Shown: positions 1 through 64,000 of the stretch, piece after piece
Position numbering within the stretch: the stretch's first letter is position 1
Layout of the letters: each line of letters opens with the position of its first letter
NCBI GenBank assembly: GCA_949293335.1
Contig: CASFDA010000005.1
Location: forward strand, 124,001-188,000
Origin: an uncultured Spirochaetales bacterium
Lineage (GTDB): Bacteria > Spirochaetota > Spirochaetia > Sphaerochaetales > Sphaerochaetaceae
DNA length: 64,000 nucleotides
Direction: 5' to 3'
Notes under the pieces: model-generated
Told to the model about the DNA's origin: nothing
Database searches by the model: none
The model's input: the letters and a program-made list of their open reading frames with translations, nothing else
Program-made: the position numbers and the translations under genes

Positions 1-493
1 CACCAACAAGCCAGCTGATACTTGTCATTGCAACGAGCATCAGGACTGTCATTTCAGAAGGACCGAAATTGAGACCAAATGATGCAAGAGCGGGCCCCAG
101 GAACACGAGAATGACCATGCCAATGAAGCCACCGACGAATGATGAATAGTTGGAAATGAAGAGCGCCTTTCCTGGCTGTCCCTTCTTCGTCATTGAAAAA
201 CCATCCAGAGCTGTCATGATTGCAGGCGCATCGCCTGGAATGTTGATCAGAATGGCAGAGAAGGCACCTCCGAACATGTTGGCATAATAGATTGAGCCAA
301 GCATGATGATCGCAGTTGTCGGATTGAAGTGGAAAGTCAGGGGAAGAAGCAAGGCACATCCTGCAAGTGATCCGATTCCGGGCATTGCTCCGACGATAAG
401 ACCGAGGATGCCACCAAAAAGAGCAGCGCCGAGATTCTCAAGGGAGAATGCGACAGCAAAACCCTGTCCGAGAAGAGAAAGTGTTTCAAGCAT
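1..493 (-). CDS. tctA: TctA family large permease of a tripartite tricarboxylate transporter, partial (N-terminal part)
   Basis: The first 164 residues are in the window; the gene runs off the left edge. The start is the ATG at 493-491, preceded by a clear AGGAGG-like Shine-Dalgarno. The protein opens with hydrophobic segments and shows the TctA hallmarks GAMPGIGS (about residue 35) and ILINIPGDAPA (about residue 80). TctA is the roughly 12-helix channel subunit that works with small TctB and a periplasmic binding protein TctC to import carboxylates such as citrate or tricarballylate by an ion gradient. It follows tctB by 12 bases, so the two are one operon. The substrate cannot be read from the sequence. 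TctC is not seen and may lie beyond the edge. Confidence 0.93.
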   Translation of the reverse strand, partial: MLETLSLLGQGFAVAFSLENLGAALFGGILGLIVGAMPGIGSLAGCALLLPLTFHFNPTTAIIMLGSIYYANMFGGAFSAILINIPGDAPAIMTALDGFSMTKKGQPGKALFISNYSSFVGGFIGMVILVFLGPALASFGLNFGPSEMTVLMLVAMTSISWLVG

Positions 494-505
494 AGCATTA
501 CCTCC

Positions 506-952
506 TTAGATAAGTCCAAATAATCCAGTCGGGAATGGCATCTGGAGCCAGAGCGAGAAGACACCATACATGATGGCACCATAGAAAAGCGTTATGAGAA
601 GTACCTTCTTCCAGGGATAGTTCTCGACACACTTGAGCCAGACAATGTAGTAGATAAGAAGCGCAAGCAAGAGACCTACGATGTAGTTCAGGATGAGAAT
701 GAATGCAACGCTGAAAACAATGAAGAGAGCATCCTTGTCGAACTTTACATCGTATCTGCCAAAACTTCTTATGCATTCGATGATGCTGAAGAAAATAAGC
801 ACTGTGCCGACGATCGTAGGAAAGAAACCTGCGCCCGGACCTTCTTCAGCAGACCAGAAGCCATATGTTCCAATACCGAGAACGACCCAGACAAGGCCGA
901 GCAGTGTGGTAATGATGAATAGAACACATCTCCAATTCAGTTTACTCAACAT
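506..952 (-). CDS. tctB: TctB family small permease subunit of a tripartite tricarboxylate transporter
   Basis: 148 residues with four hydrophobic segments, the typical size and topology of TctB. The motif AEEGPGAGFFPTIVG (about residues 35-49) is the usual TctB signature after the first helix. It sits between a PrpR-like sigma-54 activator gene upstream and tctA downstream. The start ATG at 952-950 has a GGAGG Shine-Dalgarno 8 bases upstream and lies only about 20 bases downstream of the start point predicted from the sigma-54 promoter at 981-998. Function: small membrane subunit needed for TctA transport activity. Confidence 0.9.
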   Translation of the reverse strand: MLSKLNWRCVLFIITTLLGLVWVVLGIGTYGFWSAEEGPGAGFFPTIVGTVLIFFSIIECIRSFGRYDVKFDKDALFIVFSVAFILILNYIVGLLLALLIYYIVWLKCVENYPWKKVLLITLFYGAIMYGVFSLWLQMPFPTGLFGLI

Positions 953-980
953 GAGTTGGTCCTCCTTTTCATATAGTCAT

Positions 981-998
981 ATGCATATAACATGCCAA
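981..998 (-). promoter_or_regulatory. sigma-54 (-24/-12) promoter of tctBA
   Basis: Read on the minus strand the site is TTGGCATGTTATATGCAT. It matches the sigma-54 consensus TGGCACG-N4-TTGC with the invariant GG (plus 995-996) and GC (plus 983-984) exactly 10 bases apart; one mismatch falls in each half. It lies about 30 bases upstream of tctB, and the gene before it encodes a sigma-54 activator, which makes the call much stronger than the motif alone. Confidence 0.82.
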
Positions 999-1108
999 AA
1001 ACGGAGGATGGAAGTTTTATTTTCTGTAATTTTCCTGAAAATAAAGAGTTGTAAAATTGATGTGAAGAAATTTGATATAAATTGTTGCAACTTTAACTGA
1101 AATATTTT

Positions 1109-1126
1109 TGTTTCAAATTTGAAACA
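1109..1126. promoter_or_regulatory. palindromic activator-binding site (probable UAS for the PrpR-like regulator)
   Basis: TGTTTCAAATTTGAAACA is a perfect 18-base palindrome directly abutting the stop codon of the regulator gene. A further half-site GTTTC at 1132-1136 forms a second, imperfect palindrome with the GAAAC at 1121-1125. The site lies about 115-130 bases upstream of the -24 element, the distance expected for an enhancer bound by a sigma-54 activator hexamer. That the neighbouring regulator binds it is inference. Confidence 0.65.
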
Positions 1127-2947
1127 TTATTGTTTCAGGTCTTTTGATTTCAATCTTCTCCAAAGTGTTGTCCTGCTCACGCCAAGCTCTTTTGCAAGAG
1201 CGCCCTTCTTTATGATTCCGGAGGCAGCCAGGGCCCCGATCGATATGCTTTCCTTCTCTTCTTCTTCATCGAAAGACAGGATCTTGCCTATATCATCACC
1301 TGTGATCCTGTCAGCATCAAAGAGGACTATAATCTTTTCACAGATATTCCTGAGTTCCCGTATGTTTCCCGGCCAAGGATAAGAGAGGAGAATTTCCTTT
1401 GCATCAGGCGAGAGAAGAGGTTTGATTCGTCCTTCCCTTTCGGCATAGTGCGAGAGAAAATAATCAGCAAGCATCAGGATATCTCCACCTCGCTCCCGGA
1501 GAGGAGCAAGCCTCAAATCCAACACGCTCAGGCGGTAATATAGATCTGACCGGAAAGATCCCTCACGCACCTTTTTCTTTATATCAACATTTGTCGCTGC
1601 TATTATCCTGACATCCACATGGCGCATCCTGGTGTCTCCCAGACGCCTTATATCCTTCTCCTGGAGAACGCGCAAAAGCTTGGACTGTACATCAAGAGGA
1701 ATCTCCCCTATCTCATCAAGAAAGATAGTTCCTTTATGGGCAATTTCGAAAAGTCCGGCCTTTCCACCCCGTGCCGCGCCAGAAAAAGCCCCTTCAACAT
1801 ATCCGAATAGTTCGGATTCCAAGAGATTTCCGGGAAGCGTCGCACAGTTCACAGCCACAAACGGCTCCCTTGCGCGCAGACTCGCAGCGTGGATGCTATG
1901 TGCAAAAAGCTCTTTTCCTGTCCCAGTCTCACCTGTGATGAGTATGCTTGACTGCACAAGTGAAAACCTCTTTGCTTTGTCGATCATGTACCTGACCTGA
2001 GGACTTTCCCCTATTATGTCATCAAATGAATAATGAGAGACCAATCCTCTGTCCTTGAGCTCCTTCCTGATCTTTGAATCTGACTCTCTGAGGTTCTCGC
2101 TGTTCTGGATTATTATGTTCACCCCGATCGCCTTGTCTGAATGGAATACAGGAATATAGCGCACGATGCTCGGCAGTCCATTGATCATCTTCACCTTCTC
2201 AAAAGAAGTGTGGCTTCTGAGCGCATCCCTCCATTCAGGTACATTCTCAAGCCCTGGGCCGATCAGAGTCTTCGCGATGTGATTCTCCTCCACTATATTG
2301 CCATCTGCATCAAGGGCAATCTCTCCATCCGCGTTGTCATCGAGAAGCTGCCGTATGAGAACACTCTTCGACCTCTCATACTCCATCATCTTGGCCGCAG
2401 TCACAGCATCAAGGACCGACCGTTCGATAGCTTCCCGGCCGACTTCGACAGCTACGTAGTGGAATCCTTTCATATCGCATATAGTCGCGCCTGTCCGCCC
2501 ACAGACAAAGGCATCGATCCCGCTTTGAACGGAATCCATGATGGCCGCCTCAGTGTCGATCTCGTCAGAAATCTTCCTCACGATGACATTGATCCCTGTG
2601 AGATATGAGAGCATCGCCTCATCACATCTCAGCGTCTCTGCATATACGATAGCTATGTTCTTCGGATTATATCTGCTTTTGCAGGCAATGATGGCATTCA
2701 GCACATCATATCCTGTAAGCTCGATCTCAACCAGATGCTTGCTCGGCCATTTGCGGGCAATCGTGGCAGCCGTTATTCCTCTTGCCACCACGATATCATA
2801 ATTCTCGACAGCATCATCGAGCGCGTCCCTTATTCCTATGATATGCCTGACATCGAACCTTATATCGCTGTCAGAATACTTACGTATGCATTTTTCATAT
2901 GGATCCCGGAGTTCTAGATAGGGTATGCATACAATAGCGCTTATCAT
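1127..2947 (-). CDS. PrpR-like sigma-54-dependent transcriptional activator
   Basis: 606 residues. Residues about 1-190 resemble the PrpR_N sensor domain (propionate-catabolism regulator type, a two-lobed ligand-binding fold). Residues about 200-300 form a PAS-like linker. Residues about 310-540 are the AAA+ domain: Walker A GETGTGKE 339-346, sigma-54 contact loop GAFSGA 386-391 (Ser in place of the usual Thr of GAFTGA), Walker B GTIFLDE 406-412. A Fis-type helix-turn-helix ends the protein (about 578-603). It lies immediately upstream of tctBA with a sigma-54 promoter and palindrome between, so it very probably activates the transporter in response to the carboxylate or a metabolite. The start ATG has an AGAGG ribosome site. 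The exact inducer is unknown. Confidence 0.9.
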   Translation of the reverse strand: MISAIVCIPYLELRDPYEKCIRKYSDSDIRFDVRHIIGIRDALDDAVENYDIVVARGITAATIARKWPSKHLVEIELTGYDVLNAIIACKSRYNPKNIAIVYAETLRCDEAMLSYLTGINVIVRKISDEIDTEAAIMDSVQSGIDAFVCGRTGATICDMKGFHYVAVEVGREAIERSVLDAVTAAKMMEYERSKSVLIRQLLDDNADGEIALDADGNIVEENHIAKTLIGPGLENVPEWRDALRSHTSFEKVKMINGLPSIVRYIPVFHSDKAIGVNIIIQNSENLRESDSKIRKELKDRGLVSHYSFDDIIGESPQVRYMIDKAKRFSLVQSSILITGETGTGKELFAHSIHAASLRAREPFVAVNCATLPGNLLESELFGYVEGAFSGAARGGKAGLFEIAHKGTIFLDEIGEIPLDVQSKLLRVLQEKDIRRLGDTRMRHVDVRIIAATNVDIKKKVREGSFRSDLYYRLSVLDLRLAPLRERGGDILMLADYFLSHYAEREGRIKPLLSPDAKEILLSYPWPGNIRELRNICEKIIVLFDADRITGDDIGKILSFDEEEEKESISIGALAASGIIKKGALAKELGVSRTTLWRRLKSKDLKQ

Positions 2948-2985
2948 AGTGACCTCTGTTTACTCTGTTCATGGAAAATGAAAGC

Positions 2986-3012
2986 AAAATCTCTTCCCCG
3001 GCCAAGGGAAGA
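2986..3012 (-). terminator. possible rho-independent terminator after trpS
   Basis: On the minus strand TCTTCCC and GGGAAGA pair around a 7-base loop, followed by GATTTT. The hairpin is strong but the T run is short. It is placed just past the trpS stop and before the PrpR-like gene. Confidence 0.4.
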
Positions 3013-3017
3013 AGAAT

Positions 3018-4001
3018 TCAAAGCTTCACGTGCATTTTTTCTTTGATCGCAAGCAAGTTCTCGTTTCCTATCTTATTCGCCTTCTCTGTTCCTGCACTTA
3101 TTATATCCTTCACCTCATCAATGTGGTTCTCGAAATAATTCCTGCGTGCCCTGATTGGATCGAGTATGGCATTCAATGTCTCGGCAAGCTTCTTCTTGCA
3201 GGCGACACATCCGATAGCAGCGTTCCTGCACATGGATGATATGTTTCCCGCCTCATCTGGAGAAAACGCCTGATGATACTTGTAAATTGCACAGACATCG
3301 GGATTCCCTGGTATCTTCACACTTATGCGATTCGTATCGGTCACACCGTTTCGCACCTTTTCCCAGACAGTTTCAGGAGAATCTGAAAGATAGAGAGCAT
3401 TTCCCATGCTCTTACCCATCTTGGCATTCCCGTCAAGACCGGAAAGACGTCCGACTGAACTCAGTTTGGCTTCAGGCTCAGTAATGTTTGTCCCATACAG
3501 ATCATTGAATTTCCTGACGATCTTGCGAGCCATCTCGATATGCGGGATCTGGTCATCACCTACTGGAACGAGATCAGCATTGCAGAAAGTGATGTCTGCC
3601 GTCTGACTCACAGGATAACCCAAGAAGCCATACGTCATCTCCTTATAGCCATAGTTCTTGGCCTCAGTCTTGATTGTCGGATTGTGCGAAAGCTGAGGAA
3701 CTGTGACGAGCATCGAATAGAAGATCGTAAGTTCTGCGATGGCGCCCACCATAGACTGCTGCACGATCGTCACCTTATTTTCATCAAGGCCCACAGAGAG
3801 ATTGTCCATGGCAACGTCAAATATTGACTGATGGATCAGTTCAGGCTTGTCAAAGTGTGTAGTAAGCGCCTGCACATCAGCAATGAGTATGAACTCTTCA
3901 TAATCGTCCTGAAGATCCACCCTGCTCTTTAGCGACCCGATATAATGTCCCAGATGGAGTCGTCCCGTAGGCCGATCCCCCGTGAGTATCCTCTTCTTCA
4001 A
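3018..4001 (-). CDS. trpS: tryptophanyl-tRNA synthetase
   Basis: 327 residues, the normal length of bacterial TrpRS. Class I signatures are present: HLGH at residues 16-19 and KMGKS at 194-198. It charges tRNA-Trp. The start is a TTG at 4001-3999 whose last two bases and the next A form the TGA stop of the FmdB gene (TTGA overlap), with GGAG upstream, so translation is probably coupled. It is the last gene of the ileS - lipoprotein - fmdB - trpS operon. Confidence 0.96.
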   Translation of the reverse strand: MKKRILTGDRPTGRLHLGHYIGSLKSRVDLQDDYEEFILIADVQALTTHFDKPELIHQSIFDVAMDNLSVGLDENKVTIVQQSMVGAIAELTIFYSMLVTVPQLSHNPTIKTEAKNYGYKEMTYGFLGYPVSQTADITFCNADLVPVGDDQIPHIEMARKIVRKFNDLYGTNITEPEAKLSSVGRLSGLDGNAKMGKSMGNALYLSDSPETVWEKVRNGVTDTNRISVKIPGNPDVCAIYKYHQAFSPDEAGNISSMCRNAAIGCVACKKKLAETLNAILDPIRARRNYFENHIDEVKDIISAGTEKANKIGNENLLAIKEKMHVKL

Positions 4002-4201
4002 TTCTTTTCTCCTTTGTCATGATCCCTATGGTCTGTCACATAAAATCCTGAGCCATGGAATACAACGGCAGGTGATTCGATCACGCGGTGTGTCTTTCCT
4101 CCGCACTTCTTGCAAAGGCCTTCATTATCCCTGTCTTCTATTGCCCGGTATTCTTCCTCTATATTCTTGCAGATAGTACATTGATAGTCATAATACGGCA
4201 T
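3998..4201 (-). CDS. FmdB family zinc-ribbon protein
   Basis: 67 residues starting MPYYDYQC, the usual opening of the FmdB/CxxC_CxxC_SSSS family. Two CxxC pairs (CTIC and CKKC) can bind one zinc; the tail is charged and probably disordered. The start at 4201 is preferred over an upstream in-frame ATG at 4216 because GGAGG lies at 4210-4214 and the family begins at this methionine. It overlaps the end of the upstream lipoprotein gene by 14 bases and the start of trpS by 4. The biochemical role of the family is not settled. Confidence 0.82.
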   Translation of the reverse strand: MPYYDYQCTICKNIEEEYRAIEDRDNEGLCKKCGGKTHRVIESPAVVFHGSGFYVTDHRDHDKGEKN

Positions 4202-4937
4202 CTTGAAAACCTCCAATGACAGAAGTAAATATATTCCTCAGTTCACTTTCGTCAAGCATTCTAGTGAAGCTGACACTTGTCCCTTCCAAAGAGATGGATC
4301 TTGCCAGTTCTTGCATATCCGGATGTTTCCCTTCCCTTCTCAGATCACCTAGGATCTTCATCCTCAATGCGCTCAGAACAGCCCTGGCCTCCTCTTCTCC
4401 CCTCATCGTCACTGAAGCATTGAATACCATATCATCAGAGACAGAAAGAGAGGATGTCACAACCTTGTCCCTGACGTTTTCAGGGACGCTTATGAAAGAG
4501 AACATTGAGCCACCATCTTCTTTAAGCGATATGATACCGTCCTCAAGCTTTTCAGGACTGACAAAGCCGCTATAGCCTTTCGAAATCAGAAGCGAATCAT
4601 TTTCAGAGAACTTCATCAGGATATCACCTCGCTGATAAATCCGCTCAGAATCCTTCAGATAGCTGTCAAAGCCTAGATAGAAGGAAATACAGGAGACCAA
4701 TGGACGGGTAAGCCCAAAAATCTCAAGAAACGAGCTTCGTCCATCCAGGATCATTGATATTTCTTCTACAGATGAAAGGACAGAGGGAAGGGAATATATC
4801 CCCCTCCCTGCAAGCTCCTTCATATCAAGATAAACATGTATGCCCTCAGGGTAGTACTCCTCCACCCTTTTCTCCCCATCGCTCTCGCAAGAGAAGAGAA
4901 GGATGGAAGCAATGAGTACAATGAAGACTTTACGCAT
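4188..4937 (-). CDS. predicted lipoprotein of unknown function
   Basis: 249 residues when started at the ATG 4937-4935. This start leaves a short basic N-terminus, a hydrophobic run and a spirochaete-style lipobox ending at Cys17 (LLFSC). An upstream ATG in the same frame (4973) would add a basic, non-signal stretch inside ileS and is less likely. The gene begins 8 bases before the ileS stop codon. No catalytic motif is seen; the body is mixed alpha/beta, rich in Ser and acidic residues. Its position inside an aminoacyl-tRNA synthetase operon gives no functional clue. Confidence 0.75.
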   Translation of the reverse strand: MRKVFIVLIASILLFSCESDGEKRVEEYYPEGIHVYLDMKELAGRGIYSLPSVLSSVEEISMILDGRSSFLEIFGLTRPLVSCISFYLGFDSYLKDSERIYQRGDILMKFSENDSLLISKGYSGFVSPEKLEDGIISLKEDGGSMFSFISVPENVRDKVVTSSLSVSDDMVFNASVTMRGEEEARAVLSALRMKILGDLRREGKHPDMQELARSISLEGTSVSFTRMLDESELRNIFTSVIGGFQDAVL

Positions 4938-7900
4938 TTGCCTTTTCAATTGAAAGGGTGATGACCTTCTCATCCACTTTTATGTCCCTTCCACTGTTGT
5001 CAGCAAACAGCAGGCTGTCAGAAAGGGTCTCCTTTGCAATGTATGATGCATAGCTGGCCACAGCCTTCTGGATCATATCATCGCCATAGACTTCACACTT
5101 GATGTGATCTGTCACTTCAAATCCCTTTTCCTTCCTTTCCTGCTGGACTATGCGGACAATATCGCGGGCAATTCCCTCGAGAAGAAGCTCTTCCGTGATA
5201 TTGGTATCATAACCGACCGTAATAGTCCCTTCATTGAGGACCTTCACGTTCTCCCTTTCACTTCTCTGGACTACAAGATCCCCTTCTGCGATCTGGATAT
5301 CACCAGAAGAGTAGCTTACGCACATCGCATTGCCATCGAGAATCGAAGCGATCTCATCGCTTGTAAACGCTGCTATTTTTGCAGCAACTTCCTTCATGTT
5401 CTTTCCAAGCTTGGCCCCGAGAACCTTGAAGTTTGCCTTTGCCGAGTAAGTGACAAGCTCGCTTTCGTCTCCTTCGATCAGAACTGTCTTAACGTTCAGC
5501 TCCTCACGGATGATCTCCTCACTGTCCCTGAGGATCTTCCTCTCATTTTCATTCCTGTCGACAATGAAGAACTTTCCAAGCGGCTGGCGGGTCTTGATAT
5601 TCGAACTGTTTCTCAGCGCCCTGCCCATCGCGATCGCTTTCATGATAAGGTCCATCTCGCCTTCAAGCTCCATGTCCCTTCCCTTCTCATCGTATACAGG
5701 ATAGTCGCAGAGATGAACAGACTCAGGCATATCTGAAGTCTTGAGGTTCTGATAGATCTCCTCTGTCACGAATGGAATGATCGGACACGCGACTTTCATT
5801 ACTGTCAGAAGGACCCAGTAGAGAGTATTGTATGCATCCCTCTTGTCCTCATCATCTCCACTTCTCCAGAATCTCCTCCTTGATCTCCTGATGTACCAGT
5901 TGTTCAGATCATCGACAAAACGTACGATGCTCTGGCAGGCACCCTGCACATCATACGATCCGAGTGCGTCATCAACTTCTTTTATAAGCCTGTTTGTTGC
6001 GGAGACGATCCATCTGTCAAGCGGATTTGCAAGATTTGACAAATCTGCAACCTTTCCCTCATAGCCATCGATATTCGCATACGTGACGAAGAATGAATAA
6101 GCATTCCAGAGAGGAATGAGAAGGTTCTTGAGGACATCCTTGACAATGTCATCGTTGAACTTCAGGTCATCTGCTTTGACGAGACAGGAATTCACAAGCG
6201 CAAAGCGTAGGGCATCCGCGCCGTATGTGTTCACTATCTCCATCGGGTCTGTATAGTTTCTCAGACTCTTGCTCATCTTCCTTCCATCAGCAGCAAGGAC
6301 GATGCCAGATGTGATGCAGTTCAGGAATGCAGGTTTCTCAAAGAGCGCAGCAGCAAGGACCGTAAGGGAATAGAACCATCCCCTCGTCTGGTCAAGACCT
6401 TCATTGATGAAGTCAGCCGGGAAGTTGGCCTCAAACCTCTCCTTGCCTTCAAAAGGATAGTGATTCTGGCCATATGGCATGCTTCCGGACTCAAACCAAC
6501 AGTCAAGGACATCCGGAATTCTCCTCATCGTCCCCTTTCCATCCGGGCTTGGCCAAGTAAGCTTGTCCACATACTGTTTATGGAGGTCAGTGACCTTCTG
6601 TCCAGACTTCCTCTCAAGCTCCTCTACAGATCCGATTACCTCGATATAATCGGATGCATCTGATTTCCAGACAGGAATCGGATTGCCCCAGAACCTGTTT
6701 CGGGAGATTGCCCAGTCCCTTGCACCCTCAAGCCATTTTCCGAATCTTCCGTGCTTGATATGTCCAGGCACCCAAGTGATCTCCTCGTTGCACTTGAGCA
6801 TCGTCTCCTTTATCTTCGTAACATTTACGAACCAGCAGCTCATCGCCCTGTAGATCAGAGGCATGCCGGTCCTCCAGCAGAATGGATAAGAGTGGAGGTA
6901 ATTCTCCTTCTTCACCAGCTTGCCGTTCTTCTTGAGCCATTCGATGATAGGCTTGTCCGCATCCTTCACAAAGAGCCCCTTGAAATCCGGAACCTCATCT
7001 GTGAAGCAGCATGCAGAATCGATCGGGCAGACAACAGGAATTCCTGTATCTTTGAGTACATTGTAGTCATCCTCACCAAAACCAGATGCTGTATGTACGA
7101 TTCCACATCCATCTTCTGTAGTTACATAGTCACCAAGGACTACAGAGAAAGCACCAGTAGTCTTAAGCGATGCAAAATACGGGAAAAGCGGCTCATATGT
7201 CATTCCCTTGAGTTCCGTTCCCTTCATCTCGGAAATGACCTTGTACCCCTTATTGTCCTTGTAGTACTTTCCGACAAGCTTCTTCGCCAAGTAGTATCTT
7301 GAGCCGTCATCGTCGTCTTCCAGGAGTACATAGTCGATATCCGGTCCGACAGCGAGGGCGAGGTTTGACGGAAGTGTCCATGGGGTTGTCGTCCATGCAA
7401 GGAAATATGTGTTCTCCTTCTCCGCTCCATCAACCTTGAACCTTACAGTGACAGCAGGATCAACAACATCCCTGTAGCCACCGAGGTTTACTTCCATATT
7501 CGAAAGAGGGCATTCGAGCCGCGGAGAATACGGGAGGATATTGAAACCTTCGTAGATGAGACCCTTCTCATAGAGTGTCTTGAAAGCCCACCAGACAGAC
7601 TCCATGAAAGAGATATCCATTGTCTTATATCCATTCCTGAAGTCGACCCATCGGCCCATTCTGTTGATTGTGGCCTCCCATTCGTTCGTATATCTCAATA
7701 CGATCGACTTGCATTCTTCGTTGAATTTGTCGACTCCGAATTCGGTGATGGCCGCATGACCATGGATACCGAGCTTCTTTTCGATTTCATTCTCAACCGG
7801 AAGGCCATGGCAATCCCAGCCAAAACCTCTATAAACCCTGTGACCCTTCATCGTCTGATAACGAGGGATTATGTCCTTGATGGTTCCAGGAACCAGATGA

Positions 7901-8070
7901 CCGTAGTGAGGAAGACCGGTTGCAAACGGAGGACCATCGTAAATTACGTATTCGTTATCACTTGGACGTGATTCTATAGAACGGCGGAAGATATCCCTTT
8001 CCTTCCAGAAAGCCAGGACCTTCTCCTCCATCTGTGGGAAGCTGACCTTGTTGCTTACAGAATGAAACAC
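4930..8070 (-). CDS. ileS: isoleucyl-tRNA synthetase, eukaryote-like (type 2) form
   Basis: 1046 residues if started at the GTG 8070-8068, which has AGGAG 8 bases upstream. The longer open frame to 8148 would add a spurious hydrophobic leader. HYGH lies at residues 55-58 after PPFATGLP, and KMSKS near residue 597. The editing domain lies between, and a tRNA-binding C-terminal region with IleRS-specific features (CWFES, GSMPYGQNHYPF) follows. The pattern and length are those of the eukaryote-like IleRS found in spirochaetes and chlamydiae, a class generally insensitive to mupirocin. The gene is divergent from cca and heads a four-gene overlapping operon. Confidence 0.96.
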   Translation of the reverse strand: MFHSVSNKVSFPQMEEKVLAFWKERDIFRRSIESRPSDNEYVIYDGPPFATGLPHYGHLVPGTIKDIIPRYQTMKGHRVYRGFGWDCHGLPVENEIEKKLGIHGHAAITEFGVDKFNEECKSIVLRYTNEWEATINRMGRWVDFRNGYKTMDISFMESVWWAFKTLYEKGLIYEGFNILPYSPRLECPLSNMEVNLGGYRDVVDPAVTVRFKVDGAEKENTYFLAWTTTPWTLPSNLALAVGPDIDYVLLEDDDDGSRYYLAKKLVGKYYKDNKGYKVISEMKGTELKGMTYEPLFPYFASLKTTGAFSVVLGDYVTTEDGCGIVHTASGFGEDDYNVLKDTGIPVVCPIDSACCFTDEVPDFKGLFVKDADKPIIEWLKKNGKLVKKENYLHSYPFCWRTGMPLIYRAMSCWFVNVTKIKETMLKCNEEITWVPGHIKHGRFGKWLEGARDWAISRNRFWGNPIPVWKSDASDYIEVIGSVEELERKSGQKVTDLHKQYVDKLTWPSPDGKGTMRRIPDVLDCWFESGSMPYGQNHYPFEGKERFEANFPADFINEGLDQTRGWFYSLTVLAAALFEKPAFLNCITSGIVLAADGRKMSKSLRNYTDPMEIVNTYGADALRFALVNSCLVKADDLKFNDDIVKDVLKNLLIPLWNAYSFFVTYANIDGYEGKVADLSNLANPLDRWIVSATNRLIKEVDDALGSYDVQGACQSIVRFVDDLNNWYIRRSRRRFWRSGDDEDKRDAYNTLYWVLLTVMKVACPIIPFVTEEIYQNLKTSDMPESVHLCDYPVYDEKGRDMELEGEMDLIMKAIAMGRALRNSSNIKTRQPLGKFFIVDRNENERKILRDSEEIIREELNVKTVLIEGDESELVTYSAKANFKVLGAKLGKNMKEVAAKIAAFTSDEIASILDGNAMCVSYSSGDIQIAEGDLVVQRSERENVKVLNEGTITVGYDTNITEELLLEGIARDIVRIVQQERKEKGFEVTDHIKCEVYGDDMIQKAVASYASYIAKETLSDSLLFADNSGRDIKVDEKVITLSIEKANA

Positions 8071-8098
8071 TTTATTTCTCCTAAATATTCTCTGAAGA

Positions 8099-8127
8099 AT
8101 GATATATAAAAAGGAACAGGCGGACAA
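8099..8127 (-). promoter_or_regulatory. sigma-70 promoter of the ileS operon
   Basis: On the minus strand TTGTCC (8122-8127) and TATCAT (8099-8104) are separated by 17 bases. The predicted leader of about 20 bases carries the AGGAG ribosome site before the GTG start. Confidence 0.6.
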
Positions 8128-8158
8128 GATAAGGAGAGTTCTAAACACATCGCCTTTC

Positions 8159-8167
8159 TGATAATAT
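8159..8167 (+). promoter_or_regulatory. extended -10 promoter of cca, leaderless start
   Basis: TGATAATAT forms an extended -10 (TGn + TAATAT at 8162-8167). Exactly 7 bases separate the hexamer from the cca ATG, so transcription should begin at or next to the start codon. There is no Shine-Dalgarno in front of cca. Confidence 0.65.
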
Positions 8168-8174
8168 TTTCTCC

Positions 8175-9539
8175 ATGAGATTCCCGTTTGACCAAGATGT
8201 TAAGAAAATCGGCGAAATATTCAGGGAAAATGGCTTCTCACTCTACCTTGTAGGAGGTGCGGTGAGAGATTTCCTGCTGAAAAGCAAGATACATGACCTC
8301 GATTTCGCAACTGATGCGAAAACAGATGATGTAAAGAGGATGTTCAGACATACGATAGACACCGGCATCAAGCATGGAACTGTAACAATTCTATTCAGGA
8401 AAAAAGGATATGAAGTAACTACGTTCAGGATCGACGGGAAATACAACGACAACAGGCATCCAGAGAGCGTTGAGTTCGTCTCTTCACTTGAAGAGGATCT
8501 CAAGAGAAGGGATTTTACGATCAATGCACTTGCAGCATCCGTTCCGGATGGAAAGATAATAGATCTCGTAGGCGGAAAAAAAGATCTCAAGAGAAAAATC
8601 ATCAGGGCGATAGGAAAAGCCGAAGAACGGTTTTCTGAGGATGCACTGAGGATAATGAGGGCAGCACGTTTTTCCTCAAAGCTGGCATTCGACATAGACG
8701 GAGAGACTTTCTCTGCCATGAAAAGGCTAGCTCAGAACATAACGAGCGTGAGCAAAGAGCGGGTAAAGGAAGAATTCTATGCACTGATTGCCGGGAAAGA
8801 TCCTGTAAAAGGTCTTGAGGCGATGAGGGAAAGCGGCCTTCTGGCCATTCTCTTCCCTGAGCTTAAAGAGACAATAGGAGTGTATCAGGGAGGGGTGCAC
8901 AAATACGATGTGTACACGCATCTTCTACTTACACTTTCATATGCGGTGAAGAATGAACATCCGTTTGAAGTGCGCATGGCGGCCCTTTTCCACGATGTGG
9001 GCAAACCGGAAACAAGAAGGGAAGACACAAAAGGAGAAAGAGAGTACACATTCTATTCTCATGACAAAGTGAGCGCCGCTATCTTCTCCCAGATCGCAAG
9101 AAGACTGAAGACAAGCAACGAGGAACGTGAAAAGGTCGCGCACTTGATCGAGAACCATATGTTCTCATATGACAGTTCATGGACAGACAGTGCAGTGAGG
9201 CGCTTTTTGAAGCGTGTAGGAAAAGAGAACCTCAATGACCTCATCGACCTCAGAATCGATGATGAAGACGCGATCACCGGCGGAAGGGGCGACAGAAGCA
9301 ATCTCCTTGCCCTGATCGAAAGAATCAATGAGGAAGAGGAGAAAGGGCTTGCAATCACGCTGAAGGATCTGGCGATAAATGGAAACGACCTGAAAAATGA
9401 GGATATAGTGCCTTGCGGGCCAGAGATGGGAAGAATCCTTTCCCTCCTCCTTGACGAGGTGATCGAAATGCCATCCCTCAACAGGAGGGAATATCTCATC
9501 AGGAGGGCAAAGGAACTAGCTTCTCGCGATTCCCAATGA
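8175..9539 (+). CDS. cca: CCA tRNA nucleotidyltransferase / poly(A) polymerase family protein with HD domain
   Basis: 454 residues. The nucleotidyltransferase head has GGAVRD (27-32) and the metal-binding DLDFAT (41-46), followed by the class II neck/body. An HD phosphohydrolase domain lies near residue 272 (FHDVGKPE). It adds or repairs the CCA end of tRNAs, which this genome needs because its tRNA-Gln gene does not encode CCA. The first ATG gives the family-typical short lead before GGAVRD. The mRNA appears leaderless. The gene overlaps the convergent rnc gene by 24 bases at the 3' end. A pure poly(A) polymerase role cannot be excluded. Confidence 0.92.
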   Translation: MRFPFDQDVKKIGEIFRENGFSLYLVGGAVRDFLLKSKIHDLDFATDAKTDDVKRMFRHTIDTGIKHGTVTILFRKKGYEVTTFRIDGKYNDNRHPESVEFVSSLEEDLKRRDFTINALAASVPDGKIIDLVGGKKDLKRKIIRAIGKAEERFSEDALRIMRAARFSSKLAFDIDGETFSAMKRLAQNITSVSKERVKEEFYALIAGKDPVKGLEAMRESGLLAILFPELKETIGVYQGGVHKYDVYTHLLLTLSYAVKNEHPFEVRMAALFHDVGKPETRREDTKGEREYTFYSHDKVSAAIFSQIARRLKTSNEEREKVAHLIENHMFSYDSSWTDSAVRRFLKRVGKENLNDLIDLRIDDEDAITGGRGDRSNLLALIERINEEEEKGLAITLKDLAINGNDLKNEDIVPCGPEMGRILSLLLDEVIEMPSLNRREYLIRRAKELASRDSQ

Positions 9540-10262
9540 GACAAGGGCCATTCTCGCGGCAGCCTGTTCTGCGCTCTTCTTGTTAGCACCTCTGGCAGGA
9601 CCGTAGGTCTTTCCCATAACCATAACCTCAACCTTGAATTCCTGCGCATGGTCAGGTCCTTCATGTCCGACTACCGTATAAAGCGGAAGTTCCTTCTTCC
9701 TCTTCTGCAAGAACTCCTGGAGCATTGTCTTATAGTCTTTGTAAGCAACCTTGTCAGAGAGAAACAAGTTTACCTGATCCTTTATGAACGAAAGGACATA
9801 CTGCCTTGCAACATCCAGTCCCTGGTCGAGATAGACTGCAGCGATCACAGCTTCCATAGCGTCAGCAAGAATGGCTTTCTTCTTCTTTCCTCCCTGAAGT
9901 TCCTCGCCATGGCCAATCAGTATAAAGCGATCGAGCGCAAAGCGCATTGCCACCTCAGAAAGCGAATCCTCGCTGACGACAATTGCCTTTATTTTAGAGA
10001 ACTCACCTTCATGGAGATCCTTGAATGATGAGAAAAGATACTCGGCGGTGATCATGCCGAGAACGCTGTCACCCAGGAATTCGAGTTTCTCATTATCATC
10101 TACATGGACCTTTGACTCATTTGCATATGAAGTATGGGTAAAGGCCAGATTTAGGAATCTCAGGTCACTGAATGAAAGGCCATGCTCTTTTGTAAAACAT
10201 AAAAGCTCCCCTTCCCGTTTTTCGGTTATCTGGGGAGCCCTGAAAGATGAAGGGAAGTCCAA
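9516..10262 (-). CDS. rnc: ribonuclease III
   Basis: 248 residues. The RNase III signature NEKLEFLGDSVLG (57-69) carries the catalytic acidic residues. A double-stranded RNA-binding domain occupies about residues 175-245 (AQEFKVEV ... KKSAEQAAARMAL). It processes rRNA precursors and structured mRNAs. It starts 1 base after the acpP stop, forming rpmF - acpP - rnc, and its 3' end overlaps the 3' end of cca on the other strand by 24 bases, so the two mRNAs could form a duplex. Confidence 0.96.
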   Translation of the reverse strand: MDFPSSFRAPQITEKREGELLCFTKEHGLSFSDLRFLNLAFTHTSYANESKVHVDDNEKLEFLGDSVLGMITAEYLFSSFKDLHEGEFSKIKAIVVSEDSLSEVAMRFALDRFILIGHGEELQGGKKKKAILADAMEAVIAAVYLDQGLDVARQYVLSFIKDQVNLFLSDKVAYKDYKTMLQEFLQKRKKELPLYTVVGHEGPDHAQEFKVEVMVMGKTYGPARGANKKSAEQAAARMALVSLGIARS

Positions 10263-10263
10263 G

Positions 10264-10506
10264 TCAGCTCAATTCCTTGGCCAGGTAACGGACAGCGTCA
10301 CCAACGGTCTCGAACTCATTGGCCATCTCATCACTGATCGTGATCCCAAGTTCCTCTTCGATTGCGTAGACGAGCTCATATGTATCGAGGCTGTCTGCCT
10401 TAAGGTCATTACGGAAATTGGCATCCATTGTCACTTTGTCAGGATTGACTGAAAGCTTTTCAACAATGAGATCCTTCACTTTTGTAAAAACTTCATTCTC
10501 TGTCAT
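10264..10506 (-). CDS. acpP: acyl carrier protein
   Basis: 80 residues, strongly acidic, with the phosphopantetheine attachment motif ADSLD (Ser39). It carries acyl chains in fatty acid synthesis. It lies between rpmF (12 bases upstream) and rnc (1 base downstream), the common bacterial linkage of rpmF, acpP and rnc. Confidence 0.96.
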   Translation of the reverse strand: MTENEVFTKVKDLIVEKLSVNPDKVTMDANFRNDLKADSLDTYELVYAIEEELGITISDEMANEFETVGDAVRYLAKELS

Positions 10507-10518
10507 CAGAATTTCCTC

Positions 10519-10704
10519 TTATTCTTCATCCTTGACCACGACCGGCTTGCCAGCGTAATAACCGCACTTCGGGCACACACGGTGTGAAGGAACAAGATTT
10601 CCACATGTCTGGCACTCTGAGAGATTTGGTGCCGAGAGCTTCATGTTGGCCGCCTTTCTTGATGCTGCCTTAGCTTTGGATGTCTTGTACTTTGGAGTTG
10701 CCAT
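10519..10704 (-). CDS. rpmF: 50S ribosomal protein L32
   Basis: 61 residues starting MATPKYKTSKAK. It is the zinc-binding form, with Cys31/Cys34 and Cys44/Cys47 as two CxxC pairs. GAGG precedes the ATG. It is the first gene of the rpmF - acpP - rnc operon and has a strong promoter 44 bases upstream. Confidence 0.96.
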   Translation of the reverse strand: MATPKYKTSKAKAASRKAANMKLSAPNLSECQTCGNLVPSHRVCPKCGYYAGKPVVVKDEE

Positions 10705-10747
10705 TATATAACCTCACTGTTCTTGATCAAATTTCATTCGCCAATTG

Positions 10748-10776
10748 ATATTAGCAAAACATATTGCTAACGTCAA
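10748..10776 (-). promoter_or_regulatory. sigma-70 promoter of rpmF-acpP-rnc
   Basis: Minus strand TTGACG (10771-10776), 17-base spacer, TAATAT (10748-10753). It is close to consensus and followed by a leader of about 37 bases containing the rpmF ribosome site. Confidence 0.85.
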
Positions 10777-10792
10777 CAAAGCACAAGGTACT

Positions 10793-11272
10793 CTACTCTT
10801 CTCTTATTATATCACAAAGAGTGAAAGGAATGGCCTTTTCCAGTTCAGCAAGTGAAATTTCAAGCTGAAGTCCTTTCTTTCCCCCGCTTACGTGAATAAA
10901 ATCATACAGGATAGCGCTCTCATCAATGACAGTTGTAAAGAACTTCTTCATGCCGACAGGTGAGCAGCCACCGTGAACATATCCCGTAAGGGGAAGCAGT
11001 CTCTTCTCAGGAATCATATGAACGCTCTTCTCCCCGACTGCAGAGGCTGCCTTCTTCAGGTCAAGCGTTGATGATACGGGAACCAGAAACACATAATTAT
11101 CCCCGCTCTGCTCAGAAAAAGTCACAAGCGTCTTGAATACACTCGATGGATCCTCATTCAGGATCGCGGCCACAGACGCTCCATCCGTGACATCCTTGTC
11201 ATATGTCCTAACAGCATAATGGGCACCCTTCTGATCAAGGATGCGCATAGCGTTTGTCTTGTCTTCAGCCAA
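10793..11272 (-). CDS. ybaK: YbaK/EbsC family Cys-tRNA(Pro) deacylase
   Basis: 159 residues of the YbaK/ProX editing fold: KTNAMRIL near the start, the core lysine in FKTLV, and the C-terminal GGCSPVGMKK loop. It hydrolyses cysteine mischarged on tRNA-Pro. The start is probably the TTG 11272-11270, because it keeps the family-conserved KTNAMR segment. An ATG at 11248 is the alternative. The TTG start overlaps the stop of the HEPN gene by 8 bases, so this housekeeping editing gene is translated from the AAA15-HEPN transcript. Confidence 0.9.
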   Translation of the reverse strand: MAEDKTNAMRILDQKGAHYAVRTYDKDVTDGASVAAILNEDPSSVFKTLVTFSEQSGDNYVFLVPVSSTLDLKKAASAVGEKSVHMIPEKRLLPLTGYVHGGCSPVGMKKFFTTVIDESAILYDFIHVSGGKKGLQLEISLAELEKAIPFTLCDIIREE

Positions 11273-11927
11273 GGCCTTTGCTCCTCACAGAAGAATCTAC
11301 CAAAGCTCCCATCTCTTTCACAAGAGAGATGAAGAACCTCACTTCACCCGATGTGATCCTTGTCTTTTCCTCGCTTCCGCGTACAGCATCGTTCTGATGC
11401 GCGATAGCATTGCGCCTCCTGTTCAGATTCCTGAGCCCAGAATCGAGCTCTTTCGAGATGTTTATATCAAGCCCCACAAGTTGCAGTTTTCCCTTTATCT
11501 GATCGGCATAAGTGAGGGTAACGCGCCTGAACTCGTCATCCACGCTATCTATGAATGTTTCACTATCCTCCCTTCCTTTCTTGTAATCGAATACGATCCG
11601 GAATGGCACCTGATAATTCAGAAAAGAATTCGTCATCTTCCATTTGCCGACAAATACCTGCTTCATGCCGAATCGGATGGCCTCATGCATGAAATTATCG
11701 AGCGTGGATGTCAGGAAAAGCACCTGACTTCGTCTTATGTAGTCGGCGGCGTCCTTATCTCTCTGCTTTTCAAGGCCATCGATTATGTAGAATTTCTCGT
11801 CTATCTCCTCAAGATCCTTCAAGAATGATTTATACATCATCTCGTAGTAACGACTGTCTTCAGGATAATTCTTTTTTCTTCCACCTTCCTTTCTCGAAGA
11901 AGGACCTCTTGATACATCAAAACCCAT
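11265..11927 (-). CDS. HEPN-family putative RNase (MAE_28990/RiboL-PSP-HEPN-like)
   Basis: 220 residues from the ATG at 11927; an in-frame GTG at 11930 is the alternative. After a basic leader the protein is all-helical. It carries an R-X4-H motif, Arg172 to His177 (RNAIAH), the catalytic signature of HEPN ribonucleases, preceded by a helix (SQVLFLTSTLDNFMHEAI) like that of the MAE_28990/RiboL-PSP group. The start codon overlaps the stop of the AAA15 gene (TGATG) and GGAGG lies just upstream, so expression is tightly coupled to the ATPase. HEPN proteins next to AAA ATPases are typically toxin or abortive-infection effectors; this role is inferred. The exact HEPN subfamily is uncertain. Confidence 0.7.
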   Translation of the reverse strand: MGFDVSRGPSSRKEGGRKKNYPEDSRYYEMMYKSFLKDLEEIDEKFYIIDGLEKQRDKDAADYIRRSQVLFLTSTLDNFMHEAIRFGMKQVFVGKWKMTNSFLNYQVPFRIVFDYKKGREDSETFIDSVDDEFRRVTLTYADQIKGKLQLVGLDINISKELDSGLRNLNRRRNAIAHQNDAVRGSEEKTRITSGEVRFFISLVKEMGALVDSSVRSKGLG

Positions 11928-12925
11928 CACAGATCCTCCTCGAAAATTCCTTTGACAACTGGTCTGGCCCCATATAGCCCCTCGATGTATTCCTTCCGGA
12001 AATCCATCCCGTCCTTAGTGTCATCAAATTCAGAAAGGGAATATAGTTCCGTATATCGTTCGGGGCCCAAAAGGCGCGTGAACCAGATCTCATCCTTCTT
12101 AACGTCAGGAAGGGAGAGAAGATCGATATCGTGCGTGGCGAGAATCAGCTGCGCGCCTTCAGATTTTGAAGCAAATTCCTTTACTATCTGTGCAACTATT
12201 ATGTGATGGAGATGACTCTCAAGTTCATCTGAAACCACACATTTGCCCTCCTTTATGGCATCAAGCAGAGCCACAAGATAGGCAAAAAGCCGTCTTACTC
12301 CATAAGCCTCATCAGAAAGAGGCACCCTGAAATTCCCATAGTCAAAATAGACATCATCATCCTCGACATCAATATTCTCGATCGTGAAGCCCAGGTTCTT
12401 GAATGCCTTGACAATCTTTTTTCTCCTATCCGGATGTTCACTCATGACGTGTTTTGAATAGCTTATCCAATCACCTTCGGAGGAAAGGACCACGAGGTCA
12501 TCAGTAAAGAATGACAGGAGGTCCTGCGATGAAGGACTGTTCCCTGCAGGAATAAGCAATACATCTTTATTCTCGTAAGATGCGACCAGTTCATACTTTC
12601 CATCCTTCTTTGCATACAGCTCCTCTTTCTCATATTTTTCTTTCTGGTAGACGACCAGATAGCCATACTCATTGCCGTTTTTCGAAAAATAGACAAGATA
12701 AGATATTCTTCCTCCGGAAAGGCGGTGTGGCTCGTAACGTACATTTTTTTCGCCCTTCACCCGTTCTTTCAGATCCTGAAAAGATGAGAGTATGCTTGAC
12801 TTGCCACTTCCGTTTGCCCCGTATATCAAGGCTAGAGGAAGAGTATTCCCGTCCTCTTTCATCATTGAGAGCGAGACTTCATTGAGTATTGACCTGAACC
12901 CTTTGATCCTGAATTCCAAAAGCAT
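11927..12925 (-). CDS. AAA15/RloA-like ATPase (SMC/ABC-type), partner of the HEPN protein
   Basis: 332 residues from the ATG 12925, which has GGAGG 6 bases upstream; the longer frame to 13078 lacks any support. Walker A GANGSGKS lies at 36-43, a signature-like SDEAYGVRRL at 204-213, Walker B ending SDELES at 232-237, and the switch histidine in THD (264-266). The C-terminal EGLYGARPV matches the G-x-YGA-x-P motif of AAA15/RloA proteins. Such ATPases act as sensor or regulator subunits in abortive-infection modules such as AbiL and in OLD-like systems. Here it precedes a HEPN RNase with a 1-base overlap. Confidence 0.85.
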   Translation of the reverse strand: MLLEFRIKGFRSILNEVSLSMMKEDGNTLPLALIYGANGSGKSSILSSFQDLKERVKGEKNVRYEPHRLSGGRISYLVYFSKNGNEYGYLVVYQKEKYEKEELYAKKDGKYELVASYENKDVLLIPAGNSPSSQDLLSFFTDDLVVLSSEGDWISYSKHVMSEHPDRRKKIVKAFKNLGFTIENIDVEDDDVYFDYGNFRVPLSDEAYGVRRLFAYLVALLDAIKEGKCVVSDELESHLHHIIVAQIVKEFASKSEGAQLILATHDIDLLSLPDVKKDEIWFTRLLGPERYTELYSLSEFDDTKDGMDFRKEYIEGLYGARPVVKGIFEEDL

Positions 12926-12981
12926 CCCAGACCTCCACCATAATGATAGCATACGGGTGGAAGAAGGGCTGGAAAAAGGCT

Positions 12982-12987
12982 TATTAT
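12982..12987 (+). promoter_or_regulatory. candidate -10 of yidD (leaderless GTG start)
   Basis: TATTAT ends 7 bases before the GTG start of yidD. No good -35 or Shine-Dalgarno is present, so this is weaker than the other leaderless sites in the window. Confidence 0.35.
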
Positions 12988-12994
12988 CGTAAAA

Positions 12995-13282
12995 GTGAAG
13001 ATCTCTGATGTATTCAAGAACATATTCCTGATCCCTGTTTACATCTATAAAGGACTCATCAGTCCATATTTCGGCCATTCATGCCGCTATATTCCATCCT
13101 GTTCCACCTATTTTGTCTCGGCAGTGAAAAAACATGGGATAGTAAAAGGGGCAATCCTTGGGGTGGCGCGCATACTGCGTTGCTCACCTTTCTATCTTGG
13201 CGGGCCGGATGACGTCCCTGACAAATTCAGTTTCAGGTGGATAAAAGAGGATTTCGTGAGATTCCATAAACCAAGAAAGTAG
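12995..13282 (+). CDS. yidD: membrane protein insertion efficiency factor YidD
   Basis: 95 residues of the YidD family: an amphipathic N-terminus (IYKGLISPYFG), then CRYIPSCSTY, a GxxxGxxRILRC helix and a GGxD-VP tail. YidD helps YidC insert inner-membrane proteins. Yidc is not nearby. The start is a GTG (12995) with no convincing ribosome site. The gene is convergent with tetR1, its stop lying 1 base from that gene's stop. Confidence 0.9.
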   Translation: MKISDVFKNIFLIPVYIYKGLISPYFGHSCRYIPSCSTYFVSAVKKHGIVKGAILGVARILRCSPFYLGGPDDVPDKFSFRWIKEDFVRFHKPRK

Positions 13283-13283
13283 C

Positions 13284-13880
13284 TCATAGCTCCTTTTCAA
13301 TGAAGCTCCTGATCATATCAGAGATCGAAAACCGTACTAGGCTCATCCCTACTCCCTCCATCGCTTTCTTCTGTTTCTCCGTAGGATACGCATACGGATA
13401 AAGGCCATACAAGAACGGATAGAACCTATATATGAAGGCAAACCGATCCTCCTGGCTCATGGGTGGAAAGAATCTGGAGAGAGCTCTATCCAGAAGATCA
13501 AGTGACCTTTTGTAAACGAGCTTGAAATCCTTCAATCGCTCAAGCCTGCTGTTCTCTTCAATCTCATATAAGTTCATGCACTGAATTTTGAGCATGAGCA
13601 CACGCCTTGAAAGCCTATCAGCAACAATGGATGAAAACTCATCCTTTCCAAGGACTGAATGCTCGCAGATGATCTTCTCCAGATCATCGCACCAGAGGAG
13701 ATACTCCTCTCTCAGGATTGCAAGGAAAATCTCATCTTTAGTCTCGAAATAGTTGTATATTGAAGGTCTGGAGATACTTGTCTCCGTACTGATCAGCTTG
13801 AGATTTATCTCGTTGTAGCTGTATTTGTCATAGAGCTTCCTGCAAGCGTTGATTATCTCCAGAGACCTGTCCTTTTCCAT
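13284..13880 (-). CDS. TetR/AcrR family transcriptional repressor (tetR1)
   Basis: 198 residues from the ATG 13880, which has an AGGAG site. A longer frame to 13916 has none. The N-terminal helix-turn-helix (about residues 20-50, STETSISRPSIYNYFETKDEIF) is typical TetR. The C-terminal ligand domain has aromatic-rich helices and is not assignable to a ligand. Two copies of a near-identical 13-base palindrome flank its own promoter (13899-13949), indicating autorepression. No divergent target gene lies within 400 bases, only insertion-sequence debris, so the original target may have been lost or lie elsewhere. Confidence 0.88.
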   Translation of the reverse strand: MEKDRSLEIINACRKLYDKYSYNEINLKLISTETSISRPSIYNYFETKDEIFLAILREEYLLWCDDLEKIICEHSVLGKDEFSSIVADRLSRRVLMLKIQCMNLYEIEENSRLERLKDFKLVYKRSLDLLDRALSRFFPPMSQEDRFAFIYRFYPFLYGLYPYAYPTEKQKKAMEGVGMSLVRFSISDMIRSFIEKEL

Positions 13881-13898
13881 CCCTCTCCTGCCTCTTTC

Positions 13899-13950
13899 TG
13901 ACACAGTGTCAATCAAATAATCTTATAGACCATTACTGACACACCGTCAA
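13899..13950 (-). promoter_or_regulatory. tetR1 promoter with two 13-base operators
   Basis: Minus strand promoter TTGACG (13945-13950), 17-base spacer, TATAAG (13922-13927). Operator A at 13937-13949 (TGACACACCGTCA on plus) overlaps the -35 and spacer. Operator B at 13899-13911 (TGACACAGTGTCA, a perfect odd palindrome) lies just downstream of the start point. Centres are 38 bases apart. This arrangement fits repression of tetR1 by its own product. Confidence 0.72.
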
Positions 13951-13976
13951 TACTGGATGAAAAAAGTGCTGCCATT

Positions 13977-14182
13977 AGTTCGGGAAAGATAAGGAATTTC
14001 TCACGCACAGAGAACGATACCAGCTCATCAGAGAACCGAACGGCAATTCTCTCTGTATGAGCTTACAACATTCTTTAAAGTACCAAAGAGCTCGTATCTG
14101 AGCTGGAAAGCGCATCACAAGAAAGATGGGAATACGTGGACAAGTAACAAAACAGATATTGAAGATTTCCATTGTTCAATAA
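13977..14182 (+). pseudogene. IS3-family transposase remnant, N-terminal part, frameshifted
   Basis: In frame from about 13977 one reads ERYQLIRE, then after a frame change near 14056 YELTTFFKVPKSSYLSWK. Both resemble the start of IS3/IS150-type OrfB (EKYxLI ... VPRSSYYxWK). There is no start codon and a frame shift interrupts it, so it is dead. The reading frame decays just before the 11-base repeat at 14183. It forms a pair with the C-terminal fragment at 15074-15363 in the same orientation. Confidence 0.6.
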
Positions 14183-14193
14183 CTGACTACTCA
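14183..14193. repeat. direct repeat, left copy
   Basis: CTGACTACTCA, identical to 14899-14909. The two copies bracket the secreted-protein gene that lies inside the decayed IS3 element. Confidence 0.6.
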
Positions 14194-14317
14194 GCTTCTA
14201 GCTACAATCTGGTAACGCTGAATACTACAGGCTTTGAATAGCTTTACAAACAAATCTAAAACATCTGTAACAGGAAAGAGGCTTCTTGGAATATTATTAT
14301 GGATATAGGAGAAACAT

Positions 14318-14902
14318 ATGGCTAAACGTATTATTGCTATTTTGATAATCGCCTGCCTTTTGCTATCACCTCTGTTTGCAGGGCCCTTTGGCTTGGAGTT
14401 TGGCTGGACAAAGGAAGACATGATCAAATCAGGAGCTAGAATAATACATGAGGGACCTATCGCACACAATGTTTTGGGGTATGCCATTATCCCCCCAAAG
14501 CAATATAGTTCTTTCGAAAATTATTATGTATACACTAATCCAGAAGTCGGATTATTCCGAATTGTTGCAGTAAGCAAGTACACAGCCTCCACTACACAGC
14601 TCATTAACCAGTATCAGGGAACAAAAAATCAGCTTAAAAGTGTTTATGGAGACCCTATCGAAGAATTAGACGAAATAAATCCAGACAGTATTTGGAATGC
14701 ACCTTCTGATTTGATAAGAGCCCTTTACTTAGGAGAAAGGATTGTTGCAACATGTTGGCTTCCAGAAGTTTCAGACGAAACGGATGTTGCCTATGTCAAC
14801 TATGCAATTAATAGTGATGACGGATATTTAGGATATAACATTATCGTGTATGAATCTAATAAAGCTGATGCAGTAAGAGCTGCTGAAAGCTCCGTCCTCT
14901 GA
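14318..14902 (+). CDS. secreted protein of unknown function lying within an IS3 ruin
   Basis: 194 residues from an ATG with AGGAG 6 bases upstream. A Sec signal peptide is evident (MAKRIIAILIIACLLLSPLFA, cleavage near residue 21). The mature part begins GPFGLEFGWTKEDMIKSG, a pattern seen in many small exported spirochaete and clostridial proteins, but no catalytic motif is recognised. Codons are more AT-rich than in neighbouring genes (many ATA, TTA, AAT), suggesting separate origin. It is flanked by an 11-base direct repeat and, outside that, by the two halves of a dead transposase. No downstream partner gene. Confidence 0.75.
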   Translation: MAKRIIAILIIACLLLSPLFAGPFGLEFGWTKEDMIKSGARIIHEGPIAHNVLGYAIIPPKQYSSFENYYVYTNPEVGLFRIVAVSKYTASTTQLINQYQGTKNQLKSVYGDPIEELDEINPDSIWNAPSDLIRALYLGERIVATCWLPEVSDETDVAYVNYAINSDDGYLGYNIIVYESNKADAVRAAESSVL

Positions 14903-14909
14903 CTACTCA
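14899..14909. repeat. direct repeat, right copy
   Basis: CTGACTACTCA, identical to 14183-14193. It overlaps the last codon and stop of the secreted-protein gene. Compatible with a target duplication or a short-homology recombination product. Confidence 0.6.
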
Positions 14910-15073
14910 ACTAAAGAAAGAACCCTATCACACATAACTTAATCCCCAACCAAGGGATGGTTTCCACAGGATAGCACGATTTTCCAGCATATACCAGAAA
15001 GACTTATGCTCAAATCTGATCTCCGTATATTAGGAGGGAAATAAAGTACACACCCCATCTTTGGACATTGAAA

Positions 15074-15363
15074 CATTCAGCCCAGGGTTTCCAGTACCAA
15101 CATTCCTCGTTCGTAAACTGCCTCAGAGAAAATGAAATCGTCTAGACATGTCCAAAAATGGCAATTGTCTCGACAAGAGGAAGATGAAGATATTCTTCTC
15201 CACTCTGAAAAGTGAAATGTACTACGGACATGAGAAGGAATTCCGAACTCGAGAACAGCTCAAGTCTGCGATAAAAGAATATATCGACTATTACAACAGG
15301 GAAAGAATACAGAAGAAACTAGACTACCTTTCTCCGTTGATTTTCAGAGAAAAGATAGCCTAG
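15074..15363 (+). pseudogene. IS3-family transposase remnant, C-terminal part, broken
   Basis: From 15074 the frame reads HSAQGFQYQHSSFVNCL, matching the IS3 block HSDQGxQYxS but with the catalytic Asp changed to Ala. It hits a stop at about 15140, then continues in another frame as MSKNGNCLD, LKSEMYYGHE and YIDYYNRERIQKKL, the standard IS3 C-terminus ending at 15363. The residue expected to be the catalytic Glu (NxxxE) is also absent. The enzyme is therefore inactive by frameshift and by loss of DDE residues. Bases 14910-15073 contain only unreadable traces of the middle of the element. Confidence 0.82.
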
Positions 15364-15414
15364 CATTATTTCCAGTCCAGCTTTGAGGGTTCACCTCCGA
15401 GCGGATGCCTCTTG

Positions 15415-16368
15415 CTACTTCCTCTCCAGCTTATATGTCGTGGTCATCTTCGACACGAGCCCTGGAATGCTATAAGAACCAGAGAAAACGCCCCTGTTCG
15501 GGAAATCAGGGAAATACTCGCTTTCAAGGCATAGGCCGGAAAATGGAGCCATCTCCATGTTCTTCTTGACTTTTCCTTCTGCCTTGAAGAACTCTCCAGT
15601 GTAAAGCTGGACAGCGGGAGCACTTGTCCTCATCAGAAGACGGTACTCATCATTTTCAAGTACAAGTGCTCTGTCATCAGAAAGCACGAACGCATTGTCA
15701 TACTTTCCGTTTCTTCTCGCTCCTATCTCTGTAAGCTTCCTGAAATCAAAATCAGTATTCTCGACAGGAACGATATCTGTCGGTATAAGTTCATCGTCTG
15801 TCGCGATGTACTTCTCCGCAGGGATCATGAGCTTATGTTTTCTGATATCACCGGAACCAGAAAGATTGAAATACGCATGATTCGTCATCGAGAACGGACA
15901 TTTTTCAGTACTGGTGAGAGAATAATCTATGGTCAGTTCGCCCTCTTCAGAAAGGTAATACATCACCATCACCTCATGAACACCCGGAAAGCCACCTTTT
16001 TCAGGGGAAATGAGAGAAAGTGTCACAGAAGAGTCTGACTTTCCTGCGATCTCCCACATCTCCTGTCCGAAATTCTTCGATCCCGAATGGAGATTGTTGT
16101 TCCCGTCATTCTTGTCGAGATGATACTCTATGCCATCAAGCACGAATCGTGCATCCTTGATCCTGTTCGCACAGGGACCTACAACCTCACCCACGTGCGT
16201 AGTCGAACCTTTATATCCATCAAGGGACTCATAGCCCAGAACGACGTCATGATCTGCAATTGAAAAAGAGTGCAGATTTGCACCAAATGTCAGCACAGAG
16301 ACTTCGTATTCACCCCTCCTGATGCATATCTTCTCTCCGCCGCCGGGAAAAGGTATCACACTTACCAT
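15415..16368 (-). CDS. galM: aldose 1-epimerase (mutarotase)
   Basis: 317 residues with GalM features: GPCANRI and NLHSG early, the catalytic histidine region NHAYFNLSG in the middle, and the catalytic glutamate region CLESEYFPDFPN late. It interconverts alpha and beta anomers of aldoses such as galactose or glucose. The start ATG overlaps the lepA stop by one base (TAATG), so it is the last gene of the ftsH - lepA - galM transcript. No galactose operon neighbours are present. Confidence 0.93.
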   Translation of the reverse strand: MVSVIPFPGGGEKICIRRGEYEVSVLTFGANLHSFSIADHDVVLGYESLDGYKGSTTHVGEVVGPCANRIKDARFVLDGIEYHLDKNDGNNNLHSGSKNFGQEMWEIAGKSDSSVTLSLISPEKGGFPGVHEVMVMYYLSEEGELTIDYSLTSTEKCPFSMTNHAYFNLSGSGDIRKHKLMIPAEKYIATDDELIPTDIVPVENTDFDFRKLTEIGARRNGKYDNAFVLSDDRALVLENDEYRLLMRTSAPAVQLYTGEFFKAEGKVKKNMEMAPFSGLCLESEYFPDFPNRGVFSGSYSIPGLVSKMTTTYKLERK

Positions 16369-18179
16369 TATTTATCATCCTCCTCTGTTTTCAAGACAGC
16401 AAGGAATGCAGACTGCGGGATCTCTACGCTTCCAACCATCTTCATCCTCTTCTTGCCCTCTTTCTGCTTTTCGAGCAATTTGCGCTTTCTCGATATATCG
16501 CCACCATAGCACTTGGCAGTGACATCTTTTCTGAAAGCGTTGATCGTCTCACGTGCTATTATCTGTCCTCCGATGGCTGCTTGAATAGGTATTTTGAACT
16601 GGTGACGCGGAATTTCTTTCCTGAGCCGTTCACAAACTATCCTTCCCCGGGTTTGCGCATTTCCCTTGAACACTAGCTGGGAAAGAGCATCAACAGGTTC
16701 TCCGTTCACAAGGATATCGAGGCGGACAAGATCTGTGGTCTTGTATCCGATGACCTCATAATCGAAAGAGGCATACCCCCTTGATATCGATTTCAGACGG
16801 TCATAGAAATCAAACAACACTTCGGAAAGCGGCATCTCATACCTGAGCTCTACCCTCTTCTCGTCAAGATAATTGAACCCTGTCTGAGTACCCCTCTTTT
16901 CCATGCATAGGGTGATGATAGGACCGACATACTCGGTCGGAGTAATGACAGTCGCCTCTATATAAGGCTCCTCGACATACTCGACACGCATCACATCCGG
17001 GTATTCCAGCGGATTATCGATCTCCAGGACATCCCCGTTCTTCATATGGACGATGTACCTTACAGAAGGGCTGGTGAAGACTATTGAAAGATCAAACTCC
17101 CTCTCGATCCTCTCCTCAATGACCTCCAGGTGAAGAAGACCCAAGAAACCACAGCGGAAGCCGAAGCCAAGAGCAAGAGAGCTGTCCTTTTCATAAGTCA
17201 GGGATGCATCATTGAGCTTCAGCCTTTCAATGGCATCATTAAGTTCCTCGTAATCGTTCGTATCAACCGGATAAATCGATGAGAATACTACAGGCTTGAC
17301 TTCCTTGAATCCAGGAAGGGGTTCAAGTGCTCCATTCTCCTTTCCTGTGACAGTATCTCCCACACGTATATCGCTTATGTTCTTTATTCCTGCGATGAAA
17401 TACCCGACATCCCCTGCTTCAAGAGAGCCTCTCGAGGAGAGGGAAAGGCGGAATATTCCCGCATCCTCAACCTTGTAAGTCGCTCCTGAGTGCATGAACA
17501 AGATCTCATCGCCTACGGACAAACGTCCGGAAAAAAGTCTTGCATGGACCACAACCCCACGATACGGATCATAATGTGAATCGAATATCAGGGCCGAGAG
17601 AGGATCTTCCTTCTTTCCTTTTGGAGCTGGGATGTACTTCACGATAGCCTCCAGAAGGTCATCCACACCCTCTCCTGTCTTTGCAGAGACCTTCACAGCC
17701 ATCTCAGGATCAAGTCCTAAGTCATGATCTATCTGATGGAGGCATGAAGGAATATCCGCACTAGGAAGATCTATCTTGTTTATGACAGGGATAATTTCGA
17801 GATTATGCTCCATCGCAAGATACAAGTTCGCGATCGTCTGGGCCTCGACACCCTGGGATGCATCGACAAGAAGGAGAGCTCCCTCACATGAGGAGATCGC
17901 TCTCGAGACTTCGTAAGTGAAGTCGACGTGCCCCGGAGTATCTACCAGATTCAACTCATACTTGTTGCCGTCCTTTGCCTCATATTCGATAGTCACAGCC
18001 TGGCTCTTGATAGTTATCCCACGCTCCCTCTCGATATCCATATTATCAAGGATCTGAGACTGCTGAGGGCCTCGAGTATTGAGGAGCTTTGCCTTTTCGA
18101 TAAAACGATCGGCCAATGTGCTCTTGCCATGGTCAATATGGGCAATAATGCAGAAATTCCTCTTCTTACTGATCTCCAT
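16368..18179 (-). CDS. lepA: elongation factor 4 (LepA), ribosome back-translocating GTPase
   Basis: 603 residues, the standard length. G1 is AHIDHGKST near the start and G3 is DTPGHVDF. G4 NKIDLP and the LepA-specific C-terminal domain (GGDISRKRKLLEKQKEGKKRMK) follow. It modulates ribosome movement and assembly. It starts 18 bases after ftsH with GGAG 5 bases before the ATG. Confidence 0.97.
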   Translation of the reverse strand: MEISKKRNFCIIAHIDHGKSTLADRFIEKAKLLNTRGPQQSQILDNMDIERERGITIKSQAVTIEYEAKDGNKYELNLVDTPGHVDFTYEVSRAISSCEGALLLVDASQGVEAQTIANLYLAMEHNLEIIPVINKIDLPSADIPSCLHQIDHDLGLDPEMAVKVSAKTGEGVDDLLEAIVKYIPAPKGKKEDPLSALIFDSHYDPYRGVVVHARLFSGRLSVGDEILFMHSGATYKVEDAGIFRLSLSSRGSLEAGDVGYFIAGIKNISDIRVGDTVTGKENGALEPLPGFKEVKPVVFSSIYPVDTNDYEELNDAIERLKLNDASLTYEKDSSLALGFGFRCGFLGLLHLEVIEERIEREFDLSIVFTSPSVRYIVHMKNGDVLEIDNPLEYPDVMRVEYVEEPYIEATVITPTEYVGPIITLCMEKRGTQTGFNYLDEKRVELRYEMPLSEVLFDFYDRLKSISRGYASFDYEVIGYKTTDLVRLDILVNGEPVDALSQLVFKGNAQTRGRIVCERLRKEIPRHQFKIPIQAAIGGQIIARETINAFRKDVTAKCYGGDISRKRKLLEKQKEGKKRMKMVGSVEIPQSAFLAVLKTEEDDK

Positions 18180-18197
18180 CGCTACTCCAAATGATCG

Positions 18198-20297
18198 CTA
18201 TTTGAGCTCTGTAATGTGCTTGACAGGCGGGAAACCAAGCATCTCCCTGATCTCCTTGTCATCGAGAGTCTCCTTCTCGACAAGGGCACTGGTCAGGGTT
18301 TCAAGCTGATCACGATGCTCTGTGAGGGTAGTCATCGTGTAATCCATGCACTTCTTGAGGATTTTCATAGTCTCTTCGTCGATACGCCTTGCAGTCTCTT
18401 CCGAGTAGTCCTTATGCTGCGCAATATCCCTTCCAAGGAATATCGGTTCACTTCCATTGGACGAAAGATACATGAAGCCGAGATCTGACATGCCCCATTC
18501 TGTCACCATGCGCCTTGCAATCTCGCTGGCCCTCTGGTTGTCATTTGAAGTTCCTGTGGTAGTCACCCCATAGACTATCTTCTCTGCGGCATAACCACCC
18601 ATCATCATCATTATCATCTCCTCGAGGTTCGTCTTGTTCCTCGAATAGACATCTTTCTCTGGAAGGCTCATCGTGATTCCAAGGGCCCTTCCATGAGGAA
18701 CTATAGTTACTTTATGAAGCGGGTCAGCAGTCTTCAGATAGTAATGCATCAGCGTATGTCCAGCCTCATGATAGGCGGTTGCCCTCTTCTCTTCCTCTGT
18801 CATGAACCTCGACTCTCTGGCAACGCCGAGGAGGATCTTGTCACGAGCGGATTCAAAATCATCCATGTTGACAGTCTCCCTGTTTCCCCTTGCGGCAAAA
18901 AGAGCCGCCTCATTAACGAGATTGGCCAGATCCGCACCGCTTGTTCCAGGAGTAGCCCTCGCAACACGTTCGAGACTTACGTCTTCCGTCAGCTTTACCT
19001 TGCGGGTATGAATGCGGAGGATATCGAGTCTCTCCTGCACATCCGGAAGCTCCACGACTACCTGACGATCAAAACGTCCAGGACGAAGAAGCGCAGGATC
19101 GAGTACATCAGGTCTGTTTGTCGCAGCCATGACTATGATGCCGGGATCTGTAGAGAACCCATCCATCTCAACCAGCATCTGGTTGAGTGTCTGCTCCCTC
19201 TCATCATGTCCCCCGCCAAGGCCTGTTCCTCGTGCGCGACCAACTGCGTCAAGCTCATCGATGAAGATAATGCAAGGTGAGTTCTTCCTTCCCTCCTCAA
19301 AAAGATCCCTGACACGTGCGGCTCCCATTCCGACGAACATCTCCACGAAGTCAGAACCTGATGTGTGGAAGAAATTAACTCCGGCTTCTCCGGCGACAGC
19401 TCTTGCCAGAAGTGTCTTACCAGTTCCCGGAGGCCCAACGAGCAACACACCCTTCGGAATACGGGCACCTATTTTCACATACTTCTGCGGATGCTTGAGA
19501 AAATCAACGACCTCTTCAAGTTCGACTTTGGCCTCTTTCTGTCCTGCGACATCTGAGAATTTTACCTGATTATCTTTCTTATCATATTTCTGAGCGTGAG
19601 ACTTTCCGAGACTGCCCATCATCCGCTGTCCGCCCTGAGCTCCGCTCTGGCGGAAGATCATCATGATCATCGCTATGAAGATGATCCATGGCAACAGCTG
19701 CAGAATCACATACCAGAACGGGACTGGTATGCTGTCTCCTGAAATGTCTACATTGTTGCTCTCAAGCAGATTCAGAAGTTCCGGATCGCTATATGGTATC
19801 CTGCTGCGACCTGAAAGGCCATCGCGGGTAACGAATTCGATCTGCTCGCTGTCAAGGATTGTGACGCTCTCCACTGTCCCTGCTTCAGCAAGGGCCTTGA
19901 AACGGGAATACGAAACATCAACAGTCTGGGAAACCGATGCGTCATTGAAAATCATGTAGACAAAGGACGCAATGAGGATAATGAAAGCGACCAACGCAAT
20001 CTTGTTTGGCCTGCCGCCCTTTATTCCTCCAGGTCTCTTGCCACCTGTCTCCCAGTACTTGTACTGGTCATAGACATTCGGTTTTTCCTCCCTTCTGTTT
20101 TCTTTGCCATTATCTTCAGAAGGCTTTTTCTCCTCGGGTTTGGTATTCCCGTCATTTCCTTCCGGTACATCTGGTTTATTCTCTGCCGGTTCTACAGGAG
20201 GCTTTTTTTCCTCCTCCTGACCTTCCTTGTTTTCGATATCGTCCATAAATTTATTTTGTATTTCCTTTGTCTTATGAATATACAGAGTTTTGTCCAA
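18198..20297 (-). CDS. ftsH: ATP-dependent zinc metalloprotease FtsH
   Basis: About 699 residues. An N-terminal low-complexity region of about 100 residues rich in Glu, Lys and Pro precedes the first membrane helix ([18 protein letters not shown]). A periplasmic loop, the second helix, the AAA domain (GPPGTGKT, second region of homology) and the zinc protease site HEAGH follow. It degrades unassembled membrane proteins. The start is uncertain: a TTG at 20297, 5 bases after the tilS stop, or an ATG at 20246. Neither has a good ribosome site. The long charged extension is unusual for FtsH. Confidence 0.96.
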
Positions 20298-20302
20298 CTC
20301 TT

Positions 20303-21574
20303 CTAGTGGAGTTCATTTGTGGAAAGGATTTCATTCTGAGTCAATATGACTCTTTCGCCTCCCTTTTCGAGGAATCGTCTCGAAAGTCTGTCCCTGCCAC
20401 CAAGGGCACGGGAGAAAAATGCAACAATCCCGATCCTGTCCTCTAGGACAAATGAATACGGTATCTTCAGCTCCCTCTCAAGTTCCCTTACGCTTTTTTT
20501 CCCATCCTTGAGTTCTATCTGATCAAGTGGAAGACTTGGACGCAGAATCAATGGCTTCCTGACAAGGGAAAAATCTATCCGCAGATCCTTTTCGTCGAGA
20601 AGGCTGCCTCTCTCAATCTTATAGCCAAGAAATTTGAGGGAAGAGCAGAATTGAAAAGCAAACATCGGGATTGGGAAATAGACAGAGCACAAGTCTCCGC
20701 GAATGAAAAGGAAGAGATGACTGTCCTGAAATTTCCTCCCTTCCAGAATGCTCTCAGTGCATCTTTTGATCTCTTTGCGAGAGACTCTGCCTTTGATTCC
20801 CGAATAGAGGTATATCTTGTAAATAAGATTTTCCCTCTCCGTTGGATTAGCATTTAGGAATAATAACCTACTAAATGTAATATATGTCCCAACTTCGTAT
20901 GGAATATCATGAATTCGGGAATTATATTCTTCAATATTCCTCGAAATGTTAGTGATAATATCCTTTTCATTCTGACTTAGTAATGGAAGCAAATTATATC
21001 TGATTGCATTCCGCCTGTACTTTTTCTCACAATTTGTACTATCGATAGAAGGAGTAAGGCCAAGCTTTTTGACACCGCTCTTGATCTCACTCTTTTTCAG
21101 ATACAACAGCGGTCTCAGAATCCTTCCATTCGTATATCTGATTGAAGAAAGACGAGAAAGCGGACTGCCATCCATTATCCGCATCAGAAAACCTTCGACA
21201 AGATCATCCTGATGGTGGGCAGTCAGTATGTATGAGCAATCGAATGAAGAAAGGGCCTCATATCGCAATTTCCTGGCAGCGGCCTCAATACCTATCCTCT
21301 CCCTCTTTGCCACTTCCTCGATCATACCCTTTCTGATGTCAACTACAGTAAGAGAAAAACCAAGGGCCTCCGCGTTTTTCCTGTTCAGATCGATCTCGCG
21401 GTCAAGTTCATCTTTCGTCCGGAGATTATGATTGACATATACGGGAAATGCTCTCTCCTTTGGAACGATCGAAAGAAGATAAAGGGAATCTTCCCCTCCC
21501 GAAAAGGCGACGAGAAGCCGCCCCGGAGGGAACTCAACATTTGAATGAGTTGATACTCTGGACGACAAGCTCAT
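20303..21574 (-). CDS. tilS: tRNA(Ile)-lysidine synthetase
   Basis: 423 residues from the ATG at 21574; an alternative start is at 21589. The PP-loop motif SGGEDS (25-30, Glu in the variable position) and TAHHQDD are present. The C-terminal region is less conserved, as usual. It converts C34 of tRNA-Ile(CAU) to lysidine so that AUA is read as Ile. The start lies inside the end of pth (about 41-base overlap), in the spirochaete order pth - tilS - ftsH. Confidence 0.93.
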   Translation of the reverse strand: MSLSSRVSTHSNVEFPPGRLLVAFSGGEDSLYLLSIVPKERAFPVYVNHNLRTKDELDREIDLNRKNAEALGFSLTVVDIRKGMIEEVAKRERIGIEAAARKLRYEALSSFDCSYILTAHHQDDLVEGFLMRIMDGSPLSRLSSIRYTNGRILRPLLYLKKSEIKSGVKKLGLTPSIDSTNCEKKYRRNAIRYNLLPLLSQNEKDIITNISRNIEEYNSRIHDIPYEVGTYITFSRLLFLNANPTERENLIYKIYLYSGIKGRVSRKEIKRCTESILEGRKFQDSHLFLFIRGDLCSVYFPIPMFAFQFCSSLKFLGYKIERGSLLDEKDLRIDFSLVRKPLILRPSLPLDQIELKDGKKSVRELERELKIPYSFVLEDRIGIVAFFSRALGGRDRLSRRFLEKGGERVILTQNEILSTNELH

Positions 21575-22079
21575 ACCTCTTTCCATCATGAAGCGAGATT
21601 ATCTCATCAGAAAGGAAATCCAGGAGTGCATCTAGTGTGTCCTTCTCATCCTCGTCAAAGTCGGAAAGGACATGTTCCACAACGCTTACCCCATCACGTG
21701 GCCGGCCAATTCCGATATAAAGGCGAAGGAACTCCGGCCCGATATTACTGATGATGCTCTTTATTCCATTGTGTCCGGCAGAAGAACCACCCTTTCTCAG
21801 GCGAGCCTGTCCTACAGGGAGATCCATATTGTCGACTGCCACGAGGATGTTCTCCTCGCCTCTCACAAGTGACGGGAAAACACATCCGGATTCATTCATG
21901 AATGTAAGTGGCTCAACGAGAGTCAGATCACCTTTCCTTCCGATCCTGTATGGGCAAAGCCGCTTCTTCTGGACTCTGATCTCAAGTTTTCCGCTCAACG
22001 CTGATATAAACATGAACCCGGCATTATGCCGGGTCCCTTCATATCTTGAACCAGGATTACCCAGTCCGAAAACAATCAT
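21534..22079 (-). CDS. pth: peptidyl-tRNA hydrolase
   Basis: 181 residues with the Pth signatures GLGNPGSRYEGTRHNAGF at the start (including the catalytic His), FMNESG and GGSSAGHNGIKSI. It rescues tRNA from prematurely released peptidyl-tRNA. It follows rplY by 9 bases and overlaps tilS. Confidence 0.96.
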   Translation of the reverse strand: MIVFGLGNPGSRYEGTRHNAGFMFISALSGKLEIRVQKKRLCPYRIGRKGDLTLVEPLTFMNESGCVFPSLVRGEENILVAVDNMDLPVGQARLRKGGSSAGHNGIKSIISNIGPEFLRLYIGIGRPRDGVSVVEHVLSDFDEDEKDTLDALLDFLSDEIISLHDGKRYELVVQSINSFKC

Positions 22080-22088
22080 CTTCTGTCC

Positions 22089-22724
22089 TTACTTTGCCTG
22101 TGCATCTGTGCTGGCGGCAGCATCTGCTGTCTGGCTATCGGCAGTTTCTGATGCTTCAGGAGCAGCCTCTTCCTTTACAGGCTTTACAGTAGCAACTGTA
22201 AGATCAAGCTCAGTGTGAATCTTGACGCCCTCAGGAACCTTGATGTCAGCGACACGGAACGACTGATTCATATCAAGTGCAGAAACATCGAGAGTGAACT
22301 TCTCCGGAAGATCCTTTGGAAGACACTCGATCTCAACTTCATGGATGACCTGATCAAGTGCGCCACCTGCCTTAACACCAATAGGTGTTCCTTCAAGCTC
22401 CACCTTGACGTGTGTGCGTACTGCCTGACCGCGGGTGATCTCATAGAAGTCGATGTGATGCACGCAGCCACGGAGCAGATCTTCCTGGTATGTCTTGACG
22501 AATACCTCGTGATCTCCCTCTCCCTTTACAGAAAGGACAAGAAGGGTTGACTCACCGTATGAGTGCTTGTTGTACATGAACTCCCTCTCGCTCACTGTAA
22601 CATGAACCGGCTTGTTCTTACCGTAAATGACTCCAGGAATCCTACCGCTTCTAAGAAGCCTTCTCGAGCCCCTTGTCCCGAAGTCGGAGGTCCTCAGCTC
22701 AGCTGAAAGTCTCTTTTCTTCCAT
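22089..22724 (-). CDS. rplY: 50S ribosomal protein L25, CTC (general stress protein) form
   Basis: 211 residues: the L25 5S-rRNA-binding domain at the N-terminus (RRLLRSGRIPGVIYG) and the TL5/CTC C-terminal beta domain, ending in an Ala/Glu/Thr-rich tail of about 30 residues. AAGGAG lies 6 bases before the ATG. First gene of rplY - pth - tilS - ftsH - lepA - galM. The upstream 180 bases are very AT-rich and hold its promoter; TTGAAC and TAAACT with 17-base spacing near 22779-22807 are a weak candidate. Confidence 0.94.
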   Translation of the reverse strand: MEEKRLSAELRTSDFGTRGSRRLLRSGRIPGVIYGKNKPVHVTVSEREFMYNKHSYGESTLLVLSVKGEGDHEVFVKTYQEDLLRGCVHHIDFYEITRGQAVRTHVKVELEGTPIGVKAGGALDQVIHEVEIECLPKDLPEKFTLDVSALDMNQSFRVADIKVPEGVKIHTELDLTVATVKPVKEEAAPEASETADSQTADAAASTDAQAK

Positions 22725-22911
22725 ATCAGTCTCCTTATACTCTCATTGGTCTATCCAATTACCATGGAGCATTAGGAGTTTATACTCCCATCGAATTTTG
22801 TTCAAGCCATTCCCTTTTTATATAATATATAGGATGTGTGACATATCTATACCATATTTAATATTCCTATATAAGAATATAATTTTTAGTATATATATAA
22901 CAAAACAGAAT

Positions 22912-22938
22912 GAAAAAACGGAACCAATATGGTTCCGC
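22912..22938 (-). terminator. rho-independent terminator after tRNA-Gln
   Basis: On the minus strand CGGAACC and GGTTCCG pair around a 5-base loop and are followed by six T (plus A at 22913-22918). It begins 4 bases after the tRNA 3' end and ends the spoVG - tRNA-Gln transcript. Confidence 0.85.
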
Positions 22939-22941
22939 TAG

Positions 22942-23013
22942 CAGGGAAGGCAGGATTCGAACCTACGATGCCGGCACCAAAAACCAGTGCCTTAACCACT
23001 TGGCGACTTCCCT
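22942..23013 (-). tRNA. tRNA-Gln (anticodon UUG)
   Basis: Folds as a full cloverleaf: acceptor AGGGAAG with CTTCCCT, D stem GCC/GGC, anticodon stem CTGGT/GCCGG with loop TTTTGGT (anticodon TTG), T arm GTAGG-TTCGAAT-CCTGC, discriminator G. The CCA end is not encoded. It lies 53 bases downstream of spoVG on the same strand, within the ispE/spoVG - rplY gene run. Confidence 0.93.
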
Positions 23014-23066
23014 TTCTGTGTAAGAAAACTAACAGATTAATCGAGTTTAGAAAAGACTCAACCTAT

Positions 23067-23333
23067 TTACTCCTCTTTTGAAATCAGTTCCTTATATTTC
23101 TTGATGATGAAAGAATCGATCATCGTCCTGAAATCTTTGTTGATCGGATGCACATAATCCTTTCTGCTTCCATCTGCCATCTTATGATTGGGCATAGATA
23201 TCAGGACCTTACCATTTGCCTCCACTATGCGTATGTTATGAACAACCAGCTGGTTGTCGAAAGTCACAGAACAATACGCTTTTAAAAGTCTGTTGCCATC
23301 GACCATATTTATCTTCAAATCCGTTATATCCAC
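23067..23333 (-). CDS. spoVG: SpoVG family RNA/DNA-binding regulator
   Basis: 88 residues, the full SpoVG length. The N-terminus DITDLKIN, the VTFDNQLVVHNIRIV strand and the FRTMIDSFIIKKY helix match the family. In Borrelia SpoVG is a site-specific nucleic-acid-binding regulator; the same role is inferred here. The start is a GTG with GAGGGT upstream. A TATAAT hexamer about 17 bases before the GTG may give it its own promoter. It lies between ispE and tRNA-Gln. Confidence 0.93.
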   Translation of the reverse strand: MDITDLKINMVDGNRLLKAYCSVTFDNQLVVHNIRIVEANGKVLISMPNHKMADGSRKDYVHPINKDFRTMIDSFIIKKYKELISKEE

Positions 23334-23360
23334 TTTATCACCCTCAGAGCAGATTATAGC

Positions 23361-24188
23361 CTATTTATTTACATTAGATATCAAAAAACTTGGAATCTTG
23401 CCAAGATTTTCATACCTAAAGTCAATATTTTTCTTTAACTTTATCTCGTCATCCCAATTTCTCAGGCCAAAGAAGCAGCTACCAGAGCCAGAGAGCGAAT
23501 AATATGGATAATCTTCCATAATATGCTCTATTTTCTGAAAGTCTCTATTGACGAGCTCAAAGTCGTTTGGAAAATCACTCCTCTTGGGAATTTTAGGAAG
23601 AATCTTGGCTAAGTGTCTATCTTTTTTTGCTTCGCTTTTATCCAAAAGAGCATACATCTCGTCAGTTTTCGCCCTATTTTCGGGTATGAAGATGTCTGCA
23701 GCGAGACTTATTGGTTCAATACGTTGAAGCTTTTCACCTATTCCCTCGGCATAGGCTGCAGGCCAAGAAGTGAGGAAAAAAGGCACATCTGCGCCTAGTT
23801 TTCTGGCAATGCCAAACATTTCTTCCCTGCCAAGAGGCTCCTTGAAATACGTATTCATATACTCAAGCGTACTCGCTGCATCAGATGAACCTCCGCCAAG
23901 GCCGCCTGCAACAGGAATGTTCTTCACGATCTTTATGTGCAGAGAGAAACATAATCCGGTTTCTGCTATAAAAGCACGGTATGCCTTCTCCATGAGATCA
24001 CATGCACCAGACTCGAGATAATCGACGTTCCGTTCTATCACGATGCAGTTCTTACCATTTTCCTCAATCATGAAGTCTATCTCATCAAAGAGGTTCACGA
24101 GATGGAAGATCGTCTCTATATCATGATAACCATCCTGCCTCTTATCCTTCACAATCAGGCCGATGTTCACTTTGGCATAACTTCTCAC
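23361..24188 (-). CDS. ispE: 4-diphosphocytidyl-2-C-methyl-D-erythritol kinase
   Basis: 275 residues of the GHMP kinase fold: AKVNIGL at the start, ATP-loop PVAGGLGGGSSDAA near residue 90 and the C-terminal GSGSCFFG. It phosphorylates CDP-methylerythritol in the non-mevalonate isoprenoid pathway. The start is a GTG overlapping the stop of the upstream glycosylase gene (GTGA). Confidence 0.95.
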   Translation of the reverse strand: MRSYAKVNIGLIVKDKRQDGYHDIETIFHLVNLFDEIDFMIEENGKNCIVIERNVDYLESGACDLMEKAYRAFIAETGLCFSLHIKIVKNIPVAGGLGGGSSDAASTLEYMNTYFKEPLGREEMFGIARKLGADVPFFLTSWPAAYAEGIGEKLQRIEPISLAADIFIPENRAKTDEMYALLDKSEAKKDRHLAKILPKIPKRSDFPNDFELVNRDFQKIEHIMEDYPYYSLSGSGSCFFGLRNWDDEIKLKKNIDFRYENLGKIPSFLISNVNK

Positions 24189-24877
24189 AGTAACACCTCT
24201 TCAAGAAAAGCTGTTGCATCTTTTTCATAGAACGCAAGACTCTCTCTGTTCAATGGAGACGGATGTTGCATGTATATTGTGTCTCCAAAGTATTTCACAA
24301 TACGGCAATATGGCACACGTCCAATCGCTATGACCCTCTCTACACCAAGTCGGTCAATAAGCATTTTCATGTACTCGTCTGCAATTTGAAACACTTTCTT
24401 CCTTTCATCTTTCTTCAGCTTGTCCGGTGTGATGTTCGCTCCTCGTTCATTCAGGAACAGAAGCGGAACATAATTCAGGATGAAGGCCTTTTCAAAAAAG
24501 GATGCCGGGGATGAAAAGACGTTACTGACCGCGCCCCAGAAACGTTCGCCAGAAATCTCCGAACGAGAGAGAAAGCCGGAGACCCTCCTTTCCGGACACT
24601 CGTTTTGTGGATGAAATACATCAGATTCTATCTTCAGATATGATCTTACTTTTCCTGCAGAACCGAAAGGGATTCCAGTCTGCGCCATCCCGAAAGGCCC
24701 TGGATTTAATCCGACGAACAGATTCTTGACAGGAGTTGTGTAGTATTCGTCAAGCATCATCAGATATGGCTTGTACGCATAAGAAAGAGGTGCATAGACA
24801 TATGGTGCTGAAAGAGGAAGGGAAAGCATCCTCTCTTCCTCTTCCCTCAATATGGAGAAAAGTTCATTTTTGTCCAT
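24185..24877 (-). CDS. SMUG1-like single-strand-selective uracil-DNA glycosylase (family 3)
   Basis: About 230 residues. The active-site block GLNPGPFGMAQTGIPFG (from residue 56) is the SMUG1 motif with the catalytic Asn, and HPSPLN near residue 207 is the second UDG motif. It removes uracil and oxidised pyrimidines from DNA. The start ATG at 24877 overlaps the GNAT stop (TGATG) and has GGAGG 5 bases upstream. SMUG-type enzymes are uncommon in bacteria, where UNG (family 1) dominates. Confidence 0.88.
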   Translation of the reverse strand: MDKNELFSILREEEERMLSLPLSAPYVYAPLSYAYKPYLMMLDEYYTTPVKNLFVGLNPGPFGMAQTGIPFGSAGKVRSYLKIESDVFHPQNECPERRVSGFLSRSEISGERFWGAVSNVFSSPASFFEKAFILNYVPLLFLNERGANITPDKLKKDERKKVFQIADEYMKMLIDRLGVERVIAIGRVPYCRIVKYFGDTIYMQHPSPLNRESLAFYEKDATAFLEEVLL

Positions 24878-25566
24878 CATTCCCTCCATGCCCAGATGAA
24901 TGTCTTCGTACTCTTTACAAGTCCGAGCTTTTCCTGAAGTGCCATCGAAGCCTTATTCGGTCTGTATACATTGCAAAATGGGACATGTCCGGAAGAAAGC
25001 GCCTTGCTGATCAGGAATTTCTCCATCCTCATTCCATATCCATTATGTCTGAAAGAGGGTATGACATGGAGCATTCCCATCGCCCCCTCAATATGAAAAC
25101 CACCAAAAGCCATCAATTCCCCAGAATCTGAGAACAGGCCATATATTCTCTGTTCATCTATCGCCCTGTCCGTATACTCATCGCTCTCTGTTCCCCTGTA
25201 ATTGAGAGAGACAATTTTCTTGTATTCTTGTGAAAGCAGTCTTATCCCGTCTTCAGAGGAAGTGACTTCCTCCTTCAGATAGGAAAAGAGATAACACTCT
25301 TCTTTGTCGAGCAAATAACCATTTTCTTTATAGAAAGACCTGTCGCTATCGTCGATGACCAACACCCCGTGACGAGGAATCGCATTATACAGTTCTTTCC
25401 TGTCAAGGCCGTCAGTTGAGACATAGTGTGTTCCACTCTCATGCCTCACGATCAGTGAATGCGGGGATGAGTAGATGATCTTTCCACTCCCCGTTTTCAG
25501 ATAATCGAGGATATCGGCATGGTTCTCTGGTTCGTTTTCTATGAATTTCGGGAGCTTGTGACACAT
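24877..25566 (-). CDS. GNAT family N-acetyltransferase
   Basis: 229 residues. The C-terminal half is a GNAT domain: strand GELMAFGGFH, the acetyl-CoA loop VIPSFRHNGYGMRME (Q/RxxGxG/A type), and NVYRPNKASMALQEKLGLV. The N-terminal half is a divergent alpha/beta region, as in the FR47-like group. Substrate unknown. First gene of GNAT - SMUG - ispE. It has no ribosome site; TAGACT at 25574-25579 ends 7 bases before the ATG, so its mRNA is probably leaderless. Confidence 0.85.
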   Translation of the reverse strand: MCHKLPKFIENEPENHADILDYLKTGSGKIIYSSPHSLIVRHESGTHYVSTDGLDRKELYNAIPRHGVLVIDDSDRSFYKENGYLLDKEECYLFSYLKEEVTSSEDGIRLLSQEYKKIVSLNYRGTESDEYTDRAIDEQRIYGLFSDSGELMAFGGFHIEGAMGMLHVIPSFRHNGYGMRMEKFLISKALSSGHVPFCNVYRPNKASMALQEKLGLVKSTKTFIWAWRE

Positions 25567-25573
25567 GAGAGTG

Positions 25574-25579
25574 AGTCTA
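25574..25579 (-). promoter_or_regulatory. -10 hexamer of the GNAT-SMUG-ispE operon, leaderless
   Basis: TAGACT on the minus strand, 7 bases before the start codon. A weak -35 (TTTCCA) lies 17 bases upstream. No Shine-Dalgarno is present. Confidence 0.5.
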
Positions 25580-25652
25580 CACCGAATTAGATTCTCTGGA
25601 AACGTCCAAGCGATAGACTAAAGGATGAGAAACAAATATCCTTAGACTCCGT

Positions 25653-26417
25653 ATGAAAGAGATCAAGGGAGTAATCTTCGACAAGGACGGGACACTTTTC
25701 CCATCAGCTGAATTCTGGGGACCTATCATCGAGAGGGAAGCCAGGATGAGTCTCTCATCCTTCAAGCTCAAGAAAAAGGATGAGGATGAACTTGTCAAGA
25801 AGATAGGGATAGTCGTAGGGGCAGACGGAGAAGGAAATACTTACAAGAACGGATTTCTATTCCGTCATGACGGTTTTTTTGTCGTCAATGTCCTCAAAAT
25901 GGTATATCTCTGCATCCGTTACCGGCTCAGTCCTTTCAAGGTAAAGGCTATCATGGTAGGTCTTTCCCATGTTCTCGGAGAGAGCGTCGATGACGAGTTT
26001 GACCGACTTGATTTCACTGCAGTAAGAACAATTTTCTCCCGTCTCCATGAAAACGGGGTCAAGATCGGCATAGTCTCAAACGATATGTGCGCATCGTGCA
26101 AGAACTTCCTTGTCCACACTGGTCTTGACCAGTATGTTTCCTTCATAAGAGGGAAGGACAGCGAGACAAAGAGGAAACCTTCGCCCATGGCAATCAATGA
26201 GTTTGCCACAAAGTTCGGACTCACATCCGATGAGATAGCAATAGTCGGAGATACAAAAGCAGACATGGATTTTGCACGAAAAGGCAGTGTCGGGTATACC
26301 GTTGCCATACTCACTGGCTGCGGAGATGAGAAGATGCTGAGAAGGCTTTCAGACAAGGTTTACCCAACTATTGACTGCCTGCTTGAAGATGAAGTCCTAT
26401 TCAACAAGAGAAGTTGA
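25653..26417 (+). CDS. HAD superfamily hydrolase (phosphoglycolate phosphatase-like)
   Basis: 254 residues. HAD motifs: DKDGT (I, nucleophile Asp near residue 11), GIVSND (II), Lys in RKPSP (III) and VGDTKADM (IV). A helical cap lies between motifs I and II, so substrate is likely a small phosphate ester. There is no clear ribosome site; TATCCT lies 10 bases before the ATG, so leader is very short or absent. The 3' end overlaps convergent cysK by 21 bases. Confidence 0.88.
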   Translation: MKEIKGVIFDKDGTLFPSAEFWGPIIEREARMSLSSFKLKKKDEDELVKKIGIVVGADGEGNTYKNGFLFRHDGFFVVNVLKMVYLCIRYRLSPFKVKAIMVGLSHVLGESVDDEFDRLDFTAVRTIFSRLHENGVKIGIVSNDMCASCKNFLVHTGLDQYVSFIRGKDSETKRKPSPMAINEFATKFGLTSDEIAIVGDTKADMDFARKGSVGYTVAILTGCGDEKMLRRLSDKVYPTIDCLLEDEVLFNKRS

Positions 26418-27287
26418 CATATAACGTTCAAGTCCGTCCGGGAGGATCGCAAGAACTTTCTTTCCCTTGTTTTCATCTGCAATTCGCACTGCTGCAAGGA
26501 CACTGGCACCCGAGCTGATTCCAGCAAGAATACCGCTTTGCACCAGTTTCTTTGCACATGCGATCGCATCATCAGATTTCACCCTGACAACATCACTGAT
26601 GACGCTCATATCCAGAATTGAAGGAATGAAATTGGCACCTATTCCCTGAATCTTGTGCCCTGCAGCATATCCTTTTGTAATGAGAGGACTCTCTTCAGGC
26701 TCCACCCCGATCATCTTCACATCCGGCCTATGTTCTTTCATGTATTTCCCGATTCCGCTTATCGTTCCGCCAGATCCGATACCTGCCACAATGAATGACA
26801 CATCTCCAATATCCCTGAGGATCTCAGGACCTGTCGTCTCATAATGTGCCCTCACATTGTCAGGATTCGAGAACTGATCGATGATGATATGCCCGGGCTT
26901 TTCATTGCGGATCCGTTCAGCCTCCTCATTTGCCCCTGCCATACCTTTTTCCTTTGGCGTGAGGACAAGTTCGGCTCCAAGTGCCTTCACAAGTTTCTTC
27001 CTTTCGTCGGACATGCTCTCAGGCATCACGACAACAGAAGAAAGGCCAAGAAGAGGAGCAATCGCACTGACAGCAATCCCCGTATTTCCGCTGGTAGCTA
27101 TCACAACAGAATCTCCTGTCTTTACCTCCTTTCTCTCGAGCGCGCCTTTGAGCATATAATATGCAGCCCTGTCCTTTATTGATGAAAAAGGATTCCGACT
27201 TTCAATCTTTCCATAGACCAGAGAGGAAGGAAAGAGTTTGACTATCGGGGTGTTACCGATCATTTCCAATGGATTCATATACAACAT
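26397..27287 (-). CDS. cysK: cysteine synthase (O-acetylserine sulfhydrylase)
   Basis: 296 residues, fold-type II PLP enzyme: PLP lysine in SSIKDRAA, phosphate loop TSGNTG, GIGSGGTISGIG and ISSGASVLAA. It makes cysteine from O-acetylserine and sulfide. Slightly short but complete. No serine acetyltransferase lies next to it. TAGAAT lies 6 bases before the ATG and no ribosome site is seen, again pointing to a leaderless start. Confidence 0.93.
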   Translation of the reverse strand: MLYMNPLEMIGNTPIVKLFPSSLVYGKIESRNPFSSIKDRAAYYMLKGALERKEVKTGDSVVIATSGNTGIAVSAIAPLLGLSSVVVMPESMSDERKKLVKALGAELVLTPKEKGMAGANEEAERIRNEKPGHIIIDQFSNPDNVRAHYETTGPEILRDIGDVSFIVAGIGSGGTISGIGKYMKEHRPDVKMIGVEPEESPLITKGYAAGHKIQGIGANFIPSILDMSVISDVVRVKSDDAIACAKKLVQSGILAGISSGASVLAAVRIADENKGKKVLAILPDGLERYMSTSLVE

Positions 27288-27331
27288 GACTGAATTCTAA
27301 TTCTTTGCATCAATTGATAAAAGCGTTTTGT

Positions 27332-27362
27332 TATTGACAGTTCCTAAGCATATTGTCAATAT
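27332..27362 (+). promoter_or_regulatory. leaderless promoter and inverted repeat of the first acyl-CoA ligase gene
   Basis: TTGACA (27334-27339), 17 bases, CAATAT (27357-27362), then 7 bases to the ATG at 27370. The inverted repeat TATTGACA (27332-27339) / TGTCAATA (27354-27361) exactly covers the -35 and -10, so a repressor bound here would block the promoter. Confidence 0.65.
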
Positions 27363-27369
27363 TAAAGCC

Positions 27370-29085
27370 ATGGAAGAAAAGTGGAAAAATCTAGATGAAT
27401 ACAGAGGACGGATATTCACAGGAGAATGGCCGAGCGTAGCTGAGCTTTTCCAGATCTCCGTCGAGAAGTTCCCGGAAAGGATCTGTTTCTCCGTATTTGA
27501 TCCTGAAAGAAAGACAATAAACTATAAAGAAGCATGGGAAAAAGTTCTCAAAATTGCTTCATATCTTCAGGAAAATGGGGTAAAGAAGGGTGATAAAGTA
27601 GCCCTGAACGGAAAGAACAGCCCTGAATGGGCACTTGCATACTTCGGAATACTTGCATCTGGAGCAGTCGTTGTTCCTTTTGACAACCAGATGAAGATAA
27701 ACAGGATGATGACCCTTGGAGAGTTTGCCGGTGCGAAGTTCGTCATCGCAGATTTCGATGTACTTGAGAAGCTGAATGCTAATTCAAATGAATGGTTTTC
27801 ATCTCTTGCAGGGCTCCTGATGCTCAAGGGAAAAGATGCAAAGTACACAAAAGTGACAGAGGTGAATCCAAAGAACGTACTCTCAGCTCCTGTAAAGTGC
27901 ACAGAGAATGATCTTGCAGCAATCCTCTTCACAAGCGGTACGACTGGAAATGAAAAGGGAGCGATGCTCAGCCACAGATGCCTTGTCTCCAATGTCTATC
28001 AGGCTGCATCATTCATCCCATATCTAAATGAAAATGATATATTCTATGCGCTTTTGCCTCTCCATCACTCATACTGCTGTACTGCGGTTCTTCTCGAGTC
28101 TGTGATGCACGGTGCAGAGTGTCTGTTCGGACACGGCATTGTCGTCTCGAGGATGATCAACGACCTGAAGATGGGGCATGTCACAGTTTTCATGGGAATC
28201 CCACTCCTCTACAACAAGGTCATTGCGGGAATCATGGCGAATGTGAAGAAGAAAGGCGCTCTGACATATGCGATGGTCAAGAGCCTCATGGCAATCAATG
28301 GATTCTTCAAGAGACATTTCGGGAAGGCCCCGCTCAGAGGATTCTTCAATAAGAAGATCCTTTCCCAGCTTGGCCTTGAGAACAACCGGATACTAATCTG
28401 TGGCGCTGGCCCGCTTGCTCCGAAAGTATTCAAGGATTATCAGGAACTCGGACTGGACTTCCTGCAGGGTTATGGCCTTACAGAAACAAGTCCGATCCTC
28501 ACGCTCAATCCCCCTGAGCATTTCAAGATTGACTCTGTCGGAAAGGTTCTTCCTTTCATTGACATGATCATCGCTGACAAGGACAGCGAGGGAAACGGCG
28601 AAATAAGGGTCAAGGGACCAAATATCTGTCTCGGATATTACAACGACGAAGAGAACACAAAGGCACTCTTCGACGAGAACGGATACCTCCGTACGGGGGA
28701 TCTCGGATATCTTGATGACGAGAACTACTGCTATCTGAGAGGAAGGGCAAAGAACATAATCGTCACAGAAGGCGGAAAGAATGTCTTCCCTGAAGAGATA
28801 GAAGATATGTTCCAGACATACCAGCAGATCGACCAGATCCTCATCAGAGGATACCAGGAGAAGAAGGACGTTCCATGCGAGGCTATCGAAGCCGTCATCT
28901 ATCCTTCCCCGGATTATTACAAAGACAAGAAGAGGGAAGAAGCAGAGGATGAGATAAGGAATATCGTCAAGGAAGTCAACAGATCACTGGTGGGCTACAA
29001 GAAGATCGAGAAGATCACATTTGTGACGGAAGCAATGGAGATGACTACTACAAAGAAGATCAAGAGAGCGACCGTCCAGAAGTGA
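27370..29085 (+). CDS. AMP-dependent acyl-CoA ligase (long-chain fatty acid type), copy 1
   Basis: 571 residues from the ATG at 27370; the frame is open to 27328 but without a promoter or ribosome site there. ANL-family motifs: LFTSGTTGNEKGA (P-loop), GYGLTETSP, YLRTGDLG and the C-terminal lysine region TTTKKIKR. It activates a fatty acid with ATP and CoA, probably for lipid turnover or reuse of exogenous fatty acids. Copy 2 follows 104 bases downstream and is closely similar through the whole length, a tandem duplication. Each has its own leaderless promoter and a terminator lies between. Confidence 0.9.
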   Translation: MEEKWKNLDEYRGRIFTGEWPSVAELFQISVEKFPERICFSVFDPERKTINYKEAWEKVLKIASYLQENGVKKGDKVALNGKNSPEWALAYFGILASGAVVVPFDNQMKINRMMTLGEFAGAKFVIADFDVLEKLNANSNEWFSSLAGLLMLKGKDAKYTKVTEVNPKNVLSAPVKCTENDLAAILFTSGTTGNEKGAMLSHRCLVSNVYQAASFIPYLNENDIFYALLPLHHSYCCTAVLLESVMHGAECLFGHGIVVSRMINDLKMGHVTVFMGIPLLYNKVIAGIMANVKKKGALTYAMVKSLMAINGFFKRHFGKAPLRGFFNKKILSQLGLENNRILICGAGPLAPKVFKDYQELGLDFLQGYGLTETSPILTLNPPEHFKIDSVGKVLPFIDMIIADKDSEGNGEIRVKGPNICLGYYNDEENTKALFDENGYLRTGDLGYLDDENYCYLRGRAKNIIVTEGGKNVFPEEIEDMFQTYQQIDQILIRGYQEKKDVPCEAIEAVIYPSPDYYKDKKREEAEDEIRNIVKEVNRSLVGYKKIEKITFVTEAMEMTTTKKIKRATVQK

Positions 29086-29111
29086 CTCTAGATAATTCCA
29101 AAGGAGAAGAT

Positions 29112-29153
29112 ACCCTACCTGGAAGACGGGAATCCTTCAGGTAGGGTTTTATT
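29112..29153 (+). terminator. rho-independent terminator after acyl-CoA ligase copy 1
   Basis: ACCCTACCTG (29112-29121) pairs perfectly with CAGGTAGGGT (29138-29147), extended inside by AAG/CTT after a bulged G. It is followed by TTTTATTT. Confidence 0.85.
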
Positions 29154-29182
29154 TGACCTAGATACTATAAAACAAACATAAT
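29153..29182 (+). promoter_or_regulatory. leaderless promoter of acyl-CoA ligase copy 2
   Basis: TTGACC (29153-29158), 18 bases, CATAAT (29177-29182), then 7 bases to the ATG at 29190. No Shine-Dalgarno. Confidence 0.65.
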
Positions 29183-29189
29183 CATTCCT

Positions 29190-30911
29190 ATGACTATTGA
29201 AACATGGAAAGAATTGGATAATTACCGTCCGCGCATCGTGAAGGGCAACTGGCCTACTATCCCCGAACTATTTCTCATGGCACTTGAGAAGAACGAGAAT
29301 GGCATAGCCATTTCCCAGCTTGACGGAAATGGAAAGAAGCGTTCATTCACATATAGAGAGACATATGACCAGATAAGAGTCCTATCGTCATATCTTCACA
29401 AAATAGGAATAAGGAAGGGAGACAAGGTTGCAGTCAACGGTAAGAACAGCCCAGAATGGGTGCTTGCATACTTTTCAATTGTTTTCCTGGGTGCGATCGT
29501 AGTTCCGATTGACAATCTCATGAAGGTTGAGAAAATGAGCAAGCTCTCTGAATTCGCTTCTGTCTCGTTCGTATTTGCAGATGGCGATGTCATAGAGAAG
29601 ATGAAGACAAGGACAAGCGAATTCTGCTCTTCCCTGAAAGGGATCATCTCTCTGACAAAAGGAAGTGATGAGAGTTACATCTGGGACGTGAAGACAGAAG
29701 TTCTGGATCTTCCTCTTGATGTGAAGGAAGAGGATGATGCGGCAATCCTCTTTACAAGCGGAACAACAGGAAACGAAAAGGGAGCGGTACTCACCCACGG
29801 CAATTTCACATCAAACTCATATCAGACATCCTCACTGATGGAATATCTGCATCAGAAAGAAGAGGTATTCTACGCGATCTTGCCGATACACCACTGCTAT
29901 TGCTTCACAGCAGTCTTCCTTGTTTCCATCCAGCTTGCATCTGAAACGCTTTTCGGTCGCTCAATGATAATGTCAAAGATGGTTGAGGATCTGAAAGTCG
30001 GCAAGGCTACAGTCCTGATGGCCATTCCCCTTCTCTACAACAAGATCATAGCAGGAGTGATGAAGAAGATGAGGGCTCAGGGAAGTCTGAAATACCTCGT
30101 CGTGAGATCCATGATGTTCATAAACGGAACCTGCAAATCCCTTCTGAATAAAGCTCCTCTGAGGCATTTCTTCAATGATAATGTGCTGACAAATCTTGGT
30201 TTTGAGAACCTGAAGGTACTGATCTGTGGCGCAGGCCCTCTCTCTCCTACTGTATTCAGGCATTATCAGGGACTCGGACTGAACTTCCTCCAGGGCTATG
30301 GCCTTACAGAGACAAGCCCAGTGCTATGCTTCAATCCGGCTGATCACTTCAAGGTAAAGTCGGTTGGCAAGGTACTTCCTTTCATCGACATGATAATAGC
30401 TGAAAAAGGCAGGGATGGTGTCGGAGAGATAAGGGTCAAGGGACCAAATGTGACGAAGGGGTATTTCAACGACGAGAAGAATACAGCGCTCCTTTTTGAC
30501 GAGAATGGATACCTGAGGACAGGTGACCTTGGAAAACTCGACAGGGAAAACTACTGCTACCTGATGGGCAGAGTGAAGAACATCATCGTCACGGAAGGAG
30601 GCAAGAACGTATACCCGGAAGAAATCGAAGAGAAGTTCCAGCTCTTTGACGAGATCGAACAGATAGCAATCCGTGGCTATAGAGAGAGCAAGGACGTTCC
30701 GAGCGAGGCGATAGAGGCCCTTATCTATCCATCAGAAAGCTATATCAATGACAGTGGAAAAAGTCTGGACGAAGTTAAGACGATGATTCTTGAGCATGTC
30801 AGGGAAGTCAACAAAGAATTCGAGACATACAAGAAGATTACGAAAGTGACATTCCTCTCACAGCCTATGGAGATGACAACTACAAAGAAGATCAAGAGAA
30901 ATACACTCTGA
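29190..30911 (+). CDS. AMP-dependent acyl-CoA ligase (long-chain fatty acid type), copy 2
   Basis: 573 residues. Same motifs as copy 1 (LFTSGTTGNEKGA, GYGLTETSP, YLRTGDLG, TTTKKIKR) and co-linear with it from WKELDNYRPRIVKGNWPT onward. Likely differs in acyl-chain preference; the region around residues 200-330 diverges most. The stop lies 25 bases before the deaminase gene. Confidence 0.9.
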   Translation: MTIETWKELDNYRPRIVKGNWPTIPELFLMALEKNENGIAISQLDGNGKKRSFTYRETYDQIRVLSSYLHKIGIRKGDKVAVNGKNSPEWVLAYFSIVFLGAIVVPIDNLMKVEKMSKLSEFASVSFVFADGDVIEKMKTRTSEFCSSLKGIISLTKGSDESYIWDVKTEVLDLPLDVKEEDDAAILFTSGTTGNEKGAVLTHGNFTSNSYQTSSLMEYLHQKEEVFYAILPIHHCYCFTAVFLVSIQLASETLFGRSMIMSKMVEDLKVGKATVLMAIPLLYNKIIAGVMKKMRAQGSLKYLVVRSMMFINGTCKSLLNKAPLRHFFNDNVLTNLGFENLKVLICGAGPLSPTVFRHYQGLGLNFLQGYGLTETSPVLCFNPADHFKVKSVGKVLPFIDMIIAEKGRDGVGEIRVKGPNVTKGYFNDEKNTALLFDENGYLRTGDLGKLDRENYCYLMGRVKNIIVTEGGKNVYPEEIEEKFQLFDEIEQIAIRGYRESKDVPSEAIEALIYPSESYINDSGKSLDEVKTMILEHVREVNKEFETYKKITKVTFLSQPMEMTTTKKIKRNTL

Positions 30912-30919
30912 TGTTTCTC

Positions 30920-30928
30920 TGCTATAAT
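30920..30928 (+). promoter_or_regulatory. extended -10 promoter of the amidohydrolase gene, leaderless
   Basis: TGCTATAAT, a perfect extended -10 with consensus hexamer 30923-30928, followed by 8 bases and the ATG at 30937. No -35 and no Shine-Dalgarno. Confidence 0.65.
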
Positions 30929-30936
30929 CCTCTTCT

Positions 30937-32220
30937 ATGAGAACACTGATCGAAAACGCCTTGCTGGTCCCTATGACCGGCAAGAAAGATGCAAAAAGAG
31001 GATCCATACTCATAGAAGATGGAAAGATAGCCAGGATAGGAACATTTGAACTAGATTCTGCTGCCGACAAGGTGATCGACGGCAGTGAGAAAATAGCACT
31101 CCCTGGACTCATAAATGCACACACCCACCTTTCGATGGGCCTTATGAGGAACTATAAGGACTCGAGTCCGAATCTTCAGCAATGGCTCAGCGAGATCTTT
31201 CCTATCGAAGACAAACTCCGGGGAGAGGATATCTACCAGGCGTCAAGGCTGGGACTTGTAGAGTTGATAAAATCAGGCTGTACATTCTTTTCGGACATGT
31301 ATTTCCAGAGTGAGAACACAGCGCGGGCTGTCAAGGAAGCGAAGATGCGCGGGGCATTGGGGCTCACGCTGTTCGGAGATGGGAAAGAGACAAGAAGGCG
31401 CTTTAGGGAACTTCTTCCACCGATAATGGATGAAATCGGGTCATACGAAAAGCTGAGGCTGGACATCGCACCACATGCAATCTACACGTGCACAGCAGAG
31501 ACATACACACTGGCAAAAGAAAAGGCAAATGAACTCGGCGTCATTCTGAATACACACCTTTCAGAGACAAGAAAAGAAGTTGAGGATGCTCTCTACTCTT
31601 ACGGGAAAACTCCTCTTGATTACCTGGAGAGTCTCGGAATACTTGATGAGAACACCCTTCTTGCACATGCTGTGCACCTTACAGATGAAGAGATGGAACT
31701 TGCTCATGAGAGAGGACTATCTATTGTGCATAACCCCTCGAGCAATGCAAAGCTGGCATCCGGTACTCTGGACGTTCCTCATGCAATTGAAAAAGGGATA
31801 AATGTATCGCTGGGAACGGATGGCGCATCCTCCAACAACAACCTCAACATGATGGAAGAAATGCACGTGAGTGCACTCATCCAGACCAGTCACAACCTCA
31901 CACCGATGAAACTTTCTCCATATGAGATCCTGCAAATGGCCACTGTCAACGGAGCAAAGGCACTCCACCTGGAGGAAAAAATAGGAACACTTGAAGAAGG
32001 AAAGGACGCGGATATCATCCTCATCAGGACAGACAGGGCGAACATGACACCTCTGAATGATGTCTATAGCGCACTGATATACAGCACATCGTCAGAGGAT
32101 GTTGACACAGTGTTCTCCCAGGGAGAAATCCTCATGGAGAACAGGGTTCTCCAGACACTCGACGAGTCTGAGATAATCCATAAAGTCAGAGAGTGCTGGG
32201 AAGATATTCTTTCCAGATAA
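30937..32220 (+). CDS. mtaD: 5-methylthioadenosine/S-adenosylhomocysteine deaminase (MtaD/SsnA-type amidohydrolase)
   Basis: 427 residues of the metal-dependent amidohydrolase superfamily. Metal ligands: NAHTHL (HxH, near residue 60), His in NTHLSET, His in AHAVHL and the Asp in LGTDGASSNN. The sequence context fits the TrzN/MtaD group that deaminates 5-methylthioadenosine and S-adenosylhomocysteine. With mtnA (43768-44835) this suggests a methylthioadenosine salvage route through methylthioinosine. Another aminohydrolase substrate (guanine or a related purine) is possible. It is followed after 18 bases by the aldo/keto reductase gene. Confidence 0.82.
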   Translation: MRTLIENALLVPMTGKKDAKRGSILIEDGKIARIGTFELDSAADKVIDGSEKIALPGLINAHTHLSMGLMRNYKDSSPNLQQWLSEIFPIEDKLRGEDIYQASRLGLVELIKSGCTFFSDMYFQSENTARAVKEAKMRGALGLTLFGDGKETRRRFRELLPPIMDEIGSYEKLRLDIAPHAIYTCTAETYTLAKEKANELGVILNTHLSETRKEVEDALYSYGKTPLDYLESLGILDENTLLAHAVHLTDEEMELAHERGLSIVHNPSSNAKLASGTLDVPHAIEKGINVSLGTDGASSNNNLNMMEEMHVSALIQTSHNLTPMKLSPYEILQMATVNGAKALHLEEKIGTLEEGKDADIILIRTDRANMTPLNDVYSALIYSTSSEDVDTVFSQGEILMENRVLQTLDESEIIHKVRECWEDILSR

Positions 32221-32238
32221 CATGAGAAGGAGGATATC

Positions 32239-33387
32239 ATGCGGTACAGGAAACTTGGAAACACAGGATTGCTTGTCAGCGAGATCGGCCTTGGCGCTGA
32301 ATGGCTCGAAAGGCATAACACGGAAGAGGTGCAGAAGATCATAAGACATGCAGAGGAAAAGGGGATCAATATCCTTGACTGCTGGATGTCCGAACCAAAC
32401 GTGCGATCCAATATCGGAGCTGCCATTGAAGGAAGAAGGGACAAATGGATCATACAGGGACATATAGGATCGACGTGGCAGAACGGGCAATATGTTAAAT
32501 CCAGGGATCTGACGAAGGTGGAAAATGCATTCAGAGATCTGCTTGAACGAATGAAAACAGACTACATAGACCTCGGGATGATCCATTTTGTAGATGAAGT
32601 CGAAGAGTTCCAGAAGATCTCTACCAACGAATTCTACGACTATGTCGCAAAACTCAGAGAGGATGGCGTGATCAGGCATATCGGTATGAGTACACACAAC
32701 CCCAAAGTCGCACGTCTTGCAATCGAGAGCGGAAAAGTCGAGATGATAATGTTCAGCATCAATCCGGCTTTCGACATGCTTCCTTCAACCGAAGACCTAA
32801 ATCAGTATTTCCTCGAGTCTTCCTATGATCCGTGCCTCGGAGGAATAAACAGGGAACGGGCAGAACTCTACAGTCTTGCAGAGGAGAAAGGAATAGGAAT
32901 CACCGTGATGAAAGGCTATGCGGGAGGAAGGCTCTTTGATGCATCCACATCACCTTTCAAAGTTGCGCTCACCCCGGTAGAATGCATCCACTATGCCCTC
33001 ACCCGCCCCGCAGTTGCATCGATTCTGGTCGGCTACGACTCGACTGAACATGTCGACGAGGCTGTGCATTACGAGGAAGCGAGCGATGAGGAAAAAGATT
33101 ATGCGACAGTGCTTGCAAATGCGCCGAAGAACGCTTACTCCGGTGCATGCACATACTGCGGACACTGTGCTCCATGTCCGTCTGGAATAGACATCGCAAT
33201 GGTGAACAAGCTGCTCGATCTTGCGCTTATGCAGAGAGAAGTCCCTTCTTCACTGAAGGAACATTACAAGAGCCTCAGCAAAAACGGCAAGGACTGCATC
33301 AAGTGCGGCGGATGTGAAAAGCGATGCCCGTTCGGAGTCAAAGTCGAGACTAGAATGGAGGAAGCAGAGGCTGTTTTTGCAAAATAA
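32239..33387 (+). CDS. aldo/keto reductase with C-terminal 4Fe-4S ferredoxin domain
   Basis: 382 residues. The N-terminal 280 form an AKR barrel (KLGNTGLLVSEIGLGAEW). The C-terminus has two cysteine clusters, CTYCGHCAPCPSGID and CIKCGGCEKRCPFGV, each able to hold a 4Fe-4S cluster. Of the AKR tetrad, Asp47 and the His in GMIHFVD are present, but the usual Tyr after Asp47 is not seen and Gln73 stands where Lys is expected. The family is common in anaerobes, with mostly unknown substrates. The start has AAGGAGG 8 bases upstream. Last gene before a strong terminator. Confidence 0.85.
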   Translation: MRYRKLGNTGLLVSEIGLGAEWLERHNTEEVQKIIRHAEEKGINILDCWMSEPNVRSNIGAAIEGRRDKWIIQGHIGSTWQNGQYVKSRDLTKVENAFRDLLERMKTDYIDLGMIHFVDEVEEFQKISTNEFYDYVAKLREDGVIRHIGMSTHNPKVARLAIESGKVEMIMFSINPAFDMLPSTEDLNQYFLESSYDPCLGGINRERAELYSLAEEKGIGITVMKGYAGGRLFDASTSPFKVALTPVECIHYALTRPAVASILVGYDSTEHVDEAVHYEEASDEEKDYATVLANAPKNAYSGACTYCGHCAPCPSGIDIAMVNKLLDLALMQREVPSSLKEHYKSLSKNGKDCIKCGGCEKRCPFGVKVETRMEEAEAVFAK

Positions 33388-33410
33388 TACAAAGTTTGCT
33401 GCATAAAAAT

Positions 33411-33450
33411 ACGATCTGGAATGAAAAATTTTTCCAGATCGTTCTTTTTT
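33411..33450 (+). terminator. rho-independent terminator after the aldo/keto reductase
   Basis: ACGATCTGGAA (33411-33421) pairs with TTCCAGATCGT (33432-33442), an 11-base perfect stem with a 10-base loop, followed by TCTTTTTT. Confidence 0.9.
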
Positions 33451-33641
33451 CTATATAAGTTATATTAATTCTTTCAGTTATATATAATTCTCTATATATT
33501 TTAGAGTCTTTAGGAGATCTATATTTAAAATTTTTCGCATAAATATTCAAAATATTTTAAAAATTTATGCAAATTGTATTGCATAAGTGATGGGTAAATG
33601 TGTATAAATATTCACATCTTCACAAGGTAGGAGTCAAAAGA
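33451..33641. promoter_or_regulatory. AT-rich control region of the amino-acid importer operon
   Basis: About 190 bases, very AT-rich. It contains an inverted repeat GCATAAAT (33537-33544) / ATTTATGC (33563-33570) and a further GCATAA at 33581-33586. TATAAATA-like stretches could serve as -10. No reading frame of note. The regulator that would bind is not known. Confidence 0.4.
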
Positions 33642-34460
33642 ATGAAAAAGATCCTTAACGTTTTGGTTTTAGCAGTAATGTTGGTAGCGATTTCTTCTGC
33701 AGCTTTTGCAAACGGAGACACGGATGCATCCATGTCAAAGGTTGACAAGATCAAGGCGGCAGGAAAAGTGACGATGGGCACAGAGGCGACATATCCTCCA
33801 TATGAGTTCCTGGACATGAACGCCAATGTTGTCGGAAGCGATGTATTCCTCGGTGAGAAGATCGCAGAAGCTCTTGGTGTTGAGCTTGAAGTCGTTGACA
33901 TGGCTTTCGATGGAATAATCCCAGCAATCCAGTCAGGTCAGATCGATCTTGGAATCGCAGCTTTCACAAACACACCTGAAAGGGCTCAGGTAATTGACTT
34001 CTCAGATATCTATGAAGAGAGTCTGCAGTACCTCATCGTTGCCGCGGGCAATGAAGAAAAATATTCCACGAAGGAATCCCTGGCAGGACTCCAGATCGGT
34101 GCACAGAGGGGAACAATCCAGTCCCTCCTCATCCAGAAGGTATTCCCGGATTCAATACTTTTCGAGCTTGCAAGATATCCTGAGCTTGCACTTGAAGTAC
34201 AGAACGGCAACATCGCAGGTCTCGTAGTTGACTCTGCCGTAGGTGATTCAATCATCGAATCAAGCGATGGCAAACTCGCTATAAGCAACTATGTATTTGA
34301 TGCGGAAGAGGCAAACTTCGGCAAGTCGATCATCATCCAGAAGGGAAATGAGGACCTGAAGGCAGTTGTGAACGAAGTTCTGGCAGAGGTTCTCAGCGAT
34401 GGTTCATATGCAAAGGCATTCGAGGATGCTGTCGCACTTCAGCAAGAGCTCGGCCTCTGA
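33642..34460 (+). CDS. amino-acid ABC transporter substrate-binding protein
   Basis: 272 residues from the ATG at 33642, which has AGGAG 8 bases upstream; the longer frame to 33600 is not supported. A Sec signal peptide (about 22 residues, ending SSAAFA) precedes a type II periplasmic binding fold: VTMGTEATYPPYEFLD, MAFDGIIPAIQSGQIDLGIAAFT. It belongs to the polar amino acid (SBP_bac_3) family and delivers the ligand to the permease encoded next. First gene of the importer - larA-like - aminotransferase operon. Confidence 0.92.
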   Translation: MKKILNVLVLAVMLVAISSAAFANGDTDASMSKVDKIKAAGKVTMGTEATYPPYEFLDMNANVVGSDVFLGEKIAEALGVELEVVDMAFDGIIPAIQSGQIDLGIAAFTNTPERAQVIDFSDIYEESLQYLIVAAGNEEKYSTKESLAGLQIGAQRGTIQSLLIQKVFPDSILFELARYPELALEVQNGNIAGLVVDSAVGDSIIESSDGKLAISNYVFDAEEANFGKSIIIQKGNEDLKAVVNEVLAEVLSDGSYAKAFEDAVALQQELGL

Positions 34461-34470
34461 GATATAGGCT

Positions 34471-35163
34471 ATGGAATTCTTTGAACAGATGGTAGTACTT
34501 TTCGAGAAGTACTACCCGTTCTTCTTCGAAGGAGTGAAGAACACACTGATCATCGCAGCCATGAGCGTTGTCTTCGGACTGATCCTTGGCATCTTCATGG
34601 CTATGATGAAGATGAGCAGCATAAAGATCCTGAAATGGTTTGCCACCGCATATGTCGAATTCATCCGCGGCACTCCCCTTCTTGTGCAGCTCATGTTCAT
34701 CTTCTACGGCCTTCCAATGGTCGGCATCACGTTCCCTGACGTTTCCTTCATACCTAACTTCTCAAGATTCATGGCAGGAGTCATCGCCATGAGCCTGAAC
34801 AGCTGCGCATACATTGCAGAGGTGATCAGATCGGGAATTCAGGCAGTCGATACAGGACAGATGGAAGCTGCGCGGAGCATCGGTTTCAGATACGGGGACT
34901 CGATGAAGCTCGTCATACTCCCTCAGGCAGTCAAGAATATCCTTCCTGCACTGGGAAATGAGTTCGTCACAGTCATAAAGGAATCTTCCATAGTTTCGGT
35001 CATCGGAATCGCAGATCTGATGTTCAGGACAAATGGAGTGATCGCCCTCACATATCTGTATCTTCCAGGACTTGCCATCACGGCATGTCTCTACTTCGTG
35101 CTCACATTCATCAGCAGCCGTCTCATTGCAGCACTTGAAAAGAGGATGAAACATGACAGATGA
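34471..35163 (+). CDS. amino-acid ABC transporter permease
   Basis: 230 residues with five or six membrane helices and the EAA loop (GQMEAARSIGFRYGDSMKLVILPQA, signature EAAxxxG). Also the family motif EFIRGTPLLVQLMF. It forms the membrane channel of the His/Glu/Gln/Arg-type importer. It overlaps the ATPase gene by 11 bases. Confidence 0.93.
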   Translation: MEFFEQMVVLFEKYYPFFFEGVKNTLIIAAMSVVFGLILGIFMAMMKMSSIKILKWFATAYVEFIRGTPLLVQLMFIFYGLPMVGITFPDVSFIPNFSRFMAGVIAMSLNSCAYIAEVIRSGIQAVDTGQMEAARSIGFRYGDSMKLVILPQAVKNILPALGNEFVTVIKESSIVSVIGIADLMFRTNGVIALTYLYLPGLAITACLYFVLTFISSRLIAALEKRMKHDR

Positions 35164-35890
35164 AAATATAATCAAGGTGAGGAATCTTTCAAAAAGCTTC
35201 GGCGATCTGCAGGTTCTCAATGACATATCGACAGATTTCAAGAAAAATCAGGTAGTGTCGATCATAGGTCCTTCAGGAGGAGGAAAGAGCACATTCCTCA
35301 GGTGCCTCAATCTTCTGGAAACTCCGACAACAGGACATATCTTCTTTAATGATGTGGATATCTGCTCGCAAAAAGTGGACATCAACGTCCAGAGACAGAA
35401 GATAGGAATGGTGTTCCAGCACTTTAATCTCTTCAACAACATGAACGTCATGAAGAACCTCACGATCGCACCGATGAAGATAAAGAAGATTGAGAAGGAG
35501 GAAGCGGAGGCAAAGGCACTGGATCTCCTCAAGAGACTTGGACTTGCAGACAAAGTCGATGCATACCCTTCCCAGCTTTCTGGCGGTCAGAAACAGAGGA
35601 TTGCAATAATGCGTTCTGTGATGATGGATCCAGAAGTCATGCTCTTTGACGAACCGACAAGTGCGCTTGATCCGGAGATGATCGGAGAAGTTTTGGATGT
35701 TATCAAGGATCTTGCAAAATCTGGCATGACGATGATAATCGTTACCCATGAGATGAGGTTTGCCCGCGAAGTGAGCAACAGAGTCCTCTTCCTTGATGGA
35801 GGAAATATCGATGAGGACAGGCCTGCTGCTGAATTTTTCGACGATCCGCACAGCCCACGTCTCATAAATTTCTTGAATAAGGTTTTGTAA
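35153..35890 (+). CDS. amino-acid ABC transporter ATP-binding protein (GlnQ type)
   Basis: 245 residues: Walker A GPSGGGKST, signature LSGGQKQR, Walker [13 protein letters not shown] and the switch His in VTHE. It energises the importer. The usual Ser in GPSGSGKST is replaced by Gly, a harmless variant. Seven bases before the LarA-like gene. Confidence 0.94.
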   Translation: MTDENIIKVRNLSKSFGDLQVLNDISTDFKKNQVVSIIGPSGGGKSTFLRCLNLLETPTTGHIFFNDVDICSQKVDINVQRQKIGMVFQHFNLFNNMNVMKNLTIAPMKIKKIEKEEAEAKALDLLKRLGLADKVDAYPSQLSGGQKQRIAIMRSVMMDPEVMLFDEPTSALDPEMIGEVLDVIKDLAKSGMTMIIVTHEMRFAREVSNRVLFLDGGNIDEDRPAAEFFDDPHSPRLINFLNKVL

Positions 35891-35896
35891 GCGAAT

Positions 35897-37186
35897 ATGA
35901 AGAAGAACTACACGTTCAAATATGGAGATACTGCGCTTTCTGTTCCCCTTGAGGAGAGTCAGGTGCTCAAAGTCCTCGAGGGAAACAAAACAGAAGTGCT
36001 CGAAGATATAGATAAAGAACTTATTGATGCAATTGAAAACCCGATTGACTCAGCATCACTGAAAGAACTTGCAGAAAAAGCGGGAAAGATCGTGCTCATC
36101 GTGAGCGATATGACGCGATTCTGGATGAGGCAGGATCTGATAATAAAGCCTCTTGTCGGATATCTTGTGAATCAGTGTGGCAAAGCATATGAGGATCTGG
36201 AGATCCTGATTGCAACCGGCACACATCTTTCAGGTACAGAAGAGGAAATAAAGACTATTGTCACTCCTGAAGTCTACAGTAAAGTTAAAGTTGTCAGTCA
36301 TGATGCAAGAGACAATGAAAGTCTCACATATATGGGGACAACCACATATGACACTCCTGTATATGTGAATAAAGATGCAGCAGAGGCGGACCTTGTAATC
36401 GCGATCGGGGCTGCAACATATCATGTGATGGCAGGTTTTGGCGGAGGAAGGAAAAGCATCCTCCCTGGAATTTCCGGCATGGAGACAATAAAGCACAACC
36501 ATGCTTACAGTCTCGATCCAGAGAAGTTCATCACGAATGTGAAGATCGGAAACGGGAAGCTTGAGGACAATCCGCTCAATGAGGATATGTGCGAGGCTGC
36601 AGGCATGATGAAGAACCTCTTCGTCATAACTCTCGTGACAGATACAGACTTCCGTCTGACCCGTATCTTTGCAGGGCACTGGAGGACATCCTGGGAAAGG
36701 GCATGCGAGGAAGTGAGGAGAATTTATCTCGTTCCTGTTGAGAAGAAAGTGGATGTGATAGTCACTAGTTGTGGCGGCTATCCGAAAGATGAATCCCTTT
36801 ACCAGGGGACAAAGACAGTGGACAATGTCATTTCCGCATTAAAGGACGGAGGAACGCTCATTCTTTTCCTTGAAGGCAGGAACGGAGGGGGAAGCCCTGA
36901 TTACTTTTCATGGATCAAGCCTCTTGTAGAAGGGACTTTTGAAAAAGAACTCAGGGAGAACTTCACAGTCGGTGGATATATTTTCTTCCTCAACTGCGAA
37001 CAGGCAAAGCGCTTCAATATCATGATGTATACATCAATTGGAGAAGATGTCATTGCCCCGATGGGAATAAAAGCATATAACAACCTCAGCAAGCTCCTCG
37101 AGGATGCAAATCTCGATGGAAAGGAGATATATGTCATACCAAATGGTTCGACTGTACTTCCAGCTGTAACAGATGAAGAGAAATAA
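35897..37186 (+). CDS. LarA-like nickel-pincer racemase/epimerase (2-hydroxyacid)
   Basis: 429 residues, full LarA length. The cofactor residues of Lactobacillus lactate racemase (His108, His174, Lys184, His200) appear here at His110, His176, Lys186 and His202, so the enzyme should bind the nickel pincer nucleotide cofactor. The glycine-rich GFGGGRKSILPG carries the cofactor lysine. Substrate may be lactate or another 2-hydroxyacid; LarA homologues act on many. The cofactor-making larB, larC and larE genes are not in this window. Co-transcription with an amino-acid importer and an aminotransferase suggests the substrate is tied to amino-acid catabolism. Confidence 0.87.
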   Translation: MKKNYTFKYGDTALSVPLEESQVLKVLEGNKTEVLEDIDKELIDAIENPIDSASLKELAEKAGKIVLIVSDMTRFWMRQDLIIKPLVGYLVNQCGKAYEDLEILIATGTHLSGTEEEIKTIVTPEVYSKVKVVSHDARDNESLTYMGTTTYDTPVYVNKDAAEADLVIAIGAATYHVMAGFGGGRKSILPGISGMETIKHNHAYSLDPEKFITNVKIGNGKLEDNPLNEDMCEAAGMMKNLFVITLVTDTDFRLTRIFAGHWRTSWERACEEVRRIYLVPVEKKVDVIVTSCGGYPKDESLYQGTKTVDNVISALKDGGTLILFLEGRNGGGSPDYFSWIKPLVEGTFEKELRENFTVGGYIFFLNCEQAKRFNIMMYTSIGEDVIAPMGIKAYNNLSKLLEDANLDGKEIYVIPNGSTVLPAVTDEEK

Positions 37187-37200
37187 AGAGAGATAAGAAT

Positions 37201-38382
37201 ATGCCAGAACTAAGCAAACGAGTTGGAACATTCACAGATTCTGTCATAAGGAGAATGACACGCATAAGCGATTCATGCCCGGGAAGCATCAACCTCTCAC
37301 AGGGCTTTCCTGATTTTGATCCGCCGAAGGCACTGATGGACGCGCTGGAGGAGGTTGCACACAAAGGCCCGCATCAGTATTCGGTGACATTTGGAGCGGA
37401 AAATTTCCGAGCTGCACTTGCAAAGAAAGTGAGAAAGAATTTCAACAGGGATATCGATCCGGAGAATGAAATAGTCGTCACATGCGGAGGCACAGAAGCG
37501 ATGATGGCCGCAATGATGACAATATGCAATCCGGGGGATAAAGTCATGGTATTTTCCCCCTTCTATGAGAACTACGGGGCAGATGCTATTCTTTCAGGAG
37601 CTGAGCCGATCTACATTCCGCTTGTACCCCCTACATACTCATTTGATATAAACCTGATCGAGAATGGATTCAAAGAGGGAGCAAAGGCCATCATCATATG
37701 CAATCCATCAAATCCATGCGGAAAAGTGTTTACAAAAGAAGAGTTGACAGCAATTGGAGAGCTGGCGATCAAGTACGATGCATTCGTCGTGACAGATGAA
37801 GTCTATGAACACATCGTGTATAAGCCTTACAAGCATATTTCTGTTGCCGGACTTCCTGGAATGTTTGATCATACGATCACTTGCAATTCCCTGTCGAAGA
37901 CCTATTCAATCACAGGATGGAGACTCGGTTACATAATCGGGCCGAAGGACGTGATCGAAGGAGCGAAGAAAGTTCATGATTTTCTGACAGTCGGAGCCGC
38001 AGCTCCATTGCAAGAAGCTGCTGTCGCAGGGCTGACTCTTCCTGAAAGCTATTACGAGGAACTCGGCGAACTCTATACAAAGAAGAGAGACTTCTTCCTC
38101 AAGGGACTTGATGAGATCGGACTTGTGCATACAGTTCCCCAAGGTTCATATTTTGTCCTTGTGGACATCTCTCCTTTCCTTGCACTTGAACAGTTCAGAG
38201 GATGGACAGACCTGAGGTTCTGCGAATGGATGGTGAAGAACATCAAGGTGGCTGCCGTTCCAGGTTCAAGTTTCTTCAAGGAAGATGTGAACAACCTCAT
38301 CAGATTGCATTTCGCAAGATCAGAAGAGGTTCTGCAAGAAGCGCTAAACAGGCTCAAGAAGCTAGAAAACCTACTGAAGTGA
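37201..38382 (+). CDS. class I/II pyridoxal-phosphate aminotransferase
   Basis: 393 residues of fold-type I: INLSQGFPDFD, the CGGTEAMMAAM cofactor loop, NPSNPCGKVF, and PLP lysine in SLSKTYSITGWRLG. It resembles aspartate/aromatic or kynurenine-glutamine type aminotransferases (SQGFPDFDPP is common there). It lies 14 bases downstream of the LarA-like gene with AGAGAGATAAG before the ATG. Likely converts the imported amino acid to its 2-oxoacid. Exact substrate unknown. Confidence 0.88.
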   Translation: MPELSKRVGTFTDSVIRRMTRISDSCPGSINLSQGFPDFDPPKALMDALEEVAHKGPHQYSVTFGAENFRAALAKKVRKNFNRDIDPENEIVVTCGGTEAMMAAMMTICNPGDKVMVFSPFYENYGADAILSGAEPIYIPLVPPTYSFDINLIENGFKEGAKAIIICNPSNPCGKVFTKEELTAIGELAIKYDAFVVTDEVYEHIVYKPYKHISVAGLPGMFDHTITCNSLSKTYSITGWRLGYIIGPKDVIEGAKKVHDFLTVGAAAPLQEAAVAGLTLPESYYEELGELYTKKRDFFLKGLDEIGLVHTVPQGSYFVLVDISPFLALEQFRGWTDLRFCEWMVKNIKVAAVPGSSFFKEDVNNLIRLHFARSEEVLQEALNRLKKLENLLK

Positions 38383-38387
38383 AGATT

Positions 38388-38430
38388 GAGACTGCCTTGG
38401 AACACAAAAATCCAGGGCAGTCTCTTTTTT
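38388..38430 (+). terminator. rho-independent terminator of the importer-larA-aminotransferase operon
   Basis: GAGACTGCCTTGG (38388-38400) pairs with CCAGGGCAGTCTC (38412-38424) with a single G-T wobble and an 11-base loop, followed by six T. Confidence 0.92.
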
Positions 38431-38552
38431 AAAGTATGCTCCATCTTTTCATTGTAATTTTCTATCAAGTCAAATAAAAATTTTAATTCCAGTTCACATT
38501 CTCTCGATTGCTAGAAAAAGAAGAAAGGCTTATTATCGCGTGGGGGTATTTC

Positions 38553-39656
38553 ATGCTTGCTTTTCTCAAGAGGGAAATAGTATTTGCAATAGCGTTCTCA
38601 CTTGCACTCATTTCTACTATCCTGATCAGGCCGAGTGCTACCTCGCTTGTATCAGTAATTGATGGCCGGACACTTATTCTTCTCTTTTCACTGATGGGTA
38701 TTTCGGAAGGACTCAAGAAGTCAGGATTCGTATTTGCACTGTCACAAAACCTTGGAAAGAGAGTACATGGCACACGTTCGCTTTCATTCCTCCTTATCAT
38801 AATGGTATTCATCGTCTCGATGTTCCTCACGAACGATGTCGCGCTCCTCTTGCTTGTTCCATTCACAATGAGGATGTTCTCGAAAGTTGACGAGAAATAT
38901 CTGATAACGCTTGTTGTGCTTGAGACGATCGCAGCAAACCTCGGATCTATGACATTACCCGTCGGGAATCCCCAGAATCTGTATATCACATCATATTTCG
39001 AAGCATCGCCGGAAGAGTTTTTCAAGACAATCCTCCCCTACTCGATATTCTCTTTCTTTCTTGTAATCCTGTTCACATCCGCTCTTCTCAGAAAGGATGA
39101 GAAGATGGAGAGCGATGCCTCTTTTGTATCTGTTGACAGAAAGATGAGCGCATCATATCTCCTGTTTCTGTCCTTGGCGCTCCTTTCTGTATTCCATTTG
39201 CTTGACTACAAGATACTTTTCATAACGGAAATCACGTTCATCCTCCTTTTCGACAGGAAAGTATTCTCTGGAATCGATTATTTCCTTCTGCTTACCTTCG
39301 TTTCCTTCTTTATCTTCAGCGGAAATATAAGGAGCATAGGATGGATAAACAGGCTCCTTACAGAAAATCTCAATGCGCATCCGATGGCACTTTCCCTGTT
39401 CCTTTCCGAATGCATAAGCAATGTTCCCGCAGCGATCGTGCTTTCACCATTTGCAGAGAATATGGAGGGTATCCTGATCGGAACGGATCTGGGAGGTCTT
39501 GGTACCCCTATCGCATCTCTCGCTTCACTGATTTCAATGAAGATCTACTTTCAAAAGAAAGAGGCAAGGAAGGGAACCTACATCCTCATCTTCCTTGCCC
39601 TCAATACGATATTCCTGTTTTCACTTGTACTTCAGAATATGATCCTCACGTTGTGA
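38553..39656 (+). CDS. ArsB/NhaD/CitM-superfamily ion transporter
   Basis: 367 residues from the ATG at 38553, which has GGGGGT 6 bases upstream; a TTG at 38508 would add a non-membrane leader. About ten hydrophobic helices. The paired re-entrant motifs [14 protein letters not shown] and [12 protein letters not shown] and the NPQN loop are typical of the ion transporter superfamily (ArsB, NhaD, CitMHS, SLC13-like). It may move an organic or inorganic anion with Na+ or H+. Substrate is not readable. The 3' end overlaps the convergent ABC ATPase gene by 11 bases. Confidence 0.78.
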
Positions 39657-40395
39657 TCTGATTCTCCATGAAACGTGAGAGGAAATCCTTTGTCCTCATA
39701 CTCTTTGGATCAGAGAAGATCTCTTCTGGACTTCCTTCCTCCTCGATTCTCCCGTCGTACATGTAAATTACTCTGTTTGATACATCTCGCGCAAAAGCCA
39801 TCTCATGCGTCACTACAAGCATTGTCATTCCGGATTTTGCAAGATCCTTCATGACATCGAGTACTTCGCCGACCATCTCTGGATCGAGTGCGCTTGTAGG
39901 CTCATCAAATAAGAGGACTTCCGGATTCATCGACAAAGCACGGGCAATCGCAACCCGCTGCTTCTGTCCGCCTGACAGCTGCTTGGGCTTTGCATTCACG
40001 TATTGTACCATACCTACTTTCGCAAGGTATGAAAGGGCAATTTCCCTAGCTTCTTCCTTCTTACGCCTGAGGACTCTCACTTGCCCGAGCGTACAATTAT
40101 CGAGAACATTATAGTTATTGAAAAGATTGAACGACTGGAAAACCATTCCAACTTTTGCCCTCAGGAGGTCCTCATTCATTTCTCCCGAAAGGATATTCTT
40201 CCCATGAAAGAGAATACTTCCAGCAGTCGCCTCTTCCAGCATGTTCAGGCATCTGAGAAGCGTGGACTTGCCAGAACCCGATGCACCGATAATGCTTATG
40301 ACGTCACCTTTCCTGACAGAAAAATCTATATCTTTGAGAACTTCGTTCGTCCCGAAGGTCTTCACCAGATGTTCTACCTTGATGATCTCATCCAT
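39646..40395 (-). CDS. amino-acid ABC transporter ATP-binding protein (GlnQ type), second system
   Basis: 249 residues: Walker [10 protein letters not shown], signature LSGGQKQR, Walker [17 protein letters not shown] switch. Its start overlaps the permease stop by one base (TGATG). Clearly homologous to the ATPase at 35153-35890. Last gene of the second importer operon. Confidence 0.94.
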
Positions 40396-41201
40396 CAGTG
40401 GGTACCTCCTGTCTTTTCATTGTAGCTTGTCATGCCGCTTGTGAATGCCAGGGTATCACTGGTTGCAAGATTGAAGTTTGCTGGCCCGTCCATCTTGTTC
40501 TCGATCCACCTGAGAATACGTGAACAGGTGAAGGTAAGGACAAAGTAGATGATCATCGTCACAGTCGCAGCCTCAAAATATGTGTACAGTGCACCTGAGA
40601 TACTTCTGAATGTGAAGAAGAGCTCCACTGTTCCTATGATTGACAGAACGCATGTGTCCTTGATGTTGATGATGAGGTTATTGCCGATCTGTGGCATGAT
40701 ATTCCTGATTGCCTGAGGCAGGATAACGAACGTCATCGTATCCACATAAGACATTCCTATTGCCCTCGCACCTTCCTTCTGGCCAGGGTCTACAGAGAGG
40801 ATACCACCACGAACTGTCTCTGCCATATACGCACCTGTATTGATGCTGACAATGATGAAAGCTGCGCTCCACATCCCCAGATTGATTCCAAAGAGTTGGC
40901 TCATACCGTAGAAGATGAAAGCCGCCTGAAGCATCATCGGAGTTCCCCTGAATACCTCGACATAGCAGTTGAGGATCACTTTGATGATCTTGAAAAGTAC
41001 CCTCTTGAAGAGGTTGCCCTTCTTCTCTCCATCGCTTGCCTGTATAAGGCCTACGAGAAGGCCGATGACACAGCCAATGAAAGTACATACAATAGCGATA
41101 ATCATAGTTGTAGCGGCTCCCCGAAGGAAAGAGCCGCCATAACGTTCGAGGATGTAAAGCATCCTCTCGAAGAAATTCATCTCCGCAATTGACATATTCA
41201 A
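40395..41201 (-). CDS. amino-acid ABC transporter permease, second system
   Basis: 268 residues. The EAA-type loop is changed to [17 protein letters not shown], and [17 protein letters not shown] matches the family. An N-terminal extension of about 25 residues precedes the first helix and a C-terminal tail of about 30 residues follows the last. It starts 5 bases after the binding-protein stop. Confidence 0.92.
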
Positions 41202-41206
41202 ATACC

Positions 41207-42058
41207 TTATTCACTGAGAGGCTGAACAGAAATCGCCTCATCCATCATTCTGTTGAAATCATCAACGGTAAGAGTTGCAAGCACACCGTTTATCTTGTCA
41301 AGAAGCTCTGTATTTCCCTTCTGGACAGAAATTCCGATGTTGATCTCCTCTTCGCTTACCTCGAAATCATCGTCAGAGCCAGAGAAATCGAGGAGCTTCA
41401 TGTTAGGGTATGCAACGAGTGCAGCCTGTCCTGTAGGCATATCTGTGCAGACAATATCCACCCTGTTGCTGGCAAGGGCCACGAGCATTGCAGGTGCGCT
41501 CTCCTGAGCAGGAAGGATATTTGCATCAGGAATCTGCGGAAGACATACGTCATACCAGATCGTTCCAAGCTGGCTTGTACATGTTGCTCCCCTCAGATCA
41601 GAAACACCCTGCGCATTCTCATATGCTGAGCCGCTGTTGGTAAGGCAGATGATTGAAGCATAGTAATATGGAGTCGAGAAATCTACCATCTGCAGACGGT
41701 CTGACGTGATGGACTGGCCTGCGATGACGCAGTCAACAGTACCGGAAATGACAGCAGGGACAAGGGAATCCCAGTCGAGCTTCACGATCTCAAGATCATA
41801 TCCGAGCTGTTCTGCGATGTACTTTGCCATCATTACATCGTAACCATATGCATAATCAGAAGATCCTGAAATCCTGACAGCTCCATTAGCATCTGTAGTC
41901 TGTGTCCAGTTGTATGGAGCATAGCTACACTCCATGGCGACACGAAGGACAGGTCTGCCAGACTCTGAGACAGTTGATGAGTTATCAGATGCTCCACCTG
42001 CGAAAAGAAGTGAAGCTGCAAGTATCAATGCCATTGTAAATAGAACAAATCTTTTCAT
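41207..42058 (-). CDS. amino-acid ABC transporter substrate-binding protein, second system
   Basis: 283 residues from the ATG at 42058; an upstream frame to 42094 would spoil the signal peptide. A Sec signal (MKRFVLFTMALILAASLLFA) and the SBP_bac_3 fold are present: VAMECSYAPYNWTQ, GYDVMMAKYIAEQLG, LDWDSLVPAVISGTVDCVIAG. Ligand unknown but of the polar amino acid class. The mature part has no lipobox cysteine, so the protein is periplasmic and soluble. Confidence 0.91.
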   Translation of the reverse strand: MKRFVLFTMALILAASLLFAGGASDNSSTVSESGRPVLRVAMECSYAPYNWTQTTDANGAVRISGSSDYAYGYDVMMAKYIAEQLGYDLEIVKLDWDSLVPAVISGTVDCVIAGQSITSDRLQMVDFSTPYYYASIICLTNSGSAYENAQGVSDLRGATCTSQLGTIWYDVCLPQIPDANILPAQESAPAMLVALASNRVDIVCTDMPTGQAALVAYPNMKLLDFSGSDDDFEVSEEEINIGISVQKGNTELLDKINGVLATLTVDDFNRMMDEAISVQPLSE

Positions 42059-42089
42059 CTCTTGACCTCTATTTTTATTGGATGGTCTT

Positions 42090-42118
42090 AGCATACTTCC
42101 TTGTTAGATTTTTGACAA
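42090..42118 (-). promoter_or_regulatory. promoter of the second amino-acid importer
   Basis: Minus strand TTGTCA (42113-42118), 17 bases, TATGCT (42090-42095), giving a leader of about 25 bases. Confidence 0.6.
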
Positions 42119-42223
42119 TATGTTTTCATAATAAATTTTTGTTAAAATAATAACATTATATCCCATTACTGTTCCCTTCCCTTGTTAATATGGCAATCCA
42201 CTATATGCTGACACGGTACATTA

Positions 42224-42260
42224 CAAAAGTGCGGCAAAGACTTCTAATCTCTGCCGCACT
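42224..42260 (-). terminator. rho-independent terminator after the ribokinase gene
   Basis: On the minus strand AGTGCGGCA (42252-42260) pairs perfectly with TGCCGCACT (42228-42236), followed by TTTG. It separates the ribokinase operon from the importer operon downstream. Confidence 0.8.
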
Positions 42261-42282
42261 GTGACATTTGCCAAAAAGTAAA

Positions 42283-43200
42283 TCAGATTGATTTCTGGTA
42301 TACATCCATGACTTCACTCCAATAAGGCATCGCGCCCATTGCGCCTTTTCTGGAGACGGCAAGGCCTGATGCGATGGAAGAAATGTCCAATGCTTCTTTC
42401 AACGAAGAACCTGAAGTGAGGGCTTTCAGAAAATATCCTGAGAATGTATCACCAGCCCCTGTAGTATCTTCCACTGGATAGTCGACAATCGGAGAATATG
42501 CGTACTCTGCTTTCTCAAATGCATACGCGCCATGCTTTCCCGCAGTAAGGACAACAATCGCATCAGGATACTTCGAGGAAAGGATCCTGCCCATTGCTAT
42601 GAAGTCCTCCTCTCCTTTCGCATCTTTTCCGTATCCGCTCATTTCCTTTGCTTCAACTTCATTCACAAAGAATAGAGAGACATCTTCAAGAGGAAGATCC
42701 ATAAGGATTTTCTCGTAAGGAGATGGATTGAATGCGATCTTCATCCCCTTCTTCTTTGCCTCCTTGAAAGCGACAGGAAGCAAATTGATCTCATTCTGCA
42801 TGAGGATGTAATCGCCTTCATCAAAATGGGAGATGATCTCTTTCACTTCCTCTTCCTCAAACTTCCTGTTTCCTCCTGGAAAAAGGAGAATGCAATTCTC
42901 TCCGCTTTTATCAAGCTGTATGATCGCTTCTCCCGTCCTCTCGTCTTTTCCGATGATGGAGAGAGTAGTGTCGGCACCAAAAGATGAGAGTGTATCCAGA
43001 ACCCATTTGCCATCTTCTCCGAGTTTACCTGCAAAGTAGACGATTGAACCTGCTTTTGCAAGGGATGCTGCCTGATTGGCACCCTTTCCGCCTGCATTTA
43101 TAGTCAGGCCTGTACTGGACTCTGTCTCACCTTTTTTCACAATGTGATCAACGCTGAATGTCATATCAAGATTTATTGAGCCAAGGACCAGAAACTTCAT
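42283..43200 (-). CDS. rbsK: ribokinase-like PfkB family sugar kinase
   Basis: 305 residues. N-terminal LGSINLDMTFSVDHIVKKGET, GGKGANQAASLAKAG (ribokinase signature 1) and the C-terminal DTTGAGDTFSGYFL (signature 2, with the catalytic Asp) are complete. It phosphorylates ribose or a similar sugar at O-5. It starts at the ATG 43200 overlapping the stop of a 51-residue leader gene (ATGA), so it depends on that gene's ribosome site. No ribose transporter is nearby. Confidence 0.9.
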   Translation of the reverse strand: MKFLVLGSINLDMTFSVDHIVKKGETESSTGLTINAGGKGANQAASLAKAGSIVYFAGKLGEDGKWVLDTLSSFGADTTLSIIGKDERTGEAIIQLDKSGENCILLFPGGNRKFEEEEVKEIISHFDEGDYILMQNEINLLPVAFKEAKKKGMKIAFNPSPYEKILMDLPLEDVSLFFVNEVEAKEMSGYGKDAKGEEDFIAMGRILSSKYPDAIVVLTAGKHGAYAFEKAEYAYSPIVDYPVEDTTGAGDTFSGYFLKALTSGSSLKEALDISSIASGLAVSRKGAMGAMPYWSEVMDVYQKSI

Positions 43201-43352
43201 ACTTCACCTCTGATGTACTTATTCATTCCCCTCATCATGACAGAGAAGGCATAAGCACCCTGATCGGGCTTTCCCTTCGCCTTATGCGCTTCGTAGATCC
43301 CTCGGAGCATGTCGTCTGTATATCCCTCAGGCGTGTTGATTATCTTCTTCAT
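43197..43352 (-). CDS. 51-residue protein resembling the N-terminus of dihydroxyacetone kinase DhaK; coupled to rbsK
   Basis: Starts at the ATG 43352 with a very strong AAGGAGG site. The opening MKKIINTPEGYTDDMLRG is like the first residues of DhaK-type kinases (MKKxINxPExxVxEMLxG). The rest, GKPDQGAYAFSVMMRGMNKY, does not continue that family. The stop overlaps the rbsK start (ATGA). Two readings are possible: a deletion remnant that joined a DhaK start to another gene's end, or a small protein kept for translational coupling. Resemblance is by eye only. Confidence 0.5.
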   Translation of the reverse strand: MKKIINTPEGYTDDMLRGIYEAHKAKGKPDQGAYAFSVMMRGMNKYIRGEV

Positions 43353-43383
43353 GTTTCCTCCTTTCCCTATCTTCATTTTAAGA

Positions 43384-43403
43384 TTGAGCAAACGTTTTCT
43401 CAA
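43384..43403. promoter_or_regulatory. LacI-type operator-like palindrome upstream of the rbsK operon
   Basis: TTGAGCAAACGTTTTCTCAA is a 20-base palindrome with one mismatched pair and the central CG (AAACGTTT) that LacI/GalR repressors favour. It lies 32 bases upstream of the small coding region that precedes rbsK. No LacI-family gene is in the window. Confidence 0.55.
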
Positions 43404-43475
43404 AATGACACGATAGTTTTATCAAATCGTAAAATCCTATATTGCAACAGTCAAGGAAAAGCTACTAAAGGCATA

Positions 43476-43721
43476 TCAGAGATCAAGCAATCCCTTTTCT
43501 TTGTGAACGTTTTCCCAACTTTTCCTGAAATCAAGAACAGCATTCTCCACAAGACTTGAAGAAAGACCGCTAGATATGATCTCTGGTGCTATCGTGACAG
43601 CGTGGGCGCCAGAGCGGAGAGCAGAAAGAACCTGCGCGACATTCTTGAAAGAAGAACCAAGGATATTGTCAGAGCCGATAGAATGGGCGCGGCTGAAAAA
43701 AGTATCCTTTTGTTTTCGCAT
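43476..43721 (-). pseudogene. truncated transaldolase-like gene (C-terminal fragment)
   Basis: 81 residues. ILGSSFKNVAQVLSALRSGAHAVTIAPEII, followed by a final AVLDFRKSWENV helix, matches the end of the small transaldolase / fructose-6-phosphate aldolase family. The barrel strands with the Schiff-base lysine are missing. A start ATG at 43721 has GGAGG 6 bases upstream, but that site is inside a hairpin, and the short product cannot be an aldolase. It is probably the remains of a pentose-use operon together with rbsK. Confidence 0.7.
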
Positions 43722-43724
43722 ATA

Positions 43725-43757
43725 AAACCTCCAAGTCCATTTGGATCCTGGAGGTTT
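43725..43757. terminator. hairpin between mtnA and the transaldolase fragment, probable bidirectional terminator
   Basis: AAACCTCCA (43725-43733) and TGGAGGTTT (43749-43757) pair over 9 bases. Six T follow on the plus strand and TTTTA on the minus strand. It lies 11 bases after the mtnA stop. The stem also contains the GGAGG ribosome site (43728-43732) of the downstream fragment, so it would hide it. Confidence 0.6.
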
Positions 43758-43767
43758 TTTACAAGTC

Positions 43768-44835
43768 CTATTTAATTCCCATTCTTTTAAACGCCTTGTC
43801 AAAAGGTGGATAGGCAATGCCTTTTTCTGTGATTATTCCCGTAACGAGAGTGTGATCAGTCACATCGAATGCAGGGTTGTCCACGTGGACCCCATCTGGA
43901 GCCATTCTCTCCTTGTACCACATCTCTGTGACCTCTTCAGGCTTTCTCTCCTCGATCGGAATATCGTCACCTGTTGCAGTCGCCATATCAATTGTAGTCG
44001 TCGGGGCACAGCAGTAGAAAGGAATTCCGTAGTGCTTTGCTAGGATCGCAACGCCACTCGTACCTATCTTGTTTGCAAAGTCTCCATTTGCAGCAACACG
44101 ATCGGCTCCGACAAAAACGATATTTATCTTCCCTCTTTTCATTGTGATCGATGCCATATTATCGCAAAGAAGCGTCGTATATACCCCGGCACTCTGCATC
44201 TCGAATGCAGAAAGACGTGCACCTTGAAGAAGAGGTCTCGTCTCATCACAATAGACTTTCAAATCATTCCAGCCATGTTCAAGGGCAATGTAGATAGGAG
44301 CGAGGGCCGTCCCGTATTTCGCAGTTGCAAGCGTTCCCGCGTTGCAATGGGTAAGGATGCCATCTCCATGATGCAACAGCTCAAACCCATAAGAGCCGAT
44401 GCTCCTGCTTATCGCAACATCCTCCTGATAAATACTGTCTGCATCTTTCCCGAGAAGATCCTTCAGCTCTTTGACAGAAAGCTTATCCTTATTTGCAACA
44501 AGACATGTCCATAGTCTGTTGAGAGCCCACGAGAGATTCACTGCTGTCGGTCGAGAAGAATTGAGGTAATCTTTTTCTCCCTTTACATATTCAACAAAGC
44601 CATCGACATCATCACCTGCATAACCAGATGCCAGAATGTAGAGACCATATGCGGCAGCACATCCGATCGCAGGAGCTCCCCTGACCCTGAGCTTGTATAT
44701 CGCTTCCCAGATCTCCTCCCTTTTGACAAGAGAGAGATACTTTATATTGCGTGGAAGGAGAGTCTGATCGAGAATCACAAGGCTCTTTCTGTCTTCTGAC
44801 AGGCGAACAGTATCAAGCTTGAGTGCGTTATCCAT
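43768..44835 (-). CDS. mtnA: S-methyl-5-thioribose-1-phosphate isomerase
   Basis: 355 residues of the MtnA/eIF2B-like family: RGAPAIGCAAAYG, THCNAGTLATAKYGTALAP (catalytic Cys), GADRVAANGDFANKIGT (catalytic Asp) and DMATATGDDIPIEER. It isomerises methylthioribose-1-phosphate to the ribulose form in methylthioadenosine salvage. GGAGG lies before the ATG. Partner genes mtnB/C/D or an aldolase are not adjacent; the deaminase at 30937-32220 could supply an upstream step. Confidence 0.94.
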   Translation of the reverse strand: MDNALKLDTVRLSEDRKSLVILDQTLLPRNIKYLSLVKREEIWEAIYKLRVRGAPAIGCAAAYGLYILASGYAGDDVDGFVEYVKGEKDYLNSSRPTAVNLSWALNRLWTCLVANKDKLSVKELKDLLGKDADSIYQEDVAISRSIGSYGFELLHHGDGILTHCNAGTLATAKYGTALAPIYIALEHGWNDLKVYCDETRPLLQGARLSAFEMQSAGVYTTLLCDNMASITMKRGKINIVFVGADRVAANGDFANKIGTSGVAILAKHYGIPFYCCAPTTTIDMATATGDDIPIEERKPEEVTEMWYKERMAPDGVHVDNPAFDVTDHTLVTGIITEKGIAYPPFDKAFKRMGIK

Positions 44836-44957
44836 TGATAAGCTCCTCCTTTTCCTTCAAAAGTGTGAGGAAATCCTTTCCAGTCTTTAGAGAAACTCTT
44901 CTCTTAATAAATCTTTTGCCGAAAGAATGAGGAATCTTTCAGCCTTCATCCAAGATG

Positions 44958-44979
44958 AAAGCGGGGCTTTTAACCCCGC
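44958..44979 (-). terminator. possible terminator after tyrS
   Basis: On the minus strand GCGGGG and CCCCGC pair around a 7-base loop, followed by TTTC. Stem strong, T tract short. Seven bases beyond the tyrS stop. Confidence 0.5.
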
Positions 44980-44985
44980 ATCAAA

Positions 44986-46230
44986 CTATTTCAGAAGAAC
45001 ACGCGCAAACCGTTTCTTTCCGGCCTTGAGCAGAAGCTCTCCATTCTTGAAATCTTCCTTTTTGACCATGTGCTTGAAGTCAGTGATCCTGACTCCACCT
45101 ACTTCAGCTCCGCCCTGAGTAACAACGCGCCTTGCTTCTCCGTTTGATGATGCAAGTCCTGCCTTTACAAACAGAGTCAGCAATCCGATTCCTTCTTCAG
45201 GAATCTCCTCTTCCGTTATCTCCGCTGTGGGCATGCCTTCAAGTGCCGTACCACCTGAGAAAAGAGCCTTTGCGGCAGATCTTGCCTTCTCAGCCTCCTC
45301 CTCACCGTGTATGATCTTAGTCACCTCAAAGCTCAGTCTTTCCTTTGCCTCGTTTATGTTCCTCTTCGGATCCTCATACTCCCTGATCTCATCAAGAGTC
45401 ATGAAGGTAAAGAGCTTCATGAACTTTATCACATCGGCATCTGCGATGTTCCTCCAGTACTGATAGAAGTCATATGGACTGTAAAGCTCGGGAGAAAGGA
45501 AAACAGCTCCTTTCTCGCTCTTCCCCATCTTCTTTCCATCGGCCCTCATAATGAGATTGAAAGTCAGGCCAAAGCACTCATTGCCGCTTTTTCTGCCGAT
45601 CAGATCGATTCCCGCGACGATGTTGCCCCACTGGTCAGCTCCACCTATCTGAAGACGGCAATTCTCCATCTTGTTGAGCATATAGAAATCATATGACTGA
45701 AGGAGCTGGTAATTGAACTCGATAAAAGACAGCCCTCTTTCAAGACGCTGCTTGACGCCTTCGAATGTGAGCATCCTGTTTACTGAAAAATAGACACCAA
45801 TGTCCCGGAGGAATTCGATGTAGTTCAGATCCCTGAGCCATGATGCGTTATTGAGCATCTTTGCCTTCCCGCAACCTTCAGGGGGATTGTCCGAAAAATC
45901 AACAATCTTCCCAAGCTGAGTGCGTATCTTCTCCACATTGCTCTTGATCGTATCTTCCGAGAGGATTTTCCTCATCTCAGTCTTTCCGGAAGGATCACCG
46001 ATCAGGCCAGTGCCACCACCGAGAAGCGCAATAGGATTATGTCCTGCCTCCTGGAGGTGGTGCATCGCGAAATACGGAACGATATGGCCGACGTGGAGAG
46101 AAGGTCCTGTCGGGTCAACGCCACAGTAGAAGGTTACCTTCTCCTTATCCATCAGATCTGACAGACGCTCGAAATCCGTGCAGTTGTTTACAAAACCTCT
46201 GTCAATGAGAACCTGTATTCCTTTGTTCAT
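44986..46230 (-). CDS. tyrS: tyrosyl-tRNA synthetase
   Basis: 414 residues from the ATG 46230, whose A is the last base of the glyS stop (TGATG). HVGH (after PTGPSL), the GGADQWGN loop and KMGKS mark the class I catalytic domain; an S4-like RNA-binding domain ends the protein (GEARRVVTQGGAEVGG). It charges tRNA-Tyr. Last gene of gltX - glyS - tyrS. Confidence 0.96.
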   Translation of the reverse strand: MNKGIQVLIDRGFVNNCTDFERLSDLMDKEKVTFYCGVDPTGPSLHVGHIVPYFAMHHLQEAGHNPIALLGGGTGLIGDPSGKTEMRKILSEDTIKSNVEKIRTQLGKIVDFSDNPPEGCGKAKMLNNASWLRDLNYIEFLRDIGVYFSVNRMLTFEGVKQRLERGLSFIEFNYQLLQSYDFYMLNKMENCRLQIGGADQWGNIVAGIDLIGRKSGNECFGLTFNLIMRADGKKMGKSEKGAVFLSPELYSPYDFYQYWRNIADADVIKFMKLFTFMTLDEIREYEDPKRNINEAKERLSFEVTKIIHGEEEAEKARSAAKALFSGGTALEGMPTAEITEEEIPEEGIGLLTLFVKAGLASSNGEARRVVTQGGAEVGGVRITDFKHMVKKEDFKNGELLLKAGKKRFARVLLK

Positions 46231-47570
46231 CAAAGAACCCTCTCATAGTTTTCCATCTGATCGCTGATGAATCTTACAAGAGCATCTAGAGAAACCCTTT
46301 CCTGCTTCATAGAATCACGGAAACGGACTGTCACGCTCTGATCATCAAGTGTCTGGTAGTCAATCGTAACAGAGTATGGAGTTCCGATCTCATCCATCCT
46401 CCTGTATCTCCTTCCGATTGCACCACTCTGGTCATAGAATGTCTTGAAGTGCTTCCTGAGATCCTTTTCAACAGCAACTGCCTTCTCACTCAGGCCATCT
46501 TTCTTCACAAGTGGCATGACAGCAACCTTCACAGGAGCTATCTCTGGATGGAAGTGGAGCACTGTCCTCATATCACCTTCAGGTGTCATCTCCTCATCAT
46601 ATGCATCGGAGAGAGCCATCAGCACGTTCCTTGTAAGGCCTGCAGATGTTTCGACTACATATGGAATGTACCTCTCGTTAGTCTCAGGATCGAGATATGT
46701 CATATCTTTTCCACTGAACTTCTGATGCTGCGTGAGGTCGTAGTCTGTACGTGAGTGCACACCCTCAAGCTCCTGCCATCCCATCGGGAAGAGGAACTGG
46801 ATGTCATATGCATCCTTTGCATAGAAGGCAAGTTCATCTGGCCCATGCTGATGCCATCTGAGGTGTTCCGGGTGGATTCCCATCTTCTTGTAGAAAGCCA
46901 TCCTCTCCTCTCTCCAGTACTTGAACCACTCCTCGTCTGTGCCAGGCTTGCAGAAGAACTGCATCTCCATCTGCTCGAACTCACAGGAACGGAATATGAA
47001 GTTCTTCGTGGTGATCTCATTCCTGAAGCTCTTGCCGACCTGTGCGATTCCAAATGGAAGCTTTACACGCGATGACTGCAGGACGTTCTTGAAGTTGACA
47101 TAAATACCCTGTGCAGTCTCCGGGCGAAGGTAGACAACAGATGCATTATCTGCATTTGCTCCGATATGTGTCTGGAACATCAGATTGAAGTTCCTCGGCT
47201 CTGTGAAGCTATCCTTATTGCCACAGACAGGACATGGTTTTGTCAGGTCGATCTGATCTGCGCGGAAACGGCTCTTGCAGACTTTGCAGTCTACCATCGG
47301 ATCTGTGAAATTTGAAACGTGGCCAGAGGCTTCCCATACCCTCGGGTGCATCAGGATAGATGCGTCGATCCCGACTATGTCATCGTGAAGCCTTGTCATC
47401 TCCTTCCACCAGAAATCCCTGATGTTGTTCTTGAGCTCAACTCCCATCGGACCATAATCATATGCACCATTGAGACCACCATATATCTCACTTGACTGGA
47501 AGATAAAACCCCTTCTCTTTGAAAGGGAGACGATCTTGTCCATCGTCACCACACTCTTTTCCTCACTCAT
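46230..47570 (-). CDS. glyS: glycyl-tRNA synthetase, dimeric (eukaryote/archaea-like) type
   Basis: 446 residues from the ATG 47570 (AGGAG 6 bases upstream). A TTG at 47576 overlapping the gltX stop is the alternative. Class II motifs: YGGLNGAYDYGPMGVELKNNI, FNLMFQTHIG, RPETAQGIYVNFKNV, and the anticodon-binding domain with VAVMPLVKKDG. This is the alpha-2 GlyRS type, not the alpha2-beta2 type. Confidence 0.95.
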   Translation of the reverse strand: MSEEKSVVTMDKIVSLSKRRGFIFQSSEIYGGLNGAYDYGPMGVELKNNIRDFWWKEMTRLHDDIVGIDASILMHPRVWEASGHVSNFTDPMVDCKVCKSRFRADQIDLTKPCPVCGNKDSFTEPRNFNLMFQTHIGANADNASVVYLRPETAQGIYVNFKNVLQSSRVKLPFGIAQVGKSFRNEITTKNFIFRSCEFEQMEMQFFCKPGTDEEWFKYWREERMAFYKKMGIHPEHLRWHQHGPDELAFYAKDAYDIQFLFPMGWQELEGVHSRTDYDLTQHQKFSGKDMTYLDPETNERYIPYVVETSAGLTRNVLMALSDAYDEEMTPEGDMRTVLHFHPEIAPVKVAVMPLVKKDGLSEKAVAVEKDLRKHFKTFYDQSGAIGRRYRRMDEIGTPYSVTIDYQTLDDQSVTVRFRDSMKQERVSLDALVRFISDQMENYERVL

Positions 47571-47572
47571 GG

Positions 47573-49048
47573 TCAACTCCTAATAATAGACAATCCCCTC
47601 TTCAGCCTCTTTTCTGTCTCATCAAGTCCCAGGAGGGAGATCGAATCGAAAAGAGGAAGGGATACAGTAGAATTCGTTATTGCAACACGAAGGGGCTGGA
47701 ACACCCCATTCACTTTTACGCCAAGCTCCTCAGAAAGGGAGAAAAGCTTATCCTCTATCTCCTTCTCTACAACACCTGCCTTAAGAGAGGAGATGAGCAG
47801 ATCTCCTCCCTTCTCCAACGCAGTTATGGTCTTCTCGAGATCAGAGCCCTTGGCGACATATGTCGCTTTGTCCTCGACAGGCTGATCGCGGAAGATGAAG
47901 GATGAAAGCGGAACTATATCAGAAAGGACCTTCATCCTCTCTTTCGATGCATGGGCAAGACGCAGCAGTTTCTCCTTCTCCTCACCGTTCATGTCAGGAG
48001 AGATGAACCCCTCCTTCTCGAGATATGGGGAAATAAGTGCGGCAATCTCTTCATCGCTCTTTTCCCTGATATAGTAGCCATTGAACCAATCGAGCTTTTT
48101 GTAGTCAAAGACAGCAGGAGCCTTATGGATGTTTTCCAGACGGAAACACTTTTCAAGATCTTCTTTGGAGAAGAACTCTGTAGAACCATCCAGGGACCAG
48201 CCAACGAGGGTAACATAGTTGATGATCGCTTCCGGAAGATATCCTTTCTCCCTGAAATCCCTCAGCGATGTCGAGCCATGACGCTTCGAAAGTTTCTGTC
48301 CGTCCTTTCCCATCACCATCGGAAGATGGCAATAAATCGGGACTTCCCATCCAAATGCCTCATAAAGCAGCACGTGGAGAGGGCCTGAGGGAATCCATTC
48401 CTGGGCACGCATTATGTGTGTGATTCCCATCATATGGTCATCAATGACGTTTGCAAGATGATAAGTGGGGAATCCATCAGATTTCAGTAGTATCGGATCA
48501 GGGGAGATGTCCCTGTTCCTGCGTGTGATATCCCCCATGAGGACATCGTGGAAAGTAGTCTTTCCCTCTGTGGGGACCCTGAGTCTTATTACAGGCTTTA
48601 TCCCCTGCTTCTCATACTCAAGCCTCTCTTCCTCAGTAAGGTTTGCACAGTGCCTGTCATAACCCTGATACTCGCTCTTATTCTTTATCTGCTCTTCCCT
48701 GACTTTCTCAAGCCTTTCCTGAGAGCAGTAGCAGTAATATGCCTTGCCCTTCTTCACAAGCTCTTCTGCATAGTGCCTGTAGATATCACTTCGTTCCGAC
48801 TGGATATACGGGCCATACGGACCTCCGACAACAGGACCTTCATCCCACTTTATACCAAGCCAGGAAAGGGTGTCATAAAGATCCTGGAGGGACTCATCGG
48901 AGTACCTTTCCCTGTCTGTATCCTCTACGCGGAGGATGAACTTTCCCCCGGATGACTTTGCGAAGAAATAGTTGAAAAGCGCTGTCCTGACACCCCCGAT
49001 ATGCTGAAGCCCTGTCGGGGAAGGAGCGTAGCGAACGCGAACTGACAT
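47573..49048 (-). CDS. gltX: glutamyl-tRNA synthetase
   Basis: 491 residues: class I HIGH-type PSPTGLQHIGG at the start, KLSKRHG in place of KMSKS, and the helical anticodon-binding C-terminus. It charges tRNA-Glu and, in a genome using transamidation, may also mischarge tRNA-Gln. AGGAG lies 7 bases before the ATG. First gene of the gltX - glyS - tyrS operon. Confidence 0.96.
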   Translation of the reverse strand: MSVRVRYAPSPTGLQHIGGVRTALFNYFFAKSSGGKFILRVEDTDRERYSDESLQDLYDTLSWLGIKWDEGPVVGGPYGPYIQSERSDIYRHYAEELVKKGKAYYCYCSQERLEKVREEQIKNKSEYQGYDRHCANLTEEERLEYEKQGIKPVIRLRVPTEGKTTFHDVLMGDITRRNRDISPDPILLKSDGFPTYHLANVIDDHMMGITHIMRAQEWIPSGPLHVLLYEAFGWEVPIYCHLPMVMGKDGQKLSKRHGSTSLRDFREKGYLPEAIINYVTLVGWSLDGSTEFFSKEDLEKCFRLENIHKAPAVFDYKKLDWFNGYYIREKSDEEIAALISPYLEKEGFISPDMNGEEKEKLLRLAHASKERMKVLSDIVPLSSFIFRDQPVEDKATYVAKGSDLEKTITALEKGGDLLISSLKAGVVEKEIEDKLFSLSEELGVKVNGVFQPLRVAITNSTVSLPLFDSISLLGLDETEKRLKRGLSIIRS

Positions 49049-49183
49049 CTTGAATCTCCTAAATTCTCAACTCCCAAAACGGGTCTGATTCAGTCTAATT
49101 TGTTTTGATGGGAAACTACAAGTGAGGAGAGCCCTTTTGTCTCGTACAGTACGAAGAAAGGGGAAATGATGTACAATCGCTTG

Positions 49184-50020
49184 CTATTGCTCATTTCCGG
49201 AAAGAGAGAAAGAGAGCATTTTCTCCTTCAGTTCTTCCTCAACGTCCTCGCTGATATCATACATTGGCTCGTGCGTTCCACCTTCAAGAACGAAAAATTC
49301 CTTGTTTTCAAGCATTGAGAAATCTTCCTCTATGTTATCGGAAGGGGCAACAGGATCGACTGGACTGTAGAAGACAGCACATCTGCACTTGACATCACTC
49401 ATCCGCAGCTTAGCCATTTTCTTGAGTATCTCAAATGACAGGAAATTCCTTGCCTGGAAGTATGACCAGTACTCATTTCCAAGAGCCTCATCGTCTTTCG
49501 GCGCCCCAGGATAGTGGAGGCGGAAACGTTTATCACTATGCCATGGAATCTTCTTCTCATAGCCATCCGTCGAGAGCGAGACAAGCTCATCTATGCCGAG
49601 GCCTGATGATGTGGAAAATGGAGGAGCGATCAGGATAAGTGACCTTGGGGAAAACTTTGCAGCCAGGATCAGCGAGATGAAGACACCCATTGAATGGCCC
49701 AGAAGGATAACGTTCCCATAATTCTCCATTATGTCCTTGTAGGCAGCCATGGAATAGTCGAGCCAGTCTGCCCAATCGGATCTTCTGAAGTCTTCTCTCG
49801 TTGTTCCCATTCCCGGAAGTCTCGGCACAAATACAGAGAAACCCTCCTTGGAATAAAGTTCAGCAAGGCTTTGCATCTCTCCGGGATAACCTCCGTAACC
49901 ATGTATCATGAGGACAGCTTTATCTGACCTCTCATTGATCAGGAATATGCCTTTTGCGGCATCTTTCTCATCTCCTTTGTCGGCGTACACACCTTCACGC
50001 CATTTTGCAATATCTACCAT
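49184..50020 (-). CDS. alpha/beta hydrolase (carboxylesterase/lysophospholipase-like)
   Basis: 278 residues: HGYGGYPGEM oxyanion region, nucleophile elbow GHSMG (Ser110), acidic residue in SPVDPV and catalytic His in GGTHEP, a complete triad. It is like short-chain carboxylesterases or monoacylglycerol lipases (Hydrolase_4). No signal peptide, so cytoplasmic. The start overlaps the membrane LuxR gene by 7 bases; it is the last gene of the PHP - AAA15 - RloB - LuxR - hydrolase unit. Substrate unknown. Confidence 0.88.
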   Translation of the reverse strand: MVDIAKWREGVYADKGDEKDAAKGIFLINERSDKAVLMIHGYGGYPGEMQSLAELYSKEGFSVFVPRLPGMGTTREDFRRSDWADWLDYSMAAYKDIMENYGNVILLGHSMGVFISLILAAKFSPRSLILIAPPFSTSSGLGIDELVSLSTDGYEKKIPWHSDKRFRLHYPGAPKDDEALGNEYWSYFQARNFLSFEILKKMAKLRMSDVKCRCAVFYSPVDPVAPSDNIEEDFSMLENKEFFVLEGGTHEPMYDISEDVEEELKEKMLSFSLSGNEQ

Positions 50021-50916
50021 GATGCCTCCGAAAGCAGGTTCAGGAGGTCTATCCTGCAGCTTACACCTGTTTTCCCGAATATATTCGCGATGTGATTGTT
50101 CACAGTGTTCACGCTTATTCCAAGCTCACTCGCAATCGCCTTGTTAGTCAGACCTTTCTTTATGAGGTTGATGATCTCCATCTCACGATCTGTGATATGG
50201 TAATCCGCATATACATTCTTCTTTTCTGTCATGGTCTCCTCACTGCTCTTCTTGTCACGCTTTGTCTCCCTGTAATTGGCGGCAAACAGGAATACGAGCA
50301 GCGTTATGAAGTAACTCAGGGCCACAACCTGCAAGAGGACGCTCCTCACGAAAGGAAACATTAGGGAAGCAGCCATGAAAGGGAGGACAGAAAGGGATAC
50401 TATCATCAATGTAAGCGATACTGTCCTGATCGTCCGGTCCTTTATCCTGAAGAAGGAAAAGCCCATGACCACAGCTATGTATAGGATGAGTATCATCATT
50501 TCCAAAAAAGCAATGGCTGTTAGGATATCCAGAGAGAAGACCAAATTCAAAATTCCCATCGCAAGGAACAATAGTCCCATCAGGATAAAGAGCATCTTCT
50601 CCAAGCTGGACATAGGACGTGCCACGACGAAGTTCACGAATATTGGAGAAAATACGAATAGAAATGCCCCTGTAAGCATGAACAGTCCCATCCAGATACT
50701 CTCGATTATATAAGATACGGTTCCTTGGAAGAAAAGACTCTGGAAAGATGCAAGGGCATATGAAAACACAAGGCCAAGGACAGAGGATGCGAAGATCACA
50801 AGAGCCCTAGACCATTTGTAACAAGCCCTCTCGCTCCAGACAATTGCAAGGGCAAGGTCCATGGAGGAGAGGGATATTGTGAAAAGACTCAAAAGGAAGC
50901 CAGCTTCCTTCATCAC
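50014..50916 (-). CDS. membrane-anchored LuxR family regulator (multi-helix sensor plus HTH)
   Basis: 300 residues. Seven predicted membrane helices fill residues about 5-215. A short charged linker follows, then a LuxR/GerE helix-turn-helix at about 236-295 (ITDREMEIINLIKKGLTNKAIASELGISVNTVNNHI is the textbook pattern). This looks like a one-component membrane sensor that controls transcription. It overlaps the RloB stop by 4 bases (ATGA) and the hydrolase start by 7. A LuxR membrane sensor inside a RloAB-type module is unusual. Confidence 0.85.
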   Translation of the reverse strand: MMKEAGFLLSLFTISLSSMDLALAIVWSERACYKWSRALVIFASSVLGLVFSYALASFQSLFFQGTVSYIIESIWMGLFMLTGAFLFVFSPIFVNFVVARPMSSLEKMLFILMGLLFLAMGILNLVFSLDILTAIAFLEMMILILYIAVVMGFSFFRIKDRTIRTVSLTLMIVSLSVLPFMAASLMFPFVRSVLLQVVALSYFITLLVFLFAANYRETKRDKKSSEETMTEKKNVYADYHITDREMEIINLIKKGLTNKAIASELGISVNTVNNHIANIFGKTGVSCRIDLLNLLSEASW

Positions 50917-51548
50917 TTGAAGACCTTCTGGTTGTGGGACATATCTGCCTTTCCACAGATTTCAGTCAGGTCATCATCAAACTGTGGCATTGTAGTCACA
51001 TCAGCACCAAGGCGGAACTTCTCAGATTCGTTCATCTTACGGGCAGCAAGGTCTGCGAATGCATGGCGAGGGAAGAGCATCAGGTGAAGGTTCAATCCCT
51101 TTGTCAGCAAGTACTCCTCACTCATCTCGAATCCAGAAATCGCTTTCCTCACCATCTCCCTTATGCGCTCCGGGTCGCTTTCATAACTCATATTCGCATT
51201 CACGTGCAATGCAAACCAGAGCTCGAAGCATGGATTGAAGTAACATAGGTGCACCTTCTTCCTCAGCGCATAATCGTTCTGCATCTCAAGCACTTCATCG
51301 ACAGATGTATTCACCTCATCAAACCCAAAGAGCGCCCAGACCTTCTGATAACGGCCATTGAGACGGCGCTGTGCGGCCTTGTCGACCAGTTCCTTGAGGT
51401 TCTTCACACCGCCCGAATACATGACAGTGAGGTTCATGTACCTGCAATCCTTCCTCATCTGGGAAAAGTAGATTGCCTCCGCTCTGGTTGCAGTTACAAG
51501 AAGGATCGTTCCCTTCGCTTCAGTTATATTCTTCTTACGATTAGGCAT
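50913..51548 (-). CDS. RloB-like protein (AbiLii family)
   Basis: 211 residues. The N-terminal ILLVTATRAEAIYFSQMRK, the core KVWALFGFDEVNT (usual form VFxVxDxDxx) and CYFNPCFELWFALHV (usual SNPxFExWLLLH) are RloB-family marks; the fold is predicted to be TOPRIM-like. It pairs with the AAA15 ATPase upstream (8-base overlap), the AbiLi/AbiLii arrangement reported for abortive phage infection. The acidic residues of the D-E-V loop could bind metal. Role in defence is inferred. Confidence 0.8.
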   Translation of the reverse strand: MPNRKKNITEAKGTILLVTATRAEAIYFSQMRKDCRYMNLTVMYSGGVKNLKELVDKAAQRRLNGRYQKVWALFGFDEVNTSVDEVLEMQNDYALRKKVHLCYFNPCFELWFALHVNANMSYESDPERIREMVRKAISGFEMSEEYLLTKGLNLHLMLFPRHAFADLAARKMNESEKFRLGADVTTMPQFDDDLTEICGKADMSHNQKVFK

Positions 51549-52824
51549 TGTCTCCCTCCTTTACCTCCTCCGCTTTCACAGGCGTACCGTCGTGGACGAA
51601 ATAGAAGTCACTGGTCATCGGGAGTGCGCCAAACGCGCCCTGCAGATATCTTGTGTAGTTAGATATCCTGCTCCTGCCCTTGAAATCTGACAGCGAGAAA
51701 TAAACGGTACTCGACTCGCTGTCTTTCTGCGCAAACCAGACGGCATCCTTTCTGAGCAGGCCGTCACGGAGAAGCGATGGATTACAGTCAACAACGAGAA
51801 GCTGGCTCTGCTTGTTACAGCTCTCGAAGATCTCAACAATATGGCATAGCACATCTGGATGCAATAGCTGCCCGAAGTCATCTATCACCAGCACTTTCTC
51901 TGATACGAAACTCTCGAAGAAAGCAATTCCGATAGCCACCAGACGCCTCAGGGACAGAGACTCAGAAAGGAATGTATTCGAGTAGCCGTCGACCTTCTTG
52001 TCGTTCACGTAAACATGTGTGAATACCACCTGACTTGTGCCATCATCCTTCTTTCTTACTCCAACACGTCTTATATCTGTGATATCGAGTGCCCAAAGGT
52101 AGTTGACCAGCATATCCCCCCAGCCAGGATGCCTTGAAAGGCTTTCTGCGACGAACTGCTCTGTCTGACTGCCTACACCCATAGGAAGGATGGAAAGGGT
52201 ATCCGTGAACCACGAATAAAGCTCCGAGGAAGTCTCTCCGCCGCTTTCTGCACTAGCCTGAAGGAATGTCCTTGTTTCCGGAAGATTCTTTGCAGCCCTC
52301 TTCTTGTCCCCTCTGTAGAGTTTTCCGAATCTGTAGTCATAGCCACCGCTCTCCTCGTTGGCCATTCGTTCAAACATTACCTTGCGCGAGCTGTTGACAG
52401 TATAGTAGAGACTCTCCTCAAATACCTTGTCCCTGCTCGCCTTGAGCGTATATGTTGCAACAACAGTCGGATCTTCAGGATCTCCTACTGTTCCCTTCTT
52501 CAAAATCACCTGAATCGAAATCGTAGCAGGAGTCGCTTTGTCGATTCCATAGGCAAATACAGTACCTGAAAGGGCCGAAAGAAGAGGATTCTCAACATCT
52601 TTTCCCGATGTTACTATTCTCTTCAATACTTCAAGGGCCCTCGTAAAAGAACTCTTGCCCGCCCCGTTAGGGCCGATGATTGCACTTGTCTTGATCAGAT
52701 TGAGTTTTGCATTGACAGATACGACCTTGTCCGGGTCAAGGTGATTGTCTTTCACTGCCTCAAAGCTGATCGTCTGGCTAGACTTCACGGACTTGAAGTT
52801 CGCGATTGTCATGCTTAAGAGCAT
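51541..52824 (-). CDS. RloA-like AAA15 ATPase (AbiLi family) with variant Walker B
   Basis: 427 residues. Walker A GPNGAGKS (51-58), signature region SESLSLRRLVAIG (about 287-299) and C-terminal GAFGALP of the AAA15 group. Walker B reads VLVIDDFGQLLHPD: Asp316 stands where Glu is the catalytic base, and the switch segment reads VVDCNPSLL without the usual His. ATP binding is thus likely, but hydrolysis may be slow. AGGAGG lies 6 bases before the ATG. Partner of RloB, which starts 8 bases before its stop. Confidence 0.85.
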   Translation of the reverse strand: MLLSMTIANFKSVKSSQTISFEAVKDNHLDPDKVVSVNAKLNLIKTSAIIGPNGAGKSSFTRALEVLKRIVTSGKDVENPLLSALSGTVFAYGIDKATPATISIQVILKKGTVGDPEDPTVVATYTLKASRDKVFEESLYYTVNSSRKVMFERMANEESGGYDYRFGKLYRGDKKRAAKNLPETRTFLQASAESGGETSSELYSWFTDTLSILPMGVGSQTEQFVAESLSRHPGWGDMLVNYLWALDITDIRRVGVRKKDDGTSQVVFTHVYVNDKKVDGYSNTFLSESLSLRRLVAIGIAFFESFVSEKVLVIDDFGQLLHPDVLCHIVEIFESCNKQSQLLVVDCNPSLLRDGLLRKDAVWFAQKDSESSTVYFSLSDFKGRSRISNYTRYLQGAFGALPMTSDFYFVHDGTPVKAEEVKEGDNA

Positions 52825-52836
52825 CGCTTTCCTCCT

Positions 52837-53472
52837 CTATGTATTCGTAAAGAGGGCTTCCATCCTCTTCTTGACATACGGGTATCTATCGATTGCGTCC
52901 CTCATCATCTCAATATCATCCGCATTGCCGTAGCAATCTGATGAGATGATATCAACAACGCCATCTTCCAACATTTTCCTGGCCCTGGCGCTGGTGAGGG
53001 CAGATCTGCCACTCACCTCGAACAAGCCGCCAAGATTCCTGACTGTTTCAAGCATTTCCCCTTTCAGCCACATGAGACGGTCTGCGTGAGAAACGACAAA
53101 ACCTCTGAAAGAGCATAGCCTGAGATTCTCAGGAAGATTTATGGGCATGAATGACGATGGAAAGTCCAACAGAGCGTAGTTGCCGGGAAGTAGAGGAAAA
53201 TCTTCTCTCACGCCTTCATCCGAGAAATAGACGTCGGAAGCGAGATCGATCTTCATCGACATAGAGAGGGACAATTCAGCTGCTTTTTGATACGAACTCA
53301 TGATGCGTGCAACTTTCGTTCCGGAAGGCCTTTTCTTCAGATGTGGAGTAAGGACTATGTGCAAGATACCCATAGCCTTGTAACACTCCAGCAGGACCTT
53401 GAATAGATTCCAGTCCATAAGGGATTCATCTATGCCCGGAAGAATGTGAGCATGCAAGTCAATCAAACCCAT
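52837..53472 (-). CDS. CpsB/CapC-type PHP-domain tyrosine phosphatase
   Basis: 211 residues: DLHAHILPGIDES (metal-binding HxH), TPHLKKRP, and C-terminal IISSDCYGN (Asp and the usual His position Cys/Tyr). This is the PHP phosphotyrosine phosphatase family linked to capsule control. The usual SDAH-type end motif is altered to SDCY. First gene of the five-gene unit, 12 bases before the AAA15 gene. No ribosome site; TATACT lies 7 bases before the ATG. Confidence 0.8.
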   Translation of the reverse strand: MGLIDLHAHILPGIDESLMDWNLFKVLLECYKAMGILHIVLTPHLKKRPSGTKVARIMSSYQKAAELSLSMSMKIDLASDVYFSDEGVREDFPLLPGNYALLDFPSSFMPINLPENLRLCSFRGFVVSHADRLMWLKGEMLETVRNLGGLFEVSGRSALTSARARKMLEDGVVDIISSDCYGNADDIEMMRDAIDRYPYVKKRMEALFTNT

Positions 53473-53479
53473 GAGTAAA

Positions 53480-53485
53480 AGTATA
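53480..53485 (-). promoter_or_regulatory. -10 hexamer of the PHP-AAA15-RloB operon, leaderless
   Basis: TATACT on the minus strand, 7 bases before the PHP phosphatase start codon. The -35 is weak. The 207-base gap 53473-53679 contains no gene. Confidence 0.55.
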
Positions 53486-53561
53486 GGGCCAAAGGAAAAG
53501 AAATACGAAAAAATTATTAAATTGGAGTAAATACCATTTTTGATATCCCAAAAGTGAAAGA

Positions 53562-53607
53562 AAAATGCAAGAAAACGATAGAATATTTATCGTTAATCCT
53601 GCATTTT
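53562..53607. promoter_or_regulatory. nested inverted repeat upstream of the PHP-AAA15-RloB operon
   Basis: Outer arms AAAATGCA (53562-53569) and TGCATTTT (53600-53607), inner arms AACGATA (53574-53580) and TATCGTT (53588-53594), loop of 7. It lies about 80 bases upstream of the -10. It could be a regulator site or an RNA hairpin. Confidence 0.45.
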
Positions 53608-53643
53608 CGTTGCAATAGCAAAGATTTTAAGATATCAAATTGA

Positions 53644-53681
53644 AAAAATTTTATATAAATACCTGATTTTTGTAAGGTATT
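53644..53681 (-). terminator. possible terminator at the end of the lipoprotein gene
   Basis: On the minus strand AATACCT and AGGTATT pair around a 10-base loop starting at the stop codon, followed after TATATAAAA by TTTTTT. The gap before the T run makes it weak. Confidence 0.4.
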
Positions 53682-54786
53682 ATGTCTCCATCAAGAGCAT
53701 ATCGAGAACAGAATTCTCCACCCCCACATCGTCACTACCTGTCCCTTCTATCTGTCTGAGTGCTTCCTCGTTGCTCCTCCTTATAGAAAGGAGTGTCGAA
53801 TAAAGGACATTTGCTTCCCTGCTCTCTGGATGGAATTCAATCACGTCCTCGATGATCGTTATCGCGCTGTCTATATCTCCGAGGGCTGCAGAAAGAAGGC
53901 TCGCATTGTACCCGGACGGAAGATGTGCAGAAGACTGGAATTCGAGGAGGAATATGTTCCTCGCATCCTGATAGAGCTCATCCTTCACCATATCATAGGC
54001 AATCTCGATCCTCTCTGCCTTAGGCTTGTTCGACATCAGTGAGATATCTCTGTATGTAAGGGTCGGAACAAGTTTATGGACAATCTCCCACTGGAAGTCA
54101 GAGATCATATCCGTGAAATCTGTATAAGGATCATCTGTATAAAGGAAAGACCCGATCAGCATCGACTGGTGGCTCTCGTCAGGAAAACGCATAGCTCCGA
54201 TGAGACGCTCAGTCTTAGCGTCGATAACATAAACTGAGAATACAAGGTATGAATCCCTCACATAGTGGTAATCGACATCACGCACCACCCTAGGCTCCCC
54301 ACGATCGTTGAAAACACTCCTTGAGGCACTTTCCGACATGATGTACTCATCGACAGACATAGACTCAATCTGCGGGACAATGATCGCATCTACCCCATAC
54401 GATTCAAAGAGCTCTGTCCTGTTCTTGCTTCTCATGATCAGCTCTGTCTGCATAGGGAGCATGATGGATGTGAAGTAACCTGTCCTATCTAGTGTCCTCA
54501 GGATAGTGTCCGTCGCATATGACGCGACTTTAGAAGAGAGGCTCTGGTCATAAGTTGATGGAACATAGCCGTGATCGAGGCTCGAGAGCCTGTCGCGGGC
54601 AGGAACATAACGGCCAGGAGCTGCAAAGTACCTGTATGGAATTGTGTTTGTGACAGCGATATTCCTATGCCTGCCCATATCGATCTCGCTCGGGACCCGA
54701 TAGCGCACGCGCAGTGTGGTCGCGCAAGATGTCAGAAATAACAGCAACACCGCCAAGATTACGACAAGATACTTTGCTTTCCTCAT
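53680..54786 (-). CDS. predicted lipoprotein with GNA1162/DUF6340-like region and a short tetratricopeptide-like tail
   Basis: 368 residues from the ATG 54786, giving a signal ending in lipobox LFLTSC (Cys21). The middle (IAVTNTIPYRYF, ... VDAIIVPQIESMSVDEY) resembles surface lipoproteins of the DUF6340 kind. The last 90 residues (ASLLSAALGDIDSAITIIEDVIEFHP ...) look like one or two TPR units. It starts 2 bases after the rsfS stop. Function unknown; likely inner or outer membrane anchored. Confidence 0.72.
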   Translation of the reverse strand: MRKAKYLVVILAVLLLFLTSCATTLRVRYRVPSEIDMGRHRNIAVTNTIPYRYFAAPGRYVPARDRLSSLDHGYVPSTYDQSLSSKVASYATDTILRTLDRTGYFTSIMLPMQTELIMRSKNRTELFESYGVDAIIVPQIESMSVDEYIMSESASRSVFNDRGEPRVVRDVDYHYVRDSYLVFSVYVIDAKTERLIGAMRFPDESHQSMLIGSFLYTDDPYTDFTDMISDFQWEIVHKLVPTLTYRDISLMSNKPKAERIEIAYDMVKDELYQDARNIFLLEFQSSAHLPSGYNASLLSAALGDIDSAITIIEDVIEFHPESREANVLYSTLLSIRRSNEEALRQIEGTGSDDVGVENSVLDMLLMET

Positions 54787-54788
54787 AT

Positions 54789-55130
54789 TCAGAGAGTCTC
54801 CACCTTCTTCCATAACTTCTCGAGGTTGTAAAAAGACCTCATCTCGCTGCTCATCAGATGAACTACGATGTCTCCGAGATCAATCAGTTCCCATCCGTCA
54901 TCCCCAGGGCTTTTATGCCTGTTGGATGCACTGAGTCCAAGCTCGTTGAAAAGACCCCAGATCTGATGCACGACACCTTTGAGATGGCCGACCGATGTGA
55001 CCGTACCTATGACAAAGCAGTCTGTCCAGGAGCACTCTGGAGAAAGATCCAGTATCTCGACATCGAGGCATCTGTGTTCCTCGAGGTATTCCTTTATCCT
55101 CTCGGCATTCTTCTTAACTTCTTCCTTCAT
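54789..55130 (-). CDS. rsfS: ribosomal silencing factor RsfS
   Basis: 113 residues from the ATG 55130 (AAAGGAAG upstream). DVEILDLSPECSWTDCFVIGT and GDIVVHLMSSEMRSFYNLEKLW are the RsfS/Iojap marks. It binds L14 and stops subunit joining in starvation. It overlaps the upstream lipoprotein stop by 4 bases (ATGA). Part of the obgE - nadD - yqeK - rsfS linkage common in bacteria. Confidence 0.94.
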   Translation of the reverse strand: MKEEVKKNAERIKEYLEEHRCLDVEILDLSPECSWTDCFVIGTVTSVGHLKGVVHQIWGLFNELGLSASNRHKSPGDDGWELIDLGDIVVHLMSSEMRSFYNLEKLWKKVETL

Positions 55131-55666
55131 AAAACTTCCTTTGCCCTTTCGAGCCATTGGTTGATGTATGCTCTGGCATCTTCGTAATCCGTTATGCGCT
55201 TCATCACGCGGCCAAGATCCAAAGAGCCGTAGTGCCTCATACCTGAAAACAGATCGACGATCTCCCTTTCGTCTATATCTCTCGTGGTATCGTCAAGTCT
55301 ATCCAGGAAAGCACTCTTTGATAAGTCCTTGCCATAAATGGCATATGCATCCGCTTCTCCGTTTGCACCTGTCTCAGAAAGGAGGAGCGTAATCAGTTCC
55401 TTCCTCTCATCATACGCATCCCTTTCTATGTTCTCGCTTACGCCGGGGCCGAAAAGATCTTCAAGTATTTTGCTCCTGTCGATCCCCTTCTCCCCGGAAA
55501 ATGAGGCAAGGAGGTACTCAGGGATCGTAATGACTAAAGCTACTCCATCACGCATCAGATAGATTGTACTTTCATTTTCGGAAAGAACGTACCACGACCG
55601 GTCTTCCTTGTCACAGGATATGACGAGAAGCAGCAAAAGCAGGGTGGAAATAAGGATCCTCTTCAA
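55127..55666 (-). CDS. predicted small lipoprotein of unknown function
   Basis: 179 residues. Signal with lipobox LLLVISC (Cys18). The rest is acidic and helical (LITLLLSETGANGEADAYAIYGKD), with no known motif. It overlaps yqeK and rsfS by 4 bases on each side (ATGA). In other spirochaetes and Firmicutes the slot between yqeK and rsfS often holds a LytR/CpsA/Psr gene; here a lipoprotein stands in it. Confidence 0.72.
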   Translation of the reverse strand: MKRILISTLLLLLLVISCDKEDRSWYVLSENESTIYLMRDGVALVITIPEYLLASFSGEKGIDRSKILEDLFGPGVSENIERDAYDERKELITLLLSETGANGEADAYAIYGKDLSKSAFLDRLDDTTRDIDEREIVDLFSGMRHYGSLDLGRVMKRITDYEDARAYINQWLERAKEVL

Positions 55667-56241
55667 GAAAAGACACCTCCACTTTCCAGGAACTTTTTCA
55701 GCTCCTCTGTCACTTCAGCGTTCTTCCTTCCTATACTCATGAAGTACGAATCCTGAAGTCTGAGTATCCTGAGGACAATCTCCTCAAGCGTATCGGAAGA
55801 AAGGAGTTCTTTCCGTTCTTCTGATGTTAGATGTGTCCTGAGTGGCTCTGCGTAATCTGCTATGAAGAGGACTGCACCGAGTTTGCCCATATCCTTTGAT
55901 CCGAGAGTATGGAATCTCACCGCCTTCATGTACTCTTCCGGGACACTTCCGATGACTCTTTCCATATTCATGGCAGCTATGGGACCATGGAGGAGAAGCG
56001 GAGACTCCAGTTCCTCTCTGAAAACTGGAAAAGGCATCTCCTTGGCCAAGGAAAGGGCCTCTTCCTCATCCATGTATCTGTAATAGTCATGAAACAGTCC
56101 GGTAGTATACCCAGAATAAAGAGGCAGGGAAAAACGGAGAGAAAGGAATTCTGCAGTGGAAGCTACTGAAACCGAATGCAGGAATCGCTTCTTCGGCAAC
56201 TTCTTCCCGACTAAAGATAAAAGATCCTTCACTTCAATCAT
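55663..56241 (-). CDS. yqeK: YqeK family HD-domain hydrolase (probable diadenosine tetraphosphatase)
   Basis: 192 residues. HD-superfamily ligands: RFLHSVSV (first His), LFHDYYR (HD), LLHGPIAA (His), VRFHTLGS (His) and IADYAEP (Asp). YqeK enzymes cleave Ap4A symmetrically. The start overlaps the nadD stop by 4 bases. Confidence 0.9.
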   Translation of the reverse strand: MIEVKDLLSLVGKKLPKKRFLHSVSVASTAEFLSLRFSLPLYSGYTTGLFHDYYRYMDEEEALSLAKEMPFPVFREELESPLLLHGPIAAMNMERVIGSVPEEYMKAVRFHTLGSKDMGKLGAVLFIADYAEPLRTHLTSEERKELLSSDTLEEIVLRILRLQDSYFMSIGRKNAEVTEELKKFLESGGVFS

Positions 56242-56837
56242 CTGTACAATCCATTCCTCTCAATATATTCTCGCACTCTCTCTGGAAGGAGGTCAAACTC
56301 CCCTTTCCGAATTGCACTGCTTGAAGCGGTATAGACAGGAGTCTTCAGGAGCGTGATGTCAAAACCTTCAGGAGACGAGATCTCATTTTCTCTGGAGAAA
56401 ACGAAAAAACGCACATGTGTCCTGAGATAATCGCTGTCGTGCCAGAATTCAAGGTCTTTCAAAAGGTCATCCCCCATCAGGAATGATATCCTGCCATCCT
56501 GCCCATAGATGGGAAGAAAATGCTTTATGGTTTCTGAAGTGTAAGAAATGCCACCGCGCTCTTCTTCCACCCTCGAGATGAGAAGATCGAAGTTCCTGTC
56601 CTCCGGATAGATGTCCCTGTAGTCCTCAATGGCAAGGGAAAGCATGTTATAACGATCGCTAAAACTGCCCACCCCACCCCTTCTCTTGAAATTGGAGACA
56701 AGCGATGGGATTATCACGACAGTACGGATATCCGTATTCAGATACACCTCATGCAAGAGGTGCAGATGTCCAAGATGTACCGGATCGAACGAACCTCCGA
56801 AGAGTGCGACGTTACTCTTCTTCCCTGTAGTAGGCAT
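56238..56837 (-). CDS. nadD: nicotinate-nucleotide adenylyltransferase
   Basis: 199 residues from the ATG 56837; another ATG 3 bases upstream is equivalent. The nucleotidyltransferase motif GGSFDPVHLGHL and the C-terminal VYTASSSAIRKG (ISSTxIR type) are present. It joins ATP and nicotinate mononucleotide in NAD synthesis. The start lies 26 bases inside the end of obgE, so the two are coupled. Confidence 0.94.
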   Translation of the reverse strand: MPTTGKKSNVALFGGSFDPVHLGHLHLLHEVYLNTDIRTVVIIPSLVSNFKRRGGVGSFSDRYNMLSLAIEDYRDIYPEDRNFDLLISRVEEERGGISYTSETIKHFLPIYGQDGRISFLMGDDLLKDLEFWHDSDYLRTHVRFFVFSRENEISSPEGFDITLLKTPVYTASSSAIRKGEFDLLPERVREYIERNGLYR

Positions 56838-57861
56838 CATTGTCCACCCTGGAAGTGAAACCCCCGTTCTCCTTCTCGCCATCATCTCTGGAAAGAACAA
56901 AGAACTCTTCCTTTATCGGGTCAAGAAGCTCATCCATATAAATAGAGAGTGGAAGGACCTTGATGTCCTTGTATTTCTCTTTTATCGCCTCATAACGCTG
57001 GCTGCTGTTCTCTTCATCCATCTTTGTAACGATGATGATGCTCTTTTTCTTAACGAGATCAGGACTGAACAGCTCAAGTTCCCTGTAAAGCTTATCGTAA
57101 CTATCGAGAGCGCCTTCATCGCTTCCGTCAATAAGATAGCAAAGTCCCTTTGTCCTTGAGATATGGCGGAGAAACTTGAATCCCATGCCCGCACCTTGGC
57201 TGGCACCCTCGATTATCCCCGGGATATCCGCGAGGACCACATCCTCATCGTGCATTCTCATCACCCCGAGCTGAGGGATCTTTGTCGTGAACGGGTATCC
57301 GGCAACTTTGCTTCTTGCGTTTGTAAGCAGATTCAGGAGGGAAGACTTTCCCGCGTTCGGAAAACCGACAAAACCGATGTCGGCAATTACCAGCAGTTCA
57401 ACTCCGATACGCATTGAGACACCCTCTTCTCCCTTCTGGGCATACTTCGGGGCCTGTCGCACAGAGGAACGGAAATGCCAGTTTCCAAGACCGCCTTTGC
57501 CACCTCGGAGAAAGACATATCGACTCTCTCCTGTAAGATCTTTGATGATCTCTCCAGTCTCCGCATTCTTGATGACCGTTCCGGGAGGAACGGGAATCTC
57601 AACATCCCGGCCGTCCCTGCCAAAGCACCTTGAGCCTTCACCAGGCCTTCCATTCTCTGCTTTGTATGACCTTGTCATCTTCAGATGTCCGAGAGTCCTC
57701 AGATTGTCCCTGACAACGAATACGACATCTCCGCCCCGTCCGCCGTCACCCCCATCAGGGCCTCCGTTCGGGACGAATTTCTCTCGGCGGAAACTGACGG
57801 CCCCAGGGCCGCCATTCCCACTTCTTACGTCGATGTATGTCTCATCGGAAAAGCCGAACAT
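56812..57861 (-). CDS. obgE: GTPase ObgE/CgtA
   Basis: 349 residues. Glycine-rich Obg fold (GNGGPGAVSFRREK, GGPDGGDGGRGGDV) and GTPase domain: G1 GFPNAGKSS, G3 DIPGIIEGA, G4 TKMD. It is needed for 50S assembly. It starts 4 bases after rpmA, in the order rplU - rpmA - obgE - nadD. Confidence 0.97.
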   Translation of the reverse strand: MFGFSDETYIDVRSGNGGPGAVSFRREKFVPNGGPDGGDGGRGGDVVFVVRDNLRTLGHLKMTRSYKAENGRPGEGSRCFGRDGRDVEIPVPPGTVIKNAETGEIIKDLTGESRYVFLRGGKGGLGNWHFRSSVRQAPKYAQKGEEGVSMRIGVELLVIADIGFVGFPNAGKSSLLNLLTNARSKVAGYPFTTKIPQLGVMRMHDEDVVLADIPGIIEGASQGAGMGFKFLRHISRTKGLCYLIDGSDEGALDSYDKLYRELELFSPDLVKKKSIIIVTKMDEENSSQRYEAIKEKYKDIKVLPLSIYMDELLDPIKEEFFVLSRDDGEKENGGFTSRVDNDAYYREEE

Positions 57862-57865
57862 TAAA

Positions 57866-58123
57866 TCAGTTCTCGCTCTCTACGATATTGCAATACTTGC
57901 GGTTGTTCCTGTCAACGAAAGTGACAGTGCCGCTGACGAGAGCAAAGAGTGTGTAATCCTTTCCGCATCCGCAATTCGCACCCGGATGGATCTTTGTTCC
58001 TCTCTGCCTTACGATAATCTCTCCAGCCTTTACGAACTGGCCGCCGAAGCGCTTGACGCCGAGGCGCTGTGCATTGGAGTCTCTTCCGTTTCTCGAGGAT
58101 CCACCACCTTTCTTATGTGCCAT
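57866..58123 (-). CDS. rpmA: 50S ribosomal protein L27
   Basis: 85 residues starting [20 protein letters not shown], the exact L27 opening without the N-terminal propeptide that Firmicutes cleave. 12 bases after rplU. Confidence 0.97.
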
Positions 58124-58135
58124 CTCTCTTCCTCC

Positions 58136-58447
58136 TCAGCCTTCGATTGCGACGAATGTAAGTTCGGTATACTGTTCTCTATGACCCTGTGTGCGTCTAT
58201 AGCCCTTTCTTCTGTGGAACTTGTAGACCTTCACCTTGTCACCCTTTACCATCTCTCCGACAGTTCCTGTCACCTTTGCATCCGCAATATATGGAGATCC
58301 GAACTTTGCGTTCTCCCCATCAACGATAGCAAGGACCTTCTCTGTCTCATAAGTGCTGCCGCTCTCGAGGTTGAGATGATCTACGAGAACCTTCTCACCT
58401 ACGACAGCCTTGTACTGCTTACCTGCAATTTCAACTAGTGCGTACAT
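58136..58447 (-). CDS. rplU: 50S ribosomal protein L21
   Basis: 103 residues: YALVEIAGKQYKAVVGE at the start and KVYKFHRRKGYRRTQGHRE at the end, typical L21. First gene of the rplU - rpmA - obgE operon, divergent from tetR2. AAGGAAAT precedes the ATG. Confidence 0.97.
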   Translation of the reverse strand: MYALVEIAGKQYKAVVGEKVLVDHLNLESGSTYETEKVLAIVDGENAKFGSPYIADAKVTGTVGEMVKGDKVKVYKFHRRKGYRRTQGHREQYTELTFVAIEG

Positions 58448-58548
58448 CCTATGATTTCCTTATTTTTAATTTCTCCATTCTTCTAACCCAATAGGAAGAA
58501 AAGGAGAACATGTGGAGATGTCTTTATCGGCCTGAATCTGGAAAAATC

Positions 58549-58577
58549 TTGATTTTCTACCTACCGTTCGGTAGATT
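58549..58577 (+). promoter_or_regulatory. tetR2 promoter with operator in the spacer, leaderless start
   Basis: TTGATT (58549-58554), 17 bases, TAGATT (58572-58577), then 7 bases to the ATG at 58585. The palindrome CTACCGTTCGGTAG (58561-58574; arms CTACCG/CGGTAG) fills the spacer and touches the -10, the usual place for autorepression by a TetR protein. Confidence 0.72.
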
Positions 58578-58584
58578 TCTTATC

Positions 58585-59106
58585 ATGGACAGGAAAAGCG
58601 AAATACTTGAGAGTGCAATGATGATCATCGGAGAGGAAGGGCGGGAAAAACTTACCATGGACACACTCTCCAAAAGCCTCGGAATCAGGAAAGCCAGCTT
58701 ATATCACTATTTCAAAGGGAAAGAAGAGATCATAAGAGGTGCCTATGAATACTATCACAAGAAAATGATGAGGCATGCATTCCAGATAGACTTGAAGATG
58801 AATAAGGACGAGCTTTTGCTGAAACTCTATGAGCACTGGATGGAGATAATAAAGGACGACGAACTGTTTTATTTTCTCAGGGCTATATCAGAGGAACATT
58901 ATTTCGATCAGGGAGCGAAAGAGGAAATGCGGGCTCTGGAACTCATGATAGAAGGTTCCCTCAGCGTAGTGCTAGGTATCCCTGATAAAGGGCTCTGGGA
59001 CATAATAAAAGCCATCTTCTTCCACAGCATGGAGAGCTATCTAGAAGATGGCGATGAAAGTTACGAAGCAATAAGGGCCCTGAGTTCCTACATTGCCTCG
59101 AGATAA
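58585..59106 (+). CDS. TetR/AcrR family transcriptional repressor (tetR2)
   Basis: 173 residues from the ATG 58585; the frame is open to 58510 but the promoter and operator lie in that part. Helix-turn-helix at about residues 22-45 (TMDTLSKSLGIRKASLYHYFKGKEEI). C-terminal ligand domain not assignable. No ribosome site. It is likely autoregulated and lies divergent to rplU. The 3' end overlaps the convergent argS by 19 bases. Confidence 0.88.
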   Translation: MDRKSEILESAMMIIGEEGREKLTMDTLSKSLGIRKASLYHYFKGKEEIIRGAYEYYHKKMMRHAFQIDLKMNKDELLLKLYEHWMEIIKDDELFYFLRAISEEHYFDQGAKEEMRALELMIEGSLSVVLGIPDKGLWDIIKAIFFHSMESYLEDGDESYEAIRALSSYIASR

Positions 59107-60881
59107 GGTATCTTCAGAAGACTGAATGCATTCTTCATCGTGATCAGTACAGCCTCTGAAAGGCAAAGGCGCGCATTCATCAGGTCCTTATCCTTCCCCA
59201 GGACAGTATTGTCATGGTAGTAATGACTGAAAGTTTTTGCCATGTCGTAAAGGAACGATGCGATAAGAGATGGATCGAGATTCTCACCCGCTTCCTTTAC
59301 CACAGACGGGTACGAGTCAATCAGCTTGATAAGCGTCTTCTCATCCTCGACAGTCAGAAGATGGGGATCGAAACCTTCCTTGCGTTCTCCAGCCTTTCTG
59401 AGGATCGAGGAGATCCTTGCACTCATGTATTCGAGGTAAGGGCCTGTGTTTCCTGAGAAAGATATGGACTTCTTCGGATCAAATATCATGTCTTTCGACG
59501 GAGAGACAGAAAGGAGGTAGTAATTGAGTGCACTTATGGCTATCGAATGGGCAGTCTCTTCGACATTTTCAAGCACATTCTCCCTCTCCTTGTCATAAAT
59601 TTCCTTCTTTGCAAGCTCTGAAAGCTCATGCACGAGATCATCTGCATCCACGACAGTCCCTTCCCTGCTCTTCATCTTCCCCTCCGGAAGGTTGACCATG
59701 CCATAAGAAAGATGCCTGAGCCCATCTGCCCAAGGGTAACCAAGCTTTTTCAGAATGTAAAAAAGGACCTTGAAATGGTAAGCCTGCTCTGACGCGACGA
59801 CATATATGAGGCTGTCAAAAGCCCAGTCCTCATGCCTCTTGATCGCTGTTCCGAGGTCCTGAGTAATATAGATTGTAGTCCCGTCCTTCCTCAAGAGCAC
59901 TTTCTTGTCGAGGTTTATCTCCTTCAGGTCAATCTGTACAGAACCATCCTCCTCTCGCTCGAAGATACCTTCCTCTAGCCCCTTGAGGACTTCACTCTTT
60001 CCAAGCTTGTATGTATCGCTCTCATAGTAGATGCGGTCAAAAGAGATTCCCGTATCCTCATAACTCTCCATCAGGCCGGAAATTGTCCAGTCATTCATCT
60101 TCTTCCAGAGTTCGAGTGTCTCTTTGTCCCCGTTTTCCCAGAGTCTCAGCATCTCCTGAGCCCTTTTATCCGGATGATTCTCTTCAAGGGCCTTTGCCTC
60201 TTCCTCTCGTCCATCCTTCCTCAGTTCATCGATCTCTTTGTTTACCTGCTTTTCCCAGTTGGCAAAGAGGACGTAATACCTTCCGACGAAATGGTCTCCC
60301 TTCTCACCTGTTGATTCAGGGGTCTCTCCATTCCCGAACTCCTTGTAGCTAAGCATGCTCTTTGAAATATGGATTCCCCTGTTGTTGATGAGGTTGACCT
60401 TCATCACATCAGCGCCGTTGGCTTTCAGTATTGCACTGACAGCTTCTCCGAGCGAGTCGTTCCTCATGTGGCCAAGATGCAGAGGCTTGTTCGTATTCGG
60501 GCAAGAGAACTCAAGCATGATCTTCTTGTCTTTCATGCTCTCGTTCTTTCCATATTCATCCCCCTTTTCCTTCACGAAGGCGAAAAGAGGTGCAAAGAAA
60601 GAGCGCACATCTATCTTCACATTGAAATATCCCCCGGTGACATTCATCTCTCCTTCCGGGTGTTCATGGGAAGAAAAATATGAAAGGAGATCCTCTCCTA
60701 TCTTGTCAGGGGCCTTACGTGCAATCCTGGAGTAAGGGAAAAGCGGAAAAGCGATATCTCCAAGTTCGCTTTTCGGGGGAACAGTTCGCGTGATGGCGGG
60801 GAAATCCACACATGAAAGTATTTCCTTCAAGCCATCCTCTATACTTTTCTTCCACTCATCTGAAATTTTTTCAAAGAACAT
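59088..60881 (-). CDS. argS: arginyl-tRNA synthetase
   Basis: 597 residues. N-terminal Add-1 domain, class I motif PNTNKPLHLGHMRND (HLGH), and in place of KMSKS the segment KMKSREGTVV, as in many ArgRS. It ends in the DALR anticodon domain. It charges tRNA-Arg. The start ATG has AGGTGG 7 bases upstream, 11 bases after birA. Confidence 0.96.
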   Translation of the reverse strand: MFFEKISDEWKKSIEDGLKEILSCVDFPAITRTVPPKSELGDIAFPLFPYSRIARKAPDKIGEDLLSYFSSHEHPEGEMNVTGGYFNVKIDVRSFFAPLFAFVKEKGDEYGKNESMKDKKIMLEFSCPNTNKPLHLGHMRNDSLGEAVSAILKANGADVMKVNLINNRGIHISKSMLSYKEFGNGETPESTGEKGDHFVGRYYVLFANWEKQVNKEIDELRKDGREEEAKALEENHPDKRAQEMLRLWENGDKETLELWKKMNDWTISGLMESYEDTGISFDRIYYESDTYKLGKSEVLKGLEEGIFEREEDGSVQIDLKEINLDKKVLLRKDGTTIYITQDLGTAIKRHEDWAFDSLIYVVASEQAYHFKVLFYILKKLGYPWADGLRHLSYGMVNLPEGKMKSREGTVVDADDLVHELSELAKKEIYDKERENVLENVEETAHSIAISALNYYLLSVSPSKDMIFDPKKSISFSGNTGPYLEYMSARISSILRKAGERKEGFDPHLLTVEDEKTLIKLIDSYPSVVKEAGENLDPSLIASFLYDMAKTFSHYYHDNTVLGKDKDLMNARLCLSEAVLITMKNAFSLLKIPYLEAM

Positions 60882-60892
60882 ATGCTTACCAC

Positions 60893-61843
60893 CTACAATT
60901 TGAGCGTGACTTCCCCACTCGAGAGATGCTTAATCTCTCCTGAAGGAAGAATTACGACAAGATGTGCATCATCATCGACTGCTATGCACCTGGCACTCCC
61001 GAGATCCTTGCCGTAGGAAAGGATACGCACATCCTTGCCGATTATGAAACACCTTCCCCTATACTCGTCAAGATAGCTCCTGTTCTGTATACCTATGATC
61101 CCCTTCACGACGCGGGAAAGTACTTCCACATACGGATAGCGTTTTCCACCCTCCAGATAATAGCTTGTAGCTTTGACTCTCAACTCCTCCGGGAATGCCT
61201 CAAGCGGTGTATTTAAGTTTATGCCAACCCCGATTACGGCACTGGAAAGTCCACCGAGCTCGAGATCAACTATTCCCTCGGAAAGAATTCCGACAGCTTT
61301 CTTTCCGCCGATATAGATATCGTTGACCCACTTTATCCTGCTCTCTATTCCAGTCAGTTCCTCCAAAGCCTTTGCCGTAGCAAGAGAAGAAGATGTAGTT
61401 ATGTGGTCAGCGCTTTCAAACAGCATGCGGCCAGGAAGCACAAGGGAAAAGTACACGCCGCCTTCCGGACTGGAGAAAGAACGTCCGAGCCGGCCTTTGC
61501 CACCGCTTTGTGATCTTGTGACAACAACAAAAGGAGACTCTGTCCCTTCAGAAAGAAGTTTCTTTGCATAGTTGTTGCTGGAACCCTCGAGTGTTTGGAA
61601 GAAATATACGGGCACTATGTCCTCAAACTCCTTCTCGACCATCTCTTTGGTGAACGAGAGCTCCCGGAACAAACGATAGCCGACGCCGCTCCTCTTCTCT
61701 ATGTAATAACCATCCTTCTGAAGATCCCTCACCATATTGCTGATGCTCATTCTGGAAAGGGAAAGAACCCCGCCTATCTCCTCTCCGGAAAGAAAGCCAT
61801 CTGCACTGTCAAGGATCCTGATCAGATCCTGATGCCTGTCCAT
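60893..61843 (-). CDS. birA: bifunctional biotin-protein ligase / biotin operon repressor BirA
   Basis: 316 residues from the ATG 61843. N-terminal winged helix (DSADGFLSGEEIGGVLSLSRMSISNMV) and the ligase domain: TRSQSGGKGRLGRSFSSPEGG (biotin/ATP loop) and KWVNDIYIGGKKAVGILSE. It biotinylates carboxylase subunits and may repress biotin genes. The frame is open further upstream but the best start is 61843: an extended -10 (TGATATAAT) ends 7 bases before it, inside the last codons of the upstream kinase gene, so the mRNA is probably leaderless. Confidence 0.94.
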   Translation of the reverse strand: MDRHQDLIRILDSADGFLSGEEIGGVLSLSRMSISNMVRDLQKDGYYIEKRSGVGYRLFRELSFTKEMVEKEFEDIVPVYFFQTLEGSSNNYAKKLLSEGTESPFVVVTRSQSGGKGRLGRSFSSPEGGVYFSLVLPGRMLFESADHITTSSSLATAKALEELTGIESRIKWVNDIYIGGKKAVGILSEGIVDLELGGLSSAVIGVGINLNTPLEAFPEELRVKATSYYLEGGKRYPYVEVLSRVVKGIIGIQNRSYLDEYRGRCFIIGKDVRILSYGKDLGSARCIAVDDDAHLVVILPSGEIKHLSSGEVTLKL

Positions 61844-61850
61844 GGAAAGC

Positions 61851-61859
61851 ATTATATCA
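61851..61859 (-). promoter_or_regulatory. extended -10 promoter of birA, leaderless
   Basis: TGATATAAT on the minus strand with a perfect TATAAT (61851-61856), 7 bases before the birA ATG. It lies between the birA start and the stop codon of the sugar-acid kinase gene at 61863, with no Shine-Dalgarno. Confidence 0.72.
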
Positions 61860-61862
61860 GCC

Positions 61863-63092
61863 CTACTCATAAAGGGCATCTGAGAAGAAGTTCTTTCCAC
61901 CGAAGTTACCGGACTTGAGCGCAAATCCTATCTTCCCAGAATACATCCATGAAACCCCAGGGGCGATTTCCCTTCCGATCTCAAAGGCCTTCATTCCGCT
62001 TGCGCGCACTACAGAACCTGATGTCTCTCCCCCTCCTACAATGAAACGGGTGTATCCCTTTTCAAGAAAGGCCCTGAAAAGGAGTGAGAAGAACTCCTCT
62101 GTGTATTTTGCGATATCGTAGTCCGGGAATTTCTCATCGCTTTCTCTCCTCTCCTCCGGAGATTTGCTCGCACTTACAAGGAGGGGATATTCCCCGCTGA
62201 GGCTAGAAGCAAGCGAGACAATTTCCTTTATGTACTCGTCCCTGCTGAATATGCTTTTCTCTACAGATACGTGATGGACAGGTGCTGGAATACTCCTATA
62301 TGCTTCCACCTGCTCCAGGGAAGATGCGGAACAGGAACCGACGAACATTATGGTGTTCCTAGAATCTGCTTTCACCAGTTCGGATACTTTCTTCTCTTCT
62401 CCTTTCTTCTCCAGAGAAGCAAAGGCACCGGGGAGGGCAGAACCGCCCGTTGCAAAAGGAATATCATGAAATTCCTTTGCTATCTTCATCACATCATAGT
62501 CGTCCTCTGCATCGATAACGTACGCCCCAGCTTCCCTGTCATATACTTTTCTCTTTTCCTCAACATCATGGGAAATGAGATGAATCGGCAGATCAGGACT
62601 GCTCTGGCATCGGAGGATCTCCGGAATATAGCTTATAGTCATAGGATTGAGCGGATGATAGCGCATAGGAGAAGATGAAAGCTCGACGCCATTGACATAA
62701 AGTATTCCATCTTTTACGGTCCTTCCATTCACAGGAAGGGATGGCACAAGTATTGTCGAAGTAACGGAAAGCACTTTCATCAGTCTCTCGATGATGGGTC
62801 CGATGTTTCCCTTCTCTGTAGAATCAAATGTGGAGCAGTACTTGAAATATATCATCCGGGCTCCTGCCTTTTTCAGCAGAAGAGCCGCTTTCTCTGCCTC
62901 ATCTGATGCGATTTTACTATCTATGCTCCTTATCTGCATTGCGATGACGGCAGAGTCATCTTTCCCGACAGCATCAAGATCCCCCTCTCCGGGAAGACCA
63001 TTGAAAAGCGTTACATTCTCGCCACTCTTCTTGATGAAGCCTGCAGCATCGAGGCCGCCTGTGAAATCATCTGCTATGACGCCAATATGCAT
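61863..63092 (-). CDS. four-carbon acid sugar kinase family protein (DUF1537, OtnK-like)
   Basis: 409 residues. N-terminal IADDFTGGLDAAGF (sugar-acid-binding domain), FKYCSTFDSTEKGNIGP, and C-terminal nucleotide-binding domain FIVGGGETSGSVV and SGNFGGKNFF. This is the OtnK/DtnK/YgbK family, which phosphorylates 3-oxo-tetronate, threonate or similar four-carbon acids. GGAGG lies 6 bases before the ATG. The partner aldolase and dehydrogenase are not in the window. The exact substrate is unknown. Confidence 0.88.
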   Translation of the reverse strand: MHIGVIADDFTGGLDAAGFIKKSGENVTLFNGLPGEGDLDAVGKDDSAVIAMQIRSIDSKIASDEAEKAALLLKKAGARMIYFKYCSTFDSTEKGNIGPIIERLMKVLSVTSTILVPSLPVNGRTVKDGILYVNGVELSSSPMRYHPLNPMTISYIPEILRCQSSPDLPIHLISHDVEEKRKVYDREAGAYVIDAEDDYDVMKIAKEFHDIPFATGGSALPGAFASLEKKGEEKKVSELVKADSRNTIMFVGSCSASSLEQVEAYRSIPAPVHHVSVEKSIFSRDEYIKEIVSLASSLSGEYPLLVSASKSPEERRESDEKFPDYDIAKYTEEFFSLLFRAFLEKGYTRFIVGGGETSGSVVRASGMKAFEIGREIAPGVSWMYSGKIGFALKSGNFGGKNFFSDALYE

Positions 63093-63150
63093 GAAAAACC
63101 TCCAGTTATGAAAAGAGTATTAGCTCTGTCCGCACTTCTGTCAAATCCAA

Positions 63151-64000
63151 TCAGCGGTGCCAGAAATCACGGGTGAATAGAGCATAGACTGTATACAGCT
63201 CCAGACGTCCTACAAGCATCAGGAACGAAAAGAGCCAGATAGCCCAGTCCGGGTAGATCGCAAACGTGTAGCTCGTGCCAATGCCGCCGAAACCGACACC
63301 GACATTTCCGATTGTGAGGACGACAGAAGTAAAGCCGATCAGCAGATCGATACCGGTCAGGGATATAAGGAGTGTTGCAACTATTACATTCGTGATATAG
63401 AAGACGACGAATCCTGCAATACCCTCTACCGTCGATGCGGAATACGTACAGTTTCCCAGACGTACTTCGGTAACCGCATTCGGGTGGATCCTCCTTCTCA
63501 TCGAATTTCTGAACAGACGCGCCATCACACCGATCCTCACAACCTTTATTCCACCGCTCGCACTTCCAGAACAGCCTCCGATGAAACAAAGGAGGAGAAG
63601 TATAATCTGCGAAAAGGCAGGCCAGAGTGTGTAATCGGTTGAAGTGAAACCGGTAGTAGTCATGAGGCTAACGACATGGAACGATGCATATCTGAGCGCA
63701 TCCCAAAGTCCATAGAGACCCTTGGAAAGGAGATTTATGACAATCAAAAGCACAGAGCCTAGCACGATCTTCAGATAGAGTCTGAACTCGCCATCGGCAA
63801 GCATCTTGTCGAATTTGCGGTGAAGTACCCAATAATACAATGCGAAATTTGCTCCAGAAAGGAACATGAAGATGATGCAGACCCACTCGACATAGGCAGA
63901 TTGATAGAACGCTATCGAAAGATCATGCGGCGCGTATCCGGCAGCTCCCATCGTGGAGAACGTCACGCAGATGGCATCAAACCAGCCGATACCACCGAAC
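63151..64000 (-). CDS. trkH: TrkH family potassium uptake protein, partial (C-terminal part)
   Basis: The last 282 residues are in the window; the N-terminus lies beyond the right edge. Selectivity-filter-like pore segments are visible: TFSTMGAAGY, MTTTGFTSTDY and NVGVGFGGIG, with membrane helices between and CFIGGCSGSASGGIKVVRI, a TrkH/KtrB mark. It forms the K+ channel of Trk/Ktr with a cytoplasmic RCK subunit (not in the window). Confidence 0.93.
   Translation of the reverse strand, partial: FGGIGWFDAICVTFSTMGAAGYAPHDLSIAFYQSAYVEWVCIIFMFLSGANFALYYWVLHRKFDKMLADGEFRLYLKIVLGSVLLIVINLLSKGLYGLWDALRYASFHVVSLMTTTGFTSTDYTLWPAFSQIILLLLCFIGGCSGSASGGIKVVRIGVMARLFRNSMRRRIHPNAVTEVRLGNCTYSASTVEGIAGFVVFYITNVIVATLLISLTGIDLLIGFTSVVLTIGNVGVGFGGIGTSYTFAIYPDWAIWLFSFLMLVGRLELYTVYALFTRDFWHR

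Follow-up and report, generated by a model that had tools for sequence, protein, structure and literature searches.

A core RloA/RloB-like gene pair with degenerate active sites, linked to a membrane LuxR-type regulator in a family of spirochaetes

RloAB pairs elsewhere form an anti-phage suicide system. In the family of the uncultured Spirochaetales bacterium studied here, such a pair is a core locus whose two proteins have both lost residues of their active sites. The explanation we favour, at a probability of about one half, is that the RloAB pair has been exapted and no longer cuts DNA, forming an ATP-binding regulatory complex with a neighbouring LuxR-type protein, perhaps linked to the cell envelope. 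An earlier note on this DNA had taken the locus for an abortive-infection system that uses a TOPRIM effector; this defence reading is unsupported, because the distribution of the locus is core, its inheritance vertical, and the active-site residues of both AbiL proteins are lost. Tools annotating the operon as phage defence are probably wrong.

Within the analysed stretch of 64,000 nucleotides (hereafter the window), the open reading frames bear out the five genes and the tight packing described in the earlier note, as an overlapping cluster on the minus strand. Its parts and immediate context are:

53480..53485, minus strand: -10-like box TATACT, directly before the PHP gene (upstream motif scan)
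52837..53472, minus strand: PHP / CpsB-CapC-type phosphatase with altered metal ligands, ASDVY, SHADR and SDCY (CpsB_CapC profile, 55.8 bits)
51541..52824, minus strand: AbiLi/RloA-like ABC ATPase, 427 aa (Pfam AAA_21, 47 bits; PADLOC AbiLi, 194.5 bits; residue tallies)
50913..51548, minus strand: RloB/AbiLii-like protein, 211 aa (Pfam RloB, 55.1 bits; PADLOC AbiLii, 40.4 bits; alignments; AF2 model, pLDDT 91)
50014..50916, minus strand: seven-helix membrane LuxR-type regulator with a C-terminal GerE HTH (Pfam PF00196, 53.5 bits against a cut-off of 23.5; AlphaFold2)
49184..50020, minus strand: alpha/beta hydrolase with a GHSMG nucleophile motif and a conserved C-terminal His (Abhydrolase_6, 57.6 bits)
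47573..49048, minus strand: gltX, the conserved downstream neighbour, given as context and outside the claimed system (synteny)

A gap of 12 bases separates PHP from the ATPase, and the genes that follow overlap by 8 bases (ATPase/RloB), 4 bases (RloB/LuxR) and 7 bases (LuxR/hydrolase), where the overlap of 4 presumes a GTG start for LuxR and would shrink to 1 base, as in several relatives, if the ATG at the next codon were used. Near-identical packing is seen again in relatives, in support of a single tightly packed unit. In 32 of 33 genus loci the first gene has a -10-like box a short distance upstream, compared with 19% of shuffles. Both observations make the layout seem more than chance. 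Upstream of the operon loci no consistent shared operator dyad or LuxR operator was found, and an Rfam scan of the window returned tRNA only. The next gene upstream of the operon, a putative lipoprotein (53680-54813, minus strand), is conserved in most genus and family loci; it is fast-evolving and has no Pfam match above cut-off.

RloB is present in all 36 genomes of the genus. In a class-wide profile search, where a score gap divides core copies of AbiLi (at least 146 bits) from accessory ones (107 bits or less), the core form was found in 35 of 35 genus genomes, in 52 of the 57 genomes of the family's other genera and, beyond the family, only in the sister families f3 (G037, G085) and f4 (G038, G065). 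The five family genomes that lack it are small (1.2-1.7 Mb), and one of them is just 80% complete; the ATPase profile matches nothing in four of the five, and in the fifth (G293) it has a weak match of accessory type. The AbiLi-like ATPase and RloB genes mostly adjoin gltX-glyS, the order AbiLi-RloB-LuxR-hydrolase upstream of gltX-glyS-tyrS being kept throughout the genus and, with PHP ahead, in most of the family. LuxR and the hydrolase are, then, conserved neighbours of the pair on that scale, as the earlier note had suspected, and LuxR adjoins the pair already in f3. An f3 locus (L124) has a DUF6051 protein (7792-9090, 252.6 bits) after LuxR, where the family has the hydrolase, and in f3 a small HTH gene lies on the opposite strand between LuxR and gltX (L066 2846-3181, with an HTH_3 match, and L124 9095-9454, identified by reading alone). 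We considered and set aside a tRNA-related role, for which adjacency to gltX was the sole argument and which meets, in f4, a locus (L136) where no gltX was found.

Evolutionary distances track those of gltX, with Spearman coefficients of 0.78 for AbiLi and 0.81 for RloB against random maxima of 0.28 and 0.22, and the core copies fall into clades distinct from those of the accessory ones (support 1.0 and 0.96). Judged by these sequences, AbiLi and RloB are inherited vertically. No relative was found among viral contigs; of two scans of genome contigs, one was empty and the other gave a single named member of the family, along with two matches that were weak and unrelated. Purifying selection on AbiLi and RloB is strong. 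Between near pairs, dN/dS is about 0.009-0.025 for AbiLi, as low as for gltX and glyS, 0.006-0.076 for RloB and 0.02-0.18 for LuxR; it is 0.09-0.15, where dS is unsaturated, for the hydrolase, which evolves faster than the other three conserved genes.

PHP was examined as a fixed fifth member of the operon and rejected as such, since it follows the BY-kinase. Scoring PHP at the locus only and the kinase genome-wide, a tally by hand gave 43 family genomes with both, 3 with PHP only, 5 with the kinase only and 29 with neither (Fisher p 2e-13, uncorrected for relatedness). The window genome, which has no BY-kinase, belongs to the three with PHP only, and its PHP matches the CpsB_CapC profile yet has changed metal-ligand motifs (GSE to ASD, AHxER to SHADR, SDxH to SDCY), unique among 51 PHP. 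On the simplest reading, PHP acts for the kinase and is now decaying in the window genome after kinase loss. In f3 and f4, AbiLi-RloB comes after three genes: one resembling mannose-1-phosphate guanylyltransferase (seen at three of the four loci), one for a Wzc-like tyrosine autokinase (which exceeds the TIGR01007 cut-off at the three loci tested) and one for a CpsB-type phosphatase. This context makes the ancestral setting look like exopolysaccharide control. The fourth kinase, upstream of PHP in L124 (G085), carries several stops or frameshifts, possibly from an assembly error.

The loss of active-site residues is seen in both proteins of the pair. In the window ATPase, Walker A (GPNGAGKS) is intact, Walker B reads IDD (E to D at residue 316), the signature reads ESLSLRR (G to S at residue 291) and the H-loop VDCN (H to C at residue 347). 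All intact core AbiLi have the change of Walker B DE to DD and are without the H-loop His, and the signature Gly is Ser throughout the family but still Gly in f3 and f4, which suggests the order in which residues were lost. OLD-family TOPRIM nucleases bind metal A through a Glu and a DxD pair, and metal B through further acids (PMC6755086). By the correspondence inferred from alignment onto OLD numbering, the metal-A Glu is replaced in the window RloB (A20), and so is the first Asp of DxD (G75), the protein reading VTATRAE against V.EG.TE elsewhere and FGFD against FDxD elsewhere; among core RloB the former is lost in 86 of 86 and the latter in 83 of 86. All 18 control AbiLi retain signature Gly, Walker B DE and H-loop His; 13 of these are accessory copies found in the class, of which seven come from genomes which also have the core pair, and five are plasmid or phage copies. 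Their RloB partners retain EG..TE and FDxD, or have them with small insertions or Ser for Thr, the L149 sequence being truncated at the glutamate and one plasmid having no RloB listed beside its AbiLi. These residue tallies strongly suggest that the core pair has lost catalytic activity, i.e., cutting and, probably, also the ATP-burning chemistry.

It is conceivable, if rather unlikely, that the pair is still enzymatic with an altered chemistry, RloB cutting or nicking by means of its metal-B acids and AbiLi hydrolysing ATP through Asp instead of Glu. The window genus does keep the putative metal-B acids (E24 in 36/36, E/D109 in 35/36), and Bp OLD mutants without one metal site still nick, single metal-ligand mutants being unimpaired and the triple metal-A mutant still nicking DNA (PMC6755086), while OLD ATPases naturally vary in these motifs and tolerate such variation (PMC7049728). 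However, the family's other genera have lost the second of these acids in 44 of 46 cases, and sometimes the first, which means that the conserved role cannot be that of a nuclease; in P2 OLD, moreover, each active-site mutation tested abolished lethality (PMC7049728).

Lost catalysis with an intact fold would also suit a dominant-negative partner, and accessory copies that appear active by their motifs reside in several genomes alongside the core pair, as might be expected of a dead pair that serves as decoy or immunity factor against active RloAB toxins of phages, plasmids or those same accessory copies. We hold this to be improbable, given that the core and accessory proteins are distant and fall into separate clades, and that the core pair is near universal whereas the accessory copies are patchy; a decoy alone would, in addition, leave the linkage to LuxR unexplained.

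As to this LuxR, it is the genome's only strong GerE match (56.8 bits, with the next at 26.2), and its AlphaFold2 model shows seven long helices ahead of the HTH. Foldseek gave no match at E < 0.001 for it or for RloB, and PDB sequence searches with RloB and the ATPase gave nothing useful. For the membrane part of LuxR, seven-helix receptors rank weakly (E ~0.01, TM ~0.4), and that part was taken to be a generic bundle. Rate covariation, measured as partial correlation of distances with gltX and glyS factored out, is highest for AbiLi-RloB (0.70) and AbiLi-LuxR (0.64); it is 0.49 for LuxR-hydrolase and 0.26 for AbiLi-hydrolase, with values of 0.14-0.47 for pairs involving the neighbouring lipoprotein as control. 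Since the lipoprotein-AbiLi control itself reaches 0.47, the covariation of AbiLi and LuxR is suggestive only: the regulator may co-evolve with AbiLi, and the hydrolase weakly. In part this agrees with the single functional system proposed in the earlier note: the rates of AbiLi, RloB and LuxR covary beyond the tRNA-synthetase control. PHP separates from it.

The weak coupling of AbiLi to the hydrolase would agree with two units of unrelated core genes, AbiLi-RloB and LuxR-hydrolase, which have nothing but operon history in common. So would the three genomes of one genus (L138-L140, confirmed by reading in L138) where AbiLi-RloB stands alone directly before gltX, and the several genera in which no hydrolase was found (it is missing from L104, L105, L134 and L135); LuxR, too, was not found in a few genera. 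The earlier note had held that RloAB alone in relatives would speak against a joint system, which is the situation in L138-L140, though most loci keep LuxR/hydrolase. A mere shared location nevertheless seems to us a poor explanation for a gene order kept over most of the family, for the adjacency of LuxR already in f3 and for the AbiLi-LuxR correlation.

A functional AbiL-type abortive infection, with LuxR as sensor and the hydrolase damaging the membrane, is very unlikely. It is suggested by the tight packing and by the matches to the PADLOC AbiLi and AbiLii profiles, a check that the earlier note had proposed, but it does not fit a core and vertical distribution, the loss of catalytic residues that persist in accessory copies of the same genomes, or the existence of minimal forms without LuxR and hydrolase. 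Lastly, a neutrally decaying remnant of an earlier defence system, to which the lost catalytic residues might point, can practically be dismissed, as the low dN/dS of AbiLi shows that the pair is not decaying and the replacement motifs are invariant over the family.

The exapted regulatory complex could have come about and might work as follows. An RloA/RloB (AbiL-type) defence pair would have been exapted before the family diverged from f3 and f4, its sister families, in an ancestral setting of exopolysaccharide (envelope) control, and would have shed the TOPRIM metal-A residues and key residues for ATP hydrolysis while retaining the ATP-binding motif, to persist in the core genome as a regulatory complex that is passed on vertically. 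The AbiLi head may dimerise upon ATP, with poor or no hydrolysis, and hold as a scaffold an RloB that no longer cuts; the seven-helix LuxR would sense a membrane signal and set transcription, perhaps of its own operon, and the hydrolase could be a side enzyme acting on a small ester or lipid. More tentatively, and with the odds rather against it, the pair might be a domesticated abortive-infection system turned into a signalling complex, near-essential, non-catalytic and gated by ATP, with control over LuxR and the envelope state family-wide; the signature Gly would then have been lost later than the TOPRIM acids, the Walker B Glu and the H-loop His. Bacterial immune genes would seem, in either case, to become core cell machinery. 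Relatives with intact catalytic sites occur in the same genomes and are natural controls, which makes the path from toxin to scaffold testable residue by residue. There is also a practical side, in that defence catalogues built on profiles can count a locus as AbiL throughout a family even though it is core and catalytically degenerate.

Elsewhere in the window, at 11265-13078 on the minus strand, there is a second AbiLi-like AAA_21 ATPase (383 aa; PADLOC AbiLi, 203 bits), with DE and TH motifs that are intact by eye. It overlaps a HEPN/RiboL-PSP gene (PF18735, 39.8 bits) by 4 bases, and this separate ATPase-HEPN pair looks like a candidate defence or toxin-antitoxin system.

In the literature collection searched on RloB, AbiL and defence in this group, a core or degenerate RloAB operon is not described. 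The locus resembles AbiL (AbiLi/AbiLii) and RloA/RloB pairs, and the NetFlax AAA D29:TOPRIM_OLD D44 pairs (PMC10440598), in its adjacent, often overlapping genes for AAA_21 and RloB proteins and in its PADLOC AbiLi/AbiLii matches, and differs from them in being core and vertical rather than accessory or mobile, in its lost TOPRIM and hydrolysis residues and in the addition of LuxR and hydrolase. With PARIS AriA/AriB and the OLD-family nucleases the locus shares the broad architecture of an ABC ATPase with a TOPRIM partner (here the putative one, RloB), but the metal-A residues are absent here and the RloB model scores middling against OLD/AriB chains (VIA; Z 7.2 for 6nk8 and 5.1 for 8ux9), tied with unrelated Rossmann-like folds. 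The likeness to CpsB/BY-kinase exopolysaccharide loci lies in f3 and f4, where the pair comes directly after a Wzc-like BY-kinase and a CpsB-type phosphatase, whereas in the window's family the kinase is not adjacent, being elsewhere in the genome or, as in the window genome, absent. Finally, Cran1 is an archaeal OLD-family ATPase with a role in the cell cycle, and apparently not antiviral (PMC12796447). It combines an active nickase and an ATPase in one chain, as opposed to the two genes with degenerate sites found here, but it offers a precedent for a member of the OLD family whose role is cellular and not antiviral (PMC12796447).
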